A DNA stretch of 64,000 bases from a virus. The stretch spans positions 1-64,000 of the IMG/VR virus record IMGVR_UViG_3300018080_000117; one strand, written 5' to 3'. Positions 1-64,000 of the stretch are shown here, piece by piece; the first letter of the stretch is position 1; every line of letters starts with the position of its first letter. The translations under genes and the position numbers were made by a program. The notes under the pieces are model-generated. The model saw only the letters and a list, made by a program, of their open reading frames with translations, was not told the DNA's origin and made no database searches.

Positions 1-403
1 AGCCTGTGCTTTTTTCGAGAGATTCTGCTTCGTCCGCTCTGGTTTTGGCAGTATCTATGGAAGAAAACTGAATGTCAGTCATCGATCTGCCGTAATTTCT
101 TGCAGTATTAGCCACTCTTTCTAATTGAGTACGTGTGTGTTTTAAAAGGCCTGTGCTTTTTTTGAGAGATTCTGCTTCGTCCGCTCTGCTTTTGGCAGTA
201 TCTCTGGCATTTTTTGCAACTTCTCTTGATGATTTAGCGGCATCTCCAAACAAACTACTCGCAGAGAAATTTTGAAGGTCCCCCAGTGACCTTGCTAAAC
301 CGGTTAGCTGAGTTTTTACCGCCCCGGCTCGTGTGCTCATCTCGTTTAAGGCTTTTGTTGCAGCCGTAATAGACGAAGGGTCAACACTAAATTCGTCAGC
401 CAT
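1..403 (-). CDS. tape measure protein, N-terminal part (runs off the left edge)
   Basis: An open frame starts at ATG 403-401 and stays open to the window edge (about 134 codons). The ATG overlaps the TAA of the upstream frame as TAATG, so the two are translationally coupled. The translated part is Ala/Ser/Lys-rich, predicted helical, and contains a 49-residue in-frame repeat with the shared core RADEAESL. Position directly downstream of a frameshifted tail-chaperone pair is the standard place for the tape measure gene, which sets tail length and is threaded inside the tail tube. The call is from gene order and composition; no C-terminal domain is visible here. Confidence 0.72.
   Translation of the reverse strand, partial: MADEFSVDPSSITAATKALNEMSTRAGAVKTQLTGLARSLGDLQNFSASSLFGDAAKSSREVAKNARDTAKSRADEAESLKKSTGLLKHTRTQLERVANTARNYGRSMTDIQFSSIDTAKTRADEAESLEKSTG
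2..204. repeat. 147-bp-period direct repeat inside the tape measure gene
   Basis: Positions 2-56 and 149-203 are near-identical (two mismatches in 55 bases) at an offset of 147 bases, exactly 49 codons. Tape measure genes commonly grow or shrink by such in-frame repeats. More copies may lie beyond the edge. Confidence 0.8.
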
Positions 404-840
404 TAGCCCAGTTCTCCGTCGTCAATTTTTTCCCAGTGTCTCTGCAGTTCCTCAACAGTCATGTTTTGCAGTCTAGCCTGGTTTTCTAATCTTAGTTTTT
501 GGTACGCATCCATTTGGGATTGAGGGATCGTCAATTTGCCTGTGGCGTTGCCTTCGGCAGAATGCTTAGCAAAGTCTTGGTTGACGCGATCGAACGGAGC
601 TTCTTTCGTTGAGACTGGCTTTTTTTCACTTGGGGGGCTTAGATTATTAACAATTCCCCCCAAAGCACCTAGCCCTCCAGCACCAGACATCGCAATTTCT
701 TCCTTGCGCCAATCGAGCACGTATTCAGCAAGCAAAAGTTTGTGAAAGCCCGTCAGGTTTCGGTAGCGGTCGTCGGTTGGTAGGATTTGAAAGTAACGTA
801 GTATTTCTAAGTCAAGCCGAATTAGAACGTTGTCTTTGAC
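403..840 (-). CDS. T extension of the tail assembly chaperone, reached by -1 frameshift
   Basis: This frame is open from 840 to the TAA at 405-403 (145 codons) and overlaps the end of the upstream gene. It lacks a convincing start of its own; the first candidates are a TTG at 735 and an ATG at 690, neither with a clear ribosome site. The A-AAA-AAG heptamer at 846-840 places a -1 shift exactly into this frame, giving a fusion of about 301 residues. The T part of such G-T chaperones binds the tape measure during tail assembly. A Gly/Ala-rich stretch and a Pro/Lys-rich linker follow the junction. Confidence 0.8.
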   Translation of the reverse strand, partial: VKDNVLIRLDLEILRYFQILPTDDRYRNLTGFHKLLLAEYVLDWRKEEIAMSGAGGLGALGGIVNNLSPPSEKKPVSTKEAPFDRVNQDFAKHSAEGNATGKLTIPQSQMDAYQKLRLENQARLQNMTVEELQRHWEKIDDGELG

Positions 841-1307
841 TTTTTTTTTAGATCGTTCATTTTTTCGTCAATGCTTCCCGCAAAGTCTTGGTAAGCATCA
901 AACAGAGCGTCTAGGATTGGCGTGGAGCGTAGCTTTTGGGTTAAGATGTACTTTGCCTGGTCTAGCGAGTCTACGGGCTTAGAACCGAACACAGCCGTTT
1001 TAGAGGCGGTGTCCAAAACTAAGGGAGTGTCGTTGACAAGCACAATGGATCGAGCTAAGGTTTCAATCTGCTCTACGATAAACTTACCTGCTGGACTTGA
1101 GTACCTTTCCGACACCTCTGCAATATCCCGAATTTCGTAAGGCAGTAGGGTGCGAAACTGCACGGTAAGTTTATTTTTCTCGCCGTCGTCAAAAATAACA
1201 ATTCTATCCGACTTAGCGTAGCCCAGCATGAACATGTCTTCGTAAAGAGCAACCTGTTCTGGCGTAATGCCGTCAACGCTATCGGGTTTGGTAGGTTCTG
1301 CGGTCAT
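822..1307 (-). CDS. tail assembly chaperone (G-like)
   Basis: This 161-residue acidic, largely helical protein sits between tail tube genes and the tape measure gene, the usual place of the lambda-type G chaperone. Its last codons contain a run of nine A residues ending in AAG, a canonical slippery heptamer, and the -1 frame continues for 145 codons. Without the shift translation ends at TAA 824-822 after SKTTF. In tailed phages both G and the rarer G-T fusion are needed in a fixed ratio to load tape measure and tube protein. Identification is by position and frameshift, not by sequence family. Confidence 0.8.
   Translation of the reverse strand: MTAEPTKPDSVDGITPEQVALYEDMFMLGYAKSDRIVIFDDGEKNKLTVQFRTLLPYEIRDIAEVSERYSSPAGKFIVEQIETLARSIVLVNDTPLVLDTASKTAVFGSKPVDSLDQAKYILTQKLRSTPILDALFDAYQDFAGSIDEKMNDLKKKSKTTF
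840..846 (-). promoter_or_regulatory. programmed -1 ribosomal frameshift site A-AAA-AAG
   Basis: On the minus strand the zero-frame codons are CTA AAA AAA AAG TCA; the heptamer A-AAA-AAG is the same type as the E. coli dnaX slip site. Slippage by -1 gives GTC AAA GAC and leads into a 145-codon open frame. Confidence 0.82.
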
Positions 1308-1349
1308 AGGCGGGCCTCGTTTCGTGGGTGCTACTAAGGTTTTGTTGAA

Positions 1350-1820
1350 CTAGTCTTCGTCTTCCTCGTCGAACCCTTCCTCTTTTTTCTGCCAGAGGTC
1401 GTAAACTTTTTCGCGGAGGTCTTGTTCCATCAAATAGAACGTGGTGATGGTAGCGATTTCGGAAAAGGTTTTTCCCGAATAGATGTCGGTACCCATCTCT
1501 GAGGTCACGTCGTCAGCGTCGCCCTTAGCCGCCTCGATTACAGGAATGTTGTAGGCATTGTAGATGATCCATTGGTGGCCATCCACAACTTCCCAAACAC
1601 GCTCCATCGCTTCTTCTTCAGACTCCGCCTCGTCTACGATGTCTTCAGCTAACGCATCGAGTTCTTTTTCATATTCGCTAGTTGTAATTTCTGCAGCCTT
1701 ACGGCGGATACTCGCACGTCTGGGCACCGGTCGGCGTGTAGCTTTGCGAATATTTTGACGAGCTTTTCTACGCAGAGCAGCACGACGGGCTTTGATTCTC
1801 AAAGAATTTGTTTTGCGCAT
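1350..1820 (-). CDS. unknown virion-region protein with Arg/Lys-rich N-terminal leader
   Basis: The chosen ATG at 1820 follows a GAGAGAGAGAAG purine tract. A TTG 12 codons upstream would overlap the previous stop region and is less likely. The 156-residue product has a strongly basic first ~45 residues ending near SIRRKAAE, then an acidic helical body ending in Glu/Asp. Its first 15 bases (ATGCGCAAAACAAAT) are identical to those of the next upstream gene, showing a shared leader. No known family is recognised. The leader could be a packaging or processing signal; this is inference. Confidence 0.7.
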   Translation of the reverse strand: MRKTNSLRIKARRAALRRKARQNIRKATRRPVPRRASIRRKAAEITTSEYEKELDALAEDIVDEAESEEEAMERVWEVVDGHQWIIYNAYNIPVIEAAKGDADDVTSEMGTDIYSGKTFSEIATITTFYLMEQDLREKVYDLWQKKEEGFDEEDED

Positions 1821-1842
1821 TAGCTTCTCTCTCTCTTGTTGG

Positions 1843-2394
1843 TTAGCCTTCTTCAACTTCTATTTCGTCGGTCAGTTCTTCTTTACCGGGAGGTCCTGAC
1901 ACATACACAAACGAACCGTCTTGCTCAATGTTGCTACCTTCGACGCTTTGGTAGTAATGTTTGACTGCCTTGGCACAAGCATCTGTCGGACAGTACATGT
2001 GATAAGTCCACCAACCGGGTTCCACACCTTCAGGATACATATCTTTGTCGGAATCCTCCGACCACTCGGCAGTCCAAACAAAAGCCGTATCATCGAAGTC
2101 CAGCAGAGCATACCAAGCATCGTACTCCGTATCGTACAGCCCAAGAAGAGTTCGGTCCATGTAGCCCGGAGCGCTAAACTCTGCGAAAAACCCTTTTTGC
2201 AATTCTAAGTCTTCGCCGTACCCTTCTTCAATCACGTCATCTTTTGAAAACATACTGGCCGGGAACCAGTCTCCCTCGCCATATTTGTTTTCCCCGTACC
2301 AGTATTCTCCCTCTGTAACCATGGGCTGCATAAACCCGGCACGACGGAAGATCGGTTGTCCTTGGGTTGCCTTTCGTTTATTTGTTTTGCGCAT
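1843..2394 (-). CDS. unknown protein with short basic leader (MRKTN...IFRRAGF)
   Basis: This 183-residue protein starts at ATG 2394 after a GAGAGAGAG tract. The basic leader of about 20 residues ends in FRRAGF and is followed by an aromatic-rich, acidic domain with many Trp, Tyr and Asp residues. It lies between the tail tube and the chaperone genes. It shares its first 15 coding bases with its downstream neighbour. Function is unknown; the abundance of aromatic and acidic residues suggests a compact globular domain. Confidence 0.7.
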   Translation of the reverse strand: MRKTNKRKATQGQPIFRRAGFMQPMVTEGEYWYGENKYGEGDWFPASMFSKDDVIEEGYGEDLELQKGFFAEFSAPGYMDRTLLGLYDTEYDAWYALLDFDDTAFVWTAEWSEDSDKDMYPEGVEPGWWTYHMYCPTDACAKAVKHYYQSVEGSNIEQDGSFVYVSGPPGKEELTDEIEVEEG

Positions 2395-2414
2395 GGCTCT
2401 CTCTCTCTCTTAAA

Positions 2415-2906
2415 TTATTCGATTGAACCTGTTACGGTACGTACCATAACACTCATGGTCTCAACAACCCGAGCAGTACCAGTGTCTAACGTTTTGCCCC
2501 AAGACGTGGGAACACAGTCATGATAAACAAGCGTTCTGATTTTAGCGGGTTCTTCGGGGTCGGGCATTGGACGAGCACCGGGGGATACGGGAACACGCAT
2601 TTGCTCCTGGATATCGAAGCTGGTGTTCAAATCCTCGATCGAATAAACGTCGTAGCCCAAAGCTTCGTACAACGATTGTGTGTACAGCTCGGTGTAATTT
2701 AGGTCTAGGGTGGTGTCAGTACCACTCCACACAATCTCGTTAATCTCGGCACCCGCAGAAAACAACACCTCACGAATCGATTCGGCATTGCGCTGCGAAC
2801 GAGAACTAATCGAATTCAAAGATCCTACGGGACTGCCGTTAATAAAAATCGTGTACGAGTAGAAAACACTGTGTGCAGTGTTTGGAATCGTAGTTTTGTA
2901 AGGCAT
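2415..2906 (-). CDS. putative tail tube protein
   Basis: This 163-residue protein lies immediately downstream of the sheath gene, where contractile-tailed phages encode the inner tube. It is beta-rich, with a segment around residues 50-75 (GAEINEIVWSGTDTTL) resembling the strand and loop pattern of tube proteins, and a C-terminal strand-rich half. It would polymerise into the tail tube around the tape measure protein. The family was not confirmed by search; position is the main evidence. Confidence 0.68.
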   Translation of the reverse strand: MPYKTTIPNTAHSVFYSYTIFINGSPVGSLNSISSRSQRNAESIREVLFSAGAEINEIVWSGTDTTLDLNYTELYTQSLYEALGYDVYSIEDLNTSFDIQEQMRVPVSPGARPMPDPEEPAKIRTLVYHDCVPTSWGKTLDTGTARVVETMSVMVRTVTGSIE

Positions 2907-2919
2907 GGTCTACTCCTCC

Positions 2920-4287
2920 TTATCCGAAGGTCAGGACGAAGGTAAATGTTACGTCCATGTAAGCCAGGCCGAACGCGGGTTGAACTTCTCCAGCGACATT
3001 CAACTGGCGCGGTTCTGTACCGTCTTGCAGGACAGTCACGTTTCGGTAATCTGCAATCGTCTCTTCCTGCTGCAAGTACGCCAAAATACCTTCCGAACTT
3101 TGCTTAACGGCATTCGGCAAGGTGTTTGTTATTGGCTTGTTGCGGTACACTTGCCAGAGCTTTTCCCGCCAGTACTTCTTGACGTAGTCTTTGACATCCT
3201 GCACGCCTAAGTCTTCCGTCAATGCCGATGTGGTATCGGTTGAAATCGCCATAATGTTTCTAACGATTCCGGAAGCACTCTTCGCAGGGCTTACTCCATT
3301 TTGCACCATGTAGTTTTGTTGACTTCGACTGAAGTTGTCGGTGAAGGTCAAGCCAGCAATGATCTCGTCGTAAATCGTCGCGCCGATTGGACCTGCGCAA
3401 AGCTTACCCGCAAGACCCGCGCAGTAGTAACGAGAATCTTTTGTACCTGTAAAGCCCGTTACCTGTAGCGTGCTGGGGATTGCTGGTACGATCATGCGCT
3501 CGTTTGCGTACGCTTGGGCACGAGTAGCGTAAGCAGTGTAGGCTGTGTTTTTAGGCATCGGATGCAGCACAGACCGTTCTTGCTTTTGCTCTGGCTGGCT
3601 TGCCAAAACGGCGTGGTTGAACAAAATGTTTGCCGCCGTTGTAGTGTTCAATGTCCCAGAACTCATCGGAACAAGCCAAAGCTTAGAATCAAAAATTTCT
3701 TCGAGTACGTCTACGGCATTCTCAAAAGCCGTTTCTAACTCGCTGTTTGAGGGATTATCGGGATCAGAAAATTCGCGATCGTCTAACTGAACTACGTACA
3801 CACCATTAGCACCGTTTTGAAAAGCTAGGTTAGCTCCTACAGATATGTCGTTGAGACTGCCGTCGGTACGTGTTTTGTTGCCGTGGTCGGTATAAACTAA
3901 GTTTTCGTTGAAGTACAAAGTCGCCTGGTATGCACTTGCAGCCCGCGTCTCTGTGTACGTGATGTAGTACTGATTTCCCTCTGTCGGTTGCGACCCGGCA
4001 GGACTCCAACTAATTCGATTCGAGCTGTCCCCGATAAGGTAGTAATCAGTGCCTTCGGTGTAGCTAGCACTCCCAGGCAAGGCACCCACCGAGACAATTT
4101 CGTTCACAGTTGAAATTGACGGGATATCATCCACCGACCCCACGCTACGGACGATCGCAGTGTTCTCTACGAGACGGTACGGATCGCCAAGGCCAACAAT
4201 GCAAGGGTAGCGTTGAAAGGCGGGTGGAGCGACAGTACCGGTGGAGTTAACCACTCGAACGATAATTCCGGGAATTCTTTCGGCCAT
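2920..4287 (-). CDS. tail sheath protein
   Basis: The 455-residue product has the sheath layout: an N-terminal strand region starting MAERIPGIIVRVV, an inserted beta domain around residues 60-115 (GTDYYLIGD...ISW...YYITYTE pattern), and a C-terminal domain with the typical run VKDYVKKYWREKLWQVYRNKPI, ending in VTFTFVLTFG. Sheath subunits contract to drive the tube through the host envelope, so this gene defines the phage as myovirus-like. It is followed by the tube gene after 13 bases. Confidence 0.88.
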   Translation of the reverse strand: MAERIPGIIVRVVNSTGTVAPPAFQRYPCIVGLGDPYRLVENTAIVRSVGSVDDIPSISTVNEIVSVGALPGSASYTEGTDYYLIGDSSNRISWSPAGSQPTEGNQYYITYTETRAASAYQATLYFNENLVYTDHGNKTRTDGSLNDISVGANLAFQNGANGVYVVQLDDREFSDPDNPSNSELETAFENAVDVLEEIFDSKLWLVPMSSGTLNTTTAANILFNHAVLASQPEQKQERSVLHPMPKNTAYTAYATRAQAYANERMIVPAIPSTLQVTGFTGTKDSRYYCAGLAGKLCAGPIGATIYDEIIAGLTFTDNFSRSQQNYMVQNGVSPAKSASGIVRNIMAISTDTTSALTEDLGVQDVKDYVKKYWREKLWQVYRNKPITNTLPNAVKQSSEGILAYLQQEETIADYRNVTVLQDGTEPRQLNVAGEVQPAFGLAYMDVTFTFVLTFG

Positions 4288-4344
4288 GGTTTTCGCTCCA
4301 TTATTTGATTTGTGTTGATCTTAGCTTTTTAAGCTTAGTCAATG

Positions 4345-4959
4345 TTAACTCTCGTCTAAATCCAAGCTCGCAGAAATATCCACAATGATATTTGCAAGAG
4401 TGTCCTCAGTATCGTTCCACTGTTCCCAACTCGCTGCTAACTCCCAGCTTAGGTTACTTGTGTAAACAGGGTAGTCCACAGCAGGCTCAAACACTTTGCC
4501 TTCACCAGACATCGCAGGAGGACTAACAATTTTGATGTCCTGGTCGAGAAAGTAATCTTTTGCTTCAGGACGAGATAAAAAAATCGAGACGATGTCCGAA
4601 AGATTATCTCTTTCGTGTGTGGTACGCGACAGACACATCAACGAAGCACTAATGTCAATGTCACCGCCCTCAAAATTGTAACCTGCAACCACCTCTCCGG
4701 GGGACACCAAAAGATTTTTCGTTATCGTCCTCTCTTGGAAGGTTGCATTCATCGAACCGATCAGCACTGCTGGAAGCTCGGGTCTCGATACCCAACTGTC
4801 TTCGGACGTAACGTAAGGAGTGTTGCTAAAAACTATTTTTTTGGTGCCGTCTGTAAAAAGGATAGCTTCTTTTTCGTAGGCCAAAAAGACGCTTCGTAAA
4901 AACTTAGTAATGTAGTCTTTTACGAAGCGCACTCCTCGATAATGCATCGTAATCGCCAC
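4345..4959 (-). CDS. unknown tail or neck protein
   Basis: The preferred start is GTG 4959, seven to eight bases after GGAG and just past the upstream stop; an ATG at 4947 is an alternative. The 204-residue product is acidic with alternating strand pattern and sits upstream of the sheath gene, where tail terminator or sheath-capping proteins often map. No motif assigns it further. Confidence 0.65.
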   Translation of the reverse strand: MAITMHYRGVRFVKDYITKFLRSVFLAYEKEAILFTDGTKKIVFSNTPYVTSEDSWVSRPELPAVLIGSMNATFQERTITKNLLVSPGEVVAGYNFEGGDIDISASLMCLSRTTHERDNLSDIVSIFLSRPEAKDYFLDQDIKIVSPPAMSGEGKVFEPAVDYPVYTSNLSWELAASWEQWNDTEDTLANIIVDISASLDLDES

Positions 4960-4963
4960 GGGT

Positions 4964-5875
4964 TTAGCTCCCCACCACAGCAACGTTGTAGATACTACTT
5001 TTTGGATCGAGCAAACTCATCTCAAATTGCTGACTCACCAAAATGTTTTCTACGTAGATAGGCGTTGCGTTTGTGATCTGGTAGCGCTGACTAGTAGATA
5101 AACGAATAACAACGTCGTGCTCTACAAGATCGGGGGAATACGGCGGCGGGCTTGTCCAATAATTGTTGACGCTTGTTTGCAAAAACCCACCTGCAACAAC
5201 TTCGAAGTTTGTTAGGATGCCGGGAAAAGCAACTAAGAATTGATTAGGCGTCGGCTGTTTTCTAATTCTTGCGTTGGCATCTTCCCACTGCTCAAAAGAG
5301 AACAAGCTTGCCTGGTAAACGGGTTGGTTGTCCCGGATCGGTTGCATCCGGTATTGGTTGTTCAACGGGTTTATCGGCCCGTACTGGAAACTAACGTGCT
5401 TGCCTGTGGTAAATGGTGGAGTGTTGAAAACAACGTAGACAGCATCGATGATCGAATTGCCATCGGAGTCTAAATCGTCTTGGTAGACATCGAAGGCGTA
5501 TTCGTTGCGTCCGGAAATAAACGAGTGCTTGTCAACCGCGTCTTCCCACACCTCGGTCGCACCGCCGCCGCTGGCGGATACCGTAGTGGTTAGCGTACCG
5601 ATGTCCGGGTACGTCTCAACGGAATCTGTGTCGGCCCCCCAAAGCTTGTATCGCAGGTACCCCGTATCTGGGTCTAAGGTGTAGCTTGTGGCTTCTTTAG
5701 TCAGCCAATCCGCTCGACGACTAGCAAAAGCTTGTATTTCGTTAGCCCGACGAAGACGCTTGAGCAAATAGCAAGCTTCCCCGCCTGTCTCAAGTAAGGT
5801 GTGGTTCTGCCGTACTGCATAACTTAGCAGGCGTGTAGATCGTCGAGTCTTGTATGGTGCAACCCAGTGAGGCAT
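4964..5875 (-). CDS. unknown structural protein, neck region
   Basis: This 303-residue protein has a basic N-terminal helix region, a beta-rich middle with a YTLDPDTGYLRY motif that recalls the inserted beta domain of the sheath, and a strand-rich C-terminus ending IYNVAVVGS. It lies five bases from its downstream neighbour in the tail gene run. A neck or head-completion role is plausible from position only. Confidence 0.65.
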   Translation of the reverse strand: MPHWVAPYKTRRSTRLLSYAVRQNHTLLETGGEACYLLKRLRRANEIQAFASRRADWLTKEATSYTLDPDTGYLRYKLWGADTDSVETYPDIGTLTTTVSASGGGATEVWEDAVDKHSFISGRNEYAFDVYQDDLDSDGNSIIDAVYVVFNTPPFTTGKHVSFQYGPINPLNNQYRMQPIRDNQPVYQASLFSFEQWEDANARIRKQPTPNQFLVAFPGILTNFEVVAGGFLQTSVNNYWTSPPPYSPDLVEHDVVIRLSTSQRYQITNATPIYVENILVSQQFEMSLLDPKSSIYNVAVVGS

Positions 5876-5878
5876 TAC

Positions 5879-6241
5879 TTACTCCAACTGATCCCAAACC
5901 CTGTCGGCTTTTTCAAACATCTCCTCGACAGGCATAGATAAGAATTTTTTTCTTTTTCTAAGTTCAAGAGACTCGATCACATCGATCATTTTTTCGGCGG
6001 AAATGGGATCAATTAACAAGCCGTTAATCTCGCCTGGACTTTTTTTAGTCCAAATTTGCTTCAACGCATCAAACACGTCTTCACCCTGCACGTCCTTAAA
6101 CTCCATTTGGGCTAAACGTCTGAGGGTTCGGGACATAGGGATGTCCGCTGTTTTACGGAGGTGCTTAGCAAGCTTTTGGCACGCTTGCCGATAAGTAAGC
6201 CCCTCAGAAATAAACTTCAGAAGTAGCCGGTGGCTTGTCAT
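5879..6241 (-). CDS. unknown small helical protein
   Basis: ATG 6241 is preceded by a GAGGGTAGGA tract; an in-frame TTG at 6292 would overlap the previous gene. The 120-residue product is helical and basic in its first half (SHRLLLKFISEGLTYRQACQ) and shows a GLLIDPISAEKMIDV segment. Located between DUF5661 and neck genes. No function is recognised. Confidence 0.62.
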   Translation of the reverse strand: MTSHRLLLKFISEGLTYRQACQKLAKHLRKTADIPMSRTLRRLAQMEFKDVQGEDVFDALKQIWTKKSPGEINGLLIDPISAEKMIDVIESLELRKRKKFLSMPVEEMFEKADRVWDQLE

Positions 6242-6263
6242 AGGCGAGATCCTACCCTCGTGA

Positions 6264-6560
6264 TTAGCTTTCGTCTTCAGGTGCGTATTCAACTAATTCT
6301 TCTTCTGTCGAATCTTCCTGCATTAGTTCTTCCATCGAAGCCAGGTACTCGTAATACTTTGGGTGTTCTTCTAAATGAGCCCAAGCAATCTTTGCGGTTA
6401 GCTCTTCGTCGTCGTCTGTCACATTTGCAGCGGGAAAACGGGAACCATGCTCAAGCTCAATTTCCATACCTCGTGCGAGATCGATCGGCTCAAATGCCAC
6501 CAAGCCCCAATCGATTCCAATCCGTTCACCGATTTCTTTAGCTGTGTCCGCCGTCCACAT
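6264..6560 (-). CDS. DUF5661 family protein
   Basis: Starting at ATG 6560 after GAGG with six-base spacing, the 98-residue product matches the DUF5661 pattern: an N-terminal helix EIGERIGIDW, the core GMEIELEHG, and KIAWAHLEEHPKYYEYL near the end. DUF5661 proteins occur in many phages and their role is unknown; the conserved EHG and HL...YY residues look like a structural core. It is coupled to the upstream GNAT/HAD gene, whose stop is three bases upstream. Confidence 0.82.
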   Translation of the reverse strand: MWTADTAKEIGERIGIDWGLVAFEPIDLARGMEIELEHGSRFPAANVTDDDEELTAKIAWAHLEEHPKYYEYLASMEELMQEDSTEEELVEYAPEDES

Positions 6561-6562
6561 AA

Positions 6563-8476
6563 CTAACCTCGTTCCTTGTTGATCATGTCCCACAAAACCG
6601 GCGCTTCGAGAATTGCAGCATAAGGAGAAAGCGCCCACAGGTTACCGTTTTCATCGTCTACTACGGTAAACTCCGCGTCCTCTTCGACTAAGTTATTCAG
6701 AAAAAGTTCGTGTTTGATTATGCTGCTTGCGCGGGTGTCGCCGTTGGGGCGCATAAGCAGTTCAGGCTCTTCAATTTGGTAGTGGTTGTTTAGCCAATTC
6801 GTAGTCACCTGTTTTAGCTTTTCGGGCCTGCCGGTCATATACACAACTCGATCAAAAAGCGACAGAAGGTCTCCTAGACACTTTTGGGCTTGCGGGATCG
6901 GCTCGTCTTTTTCCACCAGACGTTCTTCAAAAAATCCGTCGTAGTCCCCCTCTTGTGCTAGGTGCTGTCGGTGGCTAGCGTCAGCTAAGGTGCCGTCAAT
7001 GTCTAAGATTAGTACCTGTGGGAGGTTCTGAGCCTGTCTAAGAAGCTCGGCTGCCTTCTGCAGCTCCATGCCCCTATCTTCGGCTTCCTCAGCCTCCTGG
7101 GGGCTTAGATCAAGAATAATGGATTGCTTAGGGCCTTGGTTGAAAAAGTCGATTAGGTTCTTGTTTACGCTAAGTCCAAATTGGTCCAGGTACTGGTGGT
7201 ACCATTTCCATCCACCTTCGGGGCGGGGACCAATTGTGTGGAAATACTTATCGGCGTACTTTTTTAGTTTTTGTGATGCCTCTTCTTCAAACAACTTATC
7301 TTCAGGAACCGCAGGCTCTACGTCACTTTGTTTCAAGTAGTCTTGGTACAGCGTACGTACGTCGTAACTTGACTTCTCCAACGCACCGAGGATTTTTTCT
7401 TGTCCTGCTCGTTGCAACAATTCAGAAGCATGTTGCTTAAAGTCTTCGTCAAAATCGTCCCAGAAGTCTTCAAACTCATCCATCTGTTGCAGCTTAGCTC
7501 GATCTGATTGAGCGTAGGCAGGGAGTTTGTAAGAAGGAGAAGCTTTTGAAGCTTCAAGCAAGGCATCGTAGACAACATCGTACATTCCCAACAACAAGTC
7601 ATCGAGAAGGCCAAGTTCGATAATTACTTCGTTGTTGTATGGACGGTCTTCGATCCACAGCACAAAGCTAATCAAGTCGTCTAAATTAGCAGGTTCAAGT
7701 TGAGCCTTTTTTAGTTTTTGTGCAATCTGATCAACTAGCTCGTGTTCAAGTATTTCGTGAAAACCCAATCCAGTCTGTTCAAACTTGTCCATAACCATTT
7801 GCCGGAAGAACCGTGGATCGTCCTCCAGTTCCTCCAAGTACTCTTGTTTGTACTCGGCCATTTCGTTGACGATGTCGTCTATTCTAGTTTGCAACTGTTC
7901 ATCGGACAGAAACGGAACAAGCTCAAACGAGGCTATTTCGTCTTCAGTCAGAGGACGATCATACACCACAACCCCGTGCCGAAACTTTGGGTGCTGCTCA
8001 ACACCAATGTACCCTTTTGGAACGGTCGCAAATCCAATCGGTCTCAAAGGCACGCCATACCAATATTCAAGAGCGCTCACTTTGTACCTTCCAAGTTCGG
8101 TTTCTTGCTTAGATAAACCGTATTCCCTCTCCAAAAACTTAACTATGTTTGGGTTAACGACGTCTAAGTTCAAAACAGCGTCTGGTTCTACGTTTTTGTA
8201 CATCTCAAAGTTGCCCATCGCGATTTCAATAAGCTCTTTACCAAGGCCTTGCTTTTGGTAACGATGGTCAACAGCAACGTCGAAAGAGTATTCTCCGTTG
8301 CCGTAACCTTCCACAAGCGCAGACACGATAATTCCTTCGTCAGTGTCCACGTGCCCTGCTACAAATTCTTTGTCAGATAGAAAATTGATACCTTCCCTTT
8401 GTGCTAAAGCCCAAGGATCGTTGTTCACGAGGTCTGCGTCAAAAAGATCGTCTCCAAACAACAATTCGATTTTCAT
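6563..8476 (-). CDS. GNAT acetyltransferase and HAD phosphatase fusion
   Basis: The 637-residue protein has an N-terminal GNAT domain (acetyl-CoA loop HRYQKQGLGKELIEIAM near residues 71-87), a long acidic helical middle, and a C-terminal HAD hydrolase (nucleophile motif LILDIDGTL at 489-497, then VVYMTGRPEK and VVDDENGN), similar to the phosphatase half of T4 polynucleotide kinase. The HAD part follows a Met at residue 470 and a helical leader MELQKAAELLRQAQ. The substrate is unknown. It sits within the virion gene run, so it may be packaged. The two-domain identity is clear; a joint function is not. Confidence 0.78.
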   Translation of the reverse strand: MKIELLFGDDLFDADLVNNDPWALAQREGINFLSDKEFVAGHVDTDEGIIVSALVEGYGNGEYSFDVAVDHRYQKQGLGKELIEIAMGNFEMYKNVEPDAVLNLDVVNPNIVKFLEREYGLSKQETELGRYKVSALEYWYGVPLRPIGFATVPKGYIGVEQHPKFRHGVVVYDRPLTEDEIASFELVPFLSDEQLQTRIDDIVNEMAEYKQEYLEELEDDPRFFRQMVMDKFEQTGLGFHEILEHELVDQIAQKLKKAQLEPANLDDLISFVLWIEDRPYNNEVIIELGLLDDLLLGMYDVVYDALLEASKASPSYKLPAYAQSDRAKLQQMDEFEDFWDDFDEDFKQHASELLQRAGQEKILGALEKSSYDVRTLYQDYLKQSDVEPAVPEDKLFEEEASQKLKKYADKYFHTIGPRPEGGWKWYHQYLDQFGLSVNKNLIDFFNQGPKQSIILDLSPQEAEEAEDRGMELQKAAELLRQAQNLPQVLILDIDGTLADASHRQHLAQEGDYDGFFEERLVEKDEPIPQAQKCLGDLLSLFDRVVYMTGRPEKLKQVTTNWLNNHYQIEEPELLMRPNGDTRASSIIKHELFLNNLVEEDAEFTVVDDENGNLWALSPYAAILEAPVLWDMINKERG

Positions 8477-10339
8477 TTAGTACACCCCTAACCTTTTTGT
8501 GATTGCGTACTGTCCTTGGGGGCTAGCTATTGCTAACTTATCTCCTGCGTCCATTTCACAAACCATGTATTCCGCGCTTTCAAAACTGGTATCTGTCGCA
8601 ACACTACCAATGGCAGTACCATCTACGTAAACATAAAAGTCACCCGGATTGTTACGGGTAACTTTAATGTGGTGCCAAGTATTAGCAGAGACAGGAGTTG
8701 CATCACTATTACGCAGGGTTGTAGCACTTCCCGCAGTCAGTTTTCTTAGTTGCAAAGACCCGTCTGTATTGAATTGCAAGAAATAGCCATTTTGGCTTCC
8801 GCTGTTCCAAACTAATTTTTCTTGGGCAGCAAACATTATTTGAGATGCTGTGCTTTGAGCATGAGAAAACCAAAATTCCCAAGTTCCGTATGCAGCATCA
8901 TTAGAAGACATAACACCTGTCCAAGGCAAAACAACTTCGTGCCCATTCCCGCCACCTTTGTCTAATACTTTGCAAAGCTGACCTTGAATCGTGTCGGAAG
9001 TTAATTGCCAATCATTGCCATTCAAAACCTCGAATGGGCCAACAAAGTCACCAGCAGTAGAACTTGATTTCTCCCGGTATCCCCACTCGGTCTTGAATTG
9101 AATTGCTTGTGCGCCTTCTTGATACTCGGCAAGTACTTCGTCAGCAGTAAGTGCTTGGTTATAAATACGAGCACGGGTAGATTGGCCTTGAAGTGTAGAC
9201 ACATAGCCAGCATCAAAACCATATCTCATTGTAGCAACGGCTGGCCAATTTGTGGTGTAAGAATCGGTTACCCCATCGGGCACACCATCACGATACATAG
9301 TAATTGTCCCATCACTTTCGTGAGTAACGCAAAGGTGAGTCCAAACGCCTTCAACCATATCATCCTGAAAATAAACAATTTTATTATTGGCATTAAGTCG
9401 GTAGCTCATCCCAAGACCTGCTTGATAAACAAATCGATATCCTGCAAACGTATTTCCCCAAATGATTTGATTGCTAGAGTCATCATCCATCCTGACCCAA
9501 CAAGACATGGTCAAAGGTCTGCCAGTTAGATTAGCTTTTGTTGTTGTATACTCGGCCATTTTAACACTTGTGCCAAGTAAACACTTTTCAGTAACGTTCG
9601 GCTCTCCACCCGTATCATTAGAAAACTCGGCAATAACACTAGGCTCTGCTCTGTTGACCAAGCCGCTTTGCGCCCACTGTCCGTCAATTGCAGCCACACA
9701 ACTACTGGGCAAAGGAGAAAGATTGGCTGGTACTTGGCTGTATTGTTTGGTTGGCCACTTGACGTTCTTGAGTTCTTGGTATACCGCTGCATGTTCTTCG
9801 GCAGTTAGTTGACGATTGAAAAATACCGCAGCATCCAACACATAATTTCGACTGCCGTAAACACTGTGCCCACAAGCAACGTTGCCAGCACCGTCTGTAA
9901 TGTTATTTAGAGTATTAGCACCTTGGTCAACAAAAGCACCATCTAAGTAAAAAGATGCTTTGGACCCATTGCCGAAAGAAGCTCCTGCACATTCAAAGTT
10001 TTTGTATTCGCCGAAGGAATAAGTAGAAAAAGTAGTTCCATCGTACACATTAAGGTCGTCGTCATAAGAGTAAAAATACCACTCATTAGCTCCTTTTACT
10101 GCAAATGCAAGACCGGATGAATCTTGTTGTTGAAACTTACCAAAAACAACCACAGATCCACCATTGCGAAAGTCAAAGTCATCGCTGTCTGCAATAGACA
10201 TGTATTGACGTTGAAAAAAGGAAGCATCTGTTGCAGATGCATTATTGCCATTTTCAGACCAATCTCTGGTTAGCCCAGACCGATAATCGATATAACAAAT
10301 ACATGTCCCGTCTGCAATTAAACTTTGCAAGTTGTTCAT
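8477..10339 (-). CDS. LamG/concanavalin-like multi-domain adhesin
   Basis: ATG 10339 overlaps the previous stop as ATGA and follows AAGGA at normal spacing. The 620-residue product contains three LamG-like jelly-roll domains (about residues 30-200, 210-420 and 440-620), each with the FTMSCWVR or WHHIKVTR strand signatures and a final 'LYLDG..vG' type turn. Such proteins form tail fibres or other virion appendages that bind host surface glycans. It is the second of two adjacent LamG genes. Confidence 0.8.
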   Translation of the reverse strand: MNNLQSLIADGTCICYIDYRSGLTRDWSENGNNASATDASFFQRQYMSIADSDDFDFRNGGSVVVFGKFQQQDSSGLAFAVKGANEWYFYSYDDDLNVYDGTTFSTYSFGEYKNFECAGASFGNGSKASFYLDGAFVDQGANTLNNITDGAGNVACGHSVYGSRNYVLDAAVFFNRQLTAEEHAAVYQELKNVKWPTKQYSQVPANLSPLPSSCVAAIDGQWAQSGLVNRAEPSVIAEFSNDTGGEPNVTEKCLLGTSVKMAEYTTTKANLTGRPLTMSCWVRMDDDSSNQIIWGNTFAGYRFVYQAGLGMSYRLNANNKIVYFQDDMVEGVWTHLCVTHESDGTITMYRDGVPDGVTDSYTTNWPAVATMRYGFDAGYVSTLQGQSTRARIYNQALTADEVLAEYQEGAQAIQFKTEWGYREKSSSTAGDFVGPFEVLNGNDWQLTSDTIQGQLCKVLDKGGGNGHEVVLPWTGVMSSNDAAYGTWEFWFSHAQSTASQIMFAAQEKLVWNSGSQNGYFLQFNTDGSLQLRKLTAGSATTLRNSDATPVSANTWHHIKVTRNNPGDFYVYVDGTAIGSVATDTSFESAEYMVCEMDAGDKLAIASPQGQYAITKRLGVY

Positions 10340-13300
10340 GAGTTCACTTCCTTGAGCCAATGGGCCGCCAAAGATCTAAGCTGTAGTTCGCTTAGCGGAT
10401 CTAGCCACACCGCTGCTTTGTAGACGTACCCTAATAAATCCGAATCCCCGTCATTCAACTCGGGGTTTCTCCCAATATGGAATCCTAATTGAGGATCTGT
10501 GTAATAGGAATTATTTGCGGTACTGTAGACGGAACCGTATAAACTTGAGGTAAAATTTTCATAAACACTAAATCCCGCAAACCTAGTATCTGCCATTCCA
10601 TAAAGAAGTTTGGAATAAGCGATTCCCGAAGTCGTTCCTCCGGAATTGTAAGATGCAAATTGCAAAGCATTAGAACTGGTGGCACGCATAAAAACGCCTT
10701 GAATATTAGCTCCTGTCCAATCGGCGTTGCCCATAACATGGGCATACTGTTCTTGAGAACCAGGATCGTATTTCACTAAGCAGGCTAGTGTAAACGGTTT
10801 ACAAGGCAACAGATTGTTATTATTTACGGTTAGGTAACTCGATCCGTCCCCAGGAAAGTAATATCCAGACCCGGCCAACTTTTCGAGATTGCCGTTGATA
10901 GTAAAATGAAATCCATTACCAGACACATCCAAAGACTGATCACTAACTAACCGCACATCTAAATCATCCACTTCCAAGTATTGACCCGCGCCTGACGACG
11001 CTGATCTCACGTACAAGGCAGTTCCGGCTGTATGGCTAACAGTCCTTGTGAAATACGTCCAAGAGGTGGTTGCAGGAAGGGTTAGGTTGATCGATCCGTC
11101 TTGAGAAATTATCACTCCGTTGCTGGCACCATCTGTTCTGTACCACCCCGAGATCTGATAAGTTTCACCGTTGGTAAGAACATTTTGAAATACTCCAGGA
11201 TTGGCAGTACCCTGGTAAGCAATTTTTCCGTATCGAGTTCCTTTGCCACCTGTTCTAGCACCACTTTCTTTAGTCAACAATGGATTGTTTTGGTTAACCC
11301 AAACATCCCCAAATGTGCTTAGTTCCATATTCGCATCGCGAAATAAATTCGGACTTCCCGCCACACTGTCTGTGTCATGCGTGTCTGCGGTCATTGGCCA
11401 GTAGGCGTGTGCCCTATTCAACAAAGATACTGCATCGTCTTCGTGACTAACCTTAGTCAGGTAGTTAGACCCCGTATTTGTAAATTCATAAACACCAGAG
11501 CCTCGCTGTTCTTCGTAGCCAAAAACAGGACATCCACCAACAGCAAATTTGTAAGCGGTAGCATCTTGCGTCGTGAGGTTACCGCTATTAGGGTCTGACC
11601 TAAAATCAGCCCACATCATAACGTCGCCTAAGTCGTCCTCAGTCAACGTTCCCGCACGCCACAAGGCCATAAGGTTTTCAGCTTCGGCTTCGGACAACGC
11701 AGTGCCATCCCAGAAGGCAATAAACTCGATGTCACCGGGGAATTGATAATTTTGGGACTGCCAGTGGTTGCCGATAGAAGCTCCCAACGTAGAGCTTTCT
11801 ACAGGCCCTGTAGCGCCTGCGGTAGTTGTCGTAGGAAGGTCGTCTACGTACAGGTTCAATTCACTTGTACCGTCCCCGACGTATTCGTAGGTACCAACAA
11901 CACAACTAAGCTTTTTATCGACAACTGCTCCTGCAGCTTGGCAACTAGAGCTACCTGTCGTAGAGCGTACGAAAAGACCGTAATCGGTCCCTCCAGAAAC
12001 TCTAAGGTCCCAACCTGAATTGAACACATCGCCAGCAGTCATGATCATGTGGGTTCCGGAAGCTCCATTAGAACGAACACACGCCATAACTGTAAAAGAC
12101 CCCGAAGGGAAAAAGTCGGATCCTCCGTCCGCATTACGAGTCAAAAGCTCGTCTTGAACCCCATCAAAAGTCCATTTTGGGTACTTTTTACCGTCTAAGC
12201 TTTGGGTGTACACAGGTGACTTTTCAGGGTCTACCGAGAAATCCTGAATAAACACGGCATCGGTCAAATCGATGCTATCTCTGTTGTCGTTAAAATCAGA
12301 GATCAAAGCTAGCGCTTCAGCTTCTGTGAACTTTTTATTGAAGTATCCAACAAAACTAAGACTGCCATCTAAAGTATTAGCGCCGTCTAGAAAAATTCCT
12401 AAGCCGAATGTGTTGGTATCGAAGTTAGGCGGACCTACGGCATTGCTTACTTCAGATTTGTTTGTGCTGTCGATAAACAGGCCCATCTCGCTGGTGCCGT
12501 CAGCGACGTACTTGTACGTTGCTACGTAGGTCAGAGTCTTTGATACTTGTGCAACCGAGGCAAGAGCTAATGCTGTCGAGCTGCCTGCGCCAATCCCCCC
12601 ATCTTTGCTAACGAAGTAGCTTAGACCGTCGTTGAAGGTATACGTGGCCCAACCGTACTTAGCTGCAGCACCGGAGTTGCTGACATGCCAATGGCTACCG
12701 GAGACAGTGTTAGGGATTACAGACACCAACACCGAGAACTCGTTCAAGTCGAGTTCAGTGCCCTTAGTTGCTGCACGAGACAAGTAGTCACTAGAACCAT
12801 CTAATGTCCAATAGTGACGGTTGTTGTAGCGACTTATCTTTTCCGCAACCTCTGTACCGAAAGTCGCATTGAAAATTTTTATTCCATGAACCGTACCTTT
12901 GAATGGAACCGTTCCGCCTACATTAGCGTTGTGCGCTCCTACGGTAAGCCTCGTGTGCGTTCCGACACTCCAAGCGGTAGCGTCTGCTATTGTTAGTCCC
13001 ACACCATTTAGAAAAACGTCTGTGTTGCCAGAAGTAGAAGCAACCACTAAGCGGTTGCATTGATTTGTTTTCCACGAAGTTTCTACTTCGTTTTCGTTGA
13101 TTGAATCAATCGCTGTGCTATTGAAGCTTAGTAAATAATAATTTGCATTGCTGTCGTGCAAAAACCTATGTCTATTGGAACCAGAACCATTTTCGATATC
13201 CCAAAAGTAACGCACTACACCTTCGTCGTGCTCAAACTCAGGAGTAAATTCAAAAACAACGCTGCACGAATTCACATTTAGAAGGGTAGGCAAACGGAAC

Positions 13301-13470
13301 TGTAAGTAGTCGGCAGTTCCGTCCAACGTTACCCCTTCAGGCCCAAAAGAGGGGTCTCCAAGAATAATCCCTCCAGCACCTAAAACAGCTTCAGCAGAAT
13401 CAAATCGGTGCGCCCACACACAACCCATCTGTCGATCTGCTACAGTGCAGTATGTGTCAATGAAACTCAT
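10336..13470 (-). CDS. large LamG/carbohydrate-binding virion protein
   Basis: This 1044-residue protein is a chain of beta-jelly-roll domains: LamG-like units near 25-215, 217-400 and 425-610, a CBM-like domain near 720-860 (NLFRDANMELSTFG...YQISGWYRTDG...LEVDDLDVRL), and a last LamG unit to about 1030. It is probably a fibre or capsid-decorating adhesin. The C-terminal Trp-Leu-Lys segment ends in the ATGA overlap with the next LamG gene. The number of domains is approximate. Confidence 0.8.
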   Translation of the reverse strand: MSFIDTYCTVADRQMGCVWAHRFDSAEAVLGAGGIILGDPSFGPEGVTLDGTADYLQFRLPTLLNVNSCSVVFEFTPEFEHDEGVVRYFWDIENGSGSNRHRFLHDSNANYYLLSFNSTAIDSINENEVETSWKTNQCNRLVVASTSGNTDVFLNGVGLTIADATAWSVGTHTRLTVGAHNANVGGTVPFKGTVHGIKIFNATFGTEVAEKISRYNNRHYWTLDGSSDYLSRAATKGTELDLNEFSVLVSVIPNTVSGSHWHVSNSGAAAKYGWATYTFNDGLSYFVSKDGGIGAGSSTALALASVAQVSKTLTYVATYKYVADGTSEMGLFIDSTNKSEVSNAVGPPNFDTNTFGLGIFLDGANTLDGSLSFVGYFNKKFTEAEALALISDFNDNRDSIDLTDAVFIQDFSVDPEKSPVYTQSLDGKKYPKWTFDGVQDELLTRNADGGSDFFPSGSFTVMACVRSNGASGTHMIMTAGDVFNSGWDLRVSGGTDYGLFVRSTTGSSSCQAAGAVVDKKLSCVVGTYEYVGDGTSELNLYVDDLPTTTTAGATGPVESSTLGASIGNHWQSQNYQFPGDIEFIAFWDGTALSEAEAENLMALWRAGTLTEDDLGDVMMWADFRSDPNSGNLTTQDATAYKFAVGGCPVFGYEEQRGSGVYEFTNTGSNYLTKVSHEDDAVSLLNRAHAYWPMTADTHDTDSVAGSPNLFRDANMELSTFGDVWVNQNNPLLTKESGARTGGKGTRYGKIAYQGTANPGVFQNVLTNGETYQISGWYRTDGASNGVIISQDGSINLTLPATTSWTYFTRTVSHTAGTALYVRSASSGAGQYLEVDDLDVRLVSDQSLDVSGNGFHFTINGNLEKLAGSGYYFPGDGSSYLTVNNNNLLPCKPFTLACLVKYDPGSQEQYAHVMGNADWTGANIQGVFMRATSSNALQFASYNSGGTTSGIAYSKLLYGMADTRFAGFSVYENFTSSLYGSVYSTANNSYYTDPQLGFHIGRNPELNDGDSDLLGYVYKAAVWLDPLSELQLRSLAAHWLKEVNS

Positions 13471-13479
13471 AAGCTAACC

Positions 13480-14064
13480 TCACAAAGTAGTTTCAGCTTG
13501 GGTGCCGGGTTTATCTATCTCATAGTGGAAATCTAATTCAAGAAGAGCCGGTCTATTTCCAGCGGTGTTTGTGGACCAAGAGTCTCCAGCGAGCCTGTAC
13601 ACTCTGCCAACGATCATATGAGAAAAACTTAATCCGGTACCACTCATCGAGGCTGTTGCTTCTTGGTACTGGTGCTTATCGTTGGTTCCATCACACGTAG
13701 CAGTGCAGTCAAACGTTGTAGTTGCGGGGAATGTGTCGTCTATGGTAGCAGCAGTGAGTTCCACACGCCAATTGACGGTATTTCCATTTTCTGCAACTCC
13801 TCTTGAATGAGGGGTCCAGTGAATGTGTACGTTCAAATCGCTTCCTGGTTTATAATAATGAGGCATTTGAGTTGCAAAATAAAGAACATCTCCCTCATCA
13901 AAGCACACAAGCTGTAAGTTAGTTTTCCAAGTTATTATTTCTGGGTCAGTTCCTGCACCAGTGGGTTTATAAATAGTTTGGGCAGCTACTCTCAAATCTG
14001 TCCAATGGGTATCACGGTACTCTATTCGATCAACACCACTCTTCGTCGATGCTACCAAAGACAT
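13480..14064 (-). CDS. unknown beta-rich structural protein
   Basis: The 194-residue product is strand-rich with a HIHWTPHS motif and a C-terminal LLELDFHYEIDKPGT segment, the style of a virion beta-sandwich domain. ATG 14064 overlaps the stop of the decayed spike copy as TAATG. It belongs to the adhesin cluster; role unknown. Confidence 0.68.
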   Translation of the reverse strand: MSLVASTKSGVDRIEYRDTHWTDLRVAAQTIYKPTGAGTDPEIITWKTNLQLVCFDEGDVLYFATQMPHYYKPGSDLNVHIHWTPHSRGVAENGNTVNWRVELTAATIDDTFPATTTFDCTATCDGTNDKHQYQEATASMSGTGLSFSHMIVGRVYRLAGDSWSTNTAGNRPALLELDFHYEIDKPGTQAETTL

Positions 14065-14484
14065 TAGTCTATCCTCCTGGCAAACGTTAGATAGGTTGTA
14101 TCTGTGTTGATATCACCGTCGCTTTGGAAATCTCCTGAAGTAGCAAAATCTCCGTAGCTTAATGTTCCGGTACCTTCATCAATCGTAATGTTGCCGGAGT
14201 CTCCTGTTAGACCAGTGTCACTAGTTATAAACAAGTGAGATCCATTTCTAATCGCACTGACGGCTTACTAACAAGGCACCCGTAAAGTTGCCAGAGCCCA
14301 CGTTGATCACAACGCTGTGGTTGATTAGAAAAGGCAATCGATCAAAAGCTTCTTGTAACGTTGCTAAAGGAGCTGCTGCAGTACCGGGAGCGTCATCGTC
14401 ACCCGTGATTTCGACATAAAACGTAATGTTTTGCGTAGTCTGTTCAACACGATCAAAAGGAGTGCTAGATAGCTTAATTGCCAT
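14064..14484 (-). pseudogene. decayed, internally deleted copy of the beta-helix spike
   Basis: The first 78 codons (14484-14248, MAIKLSSTPFDRVEQ...) match the N-terminus of the neighbouring spike and then stop. In another frame, 14275-14064 encodes a match to the spike's C-terminus (GDSGNITIDEGTGTLSYGDFA versus GDATIDEGANTLVWGTDFA). The middle, roughly 330 residues in the intact copy, is missing and the junction is out of frame. The remnant stop still overlaps the next start as TAATG. Confidence 0.82.
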
Positions 14485-15942
14485 TTAGTCCTTCCTGCGA
14501 ATGTACGTAGCAAATCCCGAGTCAAAGCGTTTGTCATCGTCGCTAGCAAAATCAGTGCCCCAAACTAACGTATTGGCACCCTCATCAATGGTCGCATCGC
14601 CTGTTGTTCCAGTGACGTCTGTATCGCCTGTAATAATGGCCCTGGAGCCGTTTGTTAGCTCCAACCCGTACCCTGTATTGCCTGTTCCAGTGACGTCGTC
14701 TAGGGACACGCAGGATCCGAACTGGGCGCAAATACCAGAAGCTCCGTTATCTGAAATTGTTGCAGCAGCAATATCGATTGACGAACTACCTGTGCGATTA
14801 CCTACTCCCGCTGCAACTTCGTCAATTAGAATTCCGTAAGATCCGTTATCACTAATGGTGCCTCCATCAATATTCACAGATAGGACAGACTTGATGTAGA
14901 GACCAGAATTTGTGGCGTTGGTAATTGACAGCTCATCGTCAAAATCCAAGTAGTTGCAAGCAATGGCTCTTACACCGCAATCTGTGCAACTATCAGATCT
15001 AAACTTAGGAAAACTTACTAAACTACAATAAAGAACACGCAAACCGATCGCACAAGCGTCTGCTACAAAGCCCGTTCCTTGGCCAATAACATTTGCTGAA
15101 TAAACAGTAATTCCTTCTGAACTACAATTGTACGCCATTGCTCCTGAACCGTCTCGAACACGACCCCCGGACTCACCTAAAAAGTAAATTCCATAAACAG
15201 TGCTTTCCGCGTAAATATTTTCATATTCAACTTCGCCATACCACACCTGCCAAATAAACCCAACTACTCCACCTGTTGTGTTACAATTTTTATAATAAAG
15301 CGGAACAGAACGTGAGCAGCCAAAACCAAAAGAGACTCCACTCGTTTTCATATTCTCGACAGTGATGGCGTTCCTAGGAACGTCTGAATTTTTTATAGCT
15401 AATCCAGAAGCACCTTCAACAGGGTCTGCGGAGTTAATAATCGTTTTTTGCTCTACAATCGAATAAGCTTTGCCGTTAGAAGCACCTGACAGGTCATCTA
15501 CTAACTCCATACTTGTTGCGTCATTACTTCTAATGTGCCGATACTCACCGTCAACCAAAACCAACATCCCACGAAGTTCGTTGACAGTCCACGCTTGCCC
15601 AGAGTCGCCAACCGTGTCTGTATCGCCGCTGTCGGCAGTACCGGAAGCAGTTCCACCAGTCAAAGTAGGAGCACCGAGTTCTCCGGTAATAGTAAGCGAG
15701 CCGCTTGAATCAAACGTAACGCCATCGATCAAAGCGCCTTGAAAATTACCATCGCCTACGTTGATCTGATACGTGTTGCTGTTGTACTTAGGAATCCTAT
15801 TAATCGCTTCTTGAATTGTGGCTAACGGTGTGGCTGCAGTAATTCCGTTGGCGTCGTCGTCCCCGGTAGTTTCCACGTAGTACGTAATATCCTGCGTAGA
15901 TCTCTGCAACCTATCAAAAGGCGTTGAAGACAACTGAGCCAT
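14485..15942 (-). CDS. parallel beta-helix tail spike
   Basis: ATG 15942 follows AAGGGG at normal spacing and matches the start of the decayed copy; an ATG six bases upstream has no room for a ribosome site. The 485-residue product starts with a virion-attachment-like segment (AQLSSTPFDRLQRS, then PLATIQEAINRIP) and continues as short repeating turns rich in Asn, Ser and Gly typical of right-handed beta-helices. These spikes bind or cut host surface polysaccharides. No catalytic residues are evident by eye. Confidence 0.78.
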   Translation of the reverse strand: MAQLSSTPFDRLQRSTQDITYYVETTGDDDANGITAATPLATIQEAINRIPKYNSNTYQINVGDGNFQGALIDGVTFDSSGSLTITGELGAPTLTGGTASGTADSGDTDTVGDSGQAWTVNELRGMLVLVDGEYRHIRSNDATSMELVDDLSGASNGKAYSIVEQKTIINSADPVEGASGLAIKNSDVPRNAITVENMKTSGVSFGFGCSRSVPLYYKNCNTTGGVVGFIWQVWYGEVEYENIYAESTVYGIYFLGESGGRVRDGSGAMAYNCSSEGITVYSANVIGQGTGFVADACAIGLRVLYCSLVSFPKFRSDSCTDCGVRAIACNYLDFDDELSITNATNSGLYIKSVLSVNIDGGTISDNGSYGILIDEVAAGVGNRTGSSSIDIAAATISDNGASGICAQFGSCVSLDDVTGTGNTGYGLELTNGSRAIITGDTDVTGTTGDATIDEGANTLVWGTDFASDDDKRFDSGFATYIRRKD

Positions 15943-15954
15943 TAGCATCCCCTT

Positions 15955-16308
15955 TTACGGTCCGGCGTCTACGTCAGGCGGGTTCAATTCTTGGTGGCGC
16001 TCTCGAAGGGCTGTGTGGATGGCTCTGATTTGCTCTAGCGTAAGGCTTTTTCCATTACGATCCTTACACGTCGGATGGCGTTTGACGTCGTGATAGCTGT
16101 CCCCCAACAAAAGCCTAGCCACAACAGCGTCTACCAAGTCTGCTGTAACCCTAATGTCGTTCGACCCTTGATTTACAGGGCGATCAAACACAGTTCCTTC
16201 GAACGCCGCAGCGTTGAGCCTACTGACCCGATTTTCTATGGTCTGTGCGTCTTGCTCGGACAATTCGGTAATTCCCGGCTTTTTTCTTATTCTTGAAGGT
16301 GGTTCCAT
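15955..16308 (-). CDS. unknown small protein
   Basis: ATG 16308 is preceded by GGAG at six bases; an upstream TTG in frame is less likely. The 117-residue product is polar with a basic start (MEPPSRIRKKPG) and a helical VDAVVARLLLGDSYHDVKRH segment. It lies between adhesin and head-tail genes. No family recognised. Confidence 0.6.
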   Translation of the reverse strand: MEPPSRIRKKPGITELSEQDAQTIENRVSRLNAAAFEGTVFDRPVNQGSNDIRVTADLVDAVVARLLLGDSYHDVKRHPTCKDRNGKSLTLEQIRAIHTALRERHQELNPPDVDAGP

Positions 16309-16346
16309 TTCTTTCTCCCAATTGTGTATATTGACATCTAGACCTC

Positions 16347-16919
16347 TCAAACCGGTACGATACTTCCGCCATCTAGTTCTAGGTAGGTAAAAAACACATC
16401 CATGGTAAAGTCCACGGGGTTGTCCGTTGTGGTGTAATTAAATCTTATGTAAGTAGTTGCTCCGCTTTTGGCAGTTACAATAAACGGTTGGCCTACTTTT
16501 TTGTTAGAGGCCTCCATCACCCTGCACTGATTTGCCAAGTTAACCAAATAGGGTTCTGTGCTAGCATCCATTTTACTAAACAAAGTTCCCACCGAGGCGT
16601 TACTCAAAGTAGCTCCAGGGGAGTTGTCAGTCAGCAAAACCGAATTGGTTCCATCCCAAAGGTCCGCATAAACAGCAGTCATGTTAGTTAGGGTTGTGAC
16701 ACTTTTAATGATCGCCCACTGCTCCATAATCAGAACGCTACCCGTCAGAACAAAAACGTTAACATTCACAGACCCTGTACCGGTGATTGCAACGTCTTCA
16801 ACAACTAACAGTCTTCCTGCGGATCTTTCTGAGTAACAAGCTACTGAATTGTGTAAATACCCACCGTCGCTATGGGGGGTAACAACCTTATACAAATCAC
16901 ATGAGCTAAGTTTTGCCAT
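16347..16919 (-). CDS. unknown beta-rich structural protein
   Basis: The 190-residue product starts at ATG 16919 and is mostly alternating strands with Thr, Val and Asn; it ends TYLELDGGSIVPV. It resembles virion decoration or baseplate jelly-roll domains in composition. Located among structural genes; function not assigned. Confidence 0.65.
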   Translation of the reverse strand: MAKLSSCDLYKVVTPHSDGGYLHNSVACYSERSAGRLLVVEDVAITGTGSVNVNVFVLTGSVLIMEQWAIIKSVTTLTNMTAVYADLWDGTNSVLLTDNSPGATLSNASVGTLFSKMDASTEPYLVNLANQCRVMEASNKKVGQPFIVTAKSGATTYIRFNYTTTDNPVDFTMDVFFTYLELDGGSIVPV

Positions 16920-16937
16920 TTCCCGCCCCAAACCTAT

Positions 16938-17654
16938 TTAGTAAAGCTTCTTACAGTAGATCGTCCAGTCACCTGTGTTGCCTCCGGTTGCGGCAACTAT
17001 TTTAACTCGAACGTATTTCATCAAACTCAACGATTCGGCATTGTCCAACAACATGTCGGAAGTAGAACCAGCAGCGGCCACGACAGAAGCTACGCCAAAC
17101 ACATCGTTTGTAATGTCTTGGTACGTACAGCTTCCAGGTGCGGTCCCGTCGTCTTGAATGGTACCTTCTACGGTTACCGTTACCGTACCTGCTGCACAAT
17201 CTAACTCCAACTGGTAAGCAATTTTGCGGAACCCGTTCATGTCGACGTAGTAATAGTACGTATCGTCGGTTCCGTTGGTCACGTCCGCCAACGTAATTGT
17301 TTGGTAGTGCTGGCTAACGGGATCCGATTCTGCGGTTGCTAAGTTATTAGCAGCCCACGAATAACCCGCTAACACTAATTGACCGTACAAGTCAGCGGTC
17401 AAAAACACCGCGTCGTTTTGCGCAACGCCAGCGGCTTGAGAGCTTCTTGCACGAGCACCTGCCAAAGCTACTTTTTGAGCGGCTATTGCAGTGTCGTGAT
17501 CGATCTCAAACTCGGTTTGCACCAAAAAGTCTGCGTCGGTTGGAGGAGCGACACGAACACCGTTTGCGGCCAACCCCGTACCAAGACGGTTTTTAGTATC
17601 GGGGTTACTACCGTCAACGATACGAACGCTATCTGGCTGCGGTCCCTTGCCCAT
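16938..17654 (-). CDS. unknown structural protein
   Basis: This 238-residue protein has an extended N-terminus with an HDTAIAAQKVALAGARARSS helix, then a strand-rich C-terminal domain (FRKIAYQLELDCAAGTVTVTV...WTIYCKKLY) reminiscent of a galactose-binding or jelly-roll fold. Seven bases separate it from its downstream neighbour's start codon region. A virion role is inferred from neighbours. Confidence 0.65.
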   Translation of the reverse strand: MGKGPQPDSVRIVDGSNPDTKNRLGTGLAANGVRVAPPTDADFLVQTEFEIDHDTAIAAQKVALAGARARSSQAAGVAQNDAVFLTADLYGQLVLAGYSWAANNLATAESDPVSQHYQTITLADVTNGTDDTYYYYVDMNGFRKIAYQLELDCAAGTVTVTVEGTIQDDGTAPGSCTYQDITNDVFGVASVVAAAGSTSDMLLDNAESLSLMKYVRVKIVAATGGNTGDWTIYCKKLY

Positions 17655-17668
17655 AATCTACGCTCCTC

Positions 17669-18004
17669 TTAGCTATCCAACACAGCAATAACTTTGTACG
17701 TCACGTTTGCTACAGTCGAACGCAACGTAATGGAGTCAACCTGTGTTTTGATGTGCAAGTCTCGTAAAGAATAAATTTCGAGGTACGTCGCACCTCCGTC
17801 AAAACTTACTTCAAAATTGTCGGCGTCGTCTGTATTGAAAACGTAGACATCGGTAGTGCTGTTACTAAAAGAAATATTAGTTACGCCGACCCCTAACGAT
17901 CCCGAAAACACCTCAGGCGGGCCGGACGTAGTTGCGTAACCGGTTCCCTCACCACCGCCACCGCCACCACCTCTTTGACCCCATACAAAATAATTGACTG
18001 GCAT
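17669..18004 (-). CDS. small glycine-rich structural protein
   Basis: The 111-residue product starts MPVNYFVWGQR and continues with seven consecutive glycines, then a beta domain (NFEVSFDGGATYLEIYSLRDL) of a type seen in small virion proteins. The Gly run may be a hinge between an anchor and the domain. Function unknown. Confidence 0.66.
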   Translation of the reverse strand: MPVNYFVWGQRGGGGGGGEGTGYATTSGPPEVFSGSLGVGVTNISFSNSTTDVYVFNTDDADNFEVSFDGGATYLEIYSLRDLHIKTQVDSITLRSTVANVTYKVIAVLDS

Positions 18005-18018
18005 CGTCTCCTCCAGAT

Positions 18019-18879
18019 TTATGTCGTGAACCCGCTCAACAAGCGTGACCAGAATCCTGAGGGCAAGGAGCTTAGATAACGCATCTCTCTAACCCCGCCT
18101 GGTGTGAATTGGTACAGCACAGCTCCCTTTGTCAAATAGAGCTTTTTCAACGCGCTTACTTGCTCCGAAAATCTCCCAAGCAAACTCGCAAGCATCGAAC
18201 TAATGTTTCCAAAGTGGCTTACTGAGAAGCTGTTGCCACCTAAGCTGTAATCGTAATCTGTATCGATCGCGAAAATTCCCTGCGCTTCTAATGCTGCAAT
18301 CGTCGCAGCGTCGATCATTAGCCCACCAAACTGGCTAAACGGGAAAGTATCGACAGTTAGGGCGGTGTAAGGAGGAAACAAGTTTATATACTGCACACCT
18401 CGTTCGAGGTAAAAAATTAGGTGCTTATCGTCGTACCCGTAAAAGAACCTTATCGGATCTTCGTCGTTGCGGTCCATGTTTTCAATGTAATCAACAACGC
18501 TCTTTCGAGCCTTGTCTACTTGGCTACGAAGTATCGCGGCGTACTTGAAGTATTTAGCGGGAACGCTTCGGGCGTAAACGTTGTTGTTCAACACGTCGTT
18601 GGTGAGAATGCACCGAAAGTTAGCTAAGTACTCGTTGCCGTATGTCGACGTGTTGAGGTTGTAATGGTAGACACCCGAAGCACTGTGGGTAATTGTAGAA
18701 TTCCCTTCGGGCGGAAAACTTACATTTACGACGGCTGAATCGTTGGTCAAGTCAATCAGCTTGAACGTACTATCGGTAACTACGTCGGTCAAAATGCCTG
18801 TCCGAGGATCCCGAACAAAGATCGTTAGTTTTTCAGAAGTGTTCTCCAGGAACACGTCAAAATCTGTAACTGTCTGCAT
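18019..18879 (-). CDS. unknown virion protein with N-terminal beta-sandwich
   Basis: The 286-residue product has an N-terminal beta-sandwich-like domain (KLTIFVRDPRTGILTDVV... TITHSASGVYHYNL), as found at the start of some baseplate and fibre proteins, and a helical C-terminal half with SSMLASLLGRFSEQVSALKKLYLTKG. It sits among head-tail genes. Precise role unknown. Confidence 0.62.
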   Translation of the reverse strand: MQTVTDFDVFLENTSEKLTIFVRDPRTGILTDVVTDSTFKLIDLTNDSAVVNVSFPPEGNSTITHSASGVYHYNLNTSTYGNEYLANFRCILTNDVLNNNVYARSVPAKYFKYAAILRSQVDKARKSVVDYIENMDRNDEDPIRFFYGYDDKHLIFYLERGVQYINLFPPYTALTVDTFPFSQFGGLMIDAATIAALEAQGIFAIDTDYDYSLGGNSFSVSHFGNISSMLASLLGRFSEQVSALKKLYLTKGAVLYQFTPGGVREMRYLSSLPSGFWSRLLSGFTT

Positions 18880-18881
18880 TG

Positions 18882-19121
18882 CTACTCCTCGCTGAAGAGG
18901 ATTTTTTTGATCTTGCGTACTGCGTCATCAAATCGAGCACATTCAGAATTCACATAAGCAAATCGCAGACGTTCGATCTCAGGGGAGTAATTAAAGACAA
19001 ACTGGTAGGACTTGCCGAATTTTTTAGCTCGGGAAAGGTCGTAACCTTTCATAAGCAGATAAGCGGCAAAACTAAGGTCATTCGTCACAAAAGGCTTACT
19101 TTGGCTAACCGCGTCTTGCAA
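18882..19121 (-). CDS. DUF5659-like small protein
   Basis: The 79-residue product matches the DUF5659 pattern: TNDLSFAAYLLMKGYDL, then a central strand YQFVFNYSPEIERLRFAYVNSE and a terminal basic helix. DUF5659 proteins are short, phage-borne and uncharacterised. The start is uncertain: TTG 19121 overlaps the upstream gene end by 17 bases, and a GTG just before TNDLS is an alternative. Confidence 0.68.
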   Translation of the reverse strand: MQDAVSQSKPFVTNDLSFAAYLLMKGYDLSRAKKFGKSYQFVFNYSPEIERLRFAYVNSECARFDDAVRKIKKILFSEE

Positions 19122-19806
19122 TGTTCCACACGTCCTCGATCACACTGATCCCACCGTGTTTGTTAGCCGCCACTATGTGGCCGTCTACCTTCTTCAAAAA
19201 AGACAGTCTGTCACCTGTCAAAGTGTATTCCAACTCATCGCCAGCTTCGTAATGCTGCGAGACATCGTTACCCGCTTCAATTTCGAAAGCAGCGCGGTTT
19301 AGTTCTGACGCCAGTGCTTTCATTTGATCCTTGTAGCCTGCTTGAGCTAACAAAAACTCGGCGTAAAGCTTATCTCCCGATCTGGGCATCTCCGAATTGA
19401 GGACCAAAATACTTTCCTCGACGTTCTTTTGGATTGCGGCGCGTTCTAAAGCCCTTAGATAGCCTTTGAGGGTACACCCTTGGTCGAGGTAGAAGAACTT
19501 GTCCTGAGGCTTCTCGGCATGCATTCTGGCCGTTGAGAGCAGCCATTCAGAAAACTTACCTGGCAACGCAGCGCACTTCTTCAACGGATCGTAGTGGTGC
19601 TGGAACAAAAAGCGGTGAAGCCCGTCAAAAAAATTATTCGGATGGGACATACCCGCGTCCTCAGCCCACTTGATAATGCTGTCGCGGTTGCCACCATTCT
19701 CGTTCCACAAATGCTCCCAACCTGCTCGGTGTTCCTCGAAGAACTCCAAACGTGTCGCCAAGGGTTGGTCGTCCCACCGCGAAGTTGCGTTTTTTAGCAT
19801 CGGCAT
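19105..19806 (-). CDS. unknown protein, head-tail region
   Basis: ATG 19806 follows AGAGG at eight bases and lies just past the upstream stop; GTG 19815 is an alternative. The 233-residue product is helical in its first two thirds with many Trp, His and Phe, and ends in a small strand domain (GDELEYTLTGDRLSFLKKVDGHIV). No family recognised. Confidence 0.62.
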   Translation of the reverse strand: MPMLKNATSRWDDQPLATRLEFFEEHRAGWEHLWNENGGNRDSIIKWAEDAGMSHPNNFFDGLHRFLFQHHYDPLKKCAALPGKFSEWLLSTARMHAEKPQDKFFYLDQGCTLKGYLRALERAAIQKNVEESILVLNSEMPRSGDKLYAEFLLAQAGYKDQMKALASELNRAAFEIEAGNDVSQHYEAGDELEYTLTGDRLSFLKKVDGHIVAANKHGGISVIEDVWNIARRG

Positions 19807-19811
19807 CTTGA

Positions 19812-20225
19812 TCACCTCTTGATAATCTGGGACCCGACTAAGGCCTCGAACGAAGTTTGCACTGTGAAGGTTCGAGAGGTTGGCTCGTTGTTGGTGATTT
19901 TTAGTTGAAAGCCCAAAAAGCCTGGATCGAACCCAAGCTTAGGACGTGTTTTTAGCCCAATGTTTGGAGGGAAGTTGAAATCGTAGTAAGAAAAATATGA
20001 GGAGTCTCTACGATTGGCTGTCGTGTAATTCTGGGTCTTAGAAACAAGACCGTCCAGGTACACAACAATTTGATGTCGGAAATTGGTGTGGATGTCCGCT
20101 ACAGGCGTCACGGTAATCGAGACGTTTTTGTACACCTCGTTACTAAGCAACGGTTGGATCGTTTGCGAACCACTAGCTGTAAGCGTAACAGTAATTACCT
20201 GGCTGTGTCCCTGGACGTCTTGCAT
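19812..20225 (-). CDS. unknown beta-rich structural protein
   Basis: This 137-residue protein is strand-rich (SQVITVTLTASGSQTI... FTVQTSFEALVG) and lies two genes downstream of the major capsid protein. A minor head or adaptor role is plausible by position only. Confidence 0.64.
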   Translation of the reverse strand: MQDVQGHSQVITVTLTASGSQTIQPLLSNEVYKNVSITVTPVADIHTNFRHQIVVYLDGLVSKTQNYTTANRRDSSYFSYYDFNFPPNIGLKTRPKLGFDPGFLGFQLKITNNEPTSRTFTVQTSFEALVGSQIIKR

Positions 20226-20236
20226 GTACTTTCCCC

Positions 20237-20857
20237 TTAGCTCTCTTCAGCCCTACGCTCTTTCAAAACCCCGGCGAGGTATTCCTTGAACGAAGGGTCT
20301 TTGACATTGTTGTAGAGATAAGTTAGGTCCTCGTACTTAGCAGTGTGGCGAATTATCTCCACCTTTTCCACAGCCTCTTTCACAGCAATCGTCTCACCAT
20401 TGATTTGCAAAGCGAGATTGAGCACGGTACCGTCTACCTGAGGTTTGCGGGCGTCGTCTTCTTGTTTGCCCTTAGGCGAATCTGCGATGTTTCTCTCAAT
20501 GCGACTAATCTTGTCTTGCACAACCCGCTGACGTTCTTTGTTCTTGCGGTAGTAGTCACGTGCGTGCTTCGGGTCCATTAAAGTAAGAAACCCGTTGTCC
20601 GTTAGCAAAAACAAGTCAGTGCAGTTTTGCAAGAGACGGTGTGGTGCTTTGTCCGTAAGGCAAACAGGATCAGGACCAACCGGAACGATGAGCGCCCGTC
20701 GTCCTTCCCCTTCACCGATCTGCATCGTTACAGGACCCGGCTTGTTGTACCGGTATCCTTGAGAGGCTTCGGCGGAATTGTTTTTTACCCAGATCTCTGT
20801 TCGAGACTTAAGTAAGTTTTGCAGCGTCAACCGCGAGGATGTTTGTTTTTCGGGCAT
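20237..20857 (-). CDS. unknown head-region protein
   Basis: The 206-residue product starts MPEKQTSSRLTLQNLLKS and shows an N-terminal beta domain with VTMQIGEGEGRRALIVPVG, a basic coiled-coil-like middle (KNKERQRVVQDKISRIERNI) and an acidic C-terminus. It follows the major capsid gene across a short spacer. No family recognised. Confidence 0.64.
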   Translation of the reverse strand: MPEKQTSSRLTLQNLLKSRTEIWVKNNSAEASQGYRYNKPGPVTMQIGEGEGRRALIVPVGPDPVCLTDKAPHRLLQNCTDLFLLTDNGFLTLMDPKHARDYYRKNKERQRVVQDKISRIERNIADSPKGKQEDDARKPQVDGTVLNLALQINGETIAVKEAVEKVEIIRHTAKYEDLTYLYNNVKDPSFKEYLAGVLKERRAEES

Positions 20858-20961
20858 TAGTTTCTCTCCTTACGTTTCGTGGGTACAACTAGAGTTATGG
20901 AGATTATTCTAGAGGGCAAGCTTAGGGATTAGTTAATAGGCGATAGAAGGCGGGGAGTACT

Positions 20962-20984
20962 AAAAAACCGCTAAAAAGATTAGC
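20962..20984 (-). terminator. possible weak intrinsic terminator after the capsid gene
   Basis: At the capsid stop, the minus strand can form GCTAA-TCTTT-TTAGC followed by GG and six T residues. The stem is only five base pairs, so termination may be partial, which would fit high capsid expression with some read-through. Confidence 0.42.
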
Positions 20985-22131
20985 TGGTCTTCTGACCCAA
21001 CGCGACACCAGCCGAGTGGCCTAGTCCCAAAAAGCACAGTTCGTAGTAGTACCAACCACGCCGGGGCTTGCCCTCGTTGAACTGGGTCACGGGCTCGGAG
21101 ATCAACTCCTGCCGCACACCGAAGCCGCCCAAGTACTCAGGCTGCGTCACGCCGATCACTTCACCCGGATTCAGCAACTGGAAGCGGTTGTTGGTACCGG
21201 CTGTGGTGATTACCATCGCATTCAAGATGATCCCGACGAATCCGCCCATGATCAACTCGCGCTGCGTCACGGGATCCACCTGCTGGCTGATCGTGGTGAC
21301 GAAGTCAGAAATTTCCTGACGGTGCACGATGAACTTGTCGAGGATCAACCGGTGGCGCTCCACCTGGTAACGAATGCTTTCCAACGCCGAAATGTTGCAG
21401 GTGGCGAAGTAAGTGATGTCGTTTTCGGTGGTGCCTGCGTTCTGCAGCAGGGTCAAACCAGCCAAGTCCTCTTGGTACTCGATCGCCTGGCGGGCACGAT
21501 CCTGGGTACGTTCGAGGATATTGAACTGCGCTCGAGAGATGTCCTTCAGCTCCAACAGCGGGAACGTGGAGACCTCAAACTCAGGCGGGTAAATGTACTT
21601 ACCTTCGACCTGGGATTCCGGGGTCTGGCCGTCTTCGGCAATCTGCCAGCCAACCACGTATGGGTCTTTGTCGTAACGCACAACCTCACCGGGCTTTACG
21701 TCACGCGGGTACCAAACCTTCCGGGTCATGCCCTCGAAGTCGATGACTTCCTTGATCGGATTGAGCAGAGCCTGCCCACACCGGGCAAAGCCTTCACTGG
21801 TGGGGTCGGACATCGCCATCTGCACCAACGCATCCTTATCGGCTGCGTCGACTTTGAGCGAGGCATGCTTGGAGTGCACAGCAACCTGCTGCACGTCGAA
21901 GGTTCCATCGCTGGCACCGTCGAGCAGGCCCTTGATCTTGTCAAGGACTTCAGCGTTGTCACTGGCGTTGATTTCGCCTTTGTTGTCGAACATACGCTCG
22001 TTAGAGCTAACCTTACGATTGCCGCTGCGGCCCTGTCGACCGAAGGACATTGGGTTAAACTCTTCGCCCGCGTTGCTGTCGACGGTGCGCAGTTTGCTGG
22101 CCGCCTTCAAGTAGGGATTCATTTTCGCCAT
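20980..22131 (-). CDS. major capsid protein (HK97-like)
   Basis: The 383-residue product lies after the protease and scaffold genes in the usual head order. An N-terminal ~110-residue region could be a scaffold-like delta domain. The body has signatures of the HK97 fold: VPE-type segment FEGMTRKVWYPRDV, a long spine helix region (QFNILERTQDRARQAIEYQEDLAGLTLLQNAG) and a C-terminal A-domain with LNPGEVIGVTQPEYLGG. Base composition and codon use look richer in G and C than in neighbours, as for a highly expressed gene. The family is judged by position and pattern. Confidence 0.8.
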   Translation of the reverse strand: MAKMNPYLKAASKLRTVDSNAGEEFNPMSFGRQGRSGNRKVSSNERMFDNKGEINASDNAEVLDKIKGLLDGASDGTFDVQQVAVHSKHASLKVDAADKDALVQMAMSDPTSEGFARCGQALLNPIKEVIDFEGMTRKVWYPRDVKPGEVVRYDKDPYVVGWQIAEDGQTPESQVEGKYIYPPEFEVSTFPLLELKDISRAQFNILERTQDRARQAIEYQEDLAGLTLLQNAGTTENDITYFATCNISALESIRYQVERHRLILDKFIVHRQEISDFVTTISQQVDPVTQRELIMGGFVGIILNAMVITTAGTNNRFQLLNPGEVIGVTQPEYLGGFGVRQELISEPVTQFNEGKPRRGWYYYELCFLGLGHSAGVALGQKTS

Positions 22132-22176
22132 TTGGGTATCCTCCAGATTACCTTGTTCGTATTTACCCAGTCGCTG

Positions 22177-22875
22177 TTAAACGCTTGCAACCGCAATCTG
22201 GGCGACACCCAGCCACGGATCGGAGACGGTTGGAACGGAGATCACACGACCGCAAACGGGGTAAGAATTGGTTGCAGAAGTCCACTTGCTGTTGGCGTCG
22301 GGGCGCAACGCAGCAGACAGGGTGTAAGTTTGGGTGACGTCGTACTGGTCCGTCCAAATGTGCGCGAAGCCTTCGACGATCGCGCAGCGATTTGAACCGG
22401 TGGTGTCATCGGCACTTTGGGTGTAGTTGGTGCCGCCGCTGTAACCAATCTCATCGGCGGGAATCGTGTACTCGTACCAAATGATCACAGACTCAGAAGC
22501 CGAGATGCTTCCACCGCCCACGCGACCAACAATACCGTTGTTGGTGTTCAACGTGTAATCGGTGCCGTGGGTGTACTCGGTGCCCGAACTATCGGTCACC
22601 TTAATGTAGCTGGTGCCGCGCACATTGGCGTGCTTGAGCTGAATTTGGTCGTTGCTATCGAAGGTGCCGCTTTCGACGGTGGAACGACGGTAGGTCAGCT
22701 CGTGGTCTTTCCAGAAGGTGCCGATGGGCACTGTTCCGGAGGCTGCGGTCGTTACAACGTTTTCTCCACCGGAACGCACCAGAAATGCAACCTGGCCCGC
22801 GCTCCACTGGACGTTGGTATCGACCTTGTAGAACGGACGATTGAAGGGGTAGCCTTTGGTTTTGTTCAGCGCCAT
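22177..22875 (-). CDS. putative head decoration or stabilisation protein
   Basis: This 232-residue protein between scaffold and major capsid genes has the place and size of a decoration protein. Residues 100-150 (YTHGTDYTLNTNNGIVGRV...SVIIWYEYT) form an Ig-like beta unit that resembles the inserted domain in the sheath. Like the capsid gene it looks G+C-richer than the surrounding accessory genes, consistent with high expression. Role inferred from order and fold pattern. Confidence 0.65.
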   Translation of the reverse strand: MALNKTKGYPFNRPFYKVDTNVQWSAGQVAFLVRSGGENVVTTAASGTVPIGTFWKDHELTYRRSTVESGTFDSNDQIQLKHANVRGTSYIKVTDSSGTEYTHGTDYTLNTNNGIVGRVGGGSISASESVIIWYEYTIPADEIGYSGGTNYTQSADDTTGSNRCAIVEGFAHIWTDQYDVTQTYTLSAALRPDANSKWTSATNSYPVCGRVISVPTVSDPWLGVAQIAVASV

Positions 22876-22887
22876 TTGATACTCTCC

Positions 22888-24342
22888 TTATTTATTACTC
22901 TGGAACACGTTTAGCTGCGCCAGTTTTGGACGTGGAGCCGCAGCCTGAATACGTGCCCACTCGTCAACTTCTGGTTCAGACTCGCTTGTGGTCGAAAAAG
23001 GCATCGAGGACTGAGCAGCACGTTGCCGCAACTGTCGAGCCTCGTCACTAGTTTGCTTATGCGCCGAAGGCACAGCAACAGACGAGTCGAGGATCATACT
23101 TTCCGCTTCAACGAAAGCCTCGTCGCTCATGTCCATGTACCGCTGGGTATGCTGCAACGCTGTTTCGAAGTGCTCGTCGGCGGCTTGCGCAAAAGCCGAC
23201 TCGATGATAGGGGCGGGGTCATCGATCCCCATTTCGCCCATCAGCTCAAACAAAGCACCCTTCAGCGGGTTGTCGCCCACTAGGTTCTTGTTCATAGCAG
23301 TCAGAGCAAGCTTCAACGCACGGCGGAAGCGACGACCATAGTCCGCCGCGTCGTGCTTACTGGCCACCGAAGCACTTGCCTCGATCGGGATGTTGAGCTT
23401 TTTCGCATCGGATTTGGTCGAAAGCTCTCGACCAAACACAGCCTTCTTAGGCGTAGCAGCCTTTTTGCTAAGCTTGCGAGCCTTGAACTTACGTAGCGCG
23501 GCCTTCAGACCCAACTTGTTCATCGTCTTGATCACGAGATGGGCAAACTTCGGGCTCTTGTACTCATCCGCACTGAACTCGCCTCGAGGGATGGTGCAGA
23601 AAGCACGTTCGTTTGCATCGAGCACCTGCCAGGAACCCTTTTTGTATTCCATGGTCAGGTTAGCCACCGCAAACAGATCCGGGGTCTTGTCATTGACGGG
23701 CTTGCCCATCGTCGGTTTTTGTTCCATGGGCTTGAAGGACTTGTCCTTCATCTTTTTGACCATCCACTGATCACGCAGATACTCTTCACCCTTGGCTTTC
23801 TTCATGGCAGCGCGGCGGGCCATAAGCTTACGCCGCAGCCGGGCTTTGATTTGAGCCCTTGCCAGTTTTGGGTTTCGGGGCGTTTGACGGCGGTTACCGG
23901 AACTCTTCCGCAGGTTGCGTTTGCTACGCAACTCAGAACGGATCTTGCGGTAACGCGCAAGATTAGTTTTGTTCATTCTTGCTTCCTCCTCTAGTCCGAA
24001 CTCATCTTCGGTTACCTCTTCCTCGTCTTCTTCGTCTTTCTCTTCCAGAAACTCTTCAAAGCCGTCAGATCCGGAATCGCTATCTTCGTCTAACAGCAAC
24101 TCTTCGATTACTTCTTTATGTTGCTCCAAACCATCAACAACGATGTCCATCGTCTCTTCGAGCTTTTCGACGCGGTCTTCTACTTCACCTTCGTCCGCTT
24201 CTTCCACCGCTGCTTCCTCGTCAGGGTCGCCTAACGAGTCCATAGGAAAATCGGGAGCGGGCCCCTCTTCGGCAGGAGCCTCTTCTTCCTGCGCCTTTTT
24301 CAAAAAGGCATTCACCTTATCTAATGTCGCTTTTCGTAGCAT
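22888..24342 (-). CDS. scaffold/internal head protein with nested second start
   Basis: ATG 24342 follows GAGG at seven bases. The 484-residue product starts with a helical leader MLRKATLDKVNAFLKKAQ, then a very acidic region to about residue 120, then abruptly a very basic region starting MNKTNLARYRKIRSELRSKR at residue 123. The rest is helical and mixed, ending with AQLNVFQSNK. Position between protease and capsid genes indicates a scaffold or core role. The Met at 123 (base 23976) has a perfect AGGAGG eight bases upstream, so a shorter protein is expected too, as with lambda Nu3 inside C. Function not shown directly. Confidence 0.72.
   Translation of the reverse strand: MLRKATLDKVNAFLKKAQEEEAPAEEGPAPDFPMDSLGDPDEEAAVEEADEGEVEDRVEKLEETMDIVVDGLEQHKEVIEELLLDEDSDSGSDGFEEFLEEKDEEDEEEVTEDEFGLEEEARMNKTNLARYRKIRSELRSKRNLRKSSGNRRQTPRNPKLARAQIKARLRRKLMARRAAMKKAKGEEYLRDQWMVKKMKDKSFKPMEQKPTMGKPVNDKTPDLFAVANLTMEYKKGSWQVLDANERAFCTIPRGEFSADEYKSPKFAHLVIKTMNKLGLKAALRKFKARKLSKKAATPKKAVFGRELSTKSDAKKLNIPIEASASVASKHDAADYGRRFRRALKLALTAMNKNLVGDNPLKGALFELMGEMGIDDPAPIIESAFAQAADEHFETALQHTQRYMDMSDEAFVEAESMILDSSVAVPSAHKQTSDEARQLRQRAAQSSMPFSTTSESEPEVDEWARIQAAAPRPKLAQLNVFQSNK
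23974..23990 (-). promoter_or_regulatory. internal ribosome binding site and start in the scaffold ORF
   Basis: AGGAGG at 23990-23985 is followed after exactly eight bases by an in-frame ATG (23976-23974) at the acidic-to-basic module boundary. In the long frame the same bases encode Glu-Glu-Glu-Ala-Arg. Confidence 0.78.
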
Positions 24343-24351
24343 TAGCACACC

Positions 24352-25236
24352 TCAAAACAGTTTTTGGGCCAGGTTGATCATGCTTTGTGGAAGGCTGTTA
24401 ATGTTAGTTTCAAAGTAGCGCCCAACCTCCACAGCATCGTTACGATCAAGCAATCGGGACACAAGCGGCGGTAGGGAACTGTTGTTTTGTTTTAGAGACG
24501 CTGCCTTGCTTTGCATAAGGTACTGACGAACCGCTTTCGGGTCGGCGGGAATTTCAACGCCGCTTAGCTCAACAAAACATACCTCCAAGCAGTCTTCGCA
24601 AATTACCTCACCGCCCACTACCTGCAGCATTTGATTTTTCAAGTGCGAGCACTTTTCGTTCTCGGTGCGGGCTATCTTTCTACATGCGCTGTGGCTACAC
24701 TGAACGGCACCACACCAGCACCCCATTGAGAACTTATCGTTTCTGCCGCTAACAAGACCTTCGGCATAGGCTGCGTCTTTTGTGGTATCAACCGCAACAA
24801 CACAGGTTACGTACTTATCTTCGGGACCGGTCACATAGGCAGCGTCGGGCAAAAAGCCTCGTGCGGTACGAGGGTCGTCTGCCATGTGCTCAATATGCAG
24901 TGGCACGTTACGGAAGGTCTCATAAACTAAGCAACGGCAATCTGCGTCGTACCTTAGTAACTCTTGCTCGGTGAACCGGTCACCGTTACCATTGGCTTCA
25001 TTGGCTGTCACCGCACGAGCTACAGCGAACACGTAGTCATCAATGTTCGAACTAAGCTCATAATTCTGGGCGATGCTTTTTAGGCCCGGTCCTTCCGACA
25101 CCAGCTCGATCGCCTTTTTTGTGTGGGCAGCAACCCGAGGGTGCATCCGTTGAAATTGAGCGGTGATTCGAAAATTGTTATTTTGACTGGCTTGGAAAAC
25201 TCCAAGTACCGGCAGACTCGCTGTTTTGAAAAACAA
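24352..25236 (-). CDS. prohead protease
   Basis: The 294-residue product starts at TTG 25236 after AGGGG at eight bases. It shows the pattern of phage prohead core proteases: ANGNGDRFTEQELL, the His region VPLHIEHM (His 114 and 117) followed by ARGFLPDAAYV, and the Ser region KFSMGCWCG (Ser 170). A Cys/His cluster after the Ser (CWCG...CSHSAC...CSHL) is typical for a zinc-binding subgroup. The protease is expected to mature scaffold and capsid proteins during head assembly; its target motif is not known. C-terminus: a short basic and helical tail. Confidence 0.82.
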   Translation of the reverse strand: MFFKTASLPVLGVFQASQNNNFRITAQFQRMHPRVAAHTKKAIELVSEGPGLKSIAQNYELSSNIDDYVFAVARAVTANEANGNGDRFTEQELLRYDADCRCLVYETFRNVPLHIEHMADDPRTARGFLPDAAYVTGPEDKYVTCVVAVDTTKDAAYAEGLVSGRNDKFSMGCWCGAVQCSHSACRKIARTENEKCSHLKNQMLQVVGGEVICEDCLEVCFVELSGVEIPADPKAVRQYLMQSKAASLKQNNSSLPPLVSRLLDRNDAVEVGRYFETNINSLPQSMINLAQKLF

Positions 25237-25332
25237 TATCGTATCCCCTATCGCTTAGATTCTTCGGCCAGTATGAGATTAGTTTCCTCGGGTGAGTTAA
25301 CTTGCGTTTAGGCGCTAACCTAAAAACTAATG

Positions 25333-25360
25333 TTGACTATTTGCGAAAACGCGGTATGAT
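25333..25360 (+). promoter_or_regulatory. sigma70-type promoter for the plus-strand RNA
   Basis: TTGACT (25333-25338) and TATGAT (25355-25360) are separated by 16 bases. Transcription would start near 25367 and run toward the structured RNA and the tRNAs. Confidence 0.7.
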
Positions 25361-25366
25361 TTTCTT

Positions 25367-25526
25367 GTTACTGGACGAGTGACTCGGAGAATGTGTCTAT
25401 GTTACCGCTAGTTGGCTACCTCTATTATTTACCTTTGGTTCTCGAACCCCGAGGGCGAATGCTAGATTAGCGTTCAGCGGTGATAAAGACACAAAGCCCT
25501 CGGGAGAAATTCCGAGGGCTTTTTTG
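25367..25526 (+). ncRNA. structured RNA of unknown class
   Basis: Between the promoter and the terminator there is no credible ORF. Positions 394-409 and 476-491 of this kilobase (25394-25409 with 25476-25491) pair over 16 positions with one mismatch and two G-U pairs, closing a loop of about 66 bases. The loop holds a GGTT-CTCG-AACC hairpin and a CTCG/CGAG element. The layout promoter, closed stem, terminator argues for a stable RNA of about 160 bases rather than a chance structure. It lies directly upstream of tRNA genes. No known family is recognised, so the class and function are open. Confidence 0.62.
25495..25526 (+). terminator. intrinsic terminator of the structured RNA
   Basis: A nine-base-pair stem AGCCCTCGG/CCGAGGGCT with an eight-base loop is followed by a T run. 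Downstream tRNAs would then depend on read-through or another promoter. Confidence 0.82.
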
Positions 25527-25548
25527 TTGGTGACGAAAGTGGAGACAA

Positions 25549-25631
25549 CGGCAGGTGCTTGAGCGGTCAAAAAGGGCGGGCTGTACGAAGCCCTAGGGCA
25601 GCGGGTTTGTGTTCGAATCACACCCTGCCGA
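25549..25631 (+). tRNA. tRNA-like gene with irregular anticodon arm
   Basis: The ends pair as CGGCAGG/CCTGCCG (seven base pairs) and a TTCGAAT T-loop with a four-pair stem is present; a short D-arm CTT/AAG fits. The anticodon region has two possible foldings: GGGCT/AGCCC with a six-base loop, or a weaker stem with loop GTACGAA. The stretch before the T-arm is long enough for a class II variable arm. Isotype cannot be assigned; Tyr, Arg or Ser readings all break a rule. It may be decayed or have an unusual decoding role. Confidence 0.5.
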
Positions 25632-25635
25632 TTTT

Positions 25636-25709
25636 GCCTGTGTAGCCCAATTGGAAGAGGCGCTAGACTTAGGATCTAGAGGTTGGAGGTTCGACCCCTC
25701 TCGCAGGCA
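25636..25709 (+). tRNA. tRNA-Leu (anticodon UAG) with short variable loop
   Basis: A full cloverleaf can be read: acceptor GCCTGTG/CGCAGGC with discriminator A, D-arm GCC/GGC, anticodon stem CTAGA/TCTAG with loop CTTAGGA (anticodon TAG), a five-base variable loop AGGTT, and T-arm GGAGG/CCTCT. The anticodon reads the Leu codon CUA. Bacterial Leu tRNAs normally have a long variable arm, which is absent here. Confidence 0.85.
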
Positions 25710-25715
25710 TTAGAC

Positions 25716-25789
25716 GCGCGGATGGTCCAACTGGTAGAGGCATTCGACTTAAAATCGAATTGTTGCGGGTTCGAATCCCGCTCCGCGCA
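25716..25789 (+). tRNA. tRNA-Leu (anticodon UAA) with short variable loop
   Basis: Cloverleaf: acceptor GCGCGGA/TCCGCGC with discriminator A, a short D-arm, anticodon stem TTCGA/TCGAA with loop CTTAAAA (anticodon TAA), five-base variable loop TTGTT, and T-arm GCGGG/CCCGC with loop TTCGAAT. The anticodon reads the Leu codon UUA. As in its neighbour the long variable arm of bacterial Leu tRNAs is missing. Confidence 0.86.
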
Positions 25790-25811
25790 TATCCGTCTTT
25801 TGGCAAGCTTT

Positions 25812-26003
25812 TCAACTCTCTTGGTTTGACCGCTGCTTGCGAGCCCACCGAACAACATTTCGCGGAAGGTGCGCTTCGTCCATCGGCTCCCCTAATTCGT
25901 GGAGCCTTAGTAAGTAACGTGCAAGCTCTTGGACAGGGTAGTCCCCTCCAATGGTCCTAAGCAACGTGTCCATAGATTGTCTGTCTTCGTCACGAGGTTT
26001 CAC
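25812..26003 (-). CDS. unknown small protein
   Basis: This frame overlaps the end of the DUF5662 gene by 14 bases. The best start is GTG 26003, preceded by AAGGA; an upstream TTG at 26045 would extend it by 14 residues. The product (about 63 residues) is charged and helical (TLLRTIGGDYPVQELARYLLRLHELG). No family recognised. Confidence 0.5.
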   Translation of the reverse strand: MKPRDEDRQSMDTLLRTIGGDYPVQELARYLLRLHELGEPMDEAHLPRNVVRWARKQRSNQES

Positions 26004-26481
26004 AACCAGTTCCTTGCGACGGTTCCAAAACAATGCGAGGATCAATCTTTACTAATTCTTTTTCCACCTGCACCAATGTCTTAAGATTTAGCTTACGCAC
26101 AGGGCGTGTCTGCGAATACCAAGTACTGATATCCTGCTTTCCGTACGCCTTATCCGCCCCCAACCAGTCACAAAGCATTTCCAGCCTGTACTTACTGGGC
26201 ATCTCCTGGATCTTAGTTTTTCCAGAGTCTTCCTGCAACACCCAATATTGCCAATGGTGCTTATTTCGGTGCTGGTGTTTGAGCCAAGCTGCTTCGAACG
26301 CTTTATTAGTTTTTTCTGTCCTGTCCCCGTAGAAATAATTTGCGTACGGAAAAAACTCGCTGGGCCGGAATTTGGAAATGTCGTGCATAAGCCCGCGCCA
26401 GATCAAACCGCGTTTGGCGCACTCGACAAACACAAACCATTTATGTCTTAGTACTGCCTTTGCGTATTTCACATATTTCAT
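25990..26481 (-). CDS. DUF5662 family protein (HD-like)
   Basis: From ATG 26481 the 163-residue product follows the DUF5662 pattern: a start MKYVKYAKAVLRHKWFVF, RGLIWRGLMHDISKFRPSEFFPYANYFYG, then AAWLKHQHRNKHHWQYW. The repeated His/Asp pairs (HD, HH) resemble metal-binding sites of HD-type hydrolases. The family is common in phages and uncharacterised. It overlaps the gene upstream by ATGA. Confidence 0.82.
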   Translation of the reverse strand: MKYVKYAKAVLRHKWFVFVECAKRGLIWRGLMHDISKFRPSEFFPYANYFYGDRTEKTNKAFEAAWLKHQHRNKHHWQYWVLQEDSGKTKIQEMPSKYRLEMLCDWLGADKAYGKQDISTWYSQTRPVRKLNLKTLVQVEKELVKIDPRIVLEPSQGTGCETS

Positions 26482-26654
26482 TCTGCTACCCCTACATTTG
26501 GCCAGGTGGTTTTTGCAAGATCGGGCAGTATCCAATCAGCCGGGTCTTCCACGTCCCGCCACGCACCACAAACCGAACACCATTCGATAGCACCGCCTGG
26601 ATACTCTTTTTGCGCGATCGTCTCGATCTTATCTTCCGGATGCTTGCATTTCAT
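26478..26654 (-). CDS. small zinc-ribbon-like protein
   Basis: ATG 26654 is preceded by GAGGG. The 58-residue product has a CKH pair near the start and CSVCGAWRD in the middle, arranged like a single small metal-binding ribbon. It is coupled to the DUF5662 gene by a four-base ATGA overlap. Function unknown. Confidence 0.66.
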   Translation of the reverse strand: MKCKHPEDKIETIAQKEYPGGAIEWCSVCGAWRDVEDPADWILPDLAKTTWPNVGVAE

Positions 26655-26734
26655 TTTGCCCTCGGTTTGGGATAAAATTCTAAGGTGGGTTGGCCTTTGC
26701 AACTAATTTACAAAACCCCTAACGCATTTTGGAA

Positions 26735-26763
26735 ATTGTACTGGGAGAACGCAGGAAAGTAAA
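26735..26763 (-). promoter_or_regulatory. candidate sigma70 promoter
   Basis: On the minus strand TTTACT (26763-26758) and TACAAT (26740-26735) are 17 bases apart, upstream of the zinc-ribbon/DUF5662 pair. Confidence 0.48.
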
Positions 26764-26774
26764 CAATAAAAAAC

Positions 26775-27242
26775 TTAACTTCTAGAGATGGCCTTCATAA
26801 GCCACATTGCGGATTCTTCGAGCTTCGTAATTGCCAAAGCCCGACTTCGGCTGTTTTCAACCTCGTCCTCGATGCAACTTAGCAAATCGCCATAAGCCGC
26901 TCTAAAGCCATCTGCCACCAGATGCTTAGCCTCATTCATCTCCACGTGATCAAACGGTCCTAGCGGCTCTGTGTCCGTCTCAGCGGTATTCTGAAAGTTG
27001 CCCTCGACCACGTTATCGTTTTCGTCGCTCATCTCTTCTTCCTCCTCTATTGGGACGACCACGTGAAAGTCGTGATCACCGCAATCACAAGGTTCTAAAA
27101 ACCCAGCTTGGCAATCGTCTTTTATCGAACCGCAAGGGGCCAAGTCTTGAGTCTCACAGGCACACCCGTCTTCTTCGTTGTACAACCCTCCATACCCGTA
27201 CTCGTCGAGGCACTCTTTGACGAAGTCTTTTACGGTAGGCAT
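26775..27242 (-). CDS. fusion of a Cys-rich small protein and an Acb2/Tad1-hairpin-like domain
   Basis: The 155-residue frame has two modules. Residues 1-70 are a Cys-rich protein (YGYGGLYNEEDGCACETQDL, then CGSIKDDC and CDCGDHDF), a type often found alone in phages. After a run of five Glu comes MSDEN (residue 71) and a second module ending NSRSRALAITKLEESAMWLMKAI, close to the SRE(x)ALTKLEEA(x)MWA pattern of the Acb2/Tad1 hairpin domain. Acb2 proteins bind cyclic nucleotides and block CBASS and, for relatives, Thoeris signalling. The internal ATG 27032 has AGGAGG eight bases upstream, so the second module is probably also made alone. The anti-defence role is inference from a short motif. 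Confidence 0.68.
   Translation of the reverse strand: MPTVKDFVKECLDEYGYGGLYNEEDGCACETQDLAPCGSIKDDCQAGFLEPCDCGDHDFHVVVPIEEEEEMSDENDNVVEGNFQNTAETDTEPLGPFDHVEMNEAKHLVADGFRAAYGDLLSCIEDEVENSRSRALAITKLEESAMWLMKAISRS
27030..27046 (-). promoter_or_regulatory. internal ribosome binding site and start before the Acb2-like module
   Basis: AGGAGG at 27046-27041, eight bases, then in-frame ATG 27032-27030. In the longer frame the site encodes Glu residues. Confidence 0.76.
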
Positions 27243-27354
27243 CCACGTCTCCTGGTTTCTTTCGTAGTCAAGCTACGCATCGAATCACCGAGTTAGGTCA
27301 ACCACGGTATAAAGCTCGCACACGTGCTGCACTCGGGTGGTGTAGTTCATTCCT

Positions 27355-29835
27355 CTAAAGGTCAACAGCGCGAATTCTAACTAAGTGCACGGTAAACGGG
27401 TTCATCGTCAAAGACAAGCTCATGCTTCCCGATCTTACCGTCTTGATTTCCTTTGTGGCGGGTTGTACAGCACCATAACTTTTTATGATCCGCACCCCCT
27501 CTAGCAAATCCCAAGACAATCCGGAAAAACTTACTCCAGAAGCGCCTAAGGAAATATCGGTGTTGTCAACGTCGTAGTACCAAACCGCGTACGTACCCTT
27601 AGCCAGTCCAGTCAAGTCTAAAGACGTGGTACGGGTTAGGATGTCAAAGTTTACGCTTAGAACCGAAATATCTCGTCCGGAAAGGCTAGAAGTAACAATC
27701 GTATCTAAATGCTCTGCCGTTGTCGCGCTTGCTACAACCGTCGGGTGCAAAAACGAATAGAACTGAAATACTTGGTGCAGCGGAGTAAACTCCGTCAACG
27801 TGTAATCGGTGAAGTTGTTGTCTGGACAAGTAACGTCGGCAGTAGAAGTAAAGTTAACCAAGGCATTCGTTGCAGAGGCAAATCCTGCAGCATTCCAAAA
27901 AAAGAACATATCAACGCCTTCGGCCAAAAGCTTATTCACTACTGTGGCAACGTAAGCGGCTTGCCATTGATCTCCGGGGTCGTTGTCAATGTCGTTGCTA
28001 GGACACGCCTCAAGTGCACCTGTTGTTCCTCGACCAAACTCCTCGATAACTACTTCGGCACTTGTGTACCCTGCGTCATCTAAGTAAGTTCGTGTGTTCT
28101 CGTACGTCCTAAACACTTCACGAGGATCACAACTGTAGCGGTGCACACTCATAAAATCCATTGGGCTATTTGCAGGAAGCTGTGAAAGAAAAGCAGGTAT
28201 CCACGTGGCTGAAGGAAACGCATCGTTGCAGGACAAATAGCACGGATCGCCATACCCACCTATCTTTGTGTCAGCTCGTACTTTAGGAGCGAGCGCTTCG
28301 GCAGACTCATTGTAGAAGGTGTAGAAGCTAGATGCGTCTGTAGGATCCCAAAAATACCCTAAGGGCTCGTTCGGCTCATTACCAATACTCCACCACTCGA
28401 TTTGGTGGAAGTGTCGAATCATGTAATTTAGTACGCTAGCCCATTGGGTATAGTTCGCAGGAGGAGAAATATTCCAACGGATATTAGTTGCCGCCGCAGC
28501 ATAAGCCGGGGAAAAGTCACCTTGGTCAGAAGCTAAGCACAATTCTGGAGTGGGCCCGCCTTGCCTACAATCAGAAGTAGGTTGTCGAGGAACTGTCTCT
28601 ACAGTCATGTACGCATCAACTTTCATCGTAAAAACAGTGTCCATAAAATCATCCAAACCTAACCCAGCGTCGTAGGTTTCCCCTGCCAAGGTATCGGTTG
28701 CAGCAATTAAGTTATTACCTGGACAGGTGTACATCGCCACGGGGTAGAGCCCTTGTGAAAAATCGATCGTCTCCAAAGCCCGGTCGTATTTTAGTCGGTC
28801 CATGGGAAATGTCATTCGGATCATCGGTCGCTGGCTTTGATGGGGGTTAGTCGCAGCAAACGCCGCTAAGCTAGCAAAGTCATCTCCCGAATAAAGATCT
28901 CCGGATCGTTTTACCCCCACCGAGCCTGGAGTAAAGATGTTCAAGCCGATCATAGGTACGTGGTTTAGGGTTTGCGCAACCGTAGAAGTATCGATTGCGA
29001 TTGTCGGGCTTTGCGTTTTGCAGTACCCGTCAGTGTCAGCGGAGTAGATGTTAGAAATTGCAGCAGCGCTTAGCGCGTCATTGTGGATCAAAACCTCGTC
29101 GACGTATCCAATAAAGTACCCAAAGCTACCGCCTCCAATACCACCAGTGTCGCCAAAAAAGTAACCGCCAACTATTCCTGGATGCAAGGTAACGCCATCT
29201 GCATTTGATCGAGTTCTCGTATCTACGCTGCTACCATTGACGTAAAGCTCGTATTCTGTATTAGCTCCCTGATCGTCTACCGTAACAGCGACATGGGTGT
29301 AGTTTGCGTCACTAATCGCAGCTTCATAAACAAGCATTGCAGGCATCCAGTTGCCTGCGTGTTCGTAAACAGAAATTCCATTAGTTCCAACCGAAACACC
29401 TACCGTAGCCTCGAACGGACCTACTAAACAATTTCCCGAGTACAGACAATCGCCCTGCGGGGGCCACAGAGCATAATTTTGTCCTTCCGTACCCGCAACA
29501 TCGGAGCTTCCTGGATCTCCGTATTCAATATCGATGTCGTGTGTCGTAGTGGGCTTGACCCACATTTCCAGCGTAAAACTTGTTCCGACCGCACTTACTT
29601 CGTCGCAATTGACGTACAGGCTCGTCGAGCCGGTAAAGTCAAAACCCTTGCCTACCTTAGCAGCGGGAAATGCGATCGAACCCGTGCCCTCAATTTTCCC
29701 GTCGTTAGCTCCTGCACTATCTAAGTAGGTGTCGTTTCCTGACCACCAATTAGTCGCAGTTGACGGAAGGGTTAGGCAAGCAGCAAAAACAACTCGGGAA
29801 ATTAGAAGTGCAGTGAAAAAGGCTAGAGTCTTCAT
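27355..29835 (-). CDS. exported glycoside hydrolase with LamG domain
   Basis: ATG 29835 follows GAGAGG. The 826-residue product starts with a signal peptide (MKTLAFFTALLISRVVFAAC; the Cys could also make it a lipoprotein), then a LamG-like domain to about residue 260, then a TIM-barrel hydrolase with the acid/base motif WWSIGNEPNEP and a likely nucleophile in VVIEEFGRG, as in clan GH-A enzymes such as GH39. A C-terminal beta domain follows. It would be secreted by the host Sec system and act on extracellular or wall polysaccharide. An exported enzyme among phage accessory genes is unusual. The exact GH family is not certain. Confidence 0.8.
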   Translation of the reverse strand: MKTLAFFTALLISRVVFAACLTLPSTATNWWSGNDTYLDSAGANDGKIEGTGSIAFPAAKVGKGFDFTGSTSLYVNCDEVSAVGTSFTLEMWVKPTTTHDIDIEYGDPGSSDVAGTEGQNYALWPPQGDCLYSGNCLVGPFEATVGVSVGTNGISVYEHAGNWMPAMLVYEAAISDANYTHVAVTVDDQGANTEYELYVNGSSVDTRTRSNADGVTLHPGIVGGYFFGDTGGIGGGSFGYFIGYVDEVLIHNDALSAAAISNIYSADTDGYCKTQSPTIAIDTSTVAQTLNHVPMIGLNIFTPGSVGVKRSGDLYSGDDFASLAAFAATNPHQSQRPMIRMTFPMDRLKYDRALETIDFSQGLYPVAMYTCPGNNLIAATDTLAGETYDAGLGLDDFMDTVFTMKVDAYMTVETVPRQPTSDCRQGGPTPELCLASDQGDFSPAYAAAATNIRWNISPPANYTQWASVLNYMIRHFHQIEWWSIGNEPNEPLGYFWDPTDASSFYTFYNESAEALAPKVRADTKIGGYGDPCYLSCNDAFPSATWIPAFLSQLPANSPMDFMSVHRYSCDPREVFRTYENTRTYLDDAGYTSAEVVIEEFGRGTTGALEACPSNDIDNDPGDQWQAAYVATVVNKLLAEGVDMFFFWNAAGFASATNALVNFTSTADVTCPDNNFTDYTLTEFTPLHQVFQFYSFLHPTVVASATTAEHLDTIVTSSLSGRDISVLSVNFDILTRTTSLDLTGLAKGTYAVWYYDVDNTDISLGASGVSFSGLSWDLLEGVRIIKSYGAVQPATKEIKTVRSGSMSLSLTMNPFTVHLVRIRAVDL

Positions 29836-29931
29836 GCATCCCTCTCTTTTGTTTTTCTGAGAGGGTACCACAAAGATCGATTAACTTATTTCTGGCTTTC
29901 TTTCAACACGTACGTAATTTTTTTCAATTCT

Positions 29932-30105
29932 TCAAGGTCCTAGATCCTCGTGGGAAGATACGTTTAACTTAGAATCCAGTTTTTTGTATGGGAACTGGTA
30001 AAGTTTGAAGAATTTGTTTAGGTACGTACCCTTACTTGTAGCTTCCAAAAAGTCTTGGTAAACTTCCTCTGGAACATCGCTGTATTCATAACAGTAACTC
30101 GTCAA
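29932..30105 (-). pseudogene. KTSC-domain fragment
   Basis: A frame of 57 codons contains YEYSDVPEEVYQDFLEATSKG followed by TYLNKFFK, the C-terminal pattern of the KTSC domain; the N-terminal strands are absent and no good start exists (a TTG at 30105 lies directly against an AGGAG). Upstream, an ATG at 30139 (ATGA overlap) opens a 17-codon frame MTDYSKMTDQEFDELLL in a different phase. It may be a truncated gene or a small KTSC variant. The remaining 29836-30135 region holds nothing else that is clear. Confidence 0.55.
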
Positions 30106-30135
30106 ACTCCTGATCTGTCATCTTTGAATAATCCG

Positions 30136-30717
30136 TCATTTCAAACCCTCTCTTTTCTCTAATTCACACCACCAAATTGGTTTCGATCTTCCTTTTTCCC
30201 ATCGGGCAAAATGTTTCTTCTCACTCCAATAATAACATCGATAAGCATAAACCGGATTGATGTTTCGATATTGATCCGGCATCGCCTGTGCCGGTACACT
30301 AAATATATCCGAATCCACCATCCCATCGGGAATCACAACCAAGTAGCCTTGCAACACTCTTCGGCAAGCATGAGGTTTCCCGTAACGAAAATAAAATTCA
30401 TCTGCCAAAGCCATCGCGTATTTGTACAACCACAAATAATTCTGCCGACACTTGCGCGCCCACAGACTACATGGATGATTGTAGTGCGTGCGTCGATAGG
30501 GCACGTTCTCTTGCGGATGGCAATTGCAAAGCAACTGAGTTGCTTCGATCAGCATTTTGTTAACGTGCTTATCGCAAAGCATTTGAGCAGCGGCAACTGG
30601 GGCTGCGTCGAGAAAAAAAATATTCACGATCCGTCCCCTTTGAAGCGACCTGCTTTGTATCACACCCCCATCCAACACGTAGCGCCAACAATCCGCCTGC
30701 GTTTTTAGATTTGTCAT
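30136..30717 (-). CDS. conserved phage protein with CDKHV motif, with 30-residue leader module
   Basis: The body, from GTG 30627, reads MNIFFLDAAPVAAAQMLCDKHV, then THYNHPCSLWARKCRQNYLW and a TRYGK-like YFRYGKPHACRRVL segment. This pattern (DxxPxxAA, CDKHVxKM, NHPCxxWAR) is a recurrent uncharacterised phage/virus family. Upstream and in frame, ATG 30717 encodes 30 extra residues (TLKTQADCWRYVLDGGVIQS style), which look like a separate short peptide. The GTG has AAGGGG seven bases upstream and is the natural start of the family. Confidence 0.68.
   Translation of the reverse strand: MTNLKTQADCWRYVLDGGVIQSRSLQRGRIVNIFFLDAAPVAAAQMLCDKHVNKMLIEATQLLCNCHPQENVPYRRTHYNHPCSLWARKCRQNYLWLYKYAMALADEFYFRYGKPHACRRVLQGYLVVIPDGMVDSDIFSVPAQAMPDQYRNINPVYAYRCYYWSEKKHFARWEKGRSKPIWWCELEKREGLK
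30625..30640 (-). promoter_or_regulatory. internal ribosome binding site and GTG start of the CDKHV protein
   Basis: AAGGGG (30640-30635), seven bases, GTG (30627-30625), in frame with the longer ORF and without an intervening stop. Confidence 0.6.
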
Positions 30718-30718
30718 T

Positions 30719-31384
30719 CTAGGAGTCTTCTTTTAACAAGTCTTCTGCCGCACGACTGCCTAGCTTCGTAACCGTGTACCGATAAGCCTCGTCAAACTCA
30801 ACAAGAAACTTAGTTTTTAGCCTTCCTAAAAGATGCCTGGCCCATTCTCTACACCGAATAGATGCGTTCGGTCCCACCGGATTATGACCAGTGACGGTAC
30901 TGTACAAATTCTTTCCTAACTCAGCGGCAGTAACAGGGCTTTGCAAGTCGTAGAGATAGGTCAACACTTTTGCTTCCGAAGGGCCTATGTAAAACCCCAC
31001 CGAAGGCAGCCAGATACGGTTAGAAACCTTTACGGCTCTTGGTTTTCGATGGCGTTTGATGCTTTGCGCAACCCTACGCAAAGCCTTCTTCAGAGCCTCG
31101 TACTTTCGATCTGCGGGCCGCTCTGTAATTTTAGGGGTGGTGGGTAGTAACCTTATGGGAGGAGGAGCCTGGCACCCCTCAGGAACAAGATAGTGACCTA
31201 AGGTATTTTCGTACCTACCTCCTTTGAGCCACCAGACGGACCCATCTGCTAAAGTAAGCTTCGACCCATCGTTGTGGGCAATCATCGCCTTACTTTTTAG
31301 AGTTTGGTGCTTACGTGTCCGGATCTCGACAAACGCCTTGTCCTCATAACCTTTTGGCCTGTCGGCGGAATTGCTATTGCTCAT
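30719..31384 (-). CDS. unknown protein with C-terminal winged-helix-like region
   Basis: ATG 31384 overlaps the end of the upstream gene by 11 bases. The 221-residue product has a small beta domain (SKLTLADGSVWWLKGGRYENT), a basic linker and a C-terminal helix-turn-helix pattern (IGPSEAKVLTYLYDLQSPVTAAELGKNL ... RKHLLGRLKTKFLVEF-like) seen in winged-helix proteins. It may bind DNA; no family assigned. The bases of the upstream stop are inside its start region. Confidence 0.6.
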   Translation of the reverse strand: MSNSNSADRPKGYEDKAFVEIRTRKHQTLKSKAMIAHNDGSKLTLADGSVWWLKGGRYENTLGHYLVPEGCQAPPPIRLLPTTPKITERPADRKYEALKKALRRVAQSIKRHRKPRAVKVSNRIWLPSVGFYIGPSEAKVLTYLYDLQSPVTAAELGKNLYSTVTGHNPVGPNASIRCREWARHLLGRLKTKFLVEFDEAYRYTVTKLGSRAAEDLLKEDS

Positions 31385-31664
31385 TGGTCTTCTCTTCTGC
31401 AATTCGGCACAAGGCGTAGCCTGCGATGTCTTTCCAAGGGTCCTCGCCAAACGCTTGTTTGTGGTGGGAGATCCTAGATATTTTTTCTAGGACACGAGCG
31501 ATCATTACAAAGTCTAAGTACTGGTTTGGTTCCACTTTTTCGGCGTACAGATCTCTTAAGATCTTGTTCACAAAACCGTATGCGCTACCGTAGGACTCAT
31601 TTTTTTGGCTGATAAACTTGCCTATTTGTTCTGCAACCTCGACAATAGCCTTAGAGCGATTCAT
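31374..31664 (-). CDS. Nmad1/DUF1599-like small protein
   Basis: The 96-residue product shows FISQKNESYGSAYG near the start and ARVLEKISRI...FGEDPWKDIAGYALC near the end, the pattern of the nucleotide-modification-associated domain 1 (DUF1599). Such proteins are widespread in phages; a role linked to modified nucleotides or nucleotide pools is proposed for the family. ATG 31664 was preferred because GAGG is nine bases upstream; ATG 31670 is only three bases from it. Confidence 0.72.
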   Translation of the reverse strand: MNRSKAIVEVAEQIGKFISQKNESYGSAYGFVNKILRDLYAEKVEPNQYLDFVMIARVLEKISRISHHKQAFGEDPWKDIAGYALCRIAEEKTNEQ

Positions 31665-31893
31665 GATCATTTTCCTCAACACGCCGTTCAACGTAGACAC
31701 CTTCTTCGAGTTTCATTTGGGTAACAACCTTGCCGTTGACGCAAAGGTACACGACTTCTCCCTTATCTAACGCCTCCTGGGCTTTTTCGTAGAGCTTCTG
31801 GTCAAGGCACCGAACATTGGCCTCCTTGTCTCTTTCCAGGAGCAGACCGTTTGACCAATCGATAAAATTTCTTCTATTTAGTTTGTAGGGCAT
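31651..31893 (-). CDS. unknown small protein
   Basis: The 80-residue product starts at ATG 31893 (MPYKLNRRNFIDW), is helical with a short strand pair (VVYLCVNGKVVTQM), and overlaps the next start by 14 bases. No family recognised. Confidence 0.6.
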   Translation of the reverse strand: MPYKLNRRNFIDWSNGLLLERDKEANVRCLDQKLYEKAQEALDKGEVVYLCVNGKVVTQMKLEEGVYVERRVEENDHESL

Positions 31894-31951
31894 TGCTTGT
31901 CCTCATAATCTAAATAATTTTACCGGGTTTCGGTTTAGGAGTGGGGGTAGA

Positions 31952-32236
31952 CTAGCCAATGGCTTTTAGGACTTGGATCAGATCCTCGATTCGGCTGAAT
32001 TCGACACGATGGCCTGCCGGTGTGTGAAGAACTAAGGGGCCTTTTGATTTTGTCAACGGGACAGGTTCAGCGTTTTCCTGCTGCTGCTTTTCCCACGTCC
32101 TCAATGTGATGTAGGGCAGACCTAACTTTGCCGCTGCCTGCTGCGCTGCTACACCGTCTGCCTTGAGTTTTCGGTAGCGTTTTACGAGTTCCGCTTTTTG
32201 TTCTGGTGTTTTGTTGTTTCTTTTTTTCACTTTCAT
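31952..32236 (-). CDS. helix-turn-helix DNA-binding protein
   Basis: The 94-residue product starts with a Lys-rich tail and an HTH (ELVKRYRKLKADGVAAQQAA, then KLGLPYITLRTWEK), as in transposase-type or small regulator HTHs. Its C-terminus (VLHTPAGHRVEFSRIEDLIQVL) resembles the end of IS66 TnpA-type proteins. There is no other transposase part nearby, so a regulator or domesticated protein is likely. Confidence 0.66.
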   Translation of the reverse strand: MKVKKRNNKTPEQKAELVKRYRKLKADGVAAQQAAAKLGLPYITLRTWEKQQQENAEPVPLTKSKGPLVLHTPAGHRVEFSRIEDLIQVLKAIG

Positions 32237-32247
32237 AAGGGTACCTC

Positions 32248-32433
32248 CTAACGTTTTACCACGTCCAACAAACGAGAAAACCGATAAACAACATCTAATA
32301 TTTCTTTTGCAGATTCATCCCCATTCTTTGCTTGTTTTTCTACTTGCTCTAAAAAAGCGCGAAGTTGAACAAAGCAGTCACCCCCATCGGCACCAGAAAA
32401 AACATCAGTAATTTTTTGCAGAGAAGTTTTCAT
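32248..32433 (-). CDS. unknown small helical protein
   Basis: Sixty-one residues, ATG 32433, helical with FVQLRAFLEQVEKQAKNGDE and VVYRFSRLLDVVKR. It is in line with the neighbouring small genes. Function unknown. Confidence 0.55.
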   Translation of the reverse strand: MKTSLQKITDVFSGADGGDCFVQLRAFLEQVEKQAKNGDESAKEILDVVYRFSRLLDVVKR

Positions 32434-32531
32434 TAGGCTTACCTCCTACCTATGATCGTAGTAAATCGCATCGATTCAAAACAGCAAAGTCAACATCCAA
32501 CCATCTGGCTTGGCAACAGGTTCGAAGCGAA

Positions 32532-33605
32532 TCATCCCTCGCCCCCGTCAGCCGCTTCATGCTTGACGACCCATCGTGGCCAGAACGAATCGTGGCCAGC
32601 CAAAGTTCGAATGAGTTCTCGCAATGTAACGCTGTTGTCCTGCAAATCGAGCAGGAACACCCCGTCACGTTCCTCTTCGAAGATCAGCTCAATTGAGGCA
32701 AGAACCAGCGGCGAGTGTGTAGCGGTAATAAGTTGCGTCTTGGCGTTGTGCTCTCCAGTCAGGGCTTCCATCACTTCGAGCAAGGCCGGGACTACGCGTC
32801 GCTGCCATTCTGGATGCAGATGGGCTTCTACCTCGTCGATGAGGAAGATAATCTCTGAGACAGGTGTCTCGCCACGAAGCTTGCACGCCTCCAAATGCTC
32901 TTGCCAAGTCCAGACCAAAAGATAGGCCAGGGCCACTACTCGGCGCATACCAGCCGAGGCGTGGATGAGGGCGACGTCCTCGCCATAGGGCATCTTCAGG
33001 GTTGGGTACCTTTTCGGATCATCCAGAGAAACCTTGCGAAGATCCCCGGGGATGAGCTGTGATGGTGAGAGCGACTTCAGAACGCTCTTGAGCTGTTGAA
33101 AAGCCTCTCCGTCTTCTCTTTGCCAAGATGCCCAATCACGAATGAGGCCTTCGCAGAGGTCGTTGCCTTCCCAGACCTGGTCGGAAGTGAAAAGATAGGA
33201 CTTAGGACGATCTGAATCATCTTTTTTCCAATAGTTGCGAGCGGGATCCCAGACCGAGAACCCGCCGTCGACCTGGGCGTAGATCACCATACTCGGAATA
33301 GGCGGGCGGCCTCGCTTGACGCTCCACTCTTCGCTTTCACGATCAAACGTGCTTGTGTAGTCGTACGTCCCACCGGCCTTCGCTTTGTAACGATAACTAA
33401 TGCTCGGTCTTGCAAGTGGAGGATGAGGCACCATGGGAAGGCGCGCCCAGGTGCAAGTGAGCGCCCACCATGCGACATCAAGAAGAAAAGTCTTGCCGAG
33501 CCCATTGTCCCCAGCGAGAAAGTTCAAACGCTCTTTGAAGTCGATCTTGAGCGATGGCGCTGGGCCGACGTTTTGAAACTTCAGTGATTCAAGCTGTTTG
33601 CTCAT
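32532..33605 (-). CDS. AAA15/OLD-like ATPase
   Basis: ATG 33605 overlaps the previous stop as ATGA. The 357-residue product has Walker A FLAGDNGLGKTF near residue 38, a signature region in the middle, Walker B EIIFLIDEVEAHLHPEWQ and the H-loop TATHSPLVL, the features of ABC-type ATPases of the AAA15/OLD group used in many defence systems (RloC, Gabija and retron effectors). No nuclease domain follows, so partners may be absent. The gene and its flanks are G+C-richer than the surrounding DNA, suggesting recent transfer. Whether it protects against other phages is unknown. Confidence 0.78.
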   Translation of the reverse strand: MSKQLESLKFQNVGPAPSLKIDFKERLNFLAGDNGLGKTFLLDVAWWALTCTWARLPMVPHPPLARPSISYRYKAKAGGTYDYTSTFDRESEEWSVKRGRPPIPSMVIYAQVDGGFSVWDPARNYWKKDDSDRPKSYLFTSDQVWEGNDLCEGLIRDWASWQREDGEAFQQLKSVLKSLSPSQLIPGDLRKVSLDDPKRYPTLKMPYGEDVALIHASAGMRRVVALAYLLVWTWQEHLEACKLRGETPVSEIIFLIDEVEAHLHPEWQRRVVPALLEVMEALTGEHNAKTQLITATHSPLVLASIELIFEEERDGVFLLDLQDNSVTLRELIRTLAGHDSFWPRWVVKHEAADGGEG

Positions 33606-33910
33606 TCCTTGCCCTCCACAATGCGCTGTGCGTCGCCCCATTCTTTGCCATATTTCCAATCCAAATCTTGGCAGCAATCCCGCAAATCTCTGATCAGCCA
33701 AATGGCCACAGCCAGGCGGGCCCTGAGGTCGTCATCTTCACCAAAACAACGACCGCACATGATGTTGGCCGCAGGCTCCCTGCCGCAACGGTGGCATCTA
33801 GCAAATACCTTTTTGTCAACGTCAACACAATGGTTCATGCCGTACAGCCTCTCGCAGATTTGCCTCACGCAAATCAGTCCAACACAGATCAGCCTCTCGC
33901 AGATGATCAT
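33602..33910 (-). CDS. zinc-finger protein with out-of-frame pentapeptide DNA at its start
   Basis: From ATG 33910 (ATGA overlap with the previous stop) the product is 102 residues: MIICERLICVGLICVRQICERLYG, then MNHCVDVDKK and a zinc finger CHRCGREPAANIMCGRC. The first ~22 residues come from pentapeptide-type DNA read one base out of phase. A shorter start at ATG 33838 gives 78 residues and may be the true one. It precedes the ATPase gene. Confidence 0.6.
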   Translation of the reverse strand: MIICERLICVGLICVRQICERLYGMNHCVDVDKKVFARCHRCGREPAANIMCGRCFGEDDDLRARLAVAIWLIRDLRDCCQDLDWKYGKEWGDAQRIVEGKE

Positions 33911-34425
33911 ATTCTCACCCCACATTCTTTGGCTATCATCTCCCACAGCTCCCAAAGGGGTTTGGCTGGCCCAGGCGACCATAGCCTTTTTTTCTCTTTG
34001 AAAAGCACAACACGATCCTTCCCGCCCATGCGCAGTGGGCAGGACCCGCCATTCGTCCAATCGTTCATCAACGCCTCTCCGTTCGGCAACGCAGACGCGT
34101 CAAGCCTCATCAACTCAACAGTCAGATCGTCTGATAATTCTCCCCAACTTGCCATCATTATCTGCACCACAGAATACCCAGCCCCACGCAGGTCGGCATC
34201 ATGCATATAGGCTCCACGCAGATCAGCACCGATAAAAGAAGAATCACGCAAATCAGCCCGACACAGATTGACTCTACGCAGATCAGCCTCTCGCAGATCA
34301 GCCTCTCGCAGATCAACCTCTCGCAGATCAACCTTTCGCAAATCAGCCCAACACAGATTGACTCCACGCAAGACAGCCTTTCGCAGGTTGGCTCCTGGCT
34401 TGATTTCATATCCGTTGATGATCAT
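33907..34425 (-). CDS. pentapeptide-repeat protein
   Basis: ATG 34425 follows GAGG at seven bases. Residues about 12-85 are tandem A(D/N)LRx units (ADLRKVDLREVDLREADLR), forming a right-handed quadrilateral helix. The C-terminal ~85 residues are a separate mixed domain (VVLFKEKKRLWSPGPAKPLWELWEMI). Pentapeptide proteins can mimic DNA or act as scaffolds; function here is unknown. Its RBS and first bases (GGTGAGAATATGATCATC) are repeated at the next gene. Confidence 0.82.
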   Translation of the reverse strand: MIINGYEIKPGANLRKAVLRGVNLCWADLRKVDLREVDLREADLREADLRRVNLCRADLRDSSFIGADLRGAYMHDADLRGAGYSVVQIMMASWGELSDDLTVELMRLDASALPNGEALMNDWTNGGSCPLRMGGKDRVVLFKEKKRLWSPGPAKPLWELWEMIAKECGVRI

Positions 34426-34429
34426 ATTC

Positions 34430-34816
34430 TCACCTCAACGTAGCAAACACCTTGCCGTCACCCTCTACACCAAAATAACCTTCTCCCGAATGAAAATCCT
34501 CAGTGGGGCCAAAAGCGGCTAGCCACCACTTCACGGCTTCCAAAGAGGTTTCCGCAGAAACGGTTTGTTCAATTTGCAGCCCAACCAACTTGCCCTCCAC
34601 AAAGGTGAAGGTGTTTTCTTCCCCGGCAACGTCGGTTGTTAGGTCTTGACCTTTCTGATCTTCGATAAGGCACACGTACCGCCCATTGACGGGATCTTGC
34701 CGGTTACACAGTTTTGAAAACGTGTACATCCTCTTGACTTGTTTTGGGCTTTGACCCCAGGAGACACCCTGGTGAAAAGGTGCTGCTACCAACGCTACCA
34801 AAATAAGTGCTTGCAT
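34430..34816 (-). CDS. small exported protein
   Basis: ATG 34816 follows TAGGAGG. The 128-residue product starts with a signal peptide (MQALILVALVAAPFHQGVS) and then a domain with the WGQSPKQVKRMY pattern seen in short periplasmic proteins. It would be exported by the host Sec pathway; role unknown. Confidence 0.68.
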   Translation of the reverse strand: MQALILVALVAAPFHQGVSWGQSPKQVKRMYTFSKLCNRQDPVNGRYVCLIEDQKGQDLTTDVAGEENTFTFVEGKLVGLQIEQTVSAETSLEAVKWWLAAFGPTEDFHSGEGYFGVEGDGKVFATLR

Positions 34817-34827
34817 TTTTCCCTCCT

Positions 34828-34873
34828 AGTAAACCTTAGTAAAGTTTACTAAAGAAGGTCACTAGTAGTAAAG
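34828..34873 (-). promoter_or_regulatory. clustered TAGTAAA repeats before the exported-protein gene
   Basis: TAGTAAA occurs at 34828-34834, 34838-34844 and 34867-34873, and its inverse TTTACTA at 34846-34852, overlapping the leader and the Shine-Dalgarno region. This could be an operator for a repressor. Confidence 0.42.
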
Positions 34874-34930
34874 TATTTTTTGTGGCTAGATTACAAGTCC
34901 GGATTATTGTTGTAAAAAATAGTGCCCGAA

Positions 34931-34998
34931 AAAGCGGCTTTGCTTGTGTGTGCCCAAGTGACTTTTGCAGTTAATCAAAAAAAACACGAAGCGGCTTT
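34931..34998. repeat. two copies of palindromic AAGCGGCTTT
   Basis: AAAGCGGCTT at 34931-34940 and AAGCGGCTTT at 34989-34998 share a short imperfect palindrome. The 34874-35051 interval has no convincing gene on the minus strand; a plus-strand GTG frame from 34922 runs antisense into the next gene and was not accepted. Confidence 0.35.
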
Positions 34999-35051
34999 TA
35001 TCGAGCACTTTCTGAAAAATAACTTGTCGGCAAAAGACCGTCAAATTAAAA

Positions 35052-35261
35052 TTACAGTTTGGAGCCTTTTTCTTCTAGTATTTTTGCGGTCCCTGCCTTT
35101 ATTTCCTGAAGAGTTTGACGGGGGAGCATATTTCCTACGTAGATTTTAGAGCCCGCTGAGAACTTGACCAGATAAAAAGTCAATCCTCTGTCCCTAGCGT
35201 AGGTTTCAGCCTTTCGGCGCTGTCGTTTGTTGTCTGCAGGAAACCAGCGAGAAGCGGGCAT
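35052..35261 (-). CDS. small basic protein
   Basis: Sixty-nine residues from ATG 35261, starting MPASRWFPADNKRQRRKAETYARDR, then a short strand (LTFYLVKFSAGSKIYVG). Basic composition suggests nucleic acid contact, but no family is recognised. Confidence 0.6.
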   Translation of the reverse strand: MPASRWFPADNKRQRRKAETYARDRGLTFYLVKFSAGSKIYVGNMLPRQTLQEIKAGTAKILEEKGSKL

Positions 35262-35270
35262 TCATAATCC

Positions 35271-35783
35271 TTACGTAAAAAGCGCCATTAGAAAATTGAA
35301 AAACTGTTGCTTGGGCACCTCAAGGGTCATTTTTACCATTGCGTTATTGGTGCTTTCAACCTGCAACGTCAAGGTCTCTTCAATGTTGCGTGGCTTACTT
35401 GGACTAATATTCGCGGGGGGAGTAACCTTTTTGCGTGCGCCTTTTTCAACTTGCTTCTCAGCTTCCGCTTTGACGTTAGAGTCAATAACCGGGGTTCTCT
35501 TCGGTGCCCCGGTTTTACCCTGACCCACCGTATCTGGGATTCCCAACGTTTTACGAAGAGCAGCATCGATTTGTTTTTGAGTGCGTTTAGATTTGACCTT
35601 TACCGGCAAAGGCCGATCCAAACGCACCAACCGTGCTAAGTGGTGCCCCGGAGGAAGATCCACGTTATGCCTTTCTCGCAACAAAGACACAATTTTCCCC
35701 CACCGAGTTCCTTCTTTTTGAAGCACTAGTGCCTCGTTTTTGATTGTTGCCCACATGTCATAAGTAAGTTCCTTGTAGTGCAT
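35271..35783 (-). CDS. unknown protein with basic Pro-rich linker
   Basis: ATG 35783 has GGAGG seven bases upstream; in-frame codons further up overlap the previous gene. The 170-residue product begins with a helical domain (MHYKELTYDMWATIKNEALV, then WGKIVSLLRERHNVDLPPGHHLARLVR) that resembles a small HTH, followed by a Lys/Pro-rich linker and a C-terminal strand-helix tail (VKMTLEVPKQQFFNFLMALF). Function unknown. Confidence 0.64.
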   Translation of the reverse strand: MHYKELTYDMWATIKNEALVLQKEGTRWGKIVSLLRERHNVDLPPGHHLARLVRLDRPLPVKVKSKRTQKQIDAALRKTLGIPDTVGQGKTGAPKRTPVIDSNVKAEAEKQVEKGARKKVTPPANISPSKPRNIEETLTLQVESTNNAMVKMTLEVPKQQFFNFLMALFT

Positions 35784-36007
35784 TCTTCTACCTCCAAAAA
35801 GTCCCTGCGTGCTTGCTGTAAGATGTTCCAAAAATGTTCGTAAGGTACGCCTAAGCTTTTACAGATCGAACTTGTTGCAGCAACAATGCCTGCAGCAAGA
35901 GGGTATAGGTACTTAGCCTCGATGTAGGTCTCGGCAGTAAGAATTCCAACAGCCACACTTTTAGCGTAGCTCTCAAACTCTTTTTTCGTTGCATCTCGAT
36001 CTTTCAA
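35726..36007 (-). CDS. unknown small helical protein
   Basis: TTG 36007 has AGGGAG six bases upstream and is the preferred start (93 residues). The product is helical and ends with FWNILQQARRDFLEV and a polar tail that overlaps the next gene by 58 bases. No family recognised. Confidence 0.52.
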   Translation of the reverse strand: MKDRDATKKEFESYAKSVAVGILTAETYIEAKYLYPLAAGIVAATSSICKSLGVPYEHFWNILQQARRDFLEVEECTTRNLLMTCGQQSKTRH

Positions 36008-36344
36008 AAGAAGCTCCCTGCACAACCGCCGCGTGACCGCAAGAGGTTTGGCTGTTCACATACTCAACCATATTAGGATTTCTGTTTATTACACAATCAA
36101 CGAACTTCTTGATATCGCTCTTCACAAATTTATAAGCGAGGTAAACTTGTTCCCCGCGAATATTCATGTCATCGAGGTGAAAAAGCACCTCGATCATTTC
36201 CACCAAATCCGCTTGTAACTGCGTAAGGACAGATAGGGCCCCAGGATTGCCTTCGCTCATCAAAAGCAACAAGTCTTTGACGGACATATCGGGAGTTATG
36301 GATTCCCGCGCTGCTACCAAACCTTCATTTTTTTCGGAGCCCAT
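35973..36344 (-). CDS. conserved phage protein of unknown function
   Basis: From ATG 36344 the 123-residue product contains SEGNPGALSVLTQL and a core LFHLDDMNIRGEQVYLAYKF followed by INRNPNMVEYVNS, a combination recurrent in phage hypothetical proteins. Its role is unknown. It overlaps the following frame by 35 bases. Confidence 0.66.
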   Translation of the reverse strand: MGSEKNEGLVAARESITPDMSVKDLLLLMSEGNPGALSVLTQLQADLVEMIEVLFHLDDMNIRGEQVYLAYKFVKSDIKKFVDCVINRNPNMVEYVNSQTSCGHAAVVQGASFERSRCNEKRV

Positions 36345-36457
36345 TAAACAAATTCCTTCTCTTGAAGTTTTCAATCGCATACCGCAGTGCCCGAAAACTA
36401 ACTTAGTTTTATCTAGTAGTCAATTGGAAAACACCAGGGCCCTGGCGTCCCGTACTT

Positions 36458-36513
36458 TGCATCTTAGTGCATTATTGCCTGCTCTGAACAGCAAGAATCT
36501 GCACTAAGATGCA
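36458..36513. repeat. perfect 14-bp inverted repeat
   Basis: TGCATCTTAGTGCA (36458-36471) and its exact complement TGCACTAAGATGCA (36500-36513) flank 28 bases that themselves contain TGCT/AGCA. It lies in the 36345-36525 gap upstream of the gene starting at 36344, as an operator or RNA hairpin would. Confidence 0.6.
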
Positions 36514-36525
36514 TCATCTCCGCGA

Positions 36526-36849
36526 TTAAACCCGTTGCTTAGCACGGGCATGCAGGTGCAAGTGGCTCGTCGCTTCCTTCTGACTGTAGTCTACCCACCA
36601 ATTATTCGTCCCGTACCAATCATCGGCTACCGGCTTCAAAGCTCGATCCATCCGTAAAAGTAATCCAGGGCTAAAGTTTCTGGTGTGCTGTTTGAGCGTG
36701 GCGACGAAGTCTAAACAAATAGGACAACGAAAAACTAAAAACTCCTCAGTCTCTTTTATTATCTTTTGCGGTAGTTTGCACAAGGCACACCGCACCCGTG
36801 ATCGCAAATTCCAATCGATAACCGTTTCTAGATTTTCGAATTCGTTCAA
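36526..36849 (-). CDS. zinc-binding small protein
   Basis: TTG 36849 follows AGGAG and gives a 107-residue product with CALCKLPQK and CPICLDF, likely one zinc site, and a His/Lys-rich C-terminus (SHLHLHARAKQRV). Its RBS lies just past the stop of the gene split by the IS element. Function unknown. Confidence 0.64.
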   Translation of the reverse strand: MNEFENLETVIDWNLRSRVRCALCKLPQKIIKETEEFLVFRCPICLDFVATLKQHTRNFSPGLLLRMDRALKPVADDWYGTNNWWVDYSQKEATSHLHLHARAKQRV

Positions 36850-36858
36850 CTCACTCCT

Positions 36859-36897
36859 CTATCTAAATCCAAATCGTACTCCTGGATGACCGTATGT
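36859..36897 (-). pseudogene. severed 3' end of the gene split by the IS
   Basis: These bases read ACA TAC GGT CAT CCA GGA GTA CGA and end in TAG. Joined in frame to the 5' part at 38720 they give ...EWAYPN-TYGHPGVRFGFR-stop, placing the stop just before the next gene's RBS. Confidence 0.72.
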
Positions 36898-36910
36898 ATT
36901 TGTGCATGAA

Positions 36911-38176
36911 CTACACCACCTGAGCAAAAGGCGCTTCAGGTGGAGTTTCGTGCTTCAACGGCGGGTCCAACGACCCACCTCCACACCACGCCGGTTCCCG
37001 ACGTGAAAGCTTCTTCAAAGCCCAAGCAAGCATCACTCTGGCTGCGTTTTCATCTCGTCCGCAGATGACCCCGCATTTGCACTCATGCATGCGATCAGAC
37101 AGAGACTTGCGTCTCTGCTTTCCGCATACATGACAAGTCTGCGACGGCTTGACATGACGAGTTGGAATCTCCACCCACTCGACACCAGCTTCTTCCGCTT
37201 TGTATCTGAGGAGTTGGAGGAACGCAGACGGAGATGTGTCTAAGATAGACCGATTCAATCCGGCCTTTTGCCTCACGTTTTTGCCGGGGTCTTCTTTGGT
37301 CCCACGAGCTGAACTGGTCATCGCCTTGACGTTGAGCTTCTCGGTGGCAATCAGTGCCAACATCCCAATCAACTGAGCCGATAGCTTGTGCAAAAAATCC
37401 CTGCGCTTGTTGGCCACCTGGGCATGCAGTCTGGCTACTTGGCCACGAGCCTTGGTGCGATTCTTGGAGCCTCGTTTCTTGCGGGACAAATTGCGTTGGG
37501 CTTTTCTAAGCTTGCCCATGGCTTGGTTGATGTGTCTGGGGTTCTCAATCTCCTTGGTGCAACCGTCTTCGAAGGCCAATGTGCTGAACTTTGCCGTTCC
37601 CCAATCTAGGCCTGCTGCCAATCTTCCTTTTTGCCTCTTGGGTTCACAATTCAGCGTCACAGATGCGTACCATTTGCCCTGCCTGTGCTGAATCTCCATC
37701 GTCTTTGGAGTCCCAGGCGTTCTTGCTCGGCCACGTATCGTGATCAACCCAACCCCGGACACTCTCAGCTTGCCGTTGCGCTGGCCCTCCCCAGCCAGCA
37801 GGCGCCATCCATCGCCGTGGGTTTTGTATCCCCAGCCTGAAAAGCGACGAAGAGACTTGAACCTGGGAAATCCTGCCTTGCCCTTACGGGTCCGCACTCG
37901 ACGAAAGAAGTGCTGAAAAGCCAGGTCTAGGCGCTTCAAAGTCACCTGGCATGATTGAGCATTGAGCTTCTGGTAATCAGGATCATCTCTGCGGAGCTGG
38001 GTCAACTCACGGCATTGCTGGGAAAAACGAACCGTCTCTTGGCGAGACCGATAAGCCCAGATTCGATGTTCAAGCGCTGCATTGTACAGCCTTTGGTGGG
38101 CTTGCAATTGTCCTTGAAGCTGCTCCTGTTGCTTCTTTGTTGGATACAGTTGATATGTGACCTTGCGTTGTTCCAC
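36911..38176 (-). CDS. tnpB: TnpB-type RNA-guided nuclease (IS605 OrfB)
   Basis: The 421-residue product has the usual N-terminal region of OrfB, a RuvC-like nuclease with Asp 191 in AAGLDWGTAKFSTL, Glu 279 in ALIATEKLNVKAM and Asp 375 in CGRDENAARVML, and a zinc finger CHVCG...CKCG between them. TnpB proteins use a guide RNA made from the element's end to cut sites and keep the element in place. All catalytic residues are present. The C-terminal tail runs into the right-end hairpin, where the guide RNA would be encoded. Confidence 0.92.
   Translation of the reverse strand: MEQRKVTYQLYPTKKQQEQLQGQLQAHQRLYNAALEHRIWAYRSRQETVRFSQQCRELTQLRRDDPDYQKLNAQSCQVTLKRLDLAFQHFFRRVRTRKGKAGFPRFKSLRRFSGWGYKTHGDGWRLLAGEGQRNGKLRVSGVGLITIRGRARTPGTPKTMEIQHRQGKWYASVTLNCEPKRQKGRLAAGLDWGTAKFSTLAFEDGCTKEIENPRHINQAMGKLRKAQRNLSRKKRGSKNRTKARGQVARLHAQVANKRRDFLHKLSAQLIGMLALIATEKLNVKAMTSSARGTKEDPGKNVRQKAGLNRSILDTSPSAFLQLLRYKAEEAGVEWVEIPTRHVKPSQTCHVCGKQRRKSLSDRMHECKCGVICGRDENAARVMLAWALKKLSRREPAWCGGGSLDPPLKHETPPEAPFAQVV
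36916..36943. repeat. IS right-end hairpin / predicted guide-RNA end
   Basis: CCACCTGA (36916-36923) pairs with TCAGGTGG (36936-36943) across a 12-base loop at the tnpB end. Subterminal hairpins are recognised by TnpA, and the same region forms the 3' part of the TnpB guide RNA. Confidence 0.65.
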
Positions 38177-38243
38177 GTCTAAGTCTCACCCCAAGCTCAA
38201 ACTCTTTGACTTTATCACCCATCTCTGACACAAACTCTTAGTT

Positions 38244-38660
38244 ATGGCAAGCAAAATTGAACTAGAAACCCTTTCTCACTGCTCATATTCAATGCATGTG
38301 CATTTAGTTCTAGTCACAAAGTACCGCCGCAAGTGTATTGATCGCCAAGTCCTAAACCGCCTAAGAGAGATCTTCGAAGCCACAACCGCGAAATGGAACT
38401 GTCGGCTCTTGGAGTTCAACGGAGAACGGGACCATGTTCACTTGCTCATGGCCATCAACCCGACCATCCAACCATCTAAGCTCATCAACAACCTCAAGAC
38501 AGTCTCATCCAGACTGATTCGCAAAGAATTTCAGAAGCGGCTTGAGAAAGTGTACAGAAAACCGGTGTTCTGGAGCCGCACCTACTGCCTCATAAACTGC
38601 GGAGGCGCTCCCCTGAGCATCATCAAGCAGTACATCGAAAACCAAGATGACCTCGATTAA
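38244..38660 (+). CDS. tnpA: IS200/IS605 Y1 transposase
   Basis: The 138-residue product carries the HUH motif in RDHVHLLMA (residues 62-70, His-Val-His) and the catalytic Tyr in IIKQYIENQ (Tyr 130). Such transposases move single-stranded DNA at replication forks and recognise hairpin ends. The divergent arrangement with tnpB is that of IS605. No frameshift or truncation is seen. Confidence 0.92.
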   Translation: MASKIELETLSHCSYSMHVHLVLVTKYRRKCIDRQVLNRLREIFEATTAKWNCRLLEFNGERDHVHLLMAINPTIQPSKLINNLKTVSSRLIRKEFQKRLEKVYRKPVFWSRTYCLINCGGAPLSIIKQYIENQDDLD

Positions 38661-38959
38661 CACCGCCGCGCTTCACCACCAGCCAACGAAAACCCTGTTT
38701 GGCTGGAGCACTGCGCGGCATTTGGGTAGGCCCATTCAATCGCGTCTTGCGGAGTTTTGAACTTTTCGTCTGCTGTTGTGTACTTCCGTACACTCCTAAT
38801 CTCCGATTGATTGACCAGGTGGTACAACGCAAAAAACGCTTCTTGGGCATGCAGAACTGCATAAGCTTGTTCTTTAGGGACAACCAAAATAACTGTTTGG
38901 TTGTCAGGACTGGGTTGAATCGTGACCGCTGGTTTTTCTTGGCAACAATATTTTTTCAT
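38657..38959 (-). pseudogene. small gene with C-terminus replaced by IS sequence
   Basis: From ATG 38959 the frame gives MKKYCCQEKPAVTIQ, a strand-rich segment and KTPQDAIEWAYPN, then crosses into the IS left end and ends after about 20 IS-encoded residues (100 in total). The original 12-residue tail lies beyond the IS at 36897-36859. Whether the altered protein works is unknown. It overlaps the upstream gene by 56 bases. Confidence 0.72.
38665..38719. repeat. IS left-end hairpin
   Basis: GCCGCGC/GCGCGGC and CCAGCCAA/TTGGCTGG form nested stems in the 55 bases past tnpA, with the inner loop of 12 bases. Confidence 0.7.
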
Positions 38960-39350
38960 TCACTGCCCCTAGATCTATTACTTTTTCTTGATCTGGTTCA
39001 ATCCCAAACTTACTAAACGCTACCGTGTACCACTCATTATTCACAGCTTCTTGCGCTTGCTCTTTGGTGATTTTCTTGCCTGCCAACGCCATCCCGATTT
39101 CACACAAATAAAGGTTGCAAACCTTAGGACGACGAGACCTCTTCAATTTGCAACCTCGACGAGGTCTTTGATAGGGGCAAGAAAGATTAGCAGAGCGTCT
39201 CGGAAAGCGATCGGTGATTTCTGGAACGTCTACCCAAAACTTACAACAGTTACCGCAACTGACTGGACACGGGATGTTTTCTAAGGGATTGCCGTCATCG
39301 TCGGCCAGGTACCGAATTACTTTTGTGGTGTCTTCGAATTTTGCCAACAT
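38904..39350 (-). CDS. Cys-cluster protein (YkgJ-like)
   Basis: The 148-residue product has CPVSCGNCCKFW and downstream Cys (LSCPYQ, GCKLK, VCNLYLC), the type of cluster seen in YkgJ-family zinc or iron-binding proteins. The C-terminal third is polar. Role unknown. Confidence 0.66.
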   Translation of the reverse strand: MLAKFEDTTKVIRYLADDDGNPLENIPCPVSCGNCCKFWVDVPEITDRFPRRSANLSCPYQRPRRGCKLKRSRRPKVCNLYLCEIGMALAGKKITKEQAQEAVNNEWYTVAFSKFGIEPDQEKVIDLGAVNEKILLPRKTSGHDSTQS

Positions 39351-40105
39351 TATTTTGTGTACCTACTGTTTTGATCTTTGAAGCAATGCTCTCGGTAGGA
39401 ACAATACCCGCACCACTTGAATTTTAAGTTGCGAAAAAACCAATCCTCGTTCGTTCGCATCGCTTTCCTTACTTCAGCGGCCATTTCCCAAAACTTAGCA
39501 ACCGTTTGCTTTATCTGATCCTCAGACACAGAAACAGAAATTACTTTTCCAGGCTCCAAAAAAACATACTCCCCTTTAGCCGGGATGCGAAACTTTTTTC
39601 TGGCCCAATTAACGTAAGTAGGAATTTGGGGGCTGTTTAGTATTTCTTTCTTCGTCAGAGCCTTTTTGTTAGTTTTGTAGTCAACCACAACCAGTTCATT
39701 GTTCCTACTATCTACTCGATCGGCTTTTCCTACCACCACCACGTCGTTGCCGATCGGGAGCTTGAACAACTGCTCTACGCTAACGATGTCTTGAGGATTT
39801 GGCTTAGGAGCGGTTTTGAGGTACCACAGAAGCATTCGTTTGATACGTTGCTTGTCAGGAGTAGTCAAGCCCTTCGATTGTCTCACAGCGGCTCTGAAGG
39901 ATTCGGACATCAACTTAGAAAGGTTTTCGTCGCTGTCTTGCTGGTGCTTGTGAAAAAGCTCTAACGCAAGGTGCGCCGTATTACCAATCTCCAACGCAGT
40001 ACTAGGAGGCTCGGGCCTTTTCTGAACGTACTTATAAAGGTAAAGCCTACGACAATTGTGATAAGTTTCTAACTTAGATACCGAGGTGTAGAACTTGTAA
40101 GCCAT
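39350..40105 (-). CDS. PD-(D/E)XK nuclease, Cas4/RecB-like
   Basis: The 251-residue product has the RecB-nuclease core: GNTAHLALE, GKADRVDSRNNELVVVDYKTNK (the Asp and DYK catalytic residues), QIPTYVNW, and Cys at residue 18 with a C-terminal CGYCSYREHC, which together would bind an Fe-S cluster as in Cas4 and AddB. Phage members are used in DNA processing or recombination. It ends four bases from its downstream neighbour's start codon. Confidence 0.82.
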   Translation of the reverse strand: MAYKFYTSVSKLETYHNCRRLYLYKYVQKRPEPPSTALEIGNTAHLALELFHKHQQDSDENLSKLMSESFRAAVRQSKGLTTPDKQRIKRMLLWYLKTAPKPNPQDIVSVEQLFKLPIGNDVVVVGKADRVDSRNNELVVVDYKTNKKALTKKEILNSPQIPTYVNWARKKFRIPAKGEYVFLEPGKVISVSVSEDQIKQTVAKFWEMAAEVRKAMRTNEDWFFRNLKFKWCGYCSYREHCFKDQNSRYTK

Positions 40106-40137
40106 GCGCCTTCCTTTTTGCAGAAGGCGTACCGGCT

Positions 40138-41754
40138 TTAGGCAGAAAGAAGGAAGTTATCTTTTTTGGAAGGTCTTTTAGACGTCTTCAAAACAGACTC
40201 AACGTTTGCCTGCAACTCGGCTTGCTTTCGTTGAGTGATGTAAGGATTTACCTTAGACGCTTTTTTCGACGTTGTTTTGGTGTAGAAGTCGGGCTCTGGG
40301 TTAGCCTGGGCTTCAGCGTAAGCTTCCTCTTCCTTTTTGTTCCTTCTTTCGGTCTCAAGATCCACACCAGCACCAACCGCGTACGTGCGATCGCTAAGAA
40401 TCCCTCTTTCTTTTAGATCTCGCCAAACACCTAGCAGAGCAGTGTCCTGCGTCGATTCAAGATTCTTAGCCCAACGAATTTTAGGAACGATTAGCTTACG
40501 CTCTTCGGGCTTATCGATCCTAATCCGATGCTCCAGTTGAGACTGCGGGCGTTCGTAAAAGTCATGCATTTCCGCAATCGGCTTACAAATCTTCTCGATA
40601 AGCCAACCGTACTCCCACGCCTCACGAAAAGAGTTGAGCCGATCAATAAGCGTTTGAAGACCTGCAACCGCCGCTGCAAAACTTGTCTCACCAACTAAGA
40701 AACTTTTCGCCATACCCATAGCTAGCAACTTCACACGTTCGATAAATTCCCACTCCCGAGAAATTAGCATCGCTTTGTCCGCAACACCGATGTAATCGAT
40801 CGAGACAAACGGGTGCGTCACGATCGCAGCAAGCGGATCTACTTCCGCCATACTAAGCTGTTCCATGAACGCATCGACGTCTTCGTCCGTTGGCATCCAC
40901 CCGTTAGGGCTGGGGTCTCCTAGTTTGATTAAACGCACAGGAGCAGCGTTGCGTTGACTTACAGCCAGGCTTGCGTTGACCGTAAAATCTTCGTACATCG
41001 TTGAGCGGAACAACCGGGTGTAAAAGCTCTCTCCACGAACTTTGTCGCTGGTGCTTTGCCGTGGGAAATAACCTGTATTTAGGTTATCGAGCAGAATTTT
41101 TTGTCCGCTTCGAAAAGCGTTTACTAAGCTCGAAGGCAACGCACGTACGAACCGCTGCACTCGCGGGTCAGGGGAATTTATTAAATTTAGAATTTCTGGG
41201 GTCGGATGCATCCACAACAAAGGCTGGTCCGCTACCAATCCCAATCCCTGCACCTCAATGTAGTCAGGGTTGTGAGAGATTACTCTTTCCCAATAACCTT
41301 TGTTGCTGTTGAAAATGTTGTGCGGGATAAATTCCCCGGTAACCAAGAAGTCTCGGGTAAACGTAGGAAACTTAGGAACGAGGTTGAGATCGGTAAACAT
41401 GTCCTCGTACAGGTTTCTAACAGTGGTATCTTCAATGCCATCGATTTCAAAATTGCTCCAAGGCAATTCTGCGTAAACGTCAGTTCCGATCGCAATCGTG
41501 GGGTCCCTGCGATACATGTCTCTAAAAACAGAATTTGCAATAGCTCGTTCTTTGGGGAAGTAAAACTTATCAGGTGTAGAGTAACGATAGTCGTAGAATA
41601 AGGGACTTTGAGAAATAGAGTTTGTCGCGCCACTGCCTGAAGTAGCTCCACCAGGCAAAACCGAAGCGGTTTTTGGGAACGCTTTGGGAAGCTTCTTCCC
41701 TCCCGTTCTTAGGATTCTTGGCGCTGGAGGAGTGTACTTTTTCTTCTTAGCCAT
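40138..41754 (-). CDS. portal protein
   Basis: The 538-residue product is of portal size, lies downstream of the terminase and shows portal-like stretches: DPTIAIGTDVYAELPWSNF, RDFLVTGEF, an AMGMAKSFLVGETSFAAAVAGLQTLIDRLN crown/stem helix region and a C-terminal coiled coil. The portal is the dodecameric vertex through which DNA enters. N-terminal Lys-rich tail as often seen. Fold confirmed only by pattern. Confidence 0.82.
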   Translation of the reverse strand: MAKKKKYTPPAPRILRTGGKKLPKAFPKTASVLPGGATSGSGATNSISQSPLFYDYRYSTPDKFYFPKERAIANSVFRDMYRRDPTIAIGTDVYAELPWSNFEIDGIEDTTVRNLYEDMFTDLNLVPKFPTFTRDFLVTGEFIPHNIFNSNKGYWERVISHNPDYIEVQGLGLVADQPLLWMHPTPEILNLINSPDPRVQRFVRALPSSLVNAFRSGQKILLDNLNTGYFPRQSTSDKVRGESFYTRLFRSTMYEDFTVNASLAVSQRNAAPVRLIKLGDPSPNGWMPTDEDVDAFMEQLSMAEVDPLAAIVTHPFVSIDYIGVADKAMLISREWEFIERVKLLAMGMAKSFLVGETSFAAAVAGLQTLIDRLNSFREAWEYGWLIEKICKPIAEMHDFYERPQSQLEHRIRIDKPEERKLIVPKIRWAKNLESTQDTALLGVWRDLKERGILSDRTYAVGAGVDLETERRNKKEEEAYAEAQANPEPDFYTKTTSKKASKVNPYITQRKQAELQANVESVLKTSKRPSKKDNFLLSA

Positions 41755-41772
41755 ACTTGGCTACCTTTCGGG

Positions 41773-41982
41773 TTACTGAGTTCGACAGATCAAACCTAAG
41801 TCGATGCTCAACCCTCTACCAAAAAATGCTTGTACAACCGCTTCACGGGCGTGCTTCGATCTCATACCCATAGCTTCAAGAGTTGCACGAGCGTTTGCCA
41901 AAGGACCTAAAAACTGAACCCCTTGATCACTTACGTAGGTGTAGGATCGTGACGCTGTGTCATAAACCAAACGTCCTTGCAT
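41773..41982 (-). CDS. unknown small protein upstream of the portal
   Basis: Sixty-nine residues from ATG 41982: a short strand segment (GRLVYDTASRSYTYVSDQG) and a basic helix (MRSKHAREAVVQAFFGRG). It sits between the portal and a coiled-coil gene. Function unknown. Confidence 0.58.
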   Translation of the reverse strand: MQGRLVYDTASRSYTYVSDQGVQFLGPLANARATLEAMGMRSKHAREAVVQAFFGRGLSIDLGLICRTQ

Positions 41983-41991
41983 TGTCGCCTC

Positions 41992-43155
41992 CTACCACAC
42001 CAGCTTAGCAGACAGTTGGTTGATATGGGCTGTCTTCAACAAAGCTTCCGCTTGGTCAAGGGCAGCAATCGACTCTGCTACCTTAGGATAAGTCTCGCCG
42101 CTAAGCTTGTTGCCAATTGCTTTGATCTTTTCCCAAAGGCCCTTGAAGAAATTTTTCACCTTAGTGAAAAGTTGGCTTTGCTTACGCGGATTCGGATTTT
42201 CTCTGAACGGGAAAACCGAAAGAACATTTTCCGCAGACCGGTTCGTTTCCTGAACGGTCTCTTTCCATTGTTCAAGCGCTTCGTAAACAGCCCCAACAAT
42301 CTTAGGGTGATTTTCGTTCACCTGTTCAAGAATATTTCTAAGCGCGTTCAACTCATCTGCGGGCGTTGGGGGCTTACCTTCCTCATCGAGGGTACGTCGA
42401 AAAGCAGCGATCTTTCCTTTGTACTGCGTAAACACAACTTGATCTAACTCTTCTAAGTCTTGTTGAATCGTATCCATACTTAGAAAAGCGTTTTTTAGTT
42501 CGTCTTGCTGATCTTTCTTTAAGGTACTAAGTTGAGCAGCCAAAGGCTTCAATTGCTCGTCTTTTATTTTCTTTATCTGCGCAGTCAGTTCTTGCTCCAT
42601 CTCTCGGAGCCCTTCAAGGTTATTGAGCATCTGAGACAATTGCTCATCGGCTTCTTCCACGTCGCCTACATCCGGGGCTACGTCTCCTAACCCCTTCGGG
42701 GCACGCGTAAGCTCTTTGTACCGGTAGCCCTCGGGGTACTCTTCGGGGACAACCTTAATTGGTTCGTTCTCAGGGGGATCGTACTTTTGGCCCAGCAAAG
42801 ACATAGCTGCTTGCCGCATGTGATGTGCGTAAGCTAAGCTTTCTGTGGCGTCTTGGCTAAACTGGTTCTCACGAACCGTCAGCGAACCAAACAGTGGGTC
42901 CTCGACATCGACTTCGTCTTTGTTGATTGCCGCCACACGCACTAGGGAGCCCGTAGACAGTTGCGCCCACTGGCCCGGTGTGACGAAAGGACCCTTCGTC
43001 TCAAGGGCATGTACGGCTTCTTGTGCCTTCTCGACGGCATTCTCAGCCTTACGTTCTGTTATCTCGTACTGTTCCACCAAGAGGTCTTCAACCTCAGGCC
43101 AAGACCAACCTAGCAACCAATACGCTTGGGCGATCTGTTCAACAGGCGTGTCCAT
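41992..43155 (-). CDS. coiled-coil protein of unknown function
   Basis: The 387-residue product starts with a helical domain (WLLGWSWPEVEDLLVEQYEITERK), a beta patch (GSLVRVAAINKDEVDVEDPL), a long coiled coil from about residue 185 to 265, and a helical tail with a FTKVKNFFKGLWEKIKAIGNKL amphipathic stretch. Located in the head operon between portal and terminase. It may be an internal virion protein; no family is known. Confidence 0.66.
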   Translation of the reverse strand: MDTPVEQIAQAYWLLGWSWPEVEDLLVEQYEITERKAENAVEKAQEAVHALETKGPFVTPGQWAQLSTGSLVRVAAINKDEVDVEDPLFGSLTVRENQFSQDATESLAYAHHMRQAAMSLLGQKYDPPENEPIKVVPEEYPEGYRYKELTRAPKGLGDVAPDVGDVEEADEQLSQMLNNLEGLREMEQELTAQIKKIKDEQLKPLAAQLSTLKKDQQDELKNAFLSMDTIQQDLEELDQVVFTQYKGKIAAFRRTLDEEGKPPTPADELNALRNILEQVNENHPKIVGAVYEALEQWKETVQETNRSAENVLSVFPFRENPNPRKQSQLFTKVKNFFKGLWEKIKAIGNKLSGETYPKVAESIAALDQAEALLKTAHINQLSAKLVW

Positions 43156-43171
43156 TAGAAGCTCCTGCTAC

Positions 43172-44032
43172 TTAGATTTCTTTTATGTCTTTGACACCGC
43201 GCTCCATCAAAACGTCTACGATTGCGTTAGACCACGCGGCTTCCCAGGCATCAACAGCTTTCTGAATTCCGCGATCACCGTTCAGCATTTCGTAAATGTG
43301 CTTCTGGTCTTCTGGGGTAATCAAATGATCCCAGTCACCATCCATAAAAGTTATACCATGACCAAGAGCAGTCATCCACAAAAGATAGTTGGCGTCGGGC
43401 AGTTCAGCATTTTCATCGTTCATAAAACCCATTACGTGCTTATCGATAAAAGCGTCTAGCGCAGTATCAGCCTTATCAGAAGCTGCTTGCAATTCAGGGT
43501 TGTTTGCCAAGTCCTCTAGAAAATCAAAATCGTCCATCCAATCTTCGGCGTTGGTGCCATGCAACTGACTTTCGGCTTCTATTCGAGCGTAGTCATACAA
43601 AAACTCAGGGTCGCTGATATCGCCTTCCATCGCTTTCTTTTTTAGTGACGCCTTTCGCATTTCAGCTTCCTCCACAAAACACGGTTGATTGTTTTCAATT
43701 CCTAACGATTCACACGTACCGCCCACCAATTCCAACACCAAGTCAGCGTAGCATGACCAGCGTTCCTTAGTTCCTGGCTGCGCGTTGTGGACAACCTTAG
43801 CAACCCGATACTCATTTTGTTCTTTCCTAAGAAAGACAATGTCAATCGGAAAACTAACGCTACCCATGTGAAACGTTGTTTGGTGCGGGGTGTTGAAAAC
43901 AAAAAGTAAGCCTTCGTTAGAAGGCAAAGAGGCAACACCCTGCAAGCCCGTTGTCAGTTCTTGCTGTGTTTGCGCCAACGCAACGTTGAACGTTGCTGAC
44001 CCAAAACTTACTTTTGTTTGCAGGGTGGCCAT
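43172..44032 (-). CDS. DUF192 protein fused to a second module with its own start
   Basis: Residues 1-110 match DUF192: TTGLQGVASLPSNEGLLFVF, the HMGSVSFPIDIVFLRK strand pair and a VLELVGG end. After EEAE the frame continues with MRKASLKKKAMEGD (residue 125) and an acidic helical domain of about 160 residues. The internal ATG 43660 has GGAGG eight bases upstream, the best spacing, so the second module is likely also made alone. DUF192 proteins elsewhere are usually single-domain. The role of either module is unknown. Confidence 0.78.
   Translation of the reverse strand: MATLQTKVSFGSATFNVALAQTQQELTTGLQGVASLPSNEGLLFVFNTPHQTTFHMGSVSFPIDIVFLRKEQNEYRVAKVVHNAQPGTKERWSCYADLVLELVGGTCESLGIENNQPCFVEEAEMRKASLKKKAMEGDISDPEFLYDYARIEAESQLHGTNAEDWMDDFDFLEDLANNPELQAASDKADTALDAFIDKHVMGFMNDENAELPDANYLLWMTALGHGITFMDGDWDHLITPEDQKHIYEMLNGDRGIQKAVDAWEAAWSNAIVDVLMERGVKDIKEI
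43658..43673 (-). promoter_or_regulatory. internal ribosome binding site and start in the DUF192 fusion
   Basis: GGAGG (43673-43669), eight bases, in-frame ATG (43660-43658). In the long frame these bases read Glu-Glu-Ala-Glu before the Met. Confidence 0.76.
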
Positions 44033-44041
44033 TGTCTATTC

Positions 44042-47000
44042 CTAAATTTTTTCCCAGAAGTCGTAAGCCTGCTCCGGGGTGATATCCCCGTTGCTGACCG
44101 CGTAGCCAATCGTCATTCCACGCTTCCATATCGTTGCTGCGTCTTGCGCGTCGAGCCCCCAGTCTTCTAAAGCCTTTGCTGCGGAAGGCTCAAACACACC
44201 TACACGCATCCACTCTTCGGCGTCTTCTACATCAGGATATTCGTCCATCCAATCTTGAGCAGTTTGTTCAATATCGTTACCATGAAATCTTTTACCCATG
44301 GACTGCAGAAGATTCACAAATTCGTCAAGTTCATCATCTTCATCATCGTCCATGGGATCACGGACAAACTCTTCAAAATCGTCGGCAACCTCGTCCCAGT
44401 CAACTTCGTCGAGATCAATATCAACACCCTCAATTCCGCCCATTGCGTGAACGTAATCATCGATCGCATCTGCAAGCTTTCTCAGCGACTCTGCTTCTTT
44501 AGCCAAAGAAACAACGTCGTGGTACATACCTTGATCATTCAACAGCCAACGAGACACCTCATCGGTGTCCCAACCCGCACGACGACGAATCTCGCTGCTG
44601 CGTTTTCGAACTGGTATTTTTCGGCCAACGCGGCGGGAAGGCTTACGGGTGCGAGAAGACAACTTGTTTGTTCGGCGTCTGATCATTTTTTTAGCCTTTC
44701 TTTTTTTTGAGCTTTCTTTTTCTTCGGGGGGAGGCCAACCACCGTAAAGTTCTTTCCACGAATCTAACTCTTCTTGAATATGTTCCTTGCCCCGCTTGCT
44801 AGCAAGCATCGCATCTACAAACTCGCGTGCTGTCATCGTATAAGAACGTCCGTCTACATTTTCCGTTAATACGTCATACGCTTCATCGCCCCACTCTTCC
44901 TCCAACTCCTTGACGTAATCCTTATCTTCCATCAATAAATTTGTTGTGATTTCGTAAGCACCTTCAAGAGCATCTTGGTCAGAGCCGGTCCAATCTGCCA
45001 CTAGTGCCCCGGCGTAACTAAGATAGCCTTCTTGACTCCACGTAATCCCAACAAAAACAGGGTCTGAAGGGTCTTCAGGCAATCCGATCTCGGACTCCTT
45101 CAACATCACAGCCCCCAACACCCGCTCAAAATCTTCTTTAGCTCCCGCTTTCCGTCTAATCATTTTGTCTCCCTTAAACTTTGCAAGCTTTCGCTTAGCT
45201 GCTGTAGCGGGGAGCTTCTTGATTGTCTCAGCCAAAAGCTCACCCTGGTACAACAAGTTTTGAATTTCCTTACTTGCAGCTTGAGTCACGTCAACACGTT
45301 CGAGCATGTTCAAAAAGTCTTGAGCCACTTTCTGGGCCTGTCCTACGTCAACTTGCGCTTTTCGTTGATGTGCCAAAGCCAGGCGAATCTTTGTTTTCAC
45401 CTTAGCGACACGGCGAGAGGCTAATTTGTTAGATCGTCTGCGTTGCAACACACTCTTCATTTTCTTTGTCTTCTTTCTTTTGTCACAAGACTTCGCCAAC
45501 CGCCGGCGCTTAGCCCGCAACCTCGCCAACTCCAACGCGGGACCACCCATGTCCTCAAACTCAACAAATTCGCGATACTGCTCTGTGGGCCGCTCTTCCA
45601 TATTGGTGTCTTCCTTGCCGTGCCAGAGGTCGTCCCAAATTGACTTTACCTCTGCCCATGTGTCGCTCTCTTTGACACGTTGGAGCCACTGTTTGATATT
45701 GGGCAACGACGGAACCCAATCGCGAATGGCTTCAGCCAATTCCTTCTTCTCGGTCTCTAATGCTTGGGCAAAAGCTAACTTACGCGCAGCCTCTTTTGCG
45801 TCGTTCTTTTTCTCAAACACTTCTGTGGACGCAACGGTAACCGACTTGTCGAGAACGTTTGCCTTGTAGCCACCTTCGACCTTATAGATCTTGGCCTGGT
45901 AACTTTTGGGTTCGCGCATCATCGTATTTTCCTTATCTTGGTTAGCAGGTCTTGAACGCACAGACAGATTCGGATTGCGCAAACTAGCAGCGGTTTCATC
46001 GCTGTCCTCTTCGCTAGTGTTTTCATTTTCCTCGGTGTCGGAATCATTTTCGTCATCCTCCCACCAAGAGTCTTGTGCAGCGGTAATTTCGTCTTCGTGT
46101 TCTTCCTCAACCCTTTTAGCAGCTATGCTTTCTAAGTCGTACACAACAATCCCATCTTCTGTCAGCACAATAGGATGATTATAAGTTTCCGCAAACCAAT
46201 AGGACAACTCCGGGTTATCGTGCGCCTCTGCATGATTAACAATGTCCGAAGGGTTAAATTCCGCAGCTAACAACTCAAACGCCTCGGAAAGTTCGTCAGG
46301 GCTTGGATCGTCTACAGCATAACCTAACTCATTAAGGGAGTGTTCTACATATTCAGTAGTCACTCCTCCTTTGAGGTAGTCTTTCTCAATAGTTTTCGCA
46401 AGCTCGTTTTGGGCAGCTTCCGTACGCATATCGATCGGGTCTACAATAGGAGTGAACACCCAAACTGACCCGTCATCACCTGCGTACTGCTCTGCTACAG
46501 CCCAATCAACAGTACCGTAAATGTGCATACCAGTTTCTAAATCTTGCCTACTCGCCCTACCGTGGACGTACCAGCCCTCAGGAAGCTCATCCCAAATTTT
46601 TAGGTTTTTCACCTGCTCTAGAACAGGATGATCTGCACTAGACTTTTTAGGCATTTCGTTTTTGACGTTTGGGTTTTTCACCTTACGCTTTACTTCCTTC
46701 TGGTATTCGGAAGTCTCATTGCGAGAAGGCATCTTTTGTTTTGGAAGTGCCTGCAAAGCCGTTTTGCTTTCACCCAAAGGCAACCCGTGTAGCAAGATCC
46801 AATTGTTGATTTGCGCGGCAATAGAGGCGGACTTACTTTTCAGCAAGTCGTCATAGAAGCTTTCGTCAAGACTACCGTGCTCGTTGACGTAGCTTACCAA
46901 CTCCAAGATCGCTTCGTCTGTTTCTGTCTGCGAGCTGTTCAAATTGTCTTGAACTCTGATCTCAGCCGACGCAAGACCCATCGTAAAAGCGTCTTGTTCT

Positions 47001-47179
47001 GTCTCCCCCAACTTAGTAAGAATGGTTTCGTACCACTCTGAATCAAGACGCTTGTCAACACTCTTTGCCAAAGCTAACGTAAGAGCATCGTCTATCGTCA
47101 TATCCAAGACAGAATCTAAGTCACTAGGCGTGGCAACAGAAATCGAATCGCCGAAAACGTCTTGCGCCGAGATTTTCAT
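44042..47179 (-). CDS. 1045-residue multi-module protein with several internal starts
   Basis: The frame is open from ATG 47179 to 44042. Modules: 1-150 helical; about 195-380 with a GWYVHGRASRQDLETGMHIYG, DWAVAEQYAG pattern resembling ADP-ribosyltransferase-like folds; an acidic linker; then units starting at Met 420, 527, 574, 673 and 832. Several of these are preceded by good Shine-Dalgarno sequences and start with basic leaders (MKSVLQRRRSNKLASRR, MIRRKAGAKEDF, MIRRRTNKLSSR). The last module is acidic and helical. It may be a polyprotein, a stack of genes without stops, or both. The ADP-ribosylation idea is tentative; no catalytic Glu could be fixed. Confidence 0.6.
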   Translation of the reverse strand: MKISAQDVFGDSISVATPSDLDSVLDMTIDDALTLALAKSVDKRLDSEWYETILTKLGETEQDAFTMGLASAEIRVQDNLNSSQTETDEAILELVSYVNEHGSLDESFYDDLLKSKSASIAAQINNWILLHGLPLGESKTALQALPKQKMPSRNETSEYQKEVKRKVKNPNVKNEMPKKSSADHPVLEQVKNLKIWDELPEGWYVHGRASRQDLETGMHIYGTVDWAVAEQYAGDDGSVWVFTPIVDPIDMRTEAAQNELAKTIEKDYLKGGVTTEYVEHSLNELGYAVDDPSPDELSEAFELLAAEFNPSDIVNHAEAHDNPELSYWFAETYNHPIVLTEDGIVVYDLESIAAKRVEEEHEDEITAAQDSWWEDDENDSDTEENENTSEEDSDETAASLRNPNLSVRSRPANQDKENTMMREPKSYQAKIYKVEGGYKANVLDKSVTVASTEVFEKKNDAKEAARKLAFAQALETEKKELAEAIRDWVPSLPNIKQWLQRVKESDTWAEVKSIWDDLWHGKEDTNMEERPTEQYREFVEFEDMGGPALELARLRAKRRRLAKSCDKRKKTKKMKSVLQRRRSNKLASRRVAKVKTKIRLALAHQRKAQVDVGQAQKVAQDFLNMLERVDVTQAASKEIQNLLYQGELLAETIKKLPATAAKRKLAKFKGDKMIRRKAGAKEDFERVLGAVMLKESEIGLPEDPSDPVFVGITWSQEGYLSYAGALVADWTGSDQDALEGAYEITTNLLMEDKDYVKELEEEWGDEAYDVLTENVDGRSYTMTAREFVDAMLASKRGKEHIQEELDSWKELYGGWPPPEEKESSKKRKAKKMIRRRTNKLSSRTRKPSRRVGRKIPVRKRSSEIRRRAGWDTDEVSRWLLNDQGMYHDVVSLAKEAESLRKLADAIDDYVHAMGGIEGVDIDLDEVDWDEVADDFEEFVRDPMDDDEDDELDEFVNLLQSMGKRFHGNDIEQTAQDWMDEYPDVEDAEEWMRVGVFEPSAAKALEDWGLDAQDAATIWKRGMTIGYAVSNGDITPEQAYDFWEKI
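44684..44703 (-). promoter_or_regulatory. internal start, residue 832 (MIRRRTNK)
   Basis: AAAGG with about eight bases to the in-frame ATG at 44686. The product would start with a basic leader ending in EIRRRAGW. Confidence 0.6.
45161..45178 (-). promoter_or_regulatory. internal start, residue 673 (MIRRKAGAKED)
   Basis: AAGGGAG followed by ACAAA and in-frame ATG 45163; the strongest internal site in this ORF. Confidence 0.68.
45458..45475 (-). promoter_or_regulatory. weak internal start, residue 574 (MKSVLQRRR)
   Basis: ATG 45460 follows GAAGACAAAGAAA, a purine-rich but poor Shine-Dalgarno match. Confidence 0.38.
45599..45618 (-). promoter_or_regulatory. internal start, residue 527 (MEERPTEQ)
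   Basis: AAGGA with about ten bases to the in-frame ATG 45601. Confidence 0.52.
45917..45936 (-). promoter_or_regulatory. internal start, residue 420 (MMREPKSY)
   Basis: AAGGA with about seven bases to the in-frame ATG pair at 45922 and 45919, directly after the acidic linker. Confidence 0.6.
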
Positions 47180-47754
47180 TACTCCAATCCTCTCTCCTCG
47201 TACTCATTGAGTACGTCGTCCAAAATTTCGGACTTCAGCCGGTAGTGGGTAGCAATCCCCAAACGCCCGGCTAGTTCCTTCAGATCGTTCAGAAGTAATT
47301 TTTCTACTTCTTCGATTTTGGGAAATTCCGACTTAGCAGCGATGGCCGATTCAATCGGATCCTCCACAACGGGCAAATCGAACTTAGTTTTCGCTACAAG
47401 CTCCTCGACCTTTTTAGGGGCCTCCTGAGCCTTCTCAACAACGGGGACAGGCTCGGGGTTCAATTCCACCACCAACGGCTTCTCAGCGGCAGGAGGGATT
47501 CGAGGAGCCAAGTTTCTGGGCGGTACCTTCTTGGGTTTGGCCTTCAAGTTCTTTTTGGGAAGCTTGGCCTCAGAATCAAAGACCAAAACCAATGCTCCCC
47601 CTCGAAGCAATCTTTGAATTTCGTCTGAGGACTTAAGAAATTCCCTAGAGCAGAATTTATCGAGATCCAGGGTTCCGCTTCGTCCGATCGTCGTGGATCC
47701 GTTTTCGACGCCAAACGACAAGGATCCGGGCATGGTGTTTTTTACTTTGAACAT
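47179..47754 (-). CDS. unknown protein with SAP/HeH-like C-terminus
   Basis: ATG 47754 follows GGAGG at nine bases. The 191-residue product has an N-terminal beta domain (GSLSFGVENGSTTIG...ALVLVF), a Pro/Lys/Glu-rich linker and a terminal helix pair (NDLKELAGRLGIATHYRLKSEILDDV) resembling SAP or HeH DNA-binding motifs. It is located between terminase and the multi-module ORF; a role near DNA packaging is possible. Confidence 0.62.
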   Translation of the reverse strand: MFKVKNTMPGSLSFGVENGSTTIGRSGTLDLDKFCSREFLKSSDEIQRLLRGGALVLVFDSEAKLPKKNLKAKPKKVPPRNLAPRIPPAAEKPLVVELNPEPVPVVEKAQEAPKKVEELVAKTKFDLPVVEDPIESAIAAKSEFPKIEEVEKLLLNDLKELAGRLGIATHYRLKSEILDDVLNEYEERGLE

Positions 47755-47810
47755 TTTTTGGGGCCTCCCGTTGAAACTTAGTATCTAGCAAAACTCAACT
47801 ACGCTGTAAA

Positions 47811-49709
47811 CTAACGTCGCATGCGATGACTTCTTGGTCTCATAGGTCTAGCACGCCTAACGTTTTTGCGGTTAGACAGCGTGCCTAAGTTTTTAGTAAG
47901 CATCCGGTGAACCCCCACGTAGCACTGGATCATATCGTTCGATCCGTTCTTGGGGTGGTCAACTTTAGTTCCTGTGTCTTCTAAGGTAGCTAACTCCCAC
48001 AACGCTTTTGCACACGGCATACACCGCGACTCCGCAGGATCTGCGGTGGCGTGCTCTCTTGTCGGAAGTAAGCAACTTCGGTTTCTGACGTCCGCCAAAA
48101 AGTCAACGTGCTCGTCTCTGGTAAGGTTTGCCTTGAAAGCGTGCACGTTGCTATCGAGCAAGCGCTGAATCTGCTCGGTGCTATTCCACCGGTCATATCC
48201 GACTGCCCCTAAACTTAGCGTATCGTTGAGCATCAAAATGATCTCGGTTACGGCGGGAAAATAAACCGTATGCGGTGGTAGTCCCATTTTGTTATCAGCC
48301 CTGATCGGCCTAATCTCCAACGCACCGTCAATGCGTTTTATGCTCTCCTCATTGTGACCGATAGCTAAACAAAAGCTATCTCCTGCCTCACCGGGGTCGC
48401 AATGAACGTAGTAGGTGTAGAGATGGTTAAAATCGATTCTGGAGACAAGCAAACGAACATAGTGGTAAGTCTTCTCAATAAGCTTAGTGCTAATGTGTTT
48501 TTTGAAAAACTCTTCGCGGTAGGTGAACATATTTTGCTTAGTCGGATCGATCGCCGCCTCGATAATGTCTGGGTCTTCTACGAAAGGGCTTTCAGCCCCC
48601 GGTGGGTTAGCACCGTAATCTCGTTCGGCTCCCAAAGGATCTTTGGCGTACTCCTCGTTTAGCTCTTCTCTGGTAATCGTTGGGTTAAACTCCCACGTCG
48701 CTTTGTGAAAGGTGAACATTCTTTTTACAACCTTTGCCTGCTTCAACAAGTTCATGCTTTTGTCGGTAGAGAACAGCGGCGAGCTAATGCTAACCATAAA
48801 ACCCGCAAGCAAGTCGTGTCGGTTTTCGTTTTTTCTTATTTTATCGATCGCAGAACGCACCGTCCTCAAAGAGCGCTCCATTACTCGATACACCTCGGTA
48901 GCGGATTGCTTAGCGTTGCCCGCGTCCATACGACTAAGCTCATCGACAATCGCAAACAACCGCGTTCTACCAGCCTGGGTTGCCGAGTTAGCAGGAATGG
49001 ATTCAGCCTTGATCTGTGCGTCTTTCCAATAAACGACACGTGTGCTTTCTTGGTAGAGGTCACCACGCCTAAGGTTTGGCTCTGCTAACTCCACACGCAT
49101 CAACTCTTGCTTGTACTGCTGGAACCAAGGGCTTTCGCTATACATGCTTCTAAATTGCCCATACACGGTCTCTTGAGCCTGTTCCCCGGCTGCAGCAGCG
49201 AAGCTTGCGTCTAAACGCTGCGCACGAAAAATTCCAAGCTCCTGGGACATACGTTCGTAGGTTAGTGCGTAGTGAAGCAACGCAGCGGCTACAGACGCTG
49301 CCCATGCGCTCTTTCCGGCACGCATCCCCACCACACCGTTGACCGTATCGAAGAAGCGAAACGTACCCTCCTTAAAGTCTGCTTTCGTTTGTTTGCAAAC
49401 CGGACAACGCCCCCACTCAAACAAAATTTGCTCGTCCCTTGGAATATCATCCTGGGTGTGGATCCTAACCAAGTCGTTGCACTTAGGGCAGAGCAGTTCA
49501 AACACGTCGCGAGTCATTTTGTACTGCTCGGGGAAGAGAGGGTTGGGACCAGATAAAAAGTCAGGGCTTTCGATAAACACGATTGGATTAGGCGCAACTG
49601 GCAACCTAACACGCCCTTGTGTGACGTGCTTGTTCTCGCCTTTGGTGCCTTCGATAAACGTGTCTAGGCTGGAGAAAATATCAGAAGGTTCGTGTTCTGC
49701 AGTAAGCAT
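47811..49709 (-). CDS. terminase large subunit
   Basis: ATG 49709 follows AAGGAG at four bases. The 632-residue product has a zinc-ribbon-like CPKC...CPVC (residues 74-77 and 102-105), Walker A GVVGMRAGKSAW at 125-136, Walker B LFAIVDEL at 251-258, coupling motif SISSP near 310, and a RuvC-like nuclease starting YYVHCDPGEAGDSF (Asp 438) and ending with a NDMIQ segment. It powers DNA packaging and cuts the concatemer. The N-terminal zinc pair is uncommon. The C-terminal tail is strongly basic (RRARPMRPRSHRMRR). Confidence 0.9.
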   Translation of the reverse strand: MLTAEHEPSDIFSSLDTFIEGTKGENKHVTQGRVRLPVAPNPIVFIESPDFLSGPNPLFPEQYKMTRDVFELLCPKCNDLVRIHTQDDIPRDEQILFEWGRCPVCKQTKADFKEGTFRFFDTVNGVVGMRAGKSAWAASVAAALLHYALTYERMSQELGIFRAQRLDASFAAAAGEQAQETVYGQFRSMYSESPWFQQYKQELMRVELAEPNLRRGDLYQESTRVVYWKDAQIKAESIPANSATQAGRTRLFAIVDELSRMDAGNAKQSATEVYRVMERSLRTVRSAIDKIRKNENRHDLLAGFMVSISSPLFSTDKSMNLLKQAKVVKRMFTFHKATWEFNPTITREELNEEYAKDPLGAERDYGANPPGAESPFVEDPDIIEAAIDPTKQNMFTYREEFFKKHISTKLIEKTYHYVRLLVSRIDFNHLYTYYVHCDPGEAGDSFCLAIGHNEESIKRIDGALEIRPIRADNKMGLPPHTVYFPAVTEIILMLNDTLSLGAVGYDRWNSTEQIQRLLDSNVHAFKANLTRDEHVDFLADVRNRSCLLPTREHATADPAESRCMPCAKALWELATLEDTGTKVDHPKNGSNDMIQCYVGVHRMLTKNLGTLSNRKNVRRARPMRPRSHRMRR

Positions 49710-49710
49710 G

Positions 49711-49920
49711 TTACTCCTTCTTCTTGGCTCCTCCCTTTGCGATTATCGCAATATCCGTCGCAGTGTGGCCAAGAATCATCGCAGAGGTTAGGAAAATAAG
49801 GACTGTCTCCCAAATGTCTTGATCTACCTTTCCCAAAATGAGCAGCACGGTTGACAAGATAAGACACAACAAAGCCCAACTAAACTTTTTACCACCCAGC
49901 ATTTCAAGTATGGTATTCAC
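49711..49920 (-). CDS. small two-helix membrane protein (holin-like)
   Basis: GTG 49920 has AGGAGG five bases upstream and is preferred to ATG 49956, which lacks a ribosome site. The 69-residue product has two membrane segments (SWALLCLILSTVLLIL and WETVLIFLTSAMILGH) and a Lys-rich C-terminus, the look of a class II holin. Adjacent to terminase; no endolysin is recognised in the window. Function tentative. Confidence 0.6.
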   Translation of the reverse strand: MNTILEMLGGKKFSWALLCLILSTVLLILGKVDQDIWETVLIFLTSAMILGHTATDIAIIAKGGAKKKE

Positions 49921-49966
49921 TGAATCCTCCTTTTTGTTTACCTCTATTTTAGACATAGGAGATCTT

Positions 49967-50800
49967 ATGTACTTAATCACCGGCGCGGAAGGACAACTTG
50001 GAAGAGCCTTTGTTAGCTTATTTTGTCGCAAGGAGATTAGTTTCAAAGCTTTTGGGCACAGAGCCTGGGACATCACAAACGAGCCTCAGACCGCTGAGAT
50101 TATGGCCCCCTACCCCGGATGCACCGTCATCAACTGCGCCGCTTACAACTTCGTCGACGGCGCTGAAGAGAATCAAGAGTTAGCAAAAAACATTAATTCT
50201 GAAGCTCCCGCAACCCTTGCGGCCCTGTGCAAACGGCGCGGTGGAAAGCTAATCCATTTCTCGTCGGACTTTGTCTTTTCAAGTAACGACCCTACAGCCA
50301 CATTTAGTTGTGATGCCCCTGTCAACCCTATCAACTTCTACGGACTAACAAAAGCGTGGGGCGAGGAAAGGGTAAGGAGCAACCTAAAAAATCATCTTAT
50401 TGTTCGCACGTCCTTTGTTTTTGGGCATGCTCGCACACCCAACATTGTGCACAAGCTAAAAGATCTTTTGGAGCACGAACACAATCGAGGCGGAAAACCA
50501 ATAATCGCCACCCGCCCCATAAGCAAAATGACTTACGCACCGGACTTAGTCAAAGAGACATGGAAGCTGATACAGAAAAACGAGCAAGGGACTTTTCACA
50601 TTACCAACAGTGAAACATTTTGCCCGTTTGAATTGGCGTCCTTTCTAGGGGATAAATTAGGTGTCTCGTGCGCAATACCGGGGGAGTATCAAACACGGGC
50701 TCCTCGTCCAATTTGCAGCACGCTAGATGACTGTCCTGATCTTCCTAACTGGATGTCGCGGGTTGCTCTTTTTCTAAAGGAGTCACCCAGGGGGATTTAG
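49967..50800 (+). CDS. rfbD: dTDP-4-dehydrorhamnose reductase-like (RmlD)
   Basis: ATG 49967 follows AGGAG at five bases. The 277-residue product starts with MYLITGAEGQLGRAF (NAD(P)-binding), has VINCAAYNFVDGAEENQ, HFSSDFVF and the YGLTKAWGE Tyr-Lys pair of SDR enzymes, in RmlD order. RmlD makes dTDP-L-rhamnose. It is among the few plus-strand genes and converges on the zinc-ribbon gene with an 18-base overlap. It fits the glycan cassette to its right. Other rml genes are not seen. Confidence 0.82.
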   Translation: MYLITGAEGQLGRAFVSLFCRKEISFKAFGHRAWDITNEPQTAEIMAPYPGCTVINCAAYNFVDGAEENQELAKNINSEAPATLAALCKRRGGKLIHFSSDFVFSSNDPTATFSCDAPVNPINFYGLTKAWGEERVRSNLKNHLIVRTSFVFGHARTPNIVHKLKDLLEHEHNRGGKPIIATRPISKMTYAPDLVKETWKLIQKNEQGTFHITNSETFCPFELASFLGDKLGVSCAIPGEYQTRAPRPICSTLDDCPDLPNWMSRVALFLKESPRGI

Positions 50801-51142
50801 TTTTACAACTTCAAACTTTTCGATCTCCCCTTTTTTTACAGGAGATCCGCAAACAGGGCATACGTTGTCATAGACCTCTGTGAAGTCACAATTGCTGGGG
50901 CACGTAACACGCCGATGGGCCACAATGATTTTTCCCTCGGAATAAAAAATTCCATTAAGAACACCCAACACACCTACAAACCCTTTTCCTGAAGACCAGT
51001 GGGGAACCTTGCATTGAATTGTAGGGTGGTTTACGATCCCTTCGTTACACCACACTTCTTTTTCAAAAAGCTTACTAATCCCTCCTTGGTCCAATTGCAG
51101 GGCTTCATTTAGCAGCGCTGTCGTGTCTTCAATCGTTGGCAT
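50783..51142 (-). CDS. unknown zinc-ribbon protein
   Basis: ATG 51142 is preferred. The 119-residue product has a central strand domain (HWSSGKGFVGVLGVLNGIFY) and CPSNCDFTEVYDNVCPVCGS, a zinc pair near the C-terminus. Its tail overlaps the end of the RmlD gene on the opposite strand. Function unknown. Confidence 0.6.
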   Translation of the reverse strand: MPTIEDTTALLNEALQLDQGGISKLFEKEVWCNEGIVNHPTIQCKVPHWSSGKGFVGVLGVLNGIFYSEGKIIVAHRRVTCPSNCDFTEVYDNVCPVCGSPVKKGEIEKFEVVKLNPPG

Positions 51143-51173
51143 TAGGAAAGGCTCCGTTTGATAGCTTTTACCT

Positions 51174-51896
51174 TCACAATTCACCCCATTTTCTTTGCGC
51201 GTTTACGATTGGACCTTTGTTATCTCGCTTGCCTAAAAAACGTGCCTTGTTTTTTAGGATCAGATCATTTCGAAAGTATCCTGGGTTTCTTGCGTGCGGA
51301 AGATGGATCATACTTGTATCATCCATGTGCATCATCTTCCACGCGGCTAATTTGGCTCTCAGGTTTAGATCTTTGTCTTCGTATCCCCAACCTCGATAAG
51401 TCTCGTCAAACCCTTTGACGTAGTGCAACCAACTGGTTTTGACTCCCTGACAATTTCCTACGCCGTGCGGTTTCTTCGTAGCCGTTGCTAGTACGGTGTT
51501 GCGGTACTGTCGATACTTCTTCCAATTAAACTGGTGGGGATCAAACTTCGGAGGTGAATCCGCAAAGTCCGTCAAGCACCTTACGAACCCATGTTCAATG
51601 TTCTGCATTACTTTATGAAAAAAGTTAGGTTGGAAAATTTGGTCTACGTCTGTGATCAAAGTGTAAGGGGTCTGCACTGCCTTAATCCCAATATTCAACG
51701 CGCGTGCTTTGTGGAACAAAGCCGTGTCACGCACCACACGAATTACTTTTCCTTCTGTCTGCAACCTAACTGGCTTTGCAGATCCAAAGTCGACAACAAT
51801 TAGCCGGGGCTTAGGATCGCAATAAGCAATCGAGTGTTCGCAGTAAGCTAAGTTTTCGGTGCGGTCTTTTACCGCTATAACAACAGTTAGGTCCAT
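51174..51896 (-). CDS. family 2 glycosyltransferase
   Basis: The 240-residue product starts MDLTVVIAVKDRTENL, has the DVD metal site in TLITDVDQIF and the acceptor motif GFDETYRGWGYEDKDLNLRA, the C-terminal pattern of galactosyltransferase-type GT2 enzymes such as chondroitin polymerase. It would add sugars to a surface or virion glycan. Overlaps the sulfotransferase gene upstream by 10 bases. Confidence 0.84.
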   Translation of the reverse strand: MDLTVVIAVKDRTENLAYCEHSIAYCDPKPRLIVVDFGSAKPVRLQTEGKVIRVVRDTALFHKARALNIGIKAVQTPYTLITDVDQIFQPNFFHKVMQNIEHGFVRCLTDFADSPPKFDPHQFNWKKYRQYRNTVLATATKKPHGVGNCQGVKTSWLHYVKGFDETYRGWGYEDKDLNLRAKLAAWKMMHMDDTSMIHLPHARNPGYFRNDLILKNKARFLGKRDNKGPIVNAQRKWGEL

Positions 51897-52513
51897 GTGT
51901 ACCCAAACCTTTTAAAGTCGTCTGAGAACATTCCTGCGACCAAGCTTACTGAACGAGGGGTGTAGTAGGACCGGTAATCTCGATGGGAGGTTTTGTTGGT
52001 GTGCGGTAGAAAAGAGTTTACCTGAACCTTTACTGAGATCGATTTCCACGCACTTCCGATTTCTTCGAGCTTGTAATACTTACTTACGATTTGATTTCCG
52101 GCACGGTCCGACAAATACCACCATTGACCGTTGCGAATCGGGTGCCGGTAGGGATTTGATTTTTCGAACCACTCTACAAATTCAGGAAAGCCTAGCTTGT
52201 TAGCAATTTGATGTCTTGGATCGTGGGTGTCTTTTCGGATGTAAAAATAAGCAGAGACCATCCAATCAAATGGGTTCCTCACTATCCCAAAGCTAAACAT
52301 CTCTGCCCAGGAGGCATACCCCATGTGTTGCCTAAGGTCTCTGGCGGGGGCGTGCTTCCACAGTCTAGGATTTGCTTGCTTAGCTACCCCCGGTGGCGGA
52401 TTGTGTTGGTAGACCCCGACGGTTGCGTGCTTGCCCAAAACCTTTTTGATACTGGTCCCACCAGTTTTCGGGATGTGGACAAAAACAAATTTTTTGGTGT
52501 TGGAAATGATCAT
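51887..52513 (-). CDS. sulfotransferase-like protein 1
   Basis: The 208-residue product has the PAPS-binding loop FVHIPKTGGTSIKK and the 3'-phosphate motif FGIVRNPFDWMVSAYFYI of Golgi/bacterial sulfotransferases. It would transfer sulfate from PAPS to a glycan. It is first of three in tandem. Overlaps its neighbours by short coding overlaps. Confidence 0.84.
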   Translation of the reverse strand: MIISNTKKFVFVHIPKTGGTSIKKVLGKHATVGVYQHNPPPGVAKQANPRLWKHAPARDLRQHMGYASWAEMFSFGIVRNPFDWMVSAYFYIRKDTHDPRHQIANKLGFPEFVEWFEKSNPYRHPIRNGQWWYLSDRAGNQIVSKYYKLEEIGSAWKSISVKVQVNSFLPHTNKTSHRDYRSYYTPRSVSLVAGMFSDDFKRFGYTWT

Positions 52514-53190
52514 TTTTTCCAGTGGACCAGTTTAGGGTCAATCCACGTCTCAACCTGTCGTTTATTGAGCGTTGGTTTTTCCTCGATGAACTTACAAATC
52601 TGCTTGTAGGTCTTCCACGGCTTAGTGAACAATTTCTTGAACTCCAAGTCCATGTACTTAGCAAAGCCGTAGTGAGCCCTCACACGCTTCTCGTGCTCTG
52701 CCCATGCTCTGATATGGGTTTTGATAGTTGGAAGGCTTGCATCGCGCTCCACGGGGTTCCTAGAGCCTTTCCACATTCTCTGCGTGCTCTTGGCTTGCGC
52801 ATCGATGTCGCGCTGCATACACAACACGTACACTTCAACGTCAGGCACGCCTGCGAGAAAAGCTAAGTGAAGGTATCGCTGGGCCTTGAACGCAACTAAG
52901 TTTTTCGCAAATTCCTTTTCGAGTATTTTTTTGAATTCGTCGGTATGTCTCTTCGCCACCGTTCTCAAGTTACTTATCTCAGGAACGTACTGCAGGTTGT
53001 CTCCGTAGAACATTCCCCAAACGTTGCGCTGGAATTCTCGAAAAGACCTTAGCTCAAAGTAGCCTTTTGGGTTCATCGGACTTTTACCCGTAAGACTTTT
53101 TCCAACGTCGCAGCCGTGGATCTTAAGCAACCCCATCGTTGCACTAGTGCCCATCCTCCCCAAACGACTTCCCACCAGAACGATTTTCAT
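52510..53190 (-). CDS. sulfotransferase-like protein 2
   Basis: The 226-residue product starts MKIVLVGSRLGRMGTSATMG, a PAPS-loop-like P-loop (G-x-G-R-x-G-T-S), and has VYVLCMQRDIDAQAKSTQRM and a KYMDLEFKKLFTKPWKTYK C-terminus typical of the family. The 3'-phosphate Arg-Asp is kept in modified form. Probably a second sulfotransferase. Confidence 0.7.
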   Translation of the reverse strand: MKIVLVGSRLGRMGTSATMGLLKIHGCDVGKSLTGKSPMNPKGYFELRSFREFQRNVWGMFYGDNLQYVPEISNLRTVAKRHTDEFKKILEKEFAKNLVAFKAQRYLHLAFLAGVPDVEVYVLCMQRDIDAQAKSTQRMWKGSRNPVERDASLPTIKTHIRAWAEHEKRVRAHYGFAKYMDLEFKKLFTKPWKTYKQICKFIEEKPTLNKRQVETWIDPKLVHWKK

Positions 53191-53912
53191 TTTTTACTAA
53201 GCTCCTGGAGCTTGTTGTACAACGGTAAGAGGTTTTCAGGATAGCGCATTGGCTTAGACCGTTTTAGTTTTACGTCAGGAAATTTTCGATCAACATCGGC
53301 AATAACGGCATCAACCACTTTTTCGATTCCCGCCTTCGTCAGTATCTCGTCAAAGGAGATAAACTTCCAAGGGCGTGTACTGTCGGCATAGTGGTTTAAG
53401 ATGTTTAGGTACATGTCTTCCCACACACCAAACAAGTAAGAGGCGTCGTGTTTGTAGTTTGCTAGGTACTTAGCTTTTCTTATCTCCTGCCGCATACTAG
53501 AAACCGTAATTCCAGGGTTTCGAAAGACGACCAAAACAACGGTGTTGGAGGGAAGATAGGCGTCCCAGGTAGGAAATGTGTACGAAAGCCGGGGGTCCTT
53601 CAAACAAAACGGTTTGGGTCTTGGTTGCAGGTACTTTCTAATCAGCACCCGCTGTTGATAAGTCGAGTACAGCGGCGTACCTGGAGCTAATCTTTTTAAC
53701 CACCAATGCCCCCTCGGTACCTGTCTTTGCGTTGTTTGCTTCAGTATCCCCTCATTGATCTCGTGGTTGACCGTAGAATCCTCGAAGAAGCCTTTCGGAT
53801 TAGCAGGGCTCGGCGGAATAAGATTGTCGCCGTGCCAATGCGTTTTGTTCATAAGCCCCGCCAGTAGGCTGCTTCCACTTCTACCGGACCCGAGAACCAC
53901 GACGTTTTTCAT
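53187..53912 (-). CDS. sulfotransferase-like protein 3
   Basis: The 241-residue product begins MKNVVVLGSGRSGSSLLAGL, the PAPS loop, has CLKDPRLSYTFPTW and VVLVVFRNPGITVSSMRQE (3'-phosphate motif), as in sulfotransferase families. Start overlaps the previous stop as ATGA. Substrate unknown. Confidence 0.82.
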   Translation of the reverse strand: MKNVVVLGSGRSGSSLLAGLMNKTHWHGDNLIPPSPANPKGFFEDSTVNHEINEGILKQTTQRQVPRGHWWLKRLAPGTPLYSTYQQRVLIRKYLQPRPKPFCLKDPRLSYTFPTWDAYLPSNTVVLVVFRNPGITVSSMRQEIRKAKYLANYKHDASYLFGVWEDMYLNILNHYADSTRPWKFISFDEILTKAGIEKVVDAVIADVDRKFPDVKLKRSKPMRYPENLLPLYNKLQELSKK

Positions 53913-54811
53913 TTTGAGAAAACCTTTTTGAAGCTAGAAATTATTGTTTGCGGGTGCGTCCACCGCGTATGTTGGTTGTTGGGCAACCACGGTTGTGCAA
54001 GCATTTTCAAATAAGCCTCGTCGTTGCTGTCCAAAAAAGCTACCTGATCTAGCAGTGCCCTCAGTACTGACGAGTATCCGCTAATGCCCTTGTGGTAGGG
54101 GTGAACAAAACTATCTCCGTTGAAGTCTCTGCACACCTCAGGATTACCCCAATAAATAGGAATCGCATTAGCTAGCATCGCATGGTAGATCTTCTCGGTT
54201 GTGTAACCGGGGTAAGCACTGTTCTCAAAGGAGATGACAAACTTGTACGGTTTGAGGTAGTCTATTTTTTCCTGAAAAAAGTTTGGACTGCTGTGCCTGC
54301 TGCTGTGCGGGTCTTTGTACCCACCGATCGGTTTTGCATTGTTCCTGCAGTTACCCGGCGAATCGACTCGCTTGTACTTGTTCAAAACATCGAACATTTG
54401 ATTTCGAATTGTAATGTTGTGGGCGTAGACGAATGCACAAAACTTAGTTTTGCTAGCTAGGATTTTTTCGGGGTCGTAATCCTTGGGTTTGATTAGGTCT
54501 TGTCCTGCACCATTCTTGACGTAGTTCGGCACCCGAAAGTAATGCGGCTTTTGAATCTCATCTTCGTAGTCAGTGCCCATGCACCAATCACAATTTTTTG
54601 TGTCCGGCCTTACGTTCTCGTTGTTGAAAAATATCCTGGTGTAATTTGTTCTTCCTTTGATCCCCTGCCCAGACAAGACATGTGTTGGGTTAGCCCGATC
54701 GTGAATAAACTCGAAGTGATCGAAGAGGTATGTCATTTTTCGGAAGAACCTGTTGGCGGTAAGTTGCTTGCTCCACATATTGCGAACGTCGGTGCGGACT
54801 CTTGTTTTCAT
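53909..54811 (-). CDS. GT10 fucosyltransferase-like protein 1
   Basis: ATG 54811 is preferred to in-frame codons further up that overlap the methyltransferase gene. The 300-residue product has the GT10 donor-site motif YKFVISFENSAYPGYTTEKIY then HAMLANAIPIYWG, and PEKILASKTKFCAFVYA upstream. GT10 enzymes add alpha-1,3-linked fucose from GDP-fucose. The second copy at 58628 is a paralogue with a 37-base identical stretch. Confidence 0.82.
   Translation of the reverse strand: MKTRVRTDVRNMWSKQLTANRFFRKMTYLFDHFEFIHDRANPTHVLSGQGIKGRTNYTRIFFNNENVRPDTKNCDWCMGTDYEDEIQKPHYFRVPNYVKNGAGQDLIKPKDYDPEKILASKTKFCAFVYAHNITIRNQMFDVLNKYKRVDSPGNCRNNAKPIGGYKDPHSSRHSSPNFFQEKIDYLKPYKFVISFENSAYPGYTTEKIYHAMLANAIPIYWGNPEVCRDFNGDSFVHPYHKGISGYSSVLRALLDQVAFLDSNDEAYLKMLAQPWLPNNQHTRWTHPQTIISSFKKVFSK
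54438..54474. repeat. 37-bp tract identical to 59148-59184 (GT10 paralogues)
   Basis: An exact 37-base identity between the two GT10 genes, coding PEKILASKTKFCAF, stands out from the otherwise diverged copies. Confidence 0.72.
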
Positions 54812-54834
54812 GTCTTTTTCTTTCGTACGCACGC

Positions 54835-55659
54835 TCAACTGGATCGAGTGCTTTTTCGATCGGGTCTTGCGAAATCGCTTGTGAGAACAGACCATGCGAT
54901 CGCAGCCACTCCCGGAACCTGCCCATTTCCAGTGGCTTTGACGCGGTCCATCCGATTGGCCACCCCATCATCCACTCGCGCAAAGCGGGGTAGACGCCAC
55001 CAGTCAGTGACTTCACACCTCCCTTGTTGCTGCCGTAGAGACTTGCTGTTGGTGTTGGCAATTTGTTCAGCACCGTAGCCAAACCATTGCCCGACCTGGA
55101 GGACGCCCCTTTCTTGTTGTAGTCTCCGCATACTGTCAAGGTTGGCAGCATTTCCAATCCACTCACTGGACACGGCAACGATCCACATTCGTCTTCGCTC
55201 ATGGTTCGCACCGATGTCCCCAGCTCCCAATACCCCGACCCGTCCCACATACCCCATGCTGATAAATCTCTCGACGATTGTGGCCAACCCCTTGGTACGT
55301 AGGTGCGGACTGTTTTCCGTGAACACAAACGTAGGCCGCACTTCATCAACAATTCTGAGCATTTCGTAGACAAGCCCAGAACGTGATCCGGTAATTCCAG
55401 CACCTTGACCCGCCGCACTGATATCCTGGCATGGGAATCCTCCGCTAATGACATCAACGTGTCCGCGCCAGGAGCGCCCGTCGAACGTGCGAACGTCGTC
55501 CCATATTGGGAATCGGGGCAAGCACCCATCTCGCTGTCTGCCGAGCAATATCTGCTGGCAGTAGGGATCAAGCTCGACAGCGCAGACGGTGCGCCATCCA
55601 AGCAAGTGTGAGGCCAGCAAGCCGCCTCCTGCCCCTGCAAATAATGCCAGCTCATTCAC
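54835..55659 (-). CDS. C5-cytosine DNA methyltransferase
   Basis: GTG 55659 overlaps the previous stop as GTGA. The 274-residue product has motif I LFAGAGGGLLASHLLG, motif IV GGFPCQDIS with Cys 77, motif VI ENSP (115-118), motif VIII RRRMWIVAV and motif X GNGQVPGVAAIAW. The target-recognition region is short. No restriction enzyme is adjacent, so it probably protects phage DNA. The gene appears richer in G and C than its neighbours, suggesting transfer. Confidence 0.88.
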   Translation of the reverse strand: MNELALFAGAGGGLLASHLLGWRTVCAVELDPYCQQILLGRQRDGCLPRFPIWDDVRTFDGRSWRGHVDVISGGFPCQDISAAGQGAGITGSRSGLVYEMLRIVDEVRPTFVFTENSPHLRTKGLATIVERFISMGYVGRVGVLGAGDIGANHERRRMWIVAVSSEWIGNAANLDSMRRLQQERGVLQVGQWFGYGAEQIANTNSKSLRQQQGRCEVTDWWRLPRFARVDDGVANRMDRVKATGNGQVPGVAAIAWSVLTSDFARPDRKSTRSS

Positions 55660-56294
55660 GCCTGTCTCGACCAAGAAGGGAATTTACGAACAAAGGGGCT
55701 TTCGGTTTTATTCAGTTCCAACAGACCCCAGCCCACCAAAGGATGGTAGGGACTGGTCTTTTCTTCGTAACTCGGATAAACAACAGTGTGCGGTACCGTA
55801 CAACAATCTTTGATGTAAGCGTAGGAGCAAACCTGGTTGTTGTACCGGTCGAACTGAAATTGCTTTTTACCAGGCACCTGAAAATCGTCGATGAGGATAA
55901 ACCAAGAACGATCACCAACGTGCTTGCAAATCATTCTTACTTCGTCTCTCAAAGGCCATTGAAAGCCCCTGCCGTGCGCGTCTAACCAAAAGACAGCACT
56001 ATACACGTCCAACTTTGGCAGGAGCTTAGGAAGGAACTGTTGACTTGTGGCATGGTACAACCGAACATTGTTCATCCCAGCACAATTTTGCTTAGCTCTG
56101 GCAAACTGCTTTTCGTCCGCTTCACAACTGTAGCAAAGCAAAGAAGGGTGGTTGCCTGCTACGTAGTGCAAGGTGGCCCCGATATTAGTTCCTGTCTCCA
56201 CAAACACTAGCGTATTCTTGAGCAGGTACGCGGCACCTTGCATTAGGTAGTAATCGCCGTGGAAGCCTACCGGGGGATAAATTTTTCTGTTCAC
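55656..56294 (-). CDS. SAM-dependent methyltransferase-like
   Basis: GTG 56294 has AGGAAAG upstream. The 212-residue product shows LVFVETGTNIGATLHYVAG (SAM site), SCEADEKQFARAKQNC and AVFWLDAHGRG, a class I fold related to FkbM-type enzymes. It lies between the DNA methyltransferase and FkbM genes. A glycan or lipid substrate is inferred. Confidence 0.7.
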   Translation of the reverse strand: MNRKIYPPVGFHGDYYLMQGAAYLLKNTLVFVETGTNIGATLHYVAGNHPSLLCYSCEADEKQFARAKQNCAGMNNVRLYHATSQQFLPKLLPKLDVYSAVFWLDAHGRGFQWPLRDEVRMICKHVGDRSWFILIDDFQVPGKKQFQFDRYNNQVCSYAYIKDCCTVPHTVVYPSYEEKTSPYHPLVGWGLLELNKTESPFVRKFPSWSRQA

Positions 56295-57004
56295 AACTTT
56301 CCTGCCTTCTTGAGATCGTTGCAGGGGTGGTCGGTGTGGATAAGCTGCGCTCGTGGAATATTTGCGGCGTTGTGAACCTTATCGACGAATCGTGCGGGGG
56401 TAAAGAAAAGGTTGTTTGCAAGCTTTCGTGCTCGATGGTAGCCAAAAGTCTTTAGGTAGACCTCCAGCTCGATTTCTTTTTCCCGGTCGATTGCCTCGCA
56501 AACGATAATGCTGGGGGCGTACTTTCTAAGGTCAAACCCCTTCAGCACTCTTAGTTCTGCACCCTCCACGTCGATCGTTACCATATCGACCTTAGGAACT
56601 TGAGCTTCGGTAAGAAGAGTGTTCAAACACCTTGCGGGAACCTTTACTTTCTTGTACCCCCGAAAAGCTTTGGGATAAGCTTTTTTGAAGTACTCGCCCA
56701 TGCTCGGATCGATCGTGCTAAGCGTTCCAAGCTCGTTCAAGTAGAAATCCATCTCTTCTTGATCACACTCACAACACGCGCCTGAAAACACCACTGACTT
56801 AGGCCGATTCTTTTTTACGAGTTCTGCGTAGGCCGGGTGCACCTCGACGCAGAGCCCTTGCCAACCAGCCTGCTCGAAGCTGTAGGAGTTAGAAAAGCGC
56901 TTACCGTCAAGCGCCCCCACATCCACAAAAAACCCCTTGTAGCCAGGATCAAACACCGACCAAAGAATTTTGTCTTCGCCGTTTTGGGAGTAGTATTTAG
57001 GCAC
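56291..57004 (-). CDS. FkbM-family methyltransferase
   Basis: GTG 57004 follows GGAG at seven bases. The 237-residue product has YYSQNGEDKILW, FFVDVGALDGKRFSNSY (SAM site), CVEVHPAYAELV and VDMVTIDVEGAELRVLKGF, the FkbM pattern. FkbM enzymes usually O-methylate sugars. It is in the surface-glycan cassette. Confidence 0.84.
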   Translation of the reverse strand: MPKYYSQNGEDKILWSVFDPGYKGFFVDVGALDGKRFSNSYSFEQAGWQGLCVEVHPAYAELVKKNRPKSVVFSGACCECDQEEMDFYLNELGTLSTIDPSMGEYFKKAYPKAFRGYKKVKVPARCLNTLLTEAQVPKVDMVTIDVEGAELRVLKGFDLRKYAPSIIVCEAIDREKEIELEVYLKTFGYHRARKLANNLFFTPARFVDKVHNAANIPRAQLIHTDHPCNDLKKAGKL

Positions 57005-57072
57005 CTCTAATCTCCTTTGGTGTGATCTCACGCCATTCAGGAAAAAGTTGCAGAAAGCGATCGACTGCTAAA

Positions 57073-57213
57073 TCATCTGCCCGCAGTACCTCGCCAGCTC
57101 CAATTCAGATCTCTTCGGTGCCACAAGCCGTGTTTGCCGCGCTTAACCCAAAACTTGTGCATCTTAGCCGCGTTCTTCCTGGTTTTCCTTAGCCACCTTG
57201 CTGTCTTTTTCAT
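57073..57213 (-). CDS. small very basic protein
   Basis: A strong GGAGG five bases before ATG 57213 opens a 46-residue product (MKKTARWLRKTRKNAAKMHK...) rich in Lys, Arg and Trp. The length and composition fit a small nucleic-acid- or membrane-associated protein. It fills most of the 57005-57235 gap. No family is recognised. Confidence 0.6.
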   Translation of the reverse strand: MKKTARWLRKTRKNAAKMHKFWVKRGKHGLWHRRDLNWSWRGTAGR

Positions 57214-57235
57214 AGCAACCTCCAACAAATGAAAT

Positions 57236-58072
57236 TTACTTCTGCAAAGCCTTCCTTTTCATCCGCTCTGCTTTGGCATCTACCCAAATATCCTTCAAAG
57301 GAATAAACGTCGGCTCCTTCTGTCTTCCGAGATTAGCTTGCTTCAATCGCTTAGTTACCTCGTAAGGGTGTTTTCTCGTCGTCTCCCAAATACTTCTACG
57401 GTGCCACAACAAAAACTTCGAGTAGCCTTTTGCGTGCCACAGGTGGTAGAGCTTGTGATCAAACTTATGCTCTTTACCTAAAATGTGCTTAGCTCGCCAA
57501 GCGATGTCATTGTCGTTACCGCCCCACCCCAAGTAGTTTTCGTTGTACCCACCGAGGCGATCCCAAAAAAACTTAGCGTTGGCTGCTACGGAATACCCTG
57601 CGAACAAAAGTGTTCCCGACTTCTGACGTTCAGCCTTTTCTAAGTGCTTACGTTCAAGCTTCTTCGTCTGCATTACTTCTGCAGAAGCTTTTGCATCCAT
57701 AGCCAGCATCGTACTCCACGCAATAAAGTAAGGCGCTCTAAAATTTCTTACTGCTTGAAGATACGTCTCCGAACACACCAAATCGATGTCGTAAAACAAG
57801 TAACGTTCGCCGTTGGCAATCTTCGCCCCGACGTTGGCCATCCAGGGTTGGTTGAAGTGGTTTTCTCCAGGGCCTTCGATTTGAATGTACTTGTCGACTG
57901 GAAGATCCTGGTAGTACGGTCCACCTGTTCTTAACCCGCCTAACAAAGCATTGATTTGTTCGACAAGAATAATCTCGTATTCGACGTTTCTGCTTTGCCT
58001 AAGAAAATGGATGCACGTTTGCGCGTGCTCTTGCCTGTTTTTCCCTGTGATGGGAATTATGACCGAGAGCAA
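57236..58072 (-). CDS. family 2 glycosyltransferase (galactosyltransferase-like)
   Basis: TTG 58072 has AGGAGG five bases upstream, sharing bases with the TAG of the previous gene. The 278-residue product starts LLSVIIPITGKNRQEHA, has YLFYDIDLVCSETY and the acceptor motif GYNENYLGWGGNDNDIAWRA, the GT2 pattern also seen in the 51174 gene. It belongs to the glycan cassette. Confidence 0.82.
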   Translation of the reverse strand: MLSVIIPITGKNRQEHAQTCIHFLRQSRNVEYEIILVEQINALLGGLRTGGPYYQDLPVDKYIQIEGPGENHFNQPWMANVGAKIANGERYLFYDIDLVCSETYLQAVRNFRAPYFIAWSTMLAMDAKASAEVMQTKKLERKHLEKAERQKSGTLLFAGYSVAANAKFFWDRLGGYNENYLGWGGNDNDIAWRAKHILGKEHKFDHKLYHLWHAKGYSKFLLWHRRSIWETTRKHPYEVTKRLKQANLGRQKEPTFIPLKDIWVDAKAERMKRKALQK

Positions 58073-58074
58073 GG

Positions 58075-58311
58075 CTACCTCCTCAATAGCTTTGTTTGTA
58101 CGGTTTTCAGACCAGTAATCGAAACCTGCTTGTTGTGCCCCTTGTTCAAACAAGGACCAACACACTCACCTTTTGAGTTCACTAAGGTTAGCCCACAACC
58201 CTCACAAAGGACAGAAGCTAAGTAGCCATGTTCAACCAGCCCCACAAAGTCATTTGGTTGGTCTAAATCCGGATACACGTCTTTCATACATTGTTGGCAG
58301 TACGATCCCAT
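58075..58311 (-). CDS. small zinc-ribbon protein
   Basis: The 78-residue product starts MGSYCQQCMKDVYPD and has CEGCGLTLV and a following Cys pair, likely a double zinc site, common among small phage proteins. Its stop region provides the ribosome site of the next gene. Confidence 0.66.
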   Translation of the reverse strand: MGSYCQQCMKDVYPDLDQPNDFVGLVEHGYLASVLCEGCGLTLVNSKGECVGPCLNKGHNKQVSITGLKTVQTKLLRR

Positions 58312-58512
58312 TTACGCATCCTCCGTTGGCGGAATGTAACCCAGGCCCACCTTTTTAACAAAAAGCGCTTCCGGAAAATACTCGGCAACCTCTTCCAGAT
58401 TTTTAGCAAGACAGTAAATGTGTCCGTCCTGCACGTCGATGTAGTCGCCATCTACTTCAGCGGTGCTTTTCAATGCGTTCGTTGTTTTGAGTTCTACTAA
58501 GTAGCAATTCAT
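58312..58512 (-). CDS. unknown small protein
   Basis: From ATG 58512 the 66-residue product (MNCYLVELKTTNALKSTAEV...) has a beta-helix-beta composition with two aromatic-rich strands. GGAG lies nine bases upstream. No family recognised. Confidence 0.6.
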   Translation of the reverse strand: MNCYLVELKTTNALKSTAEVDGDYIDVQDGHIYCLAKNLEEVAEYFPEALFVKKVGLGYIPPTEDA

Positions 58513-58613
58513 TTTAGGGAACTCCACAAAACATCGTCATCCCGAACAAGAAATTCTGGAACCCAGAAGCACCCTTCCGCAATACTGAATAACTGGACAA
58601 GGCTAATATCCAT
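58509..58613 (-). CDS. very small ORF coupled to the next gene
   Basis: ATG 58613 follows AAGGGA and encodes 34 residues (MDISLVQLFSIAEG, then CFWVPEFLV...) ending in an ATGA overlap with the next start. Coupling and ribosome site suggest real expression, but the peptide is too short to classify. Confidence 0.5.
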   Translation of the reverse strand: MDISLVQLFSIAEGCFWVPEFLVRDDDVLWSSLK

Positions 58614-58627
58614 TTTTGGGTCCCTTT

Positions 58628-59536
58628 CTATTTGGGTTGCAGTAGGATCTTATCAAATTGTTTTCTAATCTTTTCGGGGTCGACCCAATCGGTGTACGTG
58701 TTGTTGGGAAGCCAGGGTTGCCTAAGCTTAGCTAAGTATTTGTTAGGATCCTTGTCAACAGCCTCAACCTTATCCACCAACGCGGCAAAGCTGCCATCGA
58801 AATTAATAAAGCTCTTGGGGTTAAAATCGCGGTGAACTTGAGTGTTGCCCCAATAAATCGGAATGCAGCCAGCGAGCATGGCAAGATAAAGTTTTTCGGA
58901 GGTGTACCTGTTATCTCGTTCGTTCTCGAAGGCAATGACAAACTTGTACTGCCGGTAGAACTCCACCACCTCATCAAACTTACGGTACAGACGGCGTCTA
59001 AGGTGGTGTCTGAGGTTTTGTCGGGTTGCCCCACCCAAAGGAGCCATGTTGTTACAAACCGCCCCAGGGGCGTCTACGCGCTTGTAGCGTGACAACAGTT
59101 CAAAGAACCTCATTCGATTAGGTTCAGGGTTTGAGTAAACAAACGCGCAAAACTTAGTTTTGCTAGCTAGGATTTTTTCGGGGTTGTAGTGGGGAGGTTT
59201 GATCAAATCAGGACCGGCTCCAATCCTGGCATAGTTTGGCAACCGATAATGCCTCGGGTTGTTGTCCACGTCTTCGGGGTAGAAAAACGTAAACGAGTAG
59301 TCAGCCTGCTTGAGATTCGGACCGTGGTTCTCAACAGGAATCCAAACCTTCTTGGCTGTCTTAGGAATGTTCTTAGCCTGGTGGGGCTTAGAATAAAAAA
59401 CAACTCTTGGGTTTGAAGGAACAAAATCGTAGTTGTTAGCCACGCATTTGAGCCTAGCAAACAAAATATTGGCACTTATCTCCGGACGCCACATCCAAGC
59501 TACTGCAGGCACTTCAATCATTTTAGGTTTTCCCAT
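58628..59536 (-). CDS. GT10 fucosyltransferase-like protein 2
   Basis: ATG 59536 follows AAGG. The 302-residue product shares the GT10 core with the 53909 gene: PEKILASKTKFCAFVYS, YKFVIAFENERDNRYTSEKLY and LAMLAGCIPIYWGN. An upstream in-frame extension to 59614 overlaps the Cys-rich gene and is unlikely. It would add fucose or a similar sugar. Confidence 0.82.
   Translation of the reverse strand: MGKPKMIEVPAVAWMWRPEISANILFARLKCVANNYDFVPSNPRVVFYSKPHQAKNIPKTAKKVWIPVENHGPNLKQADYSFTFFYPEDVDNNPRHYRLPNYARIGAGPDLIKPPHYNPEKILASKTKFCAFVYSNPEPNRMRFFELLSRYKRVDAPGAVCNNMAPLGGATRQNLRHHLRRRLYRKFDEVVEFYRQYKFVIAFENERDNRYTSEKLYLAMLAGCIPIYWGNTQVHRDFNPKSFINFDGSFAALVDKVEAVDKDPNKYLAKLRQPWLPNNTYTDWVDPEKIRKQFDKILLQPK
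59148..59184. repeat. 37-bp tract identical to 54438-54474
   Basis: Second copy of the exact identity between the two GT10 genes. Confidence 0.72.
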
Positions 59537-59718
59537 AGCCTTGGTTCTCCTTCCTCGCAACCGTAGCCTAAGGGACACCAACAACCCACCATCCCTAATA
59601 GGTGGGTACAGCAACCCTGCCCCTCTTCTATTCCAGTTGGGCGACAGAACTCTTTGTGCTCACAATCCTTGCAGAGTTTTATGTAGACGCACTCAGCACA
59701 AAGAATTCGCTTAGCCAT
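59518..59718 (-). CDS. small Cys-rich protein
   Basis: Sixty-six residues with about twelve Cys (LCAECVYIKLCKDC, FCRPTGIEEGQGCCTHLL, CWCPLGYGC), arranged like a ferredoxin-type or multi-zinc small domain. Function unknown. It overlaps both neighbours by a few bases. Confidence 0.64.
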   Translation of the reverse strand: MAKRILCAECVYIKLCKDCEHKEFCRPTGIEEGQGCCTHLLGMVGCWCPLGYGCEEGEPRLWENLK

Positions 59719-60061
59719 TTTTGCGACTCGTGTTTAGTATTGCTTGCTGGTACGAATTTGAGATTGCTTGATAGTGGGCAAGCTTTTCGATCTGTTTTTT
59801 TAGGCTCGCTGAGAGAACCCGCACCCCCCGCTCGTCGTAAAGACGATCAACCAGTTCTCGCAACACTTCTCTTTCCGTATTTCTAATTTCTAACATTTCT
59901 TTGTCTTTCCGCTCTCTAATCTCGGACCTAGACTGAATAAGCTCAATTTCTTTGCGAGACAACCGTGCTTCTAACTTGATTACTTTTTTTCGTAACTTAC
60001 TGTTTTCTTCCTTAGTGCACTTCCACTCAGAAAACAAAGGACACTCTTGAGGGCAAGGCAT
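59711..60061 (-). CDS. coiled-coil protein with N-terminal Cys
   Basis: The 116-residue product starts MPCPQECPLFSEWKC, then a long coiled coil (KLRKKVIKLEARLSRKEIELIQ...) and a C-terminal helix ending ISNSYQQAIL. Oligomerisation is likely; role unknown. Confidence 0.62.
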   Translation of the reverse strand: MPCPQECPLFSEWKCTKEENSKLRKKVIKLEARLSRKEIELIQSRSEIRERKDKEMLEIRNTEREVLRELVDRLYDERGVRVLSASLKKQIEKLAHYQAISNSYQQAILNTSRKNG

Positions 60062-60070
60062 AGGGATCTC

Positions 60071-60280
60071 CTAACAACAGCTTTTGAGAAGTTCTGATTG
60101 CAGTTCAACGTAAGAAAGATCTTTGAACCGAATAGGTGCACCTACCGACTTGAGAATAACAACCACGGCGTCAGGCTCTTCCCAAAAAGCCACGATGTCA
60201 TTGATTCGAAAAGCGTGCTCCCCCCGATCTCCCACAAACACAAAGTCAGATGCTTTCACGTTACGCTCCGTATCCTGCAT
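60071..60280 (-). CDS. unknown small beta-rich protein
   Basis: The 69-residue product has a beta-sheet core (FVFVGDRGEHAFRINDIVAF, VVVILKSVGAPIRFKDL) like a small ligand- or DNA-binding fold. No family assigned. Confidence 0.6.
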   Translation of the reverse strand: MQDTERNVKASDFVFVGDRGEHAFRINDIVAFWEEPDAVVVILKSVGAPIRFKDLSYVELQSELLKSCC

Positions 60281-60956
60281 AGGGGTAAAACTTAGGTCGG
60301 GCTTTTAGTACTTGTTTACAGGGTTTTCCCACCCAAAGCACATAGACAAAGGATCGGTAAATCGGAGGGCACAGAGGCTTACGAGGCTTGGCTCCTTCTT
60401 TTATGTACAGATCGCACATAGAGTTCAATGCCTCGCAATAGGAGTTCGAGGCAGCATCCAAGGGTATGATGTCCTGTGAGTCGGTACTGTTTAGCAGGGG
60501 CTTTTCGATAAGCAAAGAGTACGGCAGTTTTAGGCTTGCGGCGCAAGCTTGCAAAAAGCTTGTGGTGACCCTTGTTTTGTGACCGCATCCATCTCTCCAA
60601 TAAAACTTAGTTCCCTTCTGCTCCAAGTAGTCGTCGAAGTCGAAACTAGGTCCTTCGACGTAAACAAATTCCCGGCTCTTCTTGCAAGCCGTTTTTAGAG
60701 CCGTGTAAACGTCTTCGTAGCTAGGAAGGTGTTCTAAGACGTGGCAAGCCATCGAAAAGCGCACAGTGCCCTGTAGCTTGTCTAGTTGCTGAATAGGAAG
60801 GCACGCTGCAACGTAACCTGCATCTTTTAGCAATTTGACACGTTCAGGATTCTTGTCGATGCACAAACCAACCTTGCCCCCAAACTTGTGCTTCGCGATT
60901 TTGTAACTACCCCCGTGACCAGCACCGAGATCAAGAAAATCAACTTGAACTTTCAC
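60261..60956 (-). CDS. class I SAM-dependent methyltransferase
   Basis: The 231-residue product has LDLGAGHGGSYKIAKHKFG (SAM loop), LCIDKNPERVKLL, and FSMACHVLEHLPSYEDVY, the Methyltransf_11 style; C-terminal half is variable. The substrate is unknown; near SpeD and cassette genes. Confidence 0.78.
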   Translation of the reverse strand: MKVQVDFLDLGAGHGGSYKIAKHKFGGKVGLCIDKNPERVKLLKDAGYVAACLPIQQLDKLQGTVRFSMACHVLEHLPSYEDVYTALKTACKKSREFVYVEGPSFDFDDYLEQKGTKFYWRDGCGHKTRVTTSFLQACAASLKLPYSLLIEKPLLNSTDSQDIIPLDAASNSYCEALNSMCDLYIKEGAKPRKPLCPPIYRSFVYVLWVGKPCKQVLKARPKFYPYAGYGA

Positions 60957-61254
60957 ACGACCCCCTAATTACAGAACGTGACTCGAAATAAGTCGGTTTG
61001 TACAACAAAATTAGTTTAGCCAAAATAACCTCGGGATTTTCAAACCCGTAGATATCAAGGCACGCCGCTTTGTTCTCAGGCCACGTGTGGATCGTAATGT
61101 GCTTGTGGTCGTCTAGTAAGATGGCGGACATTCCTTGAGGCTCAAATTTGCGTACCAGCAATTCTGCGTCTAAAAGGTTTAGTTCTTTCAAAATGCATTC
61201 ATCGTCAAGATCATGTTCTGAGATTAGGTTCACGATACAATGGGCCTTTTCCAT
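60940..61254 (-). CDS. AdoMet decarboxylase (SpeD) homologue lacking the pyruvoyl-forming serine
   Basis: ATG 61254 is preferred; TTG 61287 is an alternative. The 104-residue product matches bacterial SpeD at FEPQGMSAILLDDHKHITIHTWPE, where the usual ESH(I/L)xIHTWPE contains the Ser that self-cleaves to form the pyruvoyl cofactor. Here Glu-Ser is His-Lys, so self-processing should not occur. It may be a pseudoenzyme, a regulator or a neofunctionalised variant. The downstream methyltransferase is coupled by a short overlap. Confidence 0.78.
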   Translation of the reverse strand: MEKAHCIVNLISEHDLDDECILKELNLLDAELLVRKFEPQGMSAILLDDHKHITIHTWPENKAACLDIYGFENPEVILAKLILLYKPTYFESRSVIRGSCESSS

Positions 61255-61290
61255 AAGCTCCTCGGGGATTGAATAGCATTTACCCAAAAA

Positions 61291-61327
61291 CCTTAGTTTT
61301 AGCTAGGAGGCTAGGTATTAACTAAGG
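61291..61327. repeat. inverted repeat before the SpeD-like operon
   Basis: CCTTAGTT (61291-61298) pairs with AACTAAGG (61320-61327), with inner TAGC/GCTA. As it lies between a minus operon and a plus gene it may be an operator or weak bidirectional hairpin. Confidence 0.45.
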
Positions 61328-61371
61328 ATACGAAAAAAGACGTACGTTAGGGTAAGCCACAGGAGACGCAG

Positions 61372-61571
61372 ATGCGAATTCGAGCAATTGATGTCCTGGC
61401 GGTTATGACGTTGCCCTTACCGAGGTTGCAAAAAGGTTCATCGAGGAACATCCCGAATATTACCTCGAAGAAGCGAAAAAGGCTCTGAACGAATTTATCG
61501 AACGCGAGGCCAAAAAATTAGTCTCTCTAGCGGTTTCGAGTGACCGAAAAACTCGCTATTCAGGTATGTAG
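61372..61571 (+). pseudogene. frameshifted plus-strand small gene
   Basis: AGGAG and a six-base spacer precede ATG 61372, whose frame gives MRIRAIDVLAV. From about codon 9 a -1 phase continues as an open, clearly coding frame (GGYDVALTEVAKRFIEEHPE, then YYLEEAKKALNEFIEREAKK) to TAG 61569-61571. Without a shift the ATG frame continues out of phase to a TGA near 61490. No slippery motif is seen, so a frameshift mutation or sequencing error is more likely than programmed shifting. Confidence 0.62.
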
Positions 61572-61786
61572 CGCTGCAGAGCTATGTACTCGTTGACAAG
61601 GTGGACTGGAGGATTGCTTGCAATCCGTAGAAGGTATGAAGCCAAGTCTTCGAATATACTAAAAATGAATATGTTAGCCAAACCTAGAGAGACTATTTTT
61701 TTTTGCGTGGTGCCGATTTGCGTGAACTTGGATCGGGTGTCTTGGGAATTCCTAGCAGACCACGTTGTTGATTCTTCTACGTTCAT
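61556..61786 (-). CDS. unknown small protein
   Basis: ATG 61786 follows AAGG at six bases and overlaps the previous gene by 35 bases; it gives 76 residues with a hydrophobic stretch (IVSLGLANIFIFSIFEDLASYLLRI). The end overlaps the plus-strand gene by 16 bases. No family recognised. Confidence 0.4.
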   Translation of the reverse strand: MNVEESTTWSARNSQDTRSKFTQIGTTQKKIVSLGLANIFIFSIFEDLASYLLRIASNPPVHLVNEYIALQRYIPE

Positions 61787-62039
61787 GTAAGACCTTCCTG
61801 TAAGTCTTCCTCAACAACTTTTTCCAAGCCTTAGTTAGCCTTTTGTAATCGATCGAAGACTGGTTGACGTACTTTGTACTTGTATCCTCGGTGCTCTCAG
61901 AAGGTTCTACCTGCAACACACTAAGCATTTGGTTGGTTGTTTTGACTAATCTTTTCTGAAAGTCGTACCACCCTTGAACTAGTTTTTCGTTATTCGACAT
62001 CGATCGGTTGCTTTTCTCGAACGTCTTCTGTTTCAACAT
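61752..62039 (-). CDS. unknown basic helical protein
   Basis: The start is uncertain; ATG 62039 (MLKQKTFEKSNRSMS) gives 95 residues, and an in-frame TTG at 62159 a longer form overlapping the previous gene. The product is helical with a basic C-terminus (LTKAWKKLLRKTYRKVLHERRR). Function unknown. Confidence 0.5.
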   Translation of the reverse strand: MLKQKTFEKSNRSMSNNEKLVQGWYDFQKRLVKTTNQMLSVLQVEPSESTEDTSTKYVNQSSIDYKRLTKAWKKLLRKTYRKVLHERRRINNVVC

Positions 62040-62109
62040 CAAAGCCGTCTTCCATTTGATGTCATTAGGCGCTATTAGAACTTGTGCAGGGTAACATCCA
62101 CGAGGTATT

Positions 62110-62463
62110 TCATTCGTTCCCCTTATCCACCAACCAAGCCTCAACATTAATTTCCTCAACCTCTACAGGCTTTGCGTAAAAAGGTAGCCACTCATACTTT
62201 AGGGTATCGGCTAACTTAGCTGCGTAGTCCTTCGTGTCGTTAGACAGCGTAACATCCTCTTCGCACACGCGGTAGCGTTTATCTAAGCTGTCTAGGATAC
62301 GAAAAATAATATCTGATTCAGGGTCTACTTCGAAGTCGTCGGTTTGGTATTTTTCCAAGGTAATTACCTCTGGTTCGTATCCTTGCGTTTCTCGCAGTAC
62401 CTGAAAGATTAGTGAATCCTTATCCACGCTTCTTTCGGTCTTATTGTAAAACCACAGGTACAT
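62110..62463 (-). CDS. unknown acidic protein
   Basis: ATG 62463 follows AAGGGAG. The 117-residue product is acidic (DDFEVDPESDIIFRILDSLDKR), with a beta start (MYLWFYNKTERS). It is the first gene after a strong promoter and a leader of about 245 bases. No family recognised. Confidence 0.62.
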   Translation of the reverse strand: MYLWFYNKTERSVDKDSLIFQVLRETQGYEPEVITLEKYQTDDFEVDPESDIIFRILDSLDKRYRVCEEDVTLSNDTKDYAAKLADTLKYEWLPFYAKPVEVEEINVEAWLVDKGNE

Positions 62464-62710
62464 TTTTTCTCCCTTAGGTGGGTTGTACCGGGATTAGTTT
62501 GCGGGGGAGTTTAGCAGAAAGGAAAAAACTTGGCCTGTAAAATCGCCCAAATACAGAGGCGGTTGATCAAACCACGTGTCTTTGGGTCTGGCACAGACAA
62601 GCCTACTTAAACAGCAGGAGGAGCCGCGCACTACCCTCCGGCGTGCCAACCTTCGGTAGATATTGAGGCCCAATTGCTGCTTCGGCAAGGATTCCACAGA
62701 CCAAATCTAA
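62464..62710 (-). ncRNA. long leader or small RNA downstream of a strong promoter
   Basis: Transcripts from the promoter at 62745-62717 would have about 247 bases before the next convincing start (62463). The interval can form GGTTGGCAC/GTGCCAGACC (one bulge) and GCAC/GTGC pairings and has a TGTCT/AGACA hairpin. A 67-codon GTG frame from 62697 exists but has no ribosome site. A structured leader or separate RNA is a reasonable reading, without family support. Confidence 0.38.
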
Positions 62711-62716
62711 GATAAA

Positions 62717-62745
62717 ATTTTACTGTTTTTCAAAAACGCTGTCAA
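62717..62745 (-). promoter_or_regulatory. strong sigma70-type promoter
   Basis: On the minus strand TTGACA (62745-62740) and TAAAAT (62722-62717) are separated by 17 bases, a near-consensus arrangement. It drives leftward transcription. Confidence 0.78.
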
Positions 62746-62769
62746 GGCTAATTTACTGTTTTTCAAAAA
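62719..62769. repeat. 18-bp direct repeat overlapping the promoter
   Basis: TTTACTGTTTTTCAAAAA occurs at 62719-62736 and 62752-62769 (33-base offset); one copy covers the -10 and spacer, the other lies upstream of -35. This is the layout of a repressor or activator site pair. Confidence 0.66.
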
Positions 62770-62783
62770 GCCCTTTTGCCCTA

Positions 62784-63478
62784 TCAAGTAAGTTTTTCAA
62801 ACCTCAAATTTGGGAATTCTTTTTTCAACCGCGCTACCGCTATTTTGAGGTAGCTTTTTTCTAGGTCAACTCCGATAACTCTGTGACCATTTTTCAAAGC
62901 CGCTAGTGCTGTTGTCCCGGAACCCAAAAACGGATCAAATACAATTGCGTTAGGAGGAGACACCAACCGAACTAAATAATCAACCAGTGCTAGAGGCTTG
63001 ACTGTCGGGTGGGTGTTTATTTCTCCACGTTCTTTTTTCGACGCTTTCGCTGCATAAAAAAACCTGGCAGCAGACCCTATCGAGGTATCTGTTTTTGAGG
63101 TTTCGTAATTAGTCGGATCGCCATTGTTGTTGAAATGCCGTGCACCTTGGGTTCTGTTCCACGTCCCGCCCTTCGCGTCCGGGAATAATTCTTTTACCTC
63201 TTTGCTACCGTCGTGCAAAAAGTTAGCTGGCCAACGACCGTCTTTTTTGTATTCCATCGTACTGTTCTGCTCGTGGGCTTTTTTTCTTGGCTAGCGCTTT
63301 AGACACGTTCAAGGACTTAGGAAAACCCGAGGAGTACACCCATTGCATTTGATCACGTATTTCCCACGTATGGAGGATCCGTCACAATTGCGTCTACTGA
63401 ATTTTCTTTTAGGGCTCTTGCTACTCTCAGACTGTCTGCGACAAACAGATTTATTTTTTTAGCGTGTATTTTGAGCAT
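62784..63478 (-). pseudogene. decayed N6-adenine/N4-cytosine DNA methyltransferase
   Basis: Three parts of one methyltransferase lie in three reading phases: ATG 63478 gives KKINLFVADSLRVARAL...VDAIVTDPPYVGNT then TGA; another phase gives RDQMQWVYSSGFPKSLNVSK to TAA; and 63257-62784 (157 codons) gives GRWPANFLHDGSKEV and DPFLGSGTTALAALKNG (SAM motif). Motifs IV (DPPY) and I are present, but the segment between the first two parts (expected about 60-80 residues) is missing and the phases do not join. Confidence 0.8.
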
Positions 63479-63666
63479 CGTTTCGGATAACCTTCATGGA
63501 ATCTCGGAAAAACATCCGCCGACCTTTTGATCAGAAAGTATTCGTACCCATCGATGCAATAAACCTCTAATTCATACGGAAACTCACTAAGGGGTTTTGT
63601 TCTTCTTTCTTCCGGGCTCTCGGAACAGCAAAAAAAGAAAATGCACAGCAACAAAAAAGCTTTCAT
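63451..63666 (-). CDS. small lipoprotein-like exported protein
   Basis: The 71-residue product starts MKAFLLLCIFFFCCSES, a signal peptide with possible lipid-modified Cys, and contains VYCIDGYEYFLIKRS and a second Cys at the end (RCSKYT), likely a disulfide. It overlaps the decayed methyltransferase start by 28 bases. Function unknown. Confidence 0.6.
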   Translation of the reverse strand: MKAFLLLCIFFFCCSESPEERRTKPLSEFPYELEVYCIDGYEYFLIKRSADVFPRFHEGYPKRCSKYTLKK

Positions 63667-63669
63667 AGG

Positions 63670-64000
63670 CTACTCCAAAAACTTAGTAAGTGATTGCTCG
63701 AACCGATCCACAACGTTCTGCCACTTGAATTTAGGGTGCTGCGCTGTTTTGAGCCCATGCGCTTTTAGAGCCCGTCTAAGCGACTTGTCTGCCAAAAGCT
63801 TAGCAACCCCTTTCCAAATCCCTTGAGGGCTTCTGGGGACAACTACGGCGTTGCGGTTGTTCCTTACAAAGTCTCGGCTTCCCCCGTCGTCAGTACACAC
63901 CACCGGGCACCCACAACTCATCGCTTCGAGGATCGGAAAATTAAATCCCTCTACCTGGCATGCCGACACAAAAAGCGTGCTTCTGTTGTACAGATGCCAC
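63670..64000 (-). CDS. GT4-type glycosyltransferase, C-terminal part (runs off the right edge)
   Basis: The frame is open to the right edge. The visible ~109 residues include STLFVSACQVEGFNFPILEA and MSCGCPVVCTDDGGSRDFV, the donor-binding E-x7-E and G-x-P-V region of GT4 family enzymes, then a C-terminal helix ending SLTKFLE. The start is outside the window. It extends the glycan cassette rightward. Confidence 0.82.
   Translation of the reverse strand, partial: WHLYNRSTLFVSACQVEGFNFPILEAMSCGCPVVCTDDGGSRDFVRNNRNAVVVPRSPQGIWKGVAKLLADKSLRRALKAHGLKTAQHPKFKWQNVVDRFEQSLTKFLE

Follow-up and report, generated by a model that had tools for sequence, protein, structure and literature searches.

In phage lambda, the scaffold gene Nu3 shares its reading frame with gene C, within which it is nested. 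The prohead core genes 67, 68, 21 and 22 of phage T4 are separate acidic, basic, protease and core genes lying beside the capsid gene. For lambda C/Nu3, nested in-frame products are described in the excerpted text of PMC8508860, while the excerpts of PMC3224144 (on Nu3), PMC10695390 and PMC3185693 make no mention of nesting. Two-start genes are also found among endolysins, namely CTP1L, Lys170 and LysP7951, which have in-frame overlapping ORFs with a common stop and a ribosome binding site (RBS) for each; their long and short forms have been demonstrated experimentally, with complexes in several cases (PMC9430671, excerpt). No paper on internal starts in the scaffold lineage described here was found in the open-licence literature, as judged by titles and the first lines of abstracts.

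The window, meaning the whole stretch of 64,000 nucleotides that was analysed, belongs to a 136,432-base record from an uncultured virus and carries a head-gene cluster on its minus strand (Table 1). No match to named phages was obtained with the window DNA, and a search of named phages with the putative scaffold protein returned three Erwinia records only; capsid synteny was used in place of DNA or scaffold matching for comparison with these phages. The annotated order protease, 'ATPase' or hypothetical protein, structural protein, capsid protein is seen in Erwinia, Alcaligenes, Lu11 and BcepSauron phages, with additional genes between the protease and the 'ATPase'-position gene in the Erwinia and Lu11 phages. 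Phages PhiXhv-12, NCTB, PaBG and RHEph12 have a large ORF, then an ORF of ~230 aa and then the capsid gene, with no protease label within the stretch examined. Genes in the decoration position are labelled virion structural protein in annotated phages.

The window gene lies where PHROG 20988 members lie, between the head protease and the structural and capsid genes. Its protein matches this family ('ATPase', E=1e-7) over residues 259-431, the match covering the C-terminal part of the 652-position profile only, and it matches the 'ATPase' of Erwinia phage pEa_SNUABM_35 with an E-value of 6e-3. Pfam gave no assignment for the protein, and a PDB fold search with its low-confidence structure model (mean pLDDT 64.6, pTM 0.25) gave nothing below E 1.9. 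From synteny, composition and the one PHROG match, we infer that the gene encodes a scaffold protein. The 'ATPase' label is probably a misnomer at this position. It is also carried by acidic scaffold-position genes in the protease-to-capsid interval of other loci (L008:5459-7489, and similarly in L067, L070 and L072). The 'ATPase' genes of the Erwinia, Alcaligenes, Lu11 and PaBG jumbo phages, whose membership of PHROG 20988 is by annotation, have a similar position and a common C-terminal region but possess no internal ATG with a Shine-Dalgarno sequence (SD) at -7 kcal/mol or better.

Table 1. Features of the putative scaffold gene and its neighbours in the window
Feature	Position	Strand	Remarks
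Head maturation protease, separate upstream gene	24352..25236	-	PHROG 18299, E=7e-25
Likely primary-start SD GAGGTG	24348..24353	-	5 nt ahead of ATG 24342; -9.4 kcal/mol
Full-length putative scaffold ORF	22888..24342	-	484 aa, ATG 24342 to TAA, PHROG 20988 match
Acidic N-terminal module	23977..24342	-	122 aa, pI 4.05; separate 141-aa gene in L046/L047
Internal SD AGGAGG	23985..23990	-	-12.0 kcal/mol; counterpart codons synonymously constrained in subclade
Internal ATG start codon (predicted)	23974..23976	-	Boundary ATG kept in 21/22 distinct one-ORF genes
Predicted short product (basic segment + scaffold core)	22888..23976	-	362 aa, pI 10.2, ~41 kDa
Structural (decoration-position) protein	22177..22875	-	Weak matches: Ig-like/major-tail, unknown families
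Major capsid protein	20980..22131	-	PHROG 2522, E=7.5e-50

A preliminary description of this DNA had pointed out an AGGAGG followed after eight bases by an in-frame ATG, at a switch from a very acidic to a very basic region with no stop between the two. The site is present on the minus strand exactly as described, with its spacer at 23984-23977, and the reading frame bears out the lack of a stop codon between the acidic module and the short product. The residues ahead of the internal ATG comprise 50 acidic and 10 basic ones (net -40) and the first 64 residues past it have a net charge of +23. A conserved E-F-G motif lies at 24003-23995 and the acidic module ends shortly downstream of it. As regards the upstream start, the GTG at 24348 chosen by the ORF finder falls within GAGGTG (24353-24348), which is itself the likely SD of ATG 24342; this ATG is the best-supported early start, a choice that the N-termini of relatives do not settle.

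The boundary ATG ranks first of the 18 internal ATGs scored in the gene, the next best reaching -6.7 kcal/mol, and its SD is stronger than the one before the primary ATG and than the SDs of the decoration-position gene (-9.8) and capsid gene (-9.3). Little RNA structure surrounds the site in the window (96th percentile of openness), with no consistent trend over the 23 rows compared (0.31-0.96). The locus has what in-frame nested genes have, these being an internal start with its own RBS, the same frame and a common stop. We consider it highly probable, judging from sequence, that this is a two-start scaffold gene from which proteins of 484 and 362 aa are predicted.

Like lambda C/Nu3, the gene has one ORF with an internal in-frame start and a predicted shorter scaffold product with the same C-terminus, to which position, composition and the PHROG match conform, though no fold match does. 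Unlike lambda, the long product does not carry the head protease, which is encoded separately, and the internal start splits off an acidic module. The window gene is therefore best regarded as a variant of the lambda type and not a member of it, because its internal start would cut off an acidic domain instead of a protease; the likeness is one of architecture. The endolysin pairs differ in that they are lysis enzymes whose products have been demonstrated experimentally, whereas the scaffold pair of the window is predicted from sequence.

A simple alternative is that Glu-rich coding happens to spell AGGAGG with a Met following, and that full-length protein only is made. The SD of the window is indeed spelled by three Glu codons, and synonymous redraws gave an equally strong SD in 30% of cases with the codon usage of the gene or 25% with that of the record, because Glu-Glu-Glu readily spells GAGGAGGA. 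Over the record as a whole, scanned as the window and four further stretches taken apart (ORFs across the seams being lost), 9 of 520 internal ATGs reached -9 kcal/mol or better against 11.3 expected under a synonymous null for 169 ORFs, and three reached -11.9 or better against 1.8 expected. With redraws matching the site in 25-30% of cases and no record-wide excess, both the site taken alone and a genome-wide habit are statistically unremarkable. Per-gene synonymous P values, which ranged from 0.03 to 0.56 across relatives, were set aside as proof, being too weak where Glu and Lys codons easily spell an SD, and were replaced by a rank test and a codon-identity test.

The same figures bear on the proposal, made at the outset, that one-frame stacking of genes, with internal starts and without intervening stops, is routine in this phage. 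Internal SD-ATG pairs are no commoner in the record than synonymous codon choice predicts, and such a genome-wide strategy is quite unlikely. The recurrence on which it was based stood in part: the site at 27032 is real (-12.0) and that at 43660 is real but weaker (-9.3), whereas the stretch 44042-47179 has no strong site, the best of its 25 scored internal ATGs reaching only -8.4. Both real sites have a GGAGG and fall at plausible module joins, which speaks for the strategy, but their second modules were found in no relative beyond the window's twin contig; they are leads, not results.

The first of these leads is a 155-aa ORF (26775-27242, minus strand) whose C-terminal half matches the Acb2/Tad1 hairpin domain (PF24729, 3.7e-9), a family which we take to be an anti-CBASS/Thoeris sponge. 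GAGGAGG precedes the in-frame ATG 27032 ahead of this half, and a protein begun there would have 85 aa, close to the 81 positions of the PHROG 1454 profile. Both a fusion and a free-standing sponge may be made from this ORF. Relatives of the gene were found in the window's twin contig only, with none in phages, and its N-terminal module gave one weak match. In the second (43172-44032, minus strand), a DUF192 domain is followed by a module beginning at ATG 43660, with TGGAGG and an 8-nt spacer ahead of it. The protein ends shortly after DUF192 in seven of the 11 relatives examined, and the following module was found only in the window's twin (one of 15 records). It should also be mentioned that the best internal SD-ATG of the record, found in L011:15859-16644 (AAGGGAGGT, ATG 16030), is the 58th codon of its ORF; this ATG may be the true gene start.

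Relatives of the scaffold locus were collected by capsid-protein search, which gave 28 loci, 26 of them holding the region (L031 and L045 are without the upstream part); a scan of genome contigs with the capsid alignment gave 358 pattern hits and no relative. Among the 26 loci, 24 have one ORF between the protease position and the structural gene and two (L046 and L047) have two ORFs. Leaving out L023 (the same as L022) and L037 (98% to L032), there are 22 distinct one-ORF genes, a number that includes the window, one of them being its twin, L021. The boundary ATG is present in 21 of these, always after an EFG-like motif and ahead of a basic segment that in most cases bears LRxxR. No other internal ATG of the gene has so strong an SD in 19 of the 21, where ~1.6 would be expected (sum of 1/n, with 8-21 ATGs per gene), and the boundary SD is at -9.3 or better in 19; with clustering at 50% identity, eight of 10 clusters show it. 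GGAGG lies 5-8 nt from the ATG in the 19 genes. The preliminary description had named loss of the ATG or of its ribosome site in relatives as grounds for giving up the idea, and for the most part neither is lost. The misses are L025, where the site is weak (-7.3, third in the gene), L032 and L037, also weak (-5.8; second in the gene in L032), and L024, where the boundary start is absent.

L024 belongs to the largest cluster, and its DNA (L024:3467-5182) is the same as L042:3392-5182 save for a 75-nt in-frame deletion that removes the SD, the ATG and the basic motif. A scaffold variant without the internal start may accordingly be viable, with an assembly error as an alternative.

The linkers around the boundary SD differ among relatives, and so do the residues that encode it, these being E-E-E in the window, K-E-G in much of the large subclade, N-K-E-E in L022 and I-R-R-K in L048, while an Arg-coded SD is found again in L107 from a wider search (see below). 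In 11 alignable loci of one subclade (L024 being excluded and L022 shifted by one codon), 118 of the 119 codon pairs that encode the same residue at the three SD codons were identical (99%), compared with 8042 of 17633 (46%) gene-wide. The SD codons form the highest three-column window among those with at least 100 pairs; the next highest in these 11 loci, at column 223 in the acidic part, has a codon identity of 88%. These counts mean that nucleotides, and not the protein alone, are under selection at the SD.

As a check, the preliminary description had suggested looking for a relative whose second module is a gene of its own, and one exists, split in the same place. L046 and L047, which have identical DNA and count as one lineage, possess an acidic 141-aa gene ending EQEFGIMSPGYY-stop, followed by 19 bases containing AGGAGGT-CGACT (a 5-nt spacer) and then a GTG in another frame. 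This GTG opens a 305-aa gene (L046:4297-5214) beginning MARNANVLRALRNRR, which resembles the M-x(n)-LRxxR found after the internal Met in most relatives. The T4 prohead core gene set resembles this split form as far as gene arrangement goes.

Set against the redraws and the lack of genome-wide excess, the first rank of the boundary SD in 19 of 21 distinct genes, the SD codons frozen where other codons vary, the Arg codons writing the SD in L048 and L107 and the split genes of L046/L047 make chance a very unlikely explanation. Cleavage by the head protease could also give a short form, with EFG as the cut mark and the SD incidental. The protease gene is adjacent, an EFG-like motif stands just ahead of the boundary in the aligned relatives, and scaffold proteins are cut by phage proteases in HK97 and T4 (PMC3185693, excerpt); yet cleavage leaves unexplained why the SD codons are frozen, why the ATG is conserved at a spacing of 5-8 nt and why L046 has a separate gene with its own SD, and as a substitute for an internal start it is unlikely. 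The EFG motif may serve both, and a protease cut may be an added step at the join. As to a translation pause or frameshift signal between modules, the SD does sit at a module join in the low-confidence model, where the boundary falls between helices 95-110 and 120-149 (residues 110-119 having pLDDT <50). A pause has no need of an ATG at 5-8 nt, yet the ATG is there in 21 of the 22 distinct genes, and no second minus-strand ORF of at least 80 aa in the ORF list overlaps the gene, which makes a signal of this kind most improbable.

Under the two-start reading, ribosomes at ATG 24342 would make a protein with the acidic module and the scaffold core, while those at ATG 23976, with its stronger SD, would make one without the acidic module. 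As both forms would have the basic segment and conserved C-terminal region in common, they could co-assemble in the prohead core, where some of the scaffold subunits, those of the long form, would bear the acidic module. The internal RBS would set the ratio of long to short form, probably favouring the latter: of the 21 distinct genes, 19 have a primary SD weaker than the internal one, so the 362-aa form is expected to equal or exceed the 484-aa form in abundance. The separate upstream head protease would probably cut both during maturation. What the sequences establish is the site, its conservation, the synonymous constraint on the SD in related subclades and the split counterpart; production of the two proteins, their co-assembly and their action as scaffold are inferred.

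The wider search was seeded with the L046 capsid protein, and among the best 80 of 119 relatives a single ORF of ~900 aa often replaces the protease and scaffold genes, as classed by length. In all, 45 of the 80 loci entered this comparison, the remaining 35 being contigs already seen or having less than ~2.5 kb upstream. Forty-four (without L092) were compared further and, with the duplicates L125, L141, L156 and L161 dropped, 40 were left; 24 of these plus L009 entered a test of fused genes and 14 a test of genes whose protease is separate, while the last two, L163 and L164, which nearly duplicate L160 and L162, entered neither. The 25 putative protease-scaffold ORFs were listed by hand as those of at least 780 aa before the decoration-position gene, with the addition of L137 (729 aa) and Rctr197k (L009) and the exclusion of L129 (798 aa), which is preceded by a protease ORF. 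The class is thus set by length, a protease pattern having matched only some members, and contig ends may cut L137, L150 and L153. These ORFs look very like lambda C/Nu3.

The strongest internal SD-ATG lies at most 30 aa before the scaffold core in 15 of the 25 fused ORFs, against 1.65 expected when genes are treated as independent. The other 10 fail, and five of them (L112, L114, L123, L143 and L149) are without any ATG in those 30 residues. In nine genes of this group with the join GGPS-M (or GGSP, GGPP), the Gly codon within the SD is GGA in all nine, where GGA makes up 72 of their 522 Gly codons; of 18 invariant Gly columns it is the sole one with a single codon. The nine are L132, L134-L137, L144 and L157-L159, eight of their ORFs being 850-930 aa long. 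This GGA-fixed SD ahead of the scaffold-core Met appears to be a second nested scaffold start. For the genes with a separate protease, four of 14 pass the core-boundary test, where 1.56 would be expected (naive P 0.055); L153 and L155, both among the four, are near-copies at the site, and the result is not convincing. In L107 and L108 the best site lies farther upstream, ahead of a basic segment. Sixteen genes of named phages were also scanned, and in 10 of them no internal ATG reaches -7. The one internal site of BcepSauron (-8.4) is by eye inside the core and away from the boundary, four actinophages carry sites of -8.9 to -12.0 that may or may not lie at the core boundary, and Rctr197k has a moderate site at the core start (-8.8, third in the gene).

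Taken more broadly, and put forward tentatively, the scaffold core may, over much of a broad group of large uncultured phages, be translated from its own start whatever precedes it, be this protease, acidic module or nothing. Genes would then fuse and split about a conserved internal ribosome site, the proportion of long and short forms that this site sets would be selected in head assembly, and the acidic module would be a dosed, separable assembly factor. This suggests why scaffold-gene architecture appears so variable in such phages. A gene finder reports one protein here where the evidence points to two, from a presumably essential assembly gene in a wide uncultured lineage. In the fused and split forms, nature has in effect tested the need for a covalently joined acidic module, and frozen SD codons amid varying synonymous codons offer an experiment-free test for internal starts that is usable elsewhere.

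Some neighbouring head genes also deserve mention. Directly after the capsid gene, L004:8173-8703, L006:8165-8590 and L007:8126-8914 are ORFs that are very Arg-rich or alternate between acidic and basic stretches, and as a guess these could possibly be DNA-condensing head proteins. Gordonia phage Skog has a 1082-aa protein (L075:2125-5373) annotated as 'LysM-like endolysin' which, by eye and by position, looks like a head protease-scaffold fusion.
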